20,029 bases of DNA from a virus. Position numbers and translations under genes: made by a program. This document shows, piece after piece, positions 1-20,029 of this stretch. The stretch spans positions 1-20,029 of the IMG/VR virus record IMGVR_UViG_3300020056_001078. One strand, given 5' to 3'. Position 1 is the first letter of the stretch. Each line of letters opens with the position of its first letter. The notes below the pieces were generated by a model that made no database searches, was not told where the DNA came from, and saw only the letters and a list, made by a program, of their open reading frames with translations.

Positions 1-2
1 AT

Positions 3-191
3 CCCAACGTATTAGATTATAGTGCAGAAATGTATTTGAAAGAAGCGAAGACAGGTGGCGGTGGTCATCCGTTGATTAATGGTGTGCTAGGAACTTGGTT
101 AGATCACATGAAGGGTGTACGCAAACAAGAAGGCAGAAGCCGTGCTAGAGATATTATGGTTAATAGATCTGAGAGTTATTGGAAACAATAA
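3..191 (+). CDS. 3' end of an unrecognised plus-strand gene
   Basis: An open frame runs in from the left edge and ends at TAA 189-191, giving about 62 C-terminal residues that finish in ESYWKQ. It is the only plus-strand gene I support, and it converges on the minus-strand glycan cassette with a 12-base gap. I do not recognise the family. A GGGGHP segment about 40 residues from the end, followed by a hydrophobic stretch, is loosely like the C-terminal His block of SGNH/GDSL hydrolases, but without the N-terminal part that is only a guess. The 5' end lies outside the window. Confidence 0.6.
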   Translation, partial: PNVLDYSAEMYLKEAKTGGGGHPLINGVLGTWLDHMKGVRKQEGRSRARDIMVNRSESYWKQ

Positions 192-203
192 AACTTTAGG
201 TTG

Positions 204-1124
204 TTATACGTAATTACGCATAAATCTCCAAGCTCGACCGTCTTTCAATTCATCAAACTTCCAATGACTCATACTAATACGTTCTAACCATTCTTGACGA
301 TCTTTTAATTCGGGATTTTCGATTTTACTAATATCAAAGTTAGCTATCTCTCCATACATACTATAATTAGGTTCAGGATCCATTTGGAAAACAGGAACAC
401 CTCGTATAAAACTAGCAACACCAGGACTACTGTTATAAACAATAGTAGCCCATGCATTTTGCAAATCTTGGTCTATGCTAGGATTATTGCTTACAGTAAC
501 ATTTGGTAAATTCAATTTAAGATATAGAGAAGATTTTTTGTCTCCAGGATGGGCTCTAACTACAATGGGGCGATCTGTATATTGTCTTAATTTAGAAATA
601 GTGCTATGGCAAAATTGCATAACATCATAGTTTTTCATGCTCCATCCGCCATTACGTTGTAAACAAATTAAAACATGTTTTCCTTTTTTTCTAAAAGGAC
701 TAACATCTATTTGTAAATCATTTTTTATTTGTTGCCATCTAGCAGGGTCAATATCTTTGTCAAAATAAAATCCTGTCTTTCTAAAAACACCGTCCCAACT
801 ATATCTTAAATAATGATGTGGCTTATTAGATTTGTTTACCCATAAAAACAAATTACTATCTGCTACTAACGTTCTTTTACTAGCTATTTTTTGTACATTT
901 AAAACATCTCTGCGTAATCTTAGATGTGGAGCATTTTTGCTTTGCTCATGAACAAATCCTTGTAGGACTGCAACGTCACATTCTAAAGTATTGAAATCAA
1001 AATGATTACGTCCTGTATCGCCGCTGGCATTGACGCCATCAATCATATAATAAAGTATATTGGATTTTTCCGGACTTTTATTTAATTTAGGAATTCCTGC
1101 GTGATAACTCACTACTGATTTCAT
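204..1124 (-). CDS. GT-B-like glycosyltransferase (surface-polysaccharide type), paralogue 1
   Basis: Predicted 306-residue protein. The C-terminal half has the pattern of a GT-B donor-binding domain as in capsule/CDP-glycerol-type transferases: YTDRPIVVRAHPG, then NAWATIVYNSS, then RGVPVFQMDP, and a closing DRQEWLERISMSHW...GRAW segment. The same ordered motifs occur in the protein at 4892-5806 and in the C-terminal half of the protein at 1087-2793, so the three are paralogues. The frame stays open to a TTG at 1184, but ATG 1124 is preferred because GGAG lies 8 bases upstream. That start overlaps the preceding gene by 38 bases, typical of this cassette. Acceptor and donor sugar cannot be told from sequence. 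It is the last gene of the block behind the late box at 3586-3593. Confidence 0.72.
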   Translation of the reverse strand: MKSVVSYHAGIPKLNKSPEKSNILYYMIDGVNASGDTGRNHFDFNTLECDVAVLQGFVHEQSKNAPHLRLRRDVLNVQKIASKRTLVADSNLFLWVNKSNKPHHYLRYSWDGVFRKTGFYFDKDIDPARWQQIKNDLQIDVSPFRKKGKHVLICLQRNGGWSMKNYDVMQFCHSTISKLRQYTDRPIVVRAHPGDKKSSLYLKLNLPNVTVSNNPSIDQDLQNAWATIVYNSSPGVASFIRGVPVFQMDPEPNYSMYGEIANFDISKIENPELKDRQEWLERISMSHWKFDELKDGRAWRFMRNYV

Positions 1125-2793
1125 TAGCCATACTCCATGCATATCCTGATCTAAGTTCATTAACATCATATTGACAATATGCAATATGATTAAAAAAAGA
1201 TTCCATTACATCTCTATCAGGCATTTTTGGAGACTCTATGTTTTCTAAACTTGTTTCAGCTACAGCTGATGCCGCATTTTGACCTAAAACAATAGCTGGT
1301 TTTCCTTCCATTAATGCTTCTACAGCGGCAATACTGTTGTAAGTTACTAAGCAATGCACATCGTCATGTAACGCCATTTGTATTGTTTTTGTGCTAACTC
1401 TTTCAGTTCTGTTAGGTTTTAATCTTATTTCAATCGGCCGATCAGAATATTTTTTGATTTGTCTTACTGTTTGCTTTACCCAATCTTCAGGTTCTGGTTG
1501 TCCGAATAGACGCATAACTTTTTCACTAGGAGGACAAATTAAAATCTTAGATCCTGTAGTAAATTTTTTATATCTATACCCATGTCTTTTTGCTCTATCG
1601 TTAGGACGATCTATTATTGGACCTATGTATTGTAAATTATTTTTTGTTACTCTATGTAACCATTTATTTTTAAAATTACCAAAGTATCCTGTATCAATAA
1701 CATAAAAATCTCTACCCTTATCCCAGCAACGTTGAATGGCTTTTCTACTTCCTCCGCCTACACCTCTAATTACTAAAGAAGTGTCAGTATCCATATGATC
1801 CGCATATGATGCAATTTGTCCGTTACTTCCTTGACAAAAATTTTCAAGAATAGGATCATACACCCATCCTTTACGTTCAAAATTTACTTCGCTTGTATCA
1901 ATTGCAACAACTTTACCCATAGTATTGTGTACTCTCTCCGTAATTTTGTCCCATGTATTTCCTTTGTAATACTTAGCATCCTTATCAACCATGTAATTTA
2001 GAACTGATTTCAAAATATCTTTTTTATCTTCAGTAACTTCCCATGTGTTCCATGTTAGCTTGTGTTTGGAATTAAATTCTTTATTTTTTATAAAACTTTT
2101 TTCTGCTAGATACCAATCACCTGAATACTCACATCTTTGATATTTTTTAAACCAAGGGCCGCCTTCGGTATAGTGTAATGCTTTAGGTGTACCATCTTGG
2201 GGCTCTTTATACCAACCTACTAACCAGTTCCATTCGTGAGACACTTTTCCAATTTCATTGTCTTTAAGCCAACTGAATCTGTGCAGATACTTTCCATCGA
2301 TTGCTTCATCATTAACAAATTCTTTTGTAAGTTTTTTATTTGACTTGTGTCCGCAATTCCATAAAACCATAGAACTCCAATTCTTTCGTGGATAGTTATG
2401 CTGTATTTTACCATCCATTTTTTCAGTTCCTTCTTTAGGAGTATAATCATGCTGGGCACACATTACAGCATATTTGTCGTCTATCCTTTCAAATAATTCT
2501 CTTACATCATTTCTAAAAATAAAGTCACAATCACAGAATACAGCCCATCCTTTAAACTCACAAAGTTCAGGAATAAGAAATCTGCTAAACGTAAATTCTG
2601 TAGACGCAAGTTTATCTTCAGGGCGCCAATACAATCCTTTTTTTCTTAATTCGTCTAATTTGATAGGAACAACTTCTATTTGATTAGGATATTTTGCCGC
2701 ATCTAATATACTTTGTTTAGCAACTTGATATGCAATATCTTCTCTTGAATCCCATCCTATGAATACTCTTAATGTGTTATTACTTACGTTCAA
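1087..2793 (-). CDS. Two-domain glycosyltransferase: GT-A/GT8-like N-terminus fused to a GT-B-like C-terminus
   Basis: About 568 residues. The N-terminal 250 or so look like a GT8-type GT-A enzyme: RVFIGWDSREDIAYQVAKQS, then SRFLIPEL, then WAVFCDCDFIF, whose D-C-D is the metal/nucleotide-sugar-binding DxD motif. Roughly residues 290-568 match the GT-B-like domain of its two neighbours: YSDRPIEIRLKPNR, then VTYNSIAAVEALMEGKPAIVLG, then IESPKMPDRD and a YCQYDVNELRSGYAW-like ending. The usual HP of the paralogues is KP here, so this copy may have drifted. The frame is open to a GTG at 2808, but GGAGG at 2800-2804 lies 6 bases before a TTG at 2793, which I chose. Either start overlaps the upstream fusion gene. 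One chain could make two transfers, or the C-terminal half could be structural. Confidence 0.75.
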   Translation of the reverse strand: MNVSNNTLRVFIGWDSREDIAYQVAKQSILDAAKYPNQIEVVPIKLDELRKKGLYWRPEDKLASTEFTFSRFLIPELCEFKGWAVFCDCDFIFRNDVRELFERIDDKYAVMCAQHDYTPKEGTEKMDGKIQHNYPRKNWSSMVLWNCGHKSNKKLTKEFVNDEAIDGKYLHRFSWLKDNEIGKVSHEWNWLVGWYKEPQDGTPKALHYTEGGPWFKKYQRCEYSGDWYLAEKSFIKNKEFNSKHKLTWNTWEVTEDKKDILKSVLNYMVDKDAKYYKGNTWDKITERVHNTMGKVVAIDTSEVNFERKGWVYDPILENFCQGSNGQIASYADHMDTDTSLVIRGVGGGSRKAIQRCWDKGRDFYVIDTGYFGNFKNKWLHRVTKNNLQYIGPIIDRPNDRAKRHGYRYKKFTTGSKILICPPSEKVMRLFGQPEPEDWVKQTVRQIKKYSDRPIEIRLKPNRTERVSTKTIQMALHDDVHCLVTYNSIAAVEALMEGKPAIVLGQNAASAVAETSLENIESPKMPDRDVMESFFNHIAYCQYDVNELRSGYAWSMANEISSELSRRNS

Positions 2794-3580
2794 TGTCTTC
2801 CTCCACACAGCTTTGGCCGTATTGTATCTCTACAATTTTCAATGGCTTGTCTGTTTCATTTGCAAGCATGTGCCACTGATGTTCAGCTATGTGTAACGAC
2901 TGGTGTGTTTTATATTTTCCTAATAAATCCATATCTGTTGCACTATTTAAAGTATAGACTGTTGCTTCACCTTCTGATACAAACCAATGTTCTGCTCTAT
3001 GTTTATGTCTCTGCATACTTAGCCTGTTGCCTGGATCCACAATTAATTCTTTGACTTTGACATTAGGTCCATTCTCATGCAAAACTCTGTAATAACCCCA
3101 TTTGCGTTTTGTTTTAGGTTCTTTCCATTCCTGTAAAATCCAGCTGGAGCTATTCTTTTTATCATCTCCGCCAACACCATATTCAAATGTTGTGTTAGCA
3201 AACAATACACTATCTTGACTACCTTCGTAATAAAAACTTTCTTCAGGAACATTGCCTTTTTTTCTATCGCCACCGTTTGCAAAAATCAATTGTATATTTT
3301 TATCAAAATTAACACTTTCCCAAAAAACTTTTATTGCATCAATAGCTGTTCCATCACTGTCATCAAATGCAATGACATCATCCACAACAGAAAGATTTTT
3401 TACAATTTTTGATCTTACATTCCAAGGCATAAAAGGTTGTCCTTTTTTCTTTGACAACCATTCATCGGAGTTTAAGGCTACAATAAGTTTGTCACCTAAT
3501 TCTTTTGCAGCTTCAAATAGGCTTAAATGTCCATCATGTATAGGATCAAAGCCGCCAGTAACCAAGACAATACGTTTCAT
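2780..3580 (-). CDS. Nucleotidyltransferase fused to a mannose-6-phosphate isomerase type II cupin
   Basis: 266 residues in two parts. Residues 1-150 are an HxGH-class nucleotidyltransferase of the TagD/RfaE-C kind: TGGFDPIHDGHL (H15, H18), then LNSDEW, then NGGDRKK at 102-108, ending in SSSWILQEW. Residues 160-266 are a cupin like the isomerase half of ManC-type bifunctional enzymes: VKELIVDPGNRLSMQRHKHRAEHWFV with likely metal-ligand histidines at 192, 194 and 198, a later H237, and the family-typical end EIQYGQSC-EEDIERK. In ManC the cupin follows a GT-A-fold guanylyltransferase; here the partner belongs to a different superfamily. A likely role is activating a sugar or polyol phosphate to an NDP derivative for the following glycosyltransferases. 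It starts at ATG directly behind a perfect TATAAATA box with no Shine-Dalgarno. Confidence 0.85.
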   Translation of the reverse strand: MKRIVLVTGGFDPIHDGHLSLFEAAKELGDKLIVALNSDEWLSKKKGQPFMPWNVRSKIVKNLSVVDDVIAFDDSDGTAIDAIKVFWESVNFDKNIQLIFANGGDRKKGNVPEESFYYEGSQDSVLFANTTFEYGVGGDDKKNSSSWILQEWKEPKTKRKWGYYRVLHENGPNVKVKELIVDPGNRLSMQRHKHRAEHWFVSEGEATVYTLNSATDMDLLGKYKTHQSLHIAEHQWHMLANETDKPLKIVEIQYGQSCVEEDIERK

Positions 3581-3585
3581 GCTAA

Positions 3586-3593
3586 TATTTATA
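3586..3593 (-). promoter_or_regulatory. T4-type late promoter box TATAAATA
   Basis: The minus strand reads TATAAATA here, a perfect match to the T4 late consensus recognised in T4 by gp55 with the gp45 clamp. Five bases (TTAGC) separate it from the ATG of the nucleotidyltransferase-cupin gene. It sits in the 36-base gap after the 165-residue methyltransferase, the only real gap within the glycan cassette. It would give the last three cassette genes separate late expression. Confidence 0.7.
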
Positions 3594-3616
3594 TGAGTAT
3601 TTAATTAATTTAAAAA

Positions 3617-4114
3617 TTATGGTTTGTTACAGCTTATTTCTAAATGTCTGTTTTTAGGATTTCTTTTACTAACTAAATTTACAAATCCATGTTGGCTTAA
3701 CAGTTCAAACAACATGTTTTTGTTATATCCACTTTTATGGGTATCCCATGTATCTTCAAAGTCACCATGTTGCCAACCCCATAACCCTGCTCTACAATCT
3801 TGTTTGCCTTTGGCATTCATATCGTTCCAAGAGTTTAATTGGCGTAAATGAAAATCCAAATTAGGAAGCATCATACCCATAATACCACCTGGTTTTAAGA
3901 TATTAAACCATTGATCTAAAACAACTTTTCCTTGAGCAAAAGTAAGATGTTCAAAGAAATGTCTTGACCATATTTCGTCTACTGTGTTAGGTTCAACGTG
4001 TTCAGTAATTTTCCAAGCAGGACATGCATAATCAACTCCTGGTAAATTTCTTATATCGCATGTCTTGAAGCCTTCTTTGGTAGGATTTTCACCACATCCA
4101 AATTCTAAATTCAT
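3617..4114 (-). CDS. Class I SAM-dependent methyltransferase (165 aa)
   Basis: A short Rossmann methyltransferase. Motif I is LEFGCGENP at residues 3-11, almost at the N-terminus. A VDEIWSRHFFEHLTF segment follows, matching the motif around the post-motif-II acidic/EH position of Methyltransf_11-like enzymes, then LKPGGIMGMMLPN, the usual strand-turn after helix E. It lacks the N-terminal helices many such enzymes have, so substrate binding must rely on the C-terminal part. ATG overlaps the upstream stop as ATGA, with GGAG 9 bases before it. The substrate is unknown; context suggests methylation of a sugar or glycan. It is the last gene before the late box. Confidence 0.8.
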   Translation of the reverse strand: MNLEFGCGENPTKEGFKTCDIRNLPGVDYACPAWKITEHVEPNTVDEIWSRHFFEHLTFAQGKVVLDQWFNILKPGGIMGMMLPNLDFHLRQLNSWNDMNAKGKQDCRAGLWGWQHGDFEDTWDTHKSGYNKNMLFELLSQHGFVNLVSKRNPKNRHLEISCNKP

Positions 4115-4902
4115 TTTTTACCACTCCAATTCTTAAAATTATATTTTGTATCATTGTAAACTTGTTTAAAAAAATCATCGTCTAAATATACATTATCTGC
4201 TTTTTTGTTAAACAAATCAAAATGTGTATCTTTTTTACAAGCAATAAAAATTCTTCTATCAGTTTTATATGGTCCCCAAGTAGTTCTAAAAATGTGTTTG
4301 AAGCCTGCATCTTTCAGCCAAGAAGCATAACAACCTACTGTGGCTCCTGTCCAGTTACTTATTGCTCTACAGTATTCATCACCTCTATAAAATCTTGATA
4401 CTGCAAATGTTTCCGGTGTATGTAAATCCACGTGTGTTTCAAAACAAAAAATATCATCACATACAGATGATACTTTATCTATAGCTAATAAAGGATGGCG
4501 TAAATGATAAAGCAATCCGTGAGCATATACAATATCAAACTCTCCTGTAATATTGTAAATTGATTGCTTTTTATAAACAACCTTACTGTTTAAATTTTTA
4601 TGATGAAAATCAAATGCTTTTTTTCCTGTACGGGTGTCGTTAATCAAGTCTATCCATTCGTTATCTTTATGAGCTCCCCAATCATATAATTCAGCTCTTT
4701 CAACATCACATGCTTCTACATAATGAGCACCTTGCATTTCAGAATAAAATGCCCACCATCCTTCGTCTGTAGCAATATCTAACACACGTTTACCTTCTAA
4801 ATTAAATTCATTCAAACCCAATTTATTATACCACTGTAAGTGATGTGTCTTGCCTTTTACACTGTTCCCGTCGGGATATGTTAATGACATTCTATACTTC
4901 AT
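4111..4902 (-). CDS. SAM-dependent methyltransferase, CmoB/DUF1698-like (263 aa)
   Basis: Motif I is GKRVLDIATDEGWW around residues 38-50, followed by VEACDVERAE for the ribose-binding acidic strand and by YAHGLLYHLRHPLLAID. That last segment resembles the LYHLRHPL helix of tRNA U34 CmoB-like (DUF1698) enzymes and their sugar-methyltransferase relatives. Inside a glycan cassette a sugar O-methyltransferase is at least as likely as a tRNA enzyme. The frame is open to 4941, but ATG 4902 is preferred: AAGG lies 6 bases upstream and the overlap with the upstream gene falls to 11 bases. The C-terminal 60 residues are lysine- and aromatic-rich and have no motif I recognise. Confidence 0.8.
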   Translation of the reverse strand: MKYRMSLTYPDGNSVKGKTHHLQWYNKLGLNEFNLEGKRVLDIATDEGWWAFYSEMQGAHYVEACDVERAELYDWGAHKDNEWIDLINDTRTGKKAFDFHHKNLNSKVVYKKQSIYNITGEFDIVYAHGLLYHLRHPLLAIDKVSSVCDDIFCFETHVDLHTPETFAVSRFYRGDEYCRAISNWTGATVGCYASWLKDAGFKHIFRTTWGPYKTDRRIFIACKKDTHFDLFNKKADNVYLDDDFFKQVYNDTKYNFKNWSGKK

Positions 4903-5806
4903 GAATAACCTTTTTAAGATGTTGCCAAGGAACTCCGTCAAAACATTCTTTTTCTGTCCACTGACAATAACCTAAATTATTTAACCATTGTTGCCTATCA
5001 AACATTTTAGGCTGTTCAATAAGTTTCAATGTTTTGTTTGAACATTCCCAAGCCATGCTACTCGGACACATACTGAAAGTTGGAATGCCTTCACATACAC
5101 TTTCAGTTAAAGCATTACTGTTGAAACCTACTACTGCCCAAGCATTTTTAAAATCTGCATAAAGTTGATCACCGCCAGATAGCATTCCTTCTCTTGATTT
5201 GTTCTCACTAATAATGACATCTTTTAAATTACATTTTTTTATAATCTCAAGTTGCCAAAGTCTTCTACTAGGGTGAGGACGTACAACAATTTTTCTATCT
5301 GTATATTTTCTTATTTCGTTAACAGTAAATGTAATAAAATTTTCGTATGATCCGTGTATAGAAATTAAATTTTTTAAACTTGTGTCTCCTGGCCTTTGAA
5401 GCACTAATAACACATAGTCGCCTTTTGTCTTCCAGTCTTTTATATCAATACGCTGTGTCTTTTGTATTTGTTTCCATCTATCAGGTGGACAATTTTTATT
5501 ATTATAGATACCTTCATCTCTAAAATAACTCCTCCAACTCCATCTATGATACGCATTGACATGAGGGGGGTCAGGCATGTTACGTCTAAAAACAGCTGAC
5601 TCTAAACAGATAAAAGGTTTGTTTGAATCAAGCACATATTGATAGATATGTCCTAGTTTGCGTTCTTTTTTGCCGCCTTTTATGTTAGTCTGTACTAGAA
5701 CATCTGCTGTATCTAATTCTGCTTTATTTTGAATAGAGATTACGGGCCAATCTTTTGGAATGGGATGATAAGTCCACATTAGTTCTTTGACGGCAACTAT
5801 CTTCAT
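4892..5806 (-). CDS. GT-B-like glycosyltransferase, paralogue 2
   Basis: 304 residues, homologous by eye over most of its length to the 204-1124 protein: W-x-x-I-x-x-x-x-x-I-D linker, then KGDYVLLVLQRPGDTSLKN, YTDRKIVVRPHPSRR, NAWAVVGFNSNALTESVCEGIPTFSM, and IEQPKMFDRQQWLNNLGYCQW. The HP-S/R and N-S-x-x-x-x-x-x-x-x-G-x-P-x-F blocks are typical of nucleotide-binding C-domains in capsule-type GT-B transferases. No signal peptide or membrane helix is visible, so it probably works in the cytoplasm on a soluble or membrane-edge acceptor. ATG overlaps the preceding methyltransferase stop as ATGA. The substrate is unknown. Confidence 0.75.
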   Translation of the reverse strand: MKIVAVKELMWTYHPIPKDWPVISIQNKAELDTADVLVQTNIKGGKKERKLGHIYQYVLDSNKPFICLESAVFRRNMPDPPHVNAYHRWSWRSYFRDEGIYNNKNCPPDRWKQIQKTQRIDIKDWKTKGDYVLLVLQRPGDTSLKNLISIHGSYENFITFTVNEIRKYTDRKIVVRPHPSRRLWQLEIIKKCNLKDVIISENKSREGMLSGGDQLYADFKNAWAVVGFNSNALTESVCEGIPTFSMCPSSMAWECSNKTLKLIEQPKMFDRQQWLNNLGYCQWTEKECFDGVPWQHLKKVIHEV

Positions 5807-6369
5807 TTTCTAAAAAGCAATCCACGTTTTTTAACATATGCTCCTTTAACACCTTTTTTACCAGGCTTACGCATAGTTGACCTACTTCTAAGTTGGTTAG
5901 TAAGAGCACCGTCGTATTTAAATCCATACTGAATAAATTTATTAATCCAGTAAGATTCTGGTTGACAGTTTACATGATGATGTCCTGGCCAGCCTGGTGG
6001 TGCATAAGTCATTATAACATATTTGCATTTTTGAAAACTAGGCATATAATTAGGAATATATTCTTCGTATACATGTTCTACAAACTCTACGCTCCATGCT
6101 AAATCGAATTGTTTTGGCTTCATTTTTTGAATTGGACCTTTTGTATAATCGTGTATAATAAATTTAGAATCATCGTATCTATCTAAAGTATAATCTCCAT
6201 CTATACCAATTGCATTGATGTTTTTTTGATTAGCTAGTTCTACCATACCACCAGGACCGCATCCAATATCAAGCATACTTTTTACTTGCAAAATATCTTT
6301 TACAAAGTCTAACGCTCCTTCATCTAGATGTGTATAACCTGCATGTCCGCCTAAGTGTTCTTCTAACAT
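5803..6369 (-). CDS. Class I SAM-dependent methyltransferase (188 aa)
   Basis: Motif I is unmistakable: MLDIGCGPGGMVELA at residues 32-46, then NAIGIDGDYTLD for motif II (acidic residue at the end of strand 2) and FDLAWSVEFVEHVYEEY, the usual E-x-x-E-H block. A PPGWPGHHHVNCQPESYW segment with three consecutive histidines matches the post-core loop seen in FkbM/Methyltransf_23-like phage enzymes. The C-terminus is strongly basic (RKPGKKGVKGAYVKKR), which could bind nucleic acid or an acidic glycan. It starts at ATG 6369, sharing one base with the upstream stop, with GAGAG just before it. Confidence 0.82.
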   Translation of the reverse strand: MLEEHLGGHAGYTHLDEGALDFVKDILQVKSMLDIGCGPGGMVELANQKNINAIGIDGDYTLDRYDDSKFIIHDYTKGPIQKMKPKQFDLAWSVEFVEHVYEEYIPNYMPSFQKCKYVIMTYAPPGWPGHHHVNCQPESYWINKFIQYGFKYDGALTNQLRSRSTMRKPGKKGVKGAYVKKRGLLFRK

Positions 6370-7163
6370 TACTCTCTCATTCCATTAAATACTGTTTTTT
6401 TAAATTTTAAATTATCGTCATGTATAGACTGAATTAATTTTAAATCAATGTCTAAATTTTTCATTAAACTTGCAATAGCAATAGTATCTTTCGGTAAACA
6501 CATACCTCCGTATCCGCGTAGGCTAGGATTTACATCTAAGTACATATCAGTTGCTTTGCCTGTTTTTATGTATGCATTTTTAATTGTAGTATAATCGCAG
6601 TCTAATTTATCACAAATTTCATACATATTATTTGCAAATGTTACTCTTAGAGCCGCATATACGTTATTAAAATACTTTAAAACTTCTGCTTCATTTGGTG
6701 TTAGATGTTCTGTATGTTCAGGTAGTTTTCCATGTGATCTAACAACTTTACGATAAACCCAAATGTCATGTGTGCCAACTGCTAGTAGTTTATGATTATT
6801 AATAAAGTCATCTTCTGCACAACGTTCACGTAAAAATTCTGGTACAAAACATATTGTAAGATTATTATATTTTTCAATCATACTTTGAGTAAATCCAGGA
6901 ACTACTGTGCTTCTTATGGCAATAATACCTTTGTACTTGCAATCATCAAGTTCTTGTATAACACTCTCTATTATACTAGTGTCACAACTGCCGTCATTTG
7001 CTTGAGGAGTAGGAACACATACATAATTTAATTCTGTATCACAAACATCACTTATTTTTGTTTCTAGTTTTATATCATGTAAAACAACTTCATGTCCTAA
7101 AAATTCAAAACCGTTTTTATTTGCACTTCCTACAGCGCCTACTCCTATTATTCCTATTTTCAT
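6369..7163 (-). CDS. Short UDP-glucose/GDP-mannose 6-dehydrogenase family protein lacking the C-terminal domain
   Basis: 264 residues. The NAD-binding N-domain shows GIIGVGAVGSA (residues 5-14), YVCVPTP, RSTVVPG and CFVPEFLRE. The central domain has the conserved N-x-x-x-A-x-R-x-x-F-A-N helix and GYGGMCLPKD at 217-226, whose C222 is the family catalytic cysteine. Typical members have about 390-440 residues; the third (UDP-binding) domain is absent, and the chain ends about 40 residues after the cysteine at a normal stop, followed at once by the next gene. It is therefore either a genuinely short phage form or an enzyme with altered substrate binding. It follows the epimerase gene by ATGA overlap, as expected for a nucleotide-sugar pathway pair. 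Oxidation to a uronic acid is the family activity; substrate not proven. Confidence 0.85.
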   Translation of the reverse strand: MKIGIIGVGAVGSANKNGFEFLGHEVVLHDIKLETKISDVCDTELNYVCVPTPQANDGSCDTSIIESVIQELDDCKYKGIIAIRSTVVPGFTQSMIEKYNNLTICFVPEFLRERCAEDDFINNHKLLAVGTHDIWVYRKVVRSHGKLPEHTEHLTPNEAEVLKYFNNVYAALRVTFANNMYEICDKLDCDYTTIKNAYIKTGKATDMYLDVNPSLRGYGGMCLPKDTIAIASLMKNLDIDLKLIQSIHDDNLKFKKTVFNGMRE

Positions 7164-8014
7164 AATAAACTCTCTACAGTCTTCTTCAATCCTACTTCTA
7201 GCAAAGTATAATCTTTAAATCCTGTTATTTGTTTTACTCTTGTTGTATCAGGACATCTACGTTTTGCACTACCAATAGGACCATCCATTACCTCTAATTT
7301 TTCTGGATTTATTCCCATGATACCCATTATAAGTTTTGCTACTGTGCTAATTTGTATTTCTTCTTGTCTACCTATATTTACCGTGCAATTTTCACTATTA
7401 TCAATAACAGCTTGTGTCATTTGAATTGCATCATCTATATAGCAAAAACTTCTTGTATCGTTGCCTTTAATATAGTATTCTCCTTTTGCACAACGTTCAA
7501 CAAATTCACTAATAAAATGATCCTTTTGTCCTGGACCATATATATTAAAATATCTAATTATGTTATATTTCAATCCGCAGTTAGCAACTAAATTTTCTCC
7601 TAGTGCTTTAGGTACACTATAACTCCATCTAGGATTATCTATGTTATTAAACATAATAGGTACTGATTCGTCTGTAGGTACTGGATGTAGTCCTTTATCT
7701 ATTGCACCATTAAAGATTTCACAAGTGCTTGTAAAAACAAATTTTGTATCTGTATTTTGATACTTTTTGATTAAATTAAAAGTTGGTAATGTGTTATTAA
7801 ATGAAACTTCAGTAGGTGTTTCGTAAAATAATCTTGTTCCGTTAGTCGCCGCCATATGAACTAGTACATCACAATCTGGCATGTCATCTACTACTTGTTG
7901 ATCACACAAATCATGATTGCTTAATAAATCATATCCTATTGCATTGTCTAATGATTTATAATAATGACTACCTATAAAACCTTTGTGTCCAGTTACAATA
8001 TAATTTTTATCCAA
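7160..8014 (-). CDS. NAD-dependent epimerase/dehydratase (extended SDR)
   Basis: 284 residues with the extended-SDR signature: N-terminal TGHKGFIGS (glycine-rich NAD motif, residues 8-16), VLVHMAA, FTSTCEIF with the catalytic Ser/Thr, and Y132-x-x-x-K136 in SYSVPKALGE, followed by RYFNIYGPGQ and R-S-F-C-Y-I-D-D. This pattern fits UDP-glucose 4-epimerase, UDP-glucuronate decarboxylase and related nucleotide-sugar enzymes; I cannot choose among them. The start is TTG at 8014: an in-frame TAA lies two codons upstream and the glycine motif begins at residue 8, so no ATG/GTG is possible. It overlaps the upstream glycosyltransferase by 8 bases, suggesting translational coupling. Confidence 0.88.
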   Translation of the reverse strand: MDKNYIVTGHKGFIGSHYYKSLDNAIGYDLLSNHDLCDQQVVDDMPDCDVLVHMAATNGTRLFYETPTEVSFNNTLPTFNLIKKYQNTDTKFVFTSTCEIFNGAIDKGLHPVPTDESVPIMFNNIDNPRWSYSVPKALGENLVANCGLKYNIIRYFNIYGPGQKDHFISEFVERCAKGEYYIKGNDTRSFCYIDDAIQMTQAVIDNSENCTVNIGRQEEIQISTVAKLIMGIMGINPEKLEVMDGPIGSAKRRCPDTTRVKQITGFKDYTLLEVGLKKTVESLL

Positions 8015-8750
8015 TTTTTAGTCTCGTTTTTCTTGTTAATGCTTTGCCATAATGCTTATCACGTTTTTCTTTTTTAGCACCTTTATAATGAGCTATATAA
8101 CCGTTTAGTGCTTGATCAAAATGACTTTTTGTAATATTTGGAGGACTTATATTTTGGTTTTTAATTTTTCCTTCTTGTTCCATTTCTAAACGCACAGCAT
8201 CAAACACATGACAATCTAATTGTGCAGATAGTTTATAAAGATTGTTAGTATCATAGTATTCTTTAAATCTATCAAAAAACTCTTGTGCATATTTGTGCCG
8301 CATATCGAAAACTAAAAATCCTGTTTCCGTGTAGGTTCCTGGCCTACCGAGATAAGCAACAAACTTTCCTTCTGGTAGAAACTTTCTTAAATATTGAGAT
8401 GTAATTTGTGTAATGATTTCTGTGTCAGTATCTAACCAACATAATATATCTACATCTTTTGTTTTTGCTGCATGATAAAGACAATAGCTTTTATGACTAA
8501 ACCGTACAGCATCAAACATGAAGTTTGAAGGTTTTTTGTTTTTATTTTTTTCTTTAAATGCTGTAAGGTCAGGAATAGATTCTTCTAATTTTTGATTTGA
8601 CATATGGGCAGGCAAATCAAGTTTTGTATTATCAGTATAGAAAAATACAGAAATGTCTTTATCTATAAATCTTTTTGCACTTTCTACAAACCAATGTCCG
8701 TATTCTTGATAACCTTTGTCACTGAATGTTGTAACAATACCTATTTTCAT
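8007..8750 (-). CDS. GT-A-like glycosyltransferase (247 aa)
   Basis: Begins MKIGIVTTFSDKGYQEYG and has VDILCWLDTDTEI, with D107-T-D109 as the DxD metal/nucleotide-sugar motif, preceded by the RFSHKSYCLYHA helix common in phage-encoded GT-A proteins. YLGRPGTYTETGFLVFD follows, resembling the acceptor-side loop where a GxxN/ETG stretch closes over the donor. The C-terminus is basic (GAKKEKRDKHYGKALTRKTRLK). The start has AAAGAGGT 3-8 bases before ATG. It is the first glycan gene after uvsY, 11 bases on, so it may be co-transcribed with the recombination genes. Donor and acceptor unknown. Confidence 0.75.
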   Translation of the reverse strand: MKIGIVTTFSDKGYQEYGHWFVESAKRFIDKDISVFFYTDNTKLDLPAHMSNQKLEESIPDLTAFKEKNKNKKPSNFMFDAVRFSHKSYCLYHAAKTKDVDILCWLDTDTEIITQITSQYLRKFLPEGKFVAYLGRPGTYTETGFLVFDMRHKYAQEFFDRFKEYYDTNNLYKLSAQLDCHVFDAVRLEMEQEGKIKNQNISPPNITKSHFDQALNGYIAHYKGAKKEKRDKHYGKALTRKTRLKIG

Positions 8751-8761
8751 AACACCTCTTT

Positions 8762-9217
8762 CTATAAAGTAGCATCTTCCATCCCTGCTACTCTCAGCTT
8801 TACTATATTAGTTATCTGCCATTGCTTCTGATCAAGTGCCTTTAAGACTCCTAACCATTTGTTACGAAGAAGTGCGAATTCATTAATAATTTTTTCGTAA
8901 TCAACTACATCTGCCTCACCGTCAACATATTTTTCAACGTCTCGACTAGATAAAGCTCTTTGATAATTTTCTAGATATTTTTTGAAATATGAGCTACGCA
9001 ATCTACGTAGCTCTATATTCATATAGTGTAATATTGCTTCGATTTCTTGAAGTTGATTAAAACGGTGTTCAACAATGCCCGGCATAGCCGCTGATGCTTT
9101 TTCTACATTACCTGCAAGTTTGACTTCTTTTCTTGCGTCAACTAGTTCAGACTCATAATGTTTAATTGCTTCTGGTATCTTTCCAACATCACGTGATACT
9201 TCACTATACCAACCCAT
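8762..9217 (-). CDS. uvsY: UvsY recombination mediator
   Basis: 151 residues, helical and charged, with the T4-like cyanophage UvsY pattern: EIEAILHYMNIELRRLRSSYFKKYLENY, SRDVEKYVDGE, VNEFALLRNKWLG-like block (here INEFALLRNKWLGVLKALDQKQWQITNI) and KLRVAGMEDATL at the end. In T4 UvsY (137 residues) is a ring-forming protein that loads UvsX onto gp32-coated single-stranded DNA. The neighbours uvsX and gp32 lie directly upstream in the same direction, so all three partners are in one cassette. Ribosome binding site is weak (GGGATGA about 8 bases away, inside the previous gene's end), suggesting coupling to the small ORF before it. Confidence 0.85.
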   Translation of the reverse strand: MGWYSEVSRDVGKIPEAIKHYESELVDARKEVKLAGNVEKASAAMPGIVEHRFNQLQEIEAILHYMNIELRRLRSSYFKKYLENYQRALSSRDVEKYVDGEADVVDYEKIINEFALLRNKWLGVLKALDQKQWQITNIVKLRVAGMEDATL

Positions 9218-9220
9218 TAA

Positions 9221-9451
9221 TTATTCATCCCATTCATATTCATCATCAAACTGATCTTCGTCAATATCCAAATAATAATAGATAGCATTGTCTAAGTAAT
9301 TACAACTTCCTAATGCTCCTTTGAATGCTTCGTCATCTGCTCCAAAGTCTGCACATACTTCAACAAATCTTTCAGCACAAATTTCAATCTGCTTTTTATC
9401 TATATTGTCCTTGAATACTGACCAAATATCAGCAATCTGTTGCTCTTCCAT
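9221..9451 (-). CDS. Small acidic protein between uvsX and uvsY
   Basis: 76 residues, with a strongly acidic C-terminus (YYYLDIDEDQFDDEYEWDE). The ribosome binding site GAGGAGGA overlaps the last codons and stop of uvsX, and the gap to uvsY is 3 bases, so all three are clearly translated together. From memory, small acidic ORFs at this position occur in marine T4-like phages, but I know no assigned function. A DNA-mimic or an accessory to UvsX/UvsY would fit the charge and the position; this is inference only. Two cysteines (C30, C37 approximately) and a C50-like one show no metal-site spacing. Confidence 0.75.
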   Translation of the reverse strand: MEEQQIADIWSVFKDNIDKKQIEICAERFVEVCADFGADDEAFKGALGSCNYLDNAIYYYLDIDEDQFDDEYEWDE

Positions 9452-9454
9452 ATA

Positions 9455-10531
9455 CTATTCCTCCTCGATGCTGTCGGCTTCGAGGGTATTTACCAATTTG
9501 TCCTTAATTGCATCTTCAATTAAGTTTCCAGTATAATCTTTCATAACAGTATCAAGTAAAGAACCGTCCCAGTTTTTTCTGTACTCTTTATGTTCAGTAC
9601 CATTTGATGTTACGTATTTTAGTCTGTTTCCATCTTTTACAAGAAGACCTTTCTTTTCAAAAAGATCAACTAATCCACTGTACGGATTCATACCTGTTTC
9701 ATATGGAATCTTGACCTGCACACCTTCAAACGGTTTAGCGTAACGTGTTTTCATTACTTTACAACCAGCACGTATACCACGCACATCAGTGACTTTGTTG
9801 CCATCTTCATCTTCTTTTAGTTTTAACTTTTTCATTGCAACTACAATAGATGAAGCATAGATAAAGCCTTGACCGCCTGAAATTTTATCATCTGGATCAA
9901 ACATATCTTGCGATGCATATGTGTGATTAGTACATACTAGTCCTACATTATGAGAACCAATCATGTTAACTGTATTACGAACAAGTGATGTTAGTGCTTT
10001 AGGTTTACGACCCATATCGCCTTTCATATCACCTTTGTTAAACTGATCAACATCTGTTGGCGTAAGTAACATACCTAAACTATCAATAACAAACAATACT
10101 TTCGGACGATCAGCTTCATCCATTGCTTTATAATCTGTCATAAATGTTGAAATAGTTTTTGCAACATCGTCAATCATTGACATGTTTAATTTAAGTAGTT
10201 TTTCTTCTGAAGTATCTACATCAAGTGCGTGTAACCACGATTCGTCAAGTGCATTTTCAGAGTCAATAAGAACTACAAATATACCTTGGTCCTGTGCATG
10301 TTTTACAATATTGCCTGCACAAATATATGATTTACCAGCGCCTGATTCTCCAGCAAACACTGTAACCTTACCCATAGGTACACCTTTATGAAAGTCACCT
10401 GATATAAGATAATTGAGTGCATAGTTACCTGTTGAAATCCAGTCAGTAGGATCATTGAATCCCGCACTCATACCTGTAATGGATTTAGTTAATTGTGTCC
10501 GAAACTTGCTCGGATCAAATGCTTTTGCCAT
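9455..10531 (-). CDS. uvsX: UvsX RecA-like recombinase
   Basis: 358 residues. Walker A is GESGAGKS at residues 61-68; Walker B is KVLFVIDSLGML around 144-154. DSENALDESWLHALDV and VCTNHTYASQDMFDP-KISGGQGFIYASSIVV match the RecA/UvsX core, including the L2 and GG-containing loop. UvsX forms filaments on single-stranded DNA and drives strand exchange and recombination-dependent replication, with UvsY and gp32 as partners. The start ATG has AAGGAGA 5 bases upstream. A 93-base gap separates it from gp32 and holds a 9-bp long-range stem. The acidic C-terminus SIEEE ends in codons that also form the next gene's ribosome binding site. Confidence 0.96.
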   Translation of the reverse strand: MAKAFDPSKFRTQLTKSITGMSAGFNDPTDWISTGNYALNYLISGDFHKGVPMGKVTVFAGESGAGKSYICAGNIVKHAQDQGIFVVLIDSENALDESWLHALDVDTSEEKLLKLNMSMIDDVAKTISTFMTDYKAMDEADRPKVLFVIDSLGMLLTPTDVDQFNKGDMKGDMGRKPKALTSLVRNTVNMIGSHNVGLVCTNHTYASQDMFDPDDKISGGQGFIYASSIVVAMKKLKLKEDEDGNKVTDVRGIRAGCKVMKTRYAKPFEGVQVKIPYETGMNPYSGLVDLFEKKGLLVKDGNRLKYVTSNGTEHKEYRKNWDGSLLDTVMKDYTGNLIEDAIKDKLVNTLEADSIEEE

Positions 10532-10552
10532 ACTTGTCTCCTTGTTAAAGTT

Positions 10553-10615
10553 GCCCAGTGCATTTAGAATTTTGACATGTAAACAATGAATCTCTGTTCT
10601 GATTTAGCACTGGGC
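10553..10615 (-). promoter_or_regulatory. Long-range stem in the leader of uvsX
   Basis: GCCCAGTGC (10553-10561) and GCACTGGGC (10607-10615) are perfect 9-bp complements with a 45-base AT-rich loop, lying between the gp32 stop and the uvsX ribosome binding site. Nothing else in the gap is GC-rich, so the pairing stands out. There is no T-run after it on the minus strand, so it is a poor rho-independent terminator. It may protect or divide a gp32-uvsX transcript, or control uvsX translation. Confidence 0.55.
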
Positions 10616-10624
10616 TTGATTAGT

Positions 10625-11623
10625 TTATTGACTTTGTCTTGCTCTAATCATTGCAAGAATGTCTTCTGCTTTACCTTCAGTTTCTGTTGATTGTGCAGCA
10701 GGTGCTTCTGCTTGTGGAGCAGGAGCAGTCTCAGCTGGTGCAGTTTCTGCTACCGGAGCTGGTGCTGGAGTTTCATCAGTTCTTGAAGTTGCAGTGCCGT
10801 TTGATGATGATGTATTAGGATCACCAGTTCTAGCACTCATGCCTGCTGGACGGAAGTACTGTGAAAATCTCTCTTCATCATATGCTTCTCCGTCAACACT
10901 TGCTTCAAACATTTCCTGCATAACCTTGACTTCAACGTCGGAAGGCTTCTTAGGAAGAAAGTCGCTCAGATTGAACAACCCGTTTGTATTTACAGCATTC
11001 ATTTCTGAATCACCAAGCGGACGCTCTCTACGTGCCCAATTGGAAGTACTGTAATCTGCGTAACCACCTTTACTTGTTTTGTTAAGACGGAAATCAACAC
11101 CAGCAGTATAATCTGTTGGCAGTTCTTCCATATCAGGATCCATTAGTGCCTGTTTAATAATTTGGAAAATTTGTGGACCAATTATAAAACGTCTAATCGG
11201 ATTTTCTGGAGTAGTATCCTCTGATAAAGGATTGTCTACTACAAAACCTTGGAAAAGATAAGAACGCTTTTTCCAATATTTGCGACCCATGTCTTCTAAA
11301 CTAGGATCTTTAAACCAACCCCTAACTTCATTAAGGATGTTACAAGTATCTCCATACATTTCCATACATGGAATTTGCACTTGTACAGGACGACTATCAG
11401 TCTGTCCTTTGATTCCGGAAAACGGAAGTTTAATCATCAAACGTTCTTTCCAAAAGAATGTGTTTGAATCATCTCCATCAGGAAGGAATCGGAGTGTTGC
11501 ACTCTCGCCTTCTTTAATATTCCAGAATGGGTAAATTGCGTTGTCGCCGCCGCCTGTGTTTGAACCACCTTGTCGTGATTCTTGCTCTTTGAGCTTTGCT
11601 CTAATTTCAGCTAATGATGCCAT
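10625..11623 (-). CDS. gp32: gp32-like single-stranded DNA-binding protein
   Basis: 332 residues. The N-terminus MASLAEIRAKLKEQESR is the basic cooperative-binding arm of marine gp32 homologues. The OB core follows (AIYPFWNIKEGESATLRFLPDG, then SYLFQGFVVDNPL and RRFIIGPQIFQII), then an acidic stretch and a long A/P/T/E-rich linker before a conserved-looking end AEDILAMIRARQSQ. gp32 coats single-stranded DNA during replication and recruits UvsX/UvsY and polymerase. Only two cysteines exist (in IPCMEMYGDTC), so the T4 His-Cys3 zinc site is not intact. AAAGGAGG lies 6 bases before ATG, the strongest ribosome binding site in the window, consistent with a protein needed in high amount. Confidence 0.93.
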   Translation of the reverse strand: MASLAEIRAKLKEQESRQGGSNTGGGDNAIYPFWNIKEGESATLRFLPDGDDSNTFFWKERLMIKLPFSGIKGQTDSRPVQVQIPCMEMYGDTCNILNEVRGWFKDPSLEDMGRKYWKKRSYLFQGFVVDNPLSEDTTPENPIRRFIIGPQIFQIIKQALMDPDMEELPTDYTAGVDFRLNKTSKGGYADYSTSNWARRERPLGDSEMNAVNTNGLFNLSDFLPKKPSDVEVKVMQEMFEASVDGEAYDEERFSQYFRPAGMSARTGDPNTSSSNGTATSRTDETPAPAPVAETAPAETAPAPQAEAPAAQSTETEGKAEDILAMIRARQSQ

Positions 11624-11681
11624 AATATGCCTCCTTTAATTGCCTTTAGCTTTGTGCCTGTTTATGTAGCACATGTTATAC

Positions 11682-11710
11682 ATACTACACAATTATATAG
11701 CAGAAGTCAA
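11682..11710 (-). promoter_or_regulatory. Sigma70-like promoter for gp32
   Basis: On the minus strand TTGACT (11705-11710) is followed after 17 bases by TAGTAT (11682-11687), with an alternative TATAAT at 11692-11697 inside the spacer. It lies about 60 bases before the gp32 start in a 116-base gap, the largest gap in the window. It would be used by host polymerase early, unlike the TATAAATA boxes. The exact -10 is uncertain. Confidence 0.5.
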
Positions 11711-11722
11711 CCTTTTTCTGCT
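11699..11722 (-). repeat. Inverted repeat overlapping the gp32 promoter
   Basis: AGCAGAA (11699-11705) and TTCTGCT (11716-11722) form a 7-bp dyad with a 10-base centre that covers the -35 element. It begins 18 bases after the stop of the 745-residue gene. It could be an operator, or a weak terminator for that gene (what follows on the minus strand is ATATAATT, not a clean T-run). Confidence 0.45.
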
Positions 11723-11739
11723 AAATTCTTGAAATTATT

Positions 11740-13977
11740 TTATATTCCTGCTAGTTGCCTGATATTTTCTAGTTCTACTGATTCCTGACTCTTATCAAAA
11801 GATGATACATCAGCAGCAGCCTTGCGAGCTACATCTTTTCGTATCTTTTGAAGTACCTGTCCTAAATTGTCTCTTGTAATATTATATTTTACGTAAGCCA
11901 TATTCAACCATTGATCTTCTTCTGATGATAAAGAACTAGAACTCATAAGTCCTTCAATTGCATCAGCATCATTTAGATATCCTTCAGGACCATTGTAGTT
12001 TGGGTCATATGCTGTGCTCTGCATACCATACTTACCAGTTACTTCACTTCCACTGTTGTCATAATCTGGTTGAAACGATTTTTTTGGTAAACTAGGTGCT
12101 TCTGGATCGGCTTGTGGTTTGGCTGGGTCATCAGGCATTGATTTTTTTGTTGGTTTTATATCTGGGCCTGGACCACCAAATGCATCTAGTTTGTCGTCAG
12201 CTGACTTATCAGCAGCCTTACCAGCATCTCTTTTGGCTGCCGCTTTATTGCTCAATTCGTCTTTTACTCTACCCATTAAGTCCCTATATTTTTTTGGAAT
12301 CATAGGATTATCTTTGTACGTATTGTATAAAGTTAACAGCATTTCTTCATCGCCTGCTTTCAATTTCTCATCTAACTTTGACAAGAAACCTTCTAGTGTA
12401 AATTCTTCATCGTCCATTAATTCTGGATCTTTATATCCGTTATACTCTTCAAACTTTGCGTTGATAGCTTCTATAAACTGCTTTGCTGGATTAATAAAGC
12501 TCTCGCCAAAATCTTTTTCTACTGCTGTCAGCACTGCTGTTTCGCCTTTTGGAAACTGTCCTGTATGTCTGTCATACATTGAAAGCACGTAGTCTGTAAC
12601 AGTTTCAATTGTAATCTCTTTACCATCAGGACCCATTACTTTGTCGCCTTTCTTCTTGCCATCCATTTTTGCTTTGCGGACTGCGTGTGCATATGCATTA
12701 CCTTCATCTGTATCACTGTCATCTTCCATTATGTCTGGAACACCGTTGCCATTTGCGTCTCTCCACCATGATCCAGATTCGTCATGTGAGTCATGTGAGC
12801 AACCACAATCTGGTTTACAGTTGTGCATCTGACATCCACAATCTTTACAATGATACTTTTGGTAGCCTTTCATATAGCCTTCGTCTAGTGCAGAATCTAC
12901 TGTGTCATCTGCCCATTCTTCAAAAGCATTGAAATCATCTTTATGGTCACTTGCAGTAGATTCTGTAGTTTCTTCTACACTGTCTACAATATCTTCTGGA
13001 CCTAGTTCTTGGGCTTTCGTTTCTTCATTAACAAGATTGTATATGTATGGAAATACATCTTTTAATTCTTCATTGAACTGTCTAATTGTAAGTTGATCAA
13101 CCCAGTTCTCAGCTACGTCTTCTGGAACTTCTTTGATTTCTTTTACTTCGAAGTTTTCAATCATAGCTTGATATGATTTTTGTCTTTGTAGTCCTTCAAT
13201 AGTTTTTTTGACCGTTAGCACTCGCTCATTTACTATATCCATGTATTGTGAAAGACCTTCTGCCATTACACCTGACCGACCCATGTAACTTTTGAATTTC
13301 TTTAACTTGTATAATTCTTCTGATAACCCTGTAATATGTTTTCCAAAATCATCATAAACTTTTCCACCTTCGGATACATGCATCGCCATAGCTCTTGCAC
13401 CATTAAGATGTTTGAAAGGATATTTAAATCTTTCACCTTCTGAACTTTCAATATAAATGTTTTCAATGTGTTGTGTACGTCCACTTGCAAGTTCTTGGTT
13501 TACAGGCTGATTATGCCTAACGCTGACTCTAGCTGATCCAACGTCTTGGTAGCTAGTTCTGCTTGTTCCATACATTTTTGATTCGGTCATTTGTTCTTCT
13601 CCGGATTGATTTTGTGCTAAAAATTTATAATCATTTTTGTTAAGATTGCTTTTTGTAATATCTCTAGTGTCAAAATTTAAAAGCCTTTTCTTAGCAAAAT
13701 ACCTTAATTCTTTTAAAAAGTCATACCATGATTGTTTTACTAACTTGTCTTGGTTTTCTACAAAATTATTGCTATACATCACGCTTACAGCATTTTCATC
13801 TAAGCTAACACTAACTCTTCCTAATGATTTTTCTTTTTGTTTAAAGTCAAAATCAAAGAATCTAGCTTCATTTGGCTTGTTAGTAACAATGCCTTCTGCA
13901 TTTCCTATTGTTACAGTAGGAAAGCGTCCACGTATTTTATTAAATAATTCTTCACTTATTAAATCAAGGTTTTTCAT
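11740..13977 (-). CDS. Probable virion protein, 745 aa, with cysteine cluster and Ca-binding-like motif
   Basis: I know this protein only as an uncharacterised marine T4-like phage protein adjacent to the terminase. The N-terminal region (to about residue 150) is compact and well structured: KIRGRFPTVTIG, LGRVSVSLDE, WYDFLKELRYFAKKRLLNFDTRD. The centre (about 170-310) is helical. Residues 376-400 hold six cysteines and several histidines (C-x2-C-x-C-x4-C-x3-C-x-C), a likely metal site. Residues 407-420 (DANGNGVPDIMEDD) resemble a thrombospondin-type-3/EF-like calcium loop. A DE-rich and then a K/A/P-rich tail follows. ATG 13977 is chosen over the TTG at 13992: it lies 5 bases after a GATAAATA box and no ribosome binding site exists for either. 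Likely structural, given its late box; the role is not known. Confidence 0.75.
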   Translation of the reverse strand: MKNLDLISEELFNKIRGRFPTVTIGNAEGIVTNKPNEARFFDFDFKQKEKSLGRVSVSLDENAVSVMYSNNFVENQDKLVKQSWYDFLKELRYFAKKRLLNFDTRDITKSNLNKNDYKFLAQNQSGEEQMTESKMYGTSRTSYQDVGSARVSVRHNQPVNQELASGRTQHIENIYIESSEGERFKYPFKHLNGARAMAMHVSEGGKVYDDFGKHITGLSEELYKLKKFKSYMGRSGVMAEGLSQYMDIVNERVLTVKKTIEGLQRQKSYQAMIENFEVKEIKEVPEDVAENWVDQLTIRQFNEELKDVFPYIYNLVNEETKAQELGPEDIVDSVEETTESTASDHKDDFNAFEEWADDTVDSALDEGYMKGYQKYHCKDCGCQMHNCKPDCGCSHDSHDESGSWWRDANGNGVPDIMEDDSDTDEGNAYAHAVRKAKMDGKKKGDKVMGPDGKEITIETVTDYVLSMYDRHTGQFPKGETAVLTAVEKDFGESFINPAKQFIEAINAKFEEYNGYKDPELMDDEEFTLEGFLSKLDEKLKAGDEEMLLTLYNTYKDNPMIPKKYRDLMGRVKDELSNKAAAKRDAGKAADKSADDKLDAFGGPGPDIKPTKKSMPDDPAKPQADPEAPSLPKKSFQPDYDNSGSEVTGKYGMQSTAYDPNYNGPEGYLNDADAIEGLMSSSSLSSEEDQWLNMAYVKYNITRDNLGQVLQKIRKDVARKAAADVSSFDKSQESVELENIRQLAGI

Positions 13978-13982
13978 AATAA

Positions 13983-13990
13983 TATTTATC
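13983..13990 (-). promoter_or_regulatory. Late-promoter-like box GATAAATA
   Basis: The minus strand reads GATAAATA, seven of eight bases matching the T4 late consensus, followed by TTATT and then ATG 13977. It overlaps the end of the terminase gene (stop at 13989-13991). Spacing to ATG is the same 5 bases as at 3586 and 15575. Confidence 0.6.
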
Positions 13991-15569
13991 AATAATTGGT
14001 ACTAATGAAGATAGGCATAGGCGGTTCATAATCCTCCGTATCTTCTATACTTTTAAATGTGTTGTATATTCTAGGATCCCAATCTTGCAAAACTCCCATA
14101 ATTCTTATACTTAAAAGCATTGCAGATATTAGATCATCTGTTTCTCCTGGTTTTGCTTTGAAACTTGATCCTGTTGCTACAAAGCCTTTTAGTTCTGATA
14201 TCAATGGGCCAGAAGCTACAATTAATTTGTCATTTTCTATCATTGTTTTTAACTTGGCACAAGCTGTAATTTTTGTGCTATGTGTTGTGTTGAAGCCTTT
14301 GCGAAACTTTCTTACATGTCCTTTACGTATTGGTTCACTTACAAACATGCCAGGTATATTTTCTTCACCAAAATCTCTAATAACAATGAGTGCTGCTTCT
14401 CCTATTGCATTGTTTTCCACACTCCAATATATGCCTGTTGATCGGCCACTTTCTTTTTCAATGTAATCACATATATCTTTGAGGACTCTTATCTGCCCAG
14501 GAATAGGTGTGGTGTTATGTCTCCACTCAGCTACTTGTTTATAACTAGGAAGTTCAATAACCTGTATAGCGGCGTAGTCTCCTCCTGTACCCATACTAGG
14601 ATCTAATCCTATACAGTAAGAAGCATCTTTTTTGATTTTTTCATACCAGCGTGTTTGACCCATATTCATAATAACTGGTTTTGACTCCATCGATGCTAAC
14701 TTTATACTGTTTAACAATGTTTCGTCAAAAACTAAAAATTCACAACCATATTCACGTCGAAATCTTTCTTCACCGATACGTCCTATTTCATCTTCTTTCC
14801 ATTTTTCATCTCTGTCAGGATGCTCATCCCAAGCACATGTAAAACTGTGAAAACCATTTATACCTACATCTTGTTCATTACCGTGTTCGTCAAATTTTTG
14901 TTCAGCTTGTTTCCAAATAGTAGCAAATGTATCTTCGTCTGAGTTAGGTGTGCTTGTTAGGATTGCACGACCACCTGTTGCTAGTGTAGGCGATATAGAA
15001 GTCCAAAATTCATCTGCAATAGTAGGTTGGACAAATGCAAACTCATCACAGTACAGCAATGAAATACTCATACCTCTACCTGTGTTACCAGTTGTAGTTG
15101 CACTCACTATACGAGATCCGTTTTCAAATTCAATTGAACCTTTGTTGTAGTTAACAACACCAGCTCTTATGTGATCTGGACAAAGTTCATATCCATATCT
15201 AATACGTTGCATGATTTCCTGTGCGCCTGTGTATTTGTGAGCGGCAATAAGTATAGTTTGATCTGGGTTAAACATAGCATACCATAAAAGATAAATGGCT
15301 GCACAGGTTGTTTTACCTGTTTGTCTTGGCAACATGTTTATGTTAAATCTGTGATTGTGATAACTTTCTAACAGACTTACTTGATAGGAGTATGGATCAA
15401 ATAACAATTTTCCTTCAACAGGATGTTGAATATATGCAAAGTGTTTTGCAAAATACAAATAGCCTAAATCAGGATCCATACATTCAGCAAGATCCTGTAT
15501 TTGTGCTTCTGTAAAAGATTCACGTTGATTTGCTTTTTTGGTTAATACACCATCTAAACTTTTACTCAT
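13989..15569 (-). CDS. gp17: Large terminase subunit (T4 gp17 type)
   Basis: 526 residues. ATPase domain: Walker A LPRQTGKTT at 80-88, Walker B LLYCDEF at 171-177, coupling motif LTSTPNS at 204-210. Nuclease (RNase H-like) domain: CIGLDPSMGTGGDY with D323, SVENNAIGEAA with E385, and GETDDLISAML with D478/D479, so all catalytic acids are present. It cuts concatemeric DNA and drives it into the prohead. T4 gp17 has 610 residues; this one is shorter mainly at the N-terminus. ATG 15569 is preceded at 5 bases by GTTAAATA and by no Shine-Dalgarno. A terminator lies 15 bases farther upstream, so it must have its own promoter. A small terminase is not recognisable in this window. Confidence 0.97.
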   Translation of the reverse strand: MSKSLDGVLTKKANQRESFTEAQIQDLAECMDPDLGYLYFAKHFAYIQHPVEGKLLFDPYSYQVSLLESYHNHRFNINMLPRQTGKTTCAAIYLLWYAMFNPDQTILIAAHKYTGAQEIMQRIRYGYELCPDHIRAGVVNYNKGSIEFENGSRIVSATTTGNTGRGMSISLLYCDEFAFVQPTIADEFWTSISPTLATGGRAILTSTPNSDEDTFATIWKQAEQKFDEHGNEQDVGINGFHSFTCAWDEHPDRDEKWKEDEIGRIGEERFRREYGCEFLVFDETLLNSIKLASMESKPVIMNMGQTRWYEKIKKDASYCIGLDPSMGTGGDYAAIQVIELPSYKQVAEWRHNTTPIPGQIRVLKDICDYIEKESGRSTGIYWSVENNAIGEAALIVIRDFGEENIPGMFVSEPIRKGHVRKFRKGFNTTHSTKITACAKLKTMIENDKLIVASGPLISELKGFVATGSSFKAKPGETDDLISAMLLSIRIMGVLQDWDPRIYNTFKSIEDTEDYEPPMPIFISTNY

Positions 15570-15574
15570 ATGTA

Positions 15575-15582
15575 TATTTAAC
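15575..15582 (-). promoter_or_regulatory. Late-promoter-like box GTTAAATA
   Basis: The minus strand reads GTTAAATA, six of eight bases matching TATAAATA, followed by TACAT and the terminase ATG. It lies directly after the terminator at 15584-15610, so terminase transcription must begin about here. Confidence 0.5.
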
Positions 15583-15583
15583 C

Positions 15584-15610
15584 AAAAAAATAGGGCCTGA
15601 TGGCCCTATT
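15584..15610 (-). terminator. Rho-independent terminator upstream of terminase
   Basis: On the minus strand AATAGGGCC, loop ATCA, GGCCCTATT form a perfect 9-bp stem (5 G-C pairs), followed by a run of seven T (15584-15590). It starts 30 bases after the stop of the 150-residue gene and would end the transcript of the two genes upstream. It is the clearest terminator in the window. Confidence 0.9.
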
Positions 15611-15639
15611 GAATTTACTGGGGGATTATATATCTATGC

Positions 15640-16092
15640 TTATCCTTGTGCTTTTCTTCTTGCTCTAGCTGCTTTAATATCTTTATTCCACATACCTTCA
15701 GGTCCATATGCATAATCTGTTTTTACTTTTACATCTTGATAACCAGGGAGTTTAGTTGTTGATTTGCTAGTGTGTTTTTTCTTTCTAAACACATCTTTTT
15801 GGTGTGGATCATAATTATGATATGCTTGTGTCGACTTATCTAATTCGTTATCCGGAGTGTTTAATGTTTGTCTTTTTCCACCCATAACACCTCCATCTTT
15901 TTGCATATATCCATACCGTTCTTTACCTTTACCTGACGCACCAAAGTCATGATCTTGCTTCCATTTAATAAATTTTTCTTTATTGCCTAGATTCTTAAAA
16001 TAACTAGTAGGCATATATAAAGAACGTTTTGCTTTGTCACCTGCAGGTATTGTTCTAATTTCTATTTCGTTTATAATTTCATATATTTTCAT
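15640..16092 (-). CDS. Unknown basic 150-residue protein, possible internal/virion protein
   Basis: Strongly basic (many K/R, for example KKKHTSK and ARARRKAQG at the end), no membrane segment, no domain I recognise. The N-terminus MKIYEIINEIE resembles the T4 internal-protein targeting sequence as I remember it (MKTYQEFI-EA), with an I-N-E site where a gp21-type prohead protease could cut. That would make it a DNA-packaging-associated internal protein; this is inference. ATG 16092 overlaps the preceding gene by 14 bases, and the GAAG before it serves as a weak ribosome binding site. It ends just before the strong terminator. Confidence 0.65.
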   Translation of the reverse strand: MKIYEIINEIEIRTIPAGDKAKRSLYMPTSYFKNLGNKEKFIKWKQDHDFGASGKGKERYGYMQKDGGVMGGKRQTLNTPDNELDKSTQAYHNYDPHQKDVFRKKKHTSKSTTKLPGYQDVKVKTDYAYGPEGMWNKDIKAARARRKAQG

Positions 16093-19000
16093 ATGCTTCT
16101 TCTAAGTCTTTAGCTAATTGTGCTTTGTACTTGGCTACTTCTTCGTTGTGGATAGCAGGATCTTTTGCACGTAACGCACCTTTGTCTTTAGGACGATTTA
16201 AACCACCTGCAATATCTCTTGTCATGTAGTCGTCATCTTTGTACTCTTCGTCTGGTGAGTTATCCCATTCTGCTTCTTCAACTTCATCTTCACCCATTCC
16301 GCATGGACTTGGTCCTTCTGGCTTGTCCATCATCGGTGGCTCATCTACCATACTGATAGTTTTTGCCATGGGTGGCATCATGTCTGGTGTTACAGGTTTT
16401 GCATCTTGCATACCTGCATTTCTAAGAATACTAACAAGCTCGGAAACTTCTCCTGCGTTGTCACCGCTCATTGATATATTCATAGAAGCCGCTTCGTTTA
16501 CTTTTTTAGTCATGTCGTACTCCTTATTTTCTAGATATCCTTGTTGTTTAAGTGCATCTCTATTTAATCTTTGTCCGTTAATAGTTACGTAACCTTTTCT
16601 AGATAATGATTTCTGTTGGGCTGTGTTTAATTTTTTTGTTTCTGCACTTTGACTTGCATCTTGCTTAGATGCCGCTGTGCTTGTTGTATTTGTTTGTTGT
16701 GTTGTATCTGTTTGTTGTGTTGTATCTGTTTTAGCATTTGTTTGTGCAGTTGCAGATGGTACTTCTTTATCTGTTTTAGCACTAGTAGAATTACTTGTTA
16801 CACCTGAACTTACAGGATTGGTTGCCCATAGTATTTTTTCCTGAGCATACTGCATTGGAAAGTTAAACACATCATTAGCTTGTAACTTTTGTCCCTTATC
16901 ATTCATTATGCCTGCTTTTCTTTGATATGCAACGAAAGAGTCAACATCTTTAAATCCTGCTTCTTTAGAAATACGATCCCAATCTCCCTTGCCAATAGCA
17001 ATAGCTTTTCTACCATCACCTACTGGTTCAGAAGTTGTAGTAGCATCTGTTTTTTCATCACTAGGCTTAGCACCTTTACCTTTTATAGCTTCTAATTTTT
17101 TAAGCATTTCTTTTCTATCTTTTCCACTTAAAAGATTATCACCTAGCTCATCTTTAATCATTTCTTCCACAGACATACCATGCAAGCCTTGGAAAACTTT
17201 ATCTACTTGTGCCAATTGCTCAGGTGTTTTTATTCTATCTAATGAAGAACTTAATAATTCTATGTCAGTTCCAAATAATTTACCTGATGTGATTCCTGCA
17301 TCTGCTGCCTTTTTAAGATTCATTGCAATACTGTTTGCATCAAATCCTGTAGTAGTTTCTGTACCTTTGCCTACCTCTTTGTCTGAAGACAAAGCTGATT
17401 TAGATAGCTCTGCAAGTTCTTCATTTCTCCAGGTTGTAAGCATGTTAGTTGCTCTACTTATACTTTGTTTATTCATTCTGTAGTCGGTAGAGAAACTAGT
17501 TAATCTCTGCACCATATCGTCGATGTCTTTTTTAAGCGTGTTTAATTCTTCTTTTGTGGCAGGTTCTTTTTCCAACTTAGCTTCTAATGTATCTAACAAG
17601 TCAAACATTTCAATAGCTGGATCTAAACCAGCGGCGATACCTTTATAGAATTCTTCGCTGTCTTTTTTGAAATCTCCAGTATACTGTGTGTCGTATACTT
17701 CTTTTTCGTCTGCATCTTGACCTGCATCTGTTTTTGATGCTGCTGCATCTTTCTCACCGCTCGGACCTTTTCTTGGATCACCTTTTTTAGTTTCTATGTT
17801 GTTAGCATTTAGAAAATCCATTACTATTTTATGGTCACTATCTCCTGATGCATATGCCATTCTTGATATGTGTTTTTTACTACTTTTACTAATATAGATT
17901 GTGCCAACATTTCCGGTATACAAGTTTATAAACAAGTCTTTTTTGGATCCTAATCCTAGTTCTTTTTGAATGTCTTTAGGCATTGCAACGAACCAACCGC
18001 CTATAATTTGAGGTTTTTTACTTGTGTCTGCAATTCCTTTGTCTGCAGCCATACCGGCACCTTGTTTAGATGCAGCACCGCCACCTTGTTTAATAACTTG
18101 ACTCATTAAGTCCTGCACTGATTTTGGCAAACCCACTTGATATTCTGGATCATCAAATTTAGCTTGATGTTTTTTCATCAAGTCATCATACTCTTGTTGC
18201 TCGGCAGCAGTTAATGCCTCAAGCAAATTTCCACCTTCAAGTATAGTTAAAACATATCGGAAATCATTTGATTCTTTTTTAATTTTTTTACTTAATTCTG
18301 CAAGACGTTTTAAATCATCATAGAATGTAATCACACCTGGGATATTGCCCATCTTTAAGATTGCACCAATAGTCTTAGGACCTGCATCACCGTCTTGCTT
18401 TTCTCCAAGCATCTCTTGCACACGTTTAACAGCATCAACAGTTCCTTTGCTGTATTTGCCGTCGACAGTCATTCCAATGCCCATGTCTTTTAAACGTTCT
18501 TGTAATTCTTTGATTGCGTCTACTTCATCTGGATCATTTGCTAAACCGCCTTTGCCGCTTTTGGCAAATTTCGCTAAAGCACCTGTTGATTCTGCTCCTT
18601 TGGCTGCGCCTTGCTTTGAAGCAACTGCTGTATCACCGCCAGCATTCATTTGTGCCATTTTTATTACTGCTTGTTTGATTTCTTCAGTGCTGTCGCCGTC
18701 CTGTATGTTATATCTTGCTACTAGATCATCACCTTTATATATTAAAACTTTATCACCATCTCTTTCAGCTCTATATCCTTTAGGTAATCCAGTAAAGTTA
18801 TTTGCGTCTGCATCTTTACTTAATTGGCGCTGGAGTTGTGCTACTTTTTCTTTTTCAGAAGCAATAGCTATTTCTTTATCATACTTCCAATTATCTACAA
18901 TATCCTGTGCAAAGCCTATGTTTGCATCATTAAGTGTTTTATTTTTAATAGCGGCTTTCATTGCATCAACAATTTGTTGAAGTTCTTGCTCTTCTTTATC

Positions 19001-19882
19001 TGATAATTTTTCTTCTTTTAGAATGTTTGCCATGGAGCCAAAAACAGATTTGAATTGACTTGCCATCACCACCTGAGGAAGTTCATTGCTTTTTGCTTTA
19101 GCTAATAATTCGTTATATCTGTCAACATACTTCATTATGTTGTCATCGTTTATGACTATACCTTTTTCTGTAGACATAGCAGTAGCTCGATCTGCTTTCG
19201 CAGGTTCTTTTGGCAATCCCATAATTTTAGCATCATCACCAAAACGTTTTTTCAATTGTTCTGGTGTTCCGTATGTACGGATCTTTTTTCCATCTTTAAC
19301 TTCGTCTACGTATGGTTTTGTTCTATCAATGTTAACATTAATTCTGCTACCATTAGATTGAATTCTTAACTCTTTGTCTGGTTTCTTATCAGGATCAAAA
19401 GCGTCATCAGCAGATCCTTTAAATTTTAAATCAATATCAAACTTTTTTGCAACACGACCTGGAAGTATGCCTATATTATTTTGGCGTTCTGCATCTTCTT
19501 GTTTTCCATTACCTATTTGATATCTATCATGCTCGTCTACATCAGTGGTTATAAATTTTCCGTCATGCATGAACATGCCTTTAAGGCGTAATCGTTTTGC
19601 TATTTTTCCAAAATATTGTCTTTCTAGAAAATCATCAGTAACAGCAAAGTCTTTAATTTTTCCAAGTATATTTCCTAAGGAAAGCGGTTCTTTATCCTTA
19701 GTGTTATCTAAAGCTAACGCCATATCAAAACCTTTGTTTAAAACAAGGTCTCTATCTATCATTTTTCCTTTGCTAAATCCTGCCGACCCACGCAAAACTT
19801 TTGCTACAATTTTATCTAGTTCTTGATCATAAGTAGCTTCATTCAATTGTTGTTTTTCAACAAGATTTATCAATTCTCTCAT
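16079..19882 (-). CDS. Giant 1267-residue protein with a peptidoglycan-binding-like domain
   Basis: The largest gene in the window. Residues about 450-515 (LQERLKDMGIGMTVDGKY, then RVQEMLGEKQDGDAGPKTIGAIL) match the PG_binding_1 fold of cell-wall hydrolases and phage tail proteins. I see no lysozyme, amidase or endopeptidase catalytic motif. Regions of charged helix (about 240-360, 740-960) alternate with low-complexity linkers. An AASK-[QT]-[GD]-A motif occurs four times (near residues 418, 601, 712 and 1070), and a T/Q-rich repeat lies near 1050-1070. The start MRELINLVEKQQLNEA contains a perfect L-N-E|A site like those cut by T4 gp21. ATG 19882 has AGGAAG 5 bases before it. A virion or internal protein is likely. 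It could also be a tail protein that contacts cell wall. Confidence 0.72.
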   Translation of the reverse strand: MRELINLVEKQQLNEATYDQELDKIVAKVLRGSAGFSKGKMIDRDLVLNKGFDMALALDNTKDKEPLSLGNILGKIKDFAVTDDFLERQYFGKIAKRLRLKGMFMHDGKFITTDVDEHDRYQIGNGKQEDAERQNNIGILPGRVAKKFDIDLKFKGSADDAFDPDKKPDKELRIQSNGSRINVNIDRTKPYVDEVKDGKKIRTYGTPEQLKKRFGDDAKIMGLPKEPAKADRATAMSTEKGIVINDDNIMKYVDRYNELLAKAKSNELPQVVMASQFKSVFGSMANILKEEKLSDKEEQELQQIVDAMKAAIKNKTLNDANIGFAQDIVDNWKYDKEIAIASEKEKVAQLQRQLSKDADANNFTGLPKGYRAERDGDKVLIYKGDDLVARYNIQDGDSTEEIKQAVIKMAQMNAGGDTAVASKQGAAKGAESTGALAKFAKSGKGGLANDPDEVDAIKELQERLKDMGIGMTVDGKYSKGTVDAVKRVQEMLGEKQDGDAGPKTIGAILKMGNIPGVITFYDDLKRLAELSKKIKKESNDFRYVLTILEGGNLLEALTAAEQQEYDDLMKKHQAKFDDPEYQVGLPKSVQDLMSQVIKQGGGAASKQGAGMAADKGIADTSKKPQIIGGWFVAMPKDIQKELGLGSKKDLFINLYTGNVGTIYISKSSKKHISRMAYASGDSDHKIVMDFLNANNIETKKGDPRKGPSGEKDAAASKTDAGQDADEKEVYDTQYTGDFKKDSEEFYKGIAAGLDPAIEMFDLLDTLEAKLEKEPATKEELNTLKKDIDDMVQRLTSFSTDYRMNKQSISRATNMLTTWRNEELAELSKSALSSDKEVGKGTETTTGFDANSIAMNLKKAADAGITSGKLFGTDIELLSSSLDRIKTPEQLAQVDKVFQGLHGMSVEEMIKDELGDNLLSGKDRKEMLKKLEAIKGKGAKPSDEKTDATTTSEPVGDGRKAIAIGKGDWDRISKEAGFKDVDSFVAYQRKAGIMNDKGQKLQANDVFNFPMQYAQEKILWATNPVSSGVTSNSTSAKTDKEVPSATAQTNAKTDTTQQTDTTQQTNTTSTAASKQDASQSAETKKLNTAQQKSLSRKGYVTINGQRLNRDALKQQGYLENKEYDMTKKVNEAASMNISMSGDNAGEVSELVSILRNAGMQDAKPVTPDMMPPMAKTISMVDEPPMMDKPEGPSPCGMGEDEVEEAEWDNSPDEEYKDDDYMTRDIAGGLNRPKDKGALRAKDPAIHNEEVAKYKAQLAKDLEEAYENI
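16693..16728 (-). repeat. Two exact 18-base tandem repeats coding TDTTQQ
   Basis: TTTGTTGTGTTGTATCTG occurs at 16693-16710 and again at 16711-16728 with no difference, with a partial third copy before it (16684-16692). On the minus strand it codes for TDTTQQ twice, then TNTT, inside the low-complexity linker of the 1267-residue protein. The identity of the copies suggests a recent duplication by slippage. Confidence 0.85.
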
Positions 19883-19883
19883 G

Positions 19884-20029
19884 TTAACTTCCTATAGGAC
19901 TTTTTGCATTTTCTTCATCCGTGATGTCTTTAGATTCACCTGGTTTTACACCTTCTACCGGATCAATTTCTCTGTCTTTCCTTGCAGTTTCTAATTCTTT
20001 TAACAAGTCCATAATTCTATTTCCGCCTA
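19884..20029 (-). CDS. 3' end of an unrecognised gene upstream of the giant protein
   Basis: An open frame runs in from the right edge and ends at TAA 19884-19886, 2 bases before the next ATG. It reads GGNRIMDLLKELETARKD, then an acidic, proline-containing tail ending SPIGS. An in-frame ATG near 20011 could start a complete 42-residue protein, but the frame continues to the edge, so a C-terminus is more likely. In T4-like genomes the small terminase or a neck protein is expected near here; I cannot assign this fragment. Confidence 0.55.
   Translation of the reverse strand, partial: GGNRIMDLLKELETARKDREIDPVEGVKPGESKDITDEENAKSPIGS

Follow-up and report, generated by a model that had tools for sequence, protein, structure and literature searches.

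Late promoters and leaderless messages in related systems

The closest described counterparts of the promoters considered here are the late promoters of T4 (gp55/gp33/gp45), which likewise consist of a TATAAATA-type box with no conserved -35 element. The T4 box spans -13 to -6 (PMC1524935), position -13 is also named for the T4 late promoter elsewhere (PMC2988020), and the first box position is variable in T4-like phages too (PMC1524935). The two systems differ in spacing: no T4 gene has a box 4-5 bases before its start, and T4 late boxes lie at least 12 bases upstream, mostly with a Shine-Dalgarno (SD) sequence. Leaderless genes driven by a -10 element in Deinococcus-Thermus are similar in that a promoter element, some 6-7 bp from the ORF, takes the place of the ribosome-binding site (PMC12340547), but those are cellular genes with a TANNNT motif, whereas here the element is a phage late-type box that serves only part of the late genes. 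The lambda cI message also starts at its AUG (PMC9031893, PMC5230787); it comes from one repressor gene of a temperate phage, whereas here leaderless messages are predicted for many genes of lytic-type T4 relatives. Finally, phiKZ and AR9 late promoters share a short element near the start site (PMC5312081), but are read by a phage-encoded multisubunit polymerase, have other motifs and, in AR9, give 5' UTRs of 26-491 nt.

T4-type late promoters and leaderless mRNAs are thus each already known, separately. No description of leaderless T4-type late mRNAs was found in a literature search mostly outside subscription journals. If the reading proposed below is true, these phages would be, as far as known, the first T4-related group with a leaderless class of late message, and promoter-to-start spacing could set the translation mode of structural genes. 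The phages concerned are abundant ocean viruses, with at least 600 gp17-matching stretches in IMG/VR. Late-promoter prediction has been reported as unsuccessful in pelagimyophages (PMC7029224), which a box placed next to the start codon may explain; the published pelagiphage transcriptome covers HTVC022P and HTVC027P and not HTVC008M.

Three late-type boxes in the window

The window, that is the whole 20,029-nt stretch of viral DNA analysed, contains the following features.

3593-3586, minus strand: late-type box TATAAATA, followed by the spacer TTAGC and ATG at 3580
13990-13983, minus strand: late-type box GATAAATA, overlapping the gp17 stop codon, followed by the spacer TTATT and ATG at 13977
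15582-15575, minus strand: late-type box GTTAAATA, followed by the spacer TACAT and ATG at 15569
2780..3580, minus strand: nucleotidyltransferase/cupin gene, 266 aa, predicted leaderless (Pfam PF01467 and PF01050), no SD
11740..13977, minus strand: head-and-packaging virion protein gene, 745 aa, predicted leaderless (phrog_13484, E 6e-17)
13989..15569, minus strand: gp17 large terminase, 526 aa, predicted leaderless (Pfam Terminase_6N and 6C)
10625..11623, minus strand: gp32, an SD-led contrast gene without a late box, SD AAAGGAGG
9455..10531, minus strand: uvsX, an SD-led contrast gene without a late box, SD AAGGAG
15584..15610, minus strand: GC-rich intrinsic terminator AATAGGGCC-ATCA-GGCCCTATT with T7, -14.7 kcal/mol

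An earlier note, made from the letters of this DNA, had placed each box exactly 5 bases before an ATG without SD and had contrasted these genes with four that are clearly SD-led. All three box and ATG positions were verified on the minus strand, with exact 5-base gaps. The three starts indeed have no SD, while one is present at gp32, at uvsX, at the 76-residue ORF (GAGGAGGA) and at the GT-A gene (AAAGAGG). Absence of SD is wider than the three box genes, as uvsY (start 9217) likewise has none in the window. Each of TATAAATA, GATAAATA and GTTAAATA matches the T4-type late box, whose place is at about -13 to -6, or a close variant of it, and the boxes in the window include those of late genes, the terminase and the virion protein. 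The product of the 266-aa gene combines a cytidylyltransferase-like domain with a mannose-6-phosphate-isomerase-type cupin domain (Pfam).

Mis-set start codons are unlikely, since the starts are conserved and a search upstream of gp17 and the cupin gene for an in-frame ATG, GTG or TTG found none. The 745-aa gene has a TTG 15 nt upstream, whose frame is lost in relatives with spacing 4. TAAATA is scarce in the window, with 18 sites where shuffles lead one to expect 36, yet 3 of the 18 copies stand at exactly spacing 5 before a gene; by a hand estimate for the window, about 0.008 such copies would be expected by chance (P ~1e-7). At the cupin gene, the promoters of many orthologues (window 3586-3600) carry an extra conserved element, approximately CTRCGTATA, just upstream of TAAATA; it is absent at gp17 and possibly marks a separate promoter subclass.

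Box-to-start spacing in relatives

Relatives comprised 158 IMG/VR loci retrieved with gp17 and uvsX as queries, together with named phages and eight longer records (G001-G008), five of which were examined over all or almost all of their length. Genes were counted in five clade records and pelagiphage HTVC008M, which together have 1,298 called genes. The earlier note had named a sharp peak of box-to-ATG spacing at 5 bases without SD, in relatives, as support for its reading, and the scan was strongly positive, with a sharp SD-free peak at 4-5. Of the 1,298 genes, 62 have a TAAATA whose last base lies 4-5 bases ahead of the start, against ~3.5 expected; spacings 3 and 6 have no genes at all, and the other near spacings average 1.7 each. 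An SD-like match was present in 6 of these 62 genes, in some of the six upstream of the box, vs 729 of the 1,298 genes overall. When TAAGTA was also allowed, the near-box genes numbered 70 and belonged to 46 protein families, of which 16 were represented in at least two genomes. The Poisson probability for the excess at near spacing (~1e-54 over the 1,298 genes) overstates independence because the genomes share families, and the family count is the safer measure. In G001 and HTVC008M, few hexamers are as strongly position-specific as TAAATA at -11.

The retrieved loci show the same pattern. Ahead of ATG-led ORFs of 60 codons or more, NATAAATA occurred 128 times at spacing 5, 28 times at spacing 4 and 20 times at spacing 7, with 0-5 occurrences at 3, 6 and 8-12 and a second hump at 17-31.

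Conservation and signature of the start site

After removal of near-identical contexts, a box at spacing 4-5 was found in 69 of 84 gp17 orthologues (51 at 5, 18 at 4) and in 68 of 86 orthologues of the 745-aa gene (43 at 5, 25 at 4), with 14 more of the latter at 7; the cupin gene had it at spacing 5 in 49 of 55. By contrast, gp32 orthologues have an SD in 97 of 97 and a near box in none, and uvsX orthologues an SD in 118 of 119 and a box at 4-5 in none. All 225 orthologous starts are ATG, in a start search that tried ATG first. In 186 of the 186 orthologous starts at spacing 4-5, ATG is preceded by T or C: the two pyrimidines exchange for one another and never for a purine, while neighbouring spacer positions vary. 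In the same genomes, T or C precedes only 279 of 723 (39%) SD-led starts. Bacterial transcription usually prefers to start with a pyrimidine at -1 and a purine at +1, and the invariant pyrimidine before ATG fits a transcription start there.

Given the T4 box at -13 to -6, spacing 5 would place +1 on the A of ATG. Spacing 4 needs the start shifted by one base; otherwise spacings 4 and 7-8 imply a leader of 2-3 nt. In the clade genomes, the first base past the box is C in 14 of 21 spacing-4 promoters vs 3 of 41 spacing-5 ones (P 2e-6). The trend is similar in SD-led late promoters: among the 56 with C first, a pyrimidine-purine step falls at bases 4/5 in 35 and at 5/6 in 15; where C is not first, the step is at 4/5 in 23 of 65 and at 5/6 in 33 of 65. 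This suggests that the register rule belongs to the promoter rather than to the start codon.

Terminators and upstream genes

The T run of the window terminator stops one base short of the gp17 box, so transcripts from upstream should stop there, and 43 of the 69 gp17 loci with a near box have a hairpin and T run no more than 14 nt from it. In HTVC008M-type pelagimyophages (KC465899:18914-18945; L315-L333), gp2 (DNA end protector) and gp4 (head closure) are divergent, with starts 26 bp apart, and the gap holds two boxes that point outwards, most contigs having both at spacing 5. Any leader of either gene would need to begin inside the opposite one.

These arrangements bear on the possibility that the late promoters are real but that these genes owe most of their translation to upstream genes, through coupling or read-through, the start-adjacent promoter being a minor top-up. 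The 745-aa gene, the downstream neighbour of gp17, invites this explanation, as its ATG lies about 10 bases past the gp17 stop codon, which its box overlaps; start-stop coupling there, or read-through of the upstream terminator, may occur. However, gp17 itself comes after a terminator, gp2 and gp4 have no upstream gene to couple to, and the box of the 745-aa gene persists where the gp17 stop switches from TGA to TAG. We regard this explanation as quite unlikely.

Two kinds of late gene in one genome

The earlier note had gone on to propose a switch in which late genes are leaderless and early genes SD-led. This is too strong, as most late boxes in relatives feed SD-led leaders: the five clade records have 132 far boxes (17-38 bases from the start, mostly then followed by an SD) vs 51 near ones, the far boxes forming a broad second, SD-bearing group. 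That all late genes are leaderless is rejected on the same grounds. The major tail genes of the clade, encoding tail tube, sheath and neck, are SD-led, often from a far box, and so is the major capsid gene, which in most genomes has no nearby box. Near-box genes of HTVC008M include the DNA end protector, head closure, tape measure, baseplate wedge, baseplate wedge initiator and a tail tube protein. The split falls within the late class, not between early and late. What stands of the proposal is the leaderless late message, a prediction carried by the sharp SD-free peak, the conservation at orthologous starts and the start-site signature.

Alternatively, TAAATA at -11 could be a translation signal, an SD substitute or an unstructured stretch that binds S1, on longer mRNAs started upstream, and not a promoter. 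It does fill the SD position, and the genes bearing it there lack an SD. On the other hand, SD-led genes have the identical box too, 17-38 bases upstream, terminators at gp17 run almost up to it, no gene has it at spacing 3 or 6 although SD spacing is as a rule loose, and the pyrimidine at -1 suits a transcription start; taken together, we consider a translation signal very unlikely. Chance in an AT-rich genome with no special spacing, for which low GC and the commonness of TAAATA and its anagrams as words would speak, is rejected as next to impossible by the rarity of TAAATA in the window, by the large excess over other spacings and over anagram controls (whose highest counts probably come from words overlapping the box itself, e.g. 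AAATAT) and by the retention of spacing and -1 pyrimidine across many divergent contigs.

A palindromic box, ATAAATATTTAT (G001:C1:171075-171106), appears bidirectional, with spacing 5 and no SD on one side and an SD-led gene on the other. In Melnitz (L285), the orthologue of a predicted leaderless HTVC008M tail gene (ORF near 9254) has kept TATAAATAGTAGTATG but has an SD and, 17 bases downstream, a new ATG, which looks like the gain of a leader.

Proposed late expression mode

We consider it likely that the three genes of the window are expressed as leaderless late messages from T4-type late promoters. The three boxes would be read by a gp55-type sigma factor, and transcription would begin at the A of the start codon or one base from it at most, so that gp17, the virion gene of 745 aa and the cytidylyltransferase/cupin gene would each give a leaderless or almost leaderless mRNA and ribosomes would initiate on a 5'-terminal AUG without SD. 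We infer the start at ATG and the leaderless translation from motif, spacing, conservation, absence of SD, pyrimidine at -1 and abutting terminators.

In this marine group and in HTVC008M-type pelagimyophages, one box would thus serve two types of late gene: a leaderless type, whose box stands 4-5 and now and then 7-8 bases before ATG, and a leadered type with the box 17-38 bases away and an SD. The most likely use of the two types is to set output per late gene, the terminase and minor virion or accessory proteins being leaderless and the abundant capsid and tail proteins SD-led. In E. coli, leaderless messages are usually translated less well, and the near class may by the same token have the lower output. 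It is unlikely that a dual late programme runs across the whole genome, in which the position of the promoter would by itself pick leaderless or SD-led translation for each late gene and a phage-encoded bS21 would help to shift ribosomes to leaderless starts late in infection.

Distribution among phages and hosts

Several other findings concern other phages and possible hosts. First, T4, KVP40, Syn9, PA5oct, Phosso, Atu_ph07, phiM12 and Campylobacter phage F370 all have the far class and only 0-1 near-class genes (box at 4-5), in scans that covered 50 kb of phiM12, 220 kb of Atu_ph07 and 200 kb of Phosso; PA5oct has 1 by gene call and 4 by raw ORF count. A general T4-like trait is rejected by the counts of 0-1 in T4, KVP40, Syn9, phiM12, Atu_ph07, Phosso and F370. 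Second, a trait of Alphaproteobacteria phages is unsupported, as phiM12 and Cr30 are without TAARTAN5ATG and three near-class genes occur in Melnitz, a phage of OM43. Third, the clade member G004 and HTVC008M share with T4 a gp55 homologue, which PA5oct encodes as well; it was sought and not found in G001, G002, G003 and G005, which are possibly fragments, and the window itself covers only 20 kb.

Fourth, bS21 is encoded by the three largest clade records (G001:C1:181826-181981, G002:C1:121276-121425 and G003:C1:118584-118739), by HTVC008M (KC465899:91237-91392) and by Melnitz, and is absent from T4, KVP40, Syn9, P-SSM2 and phiM12. PA5oct, Phosso and Atu_ph07 carry bS21 but not the leaderless class, so bS21 would be at most a helper. 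Lastly, relatives of gp17 in GTDB genomes were confined to a contig of a Methylophilaceae MAG (61%) and to a Euryarchaeota MAG, where the contig is short, too weak a basis to name a host. The contig binned in the Methylophilaceae MAG (CAJIZS010000002.1), which carries the 61% gp17 relative, is 89.5 kb long and weakly hints at OM43-type bacteria as hosts of a related phage.
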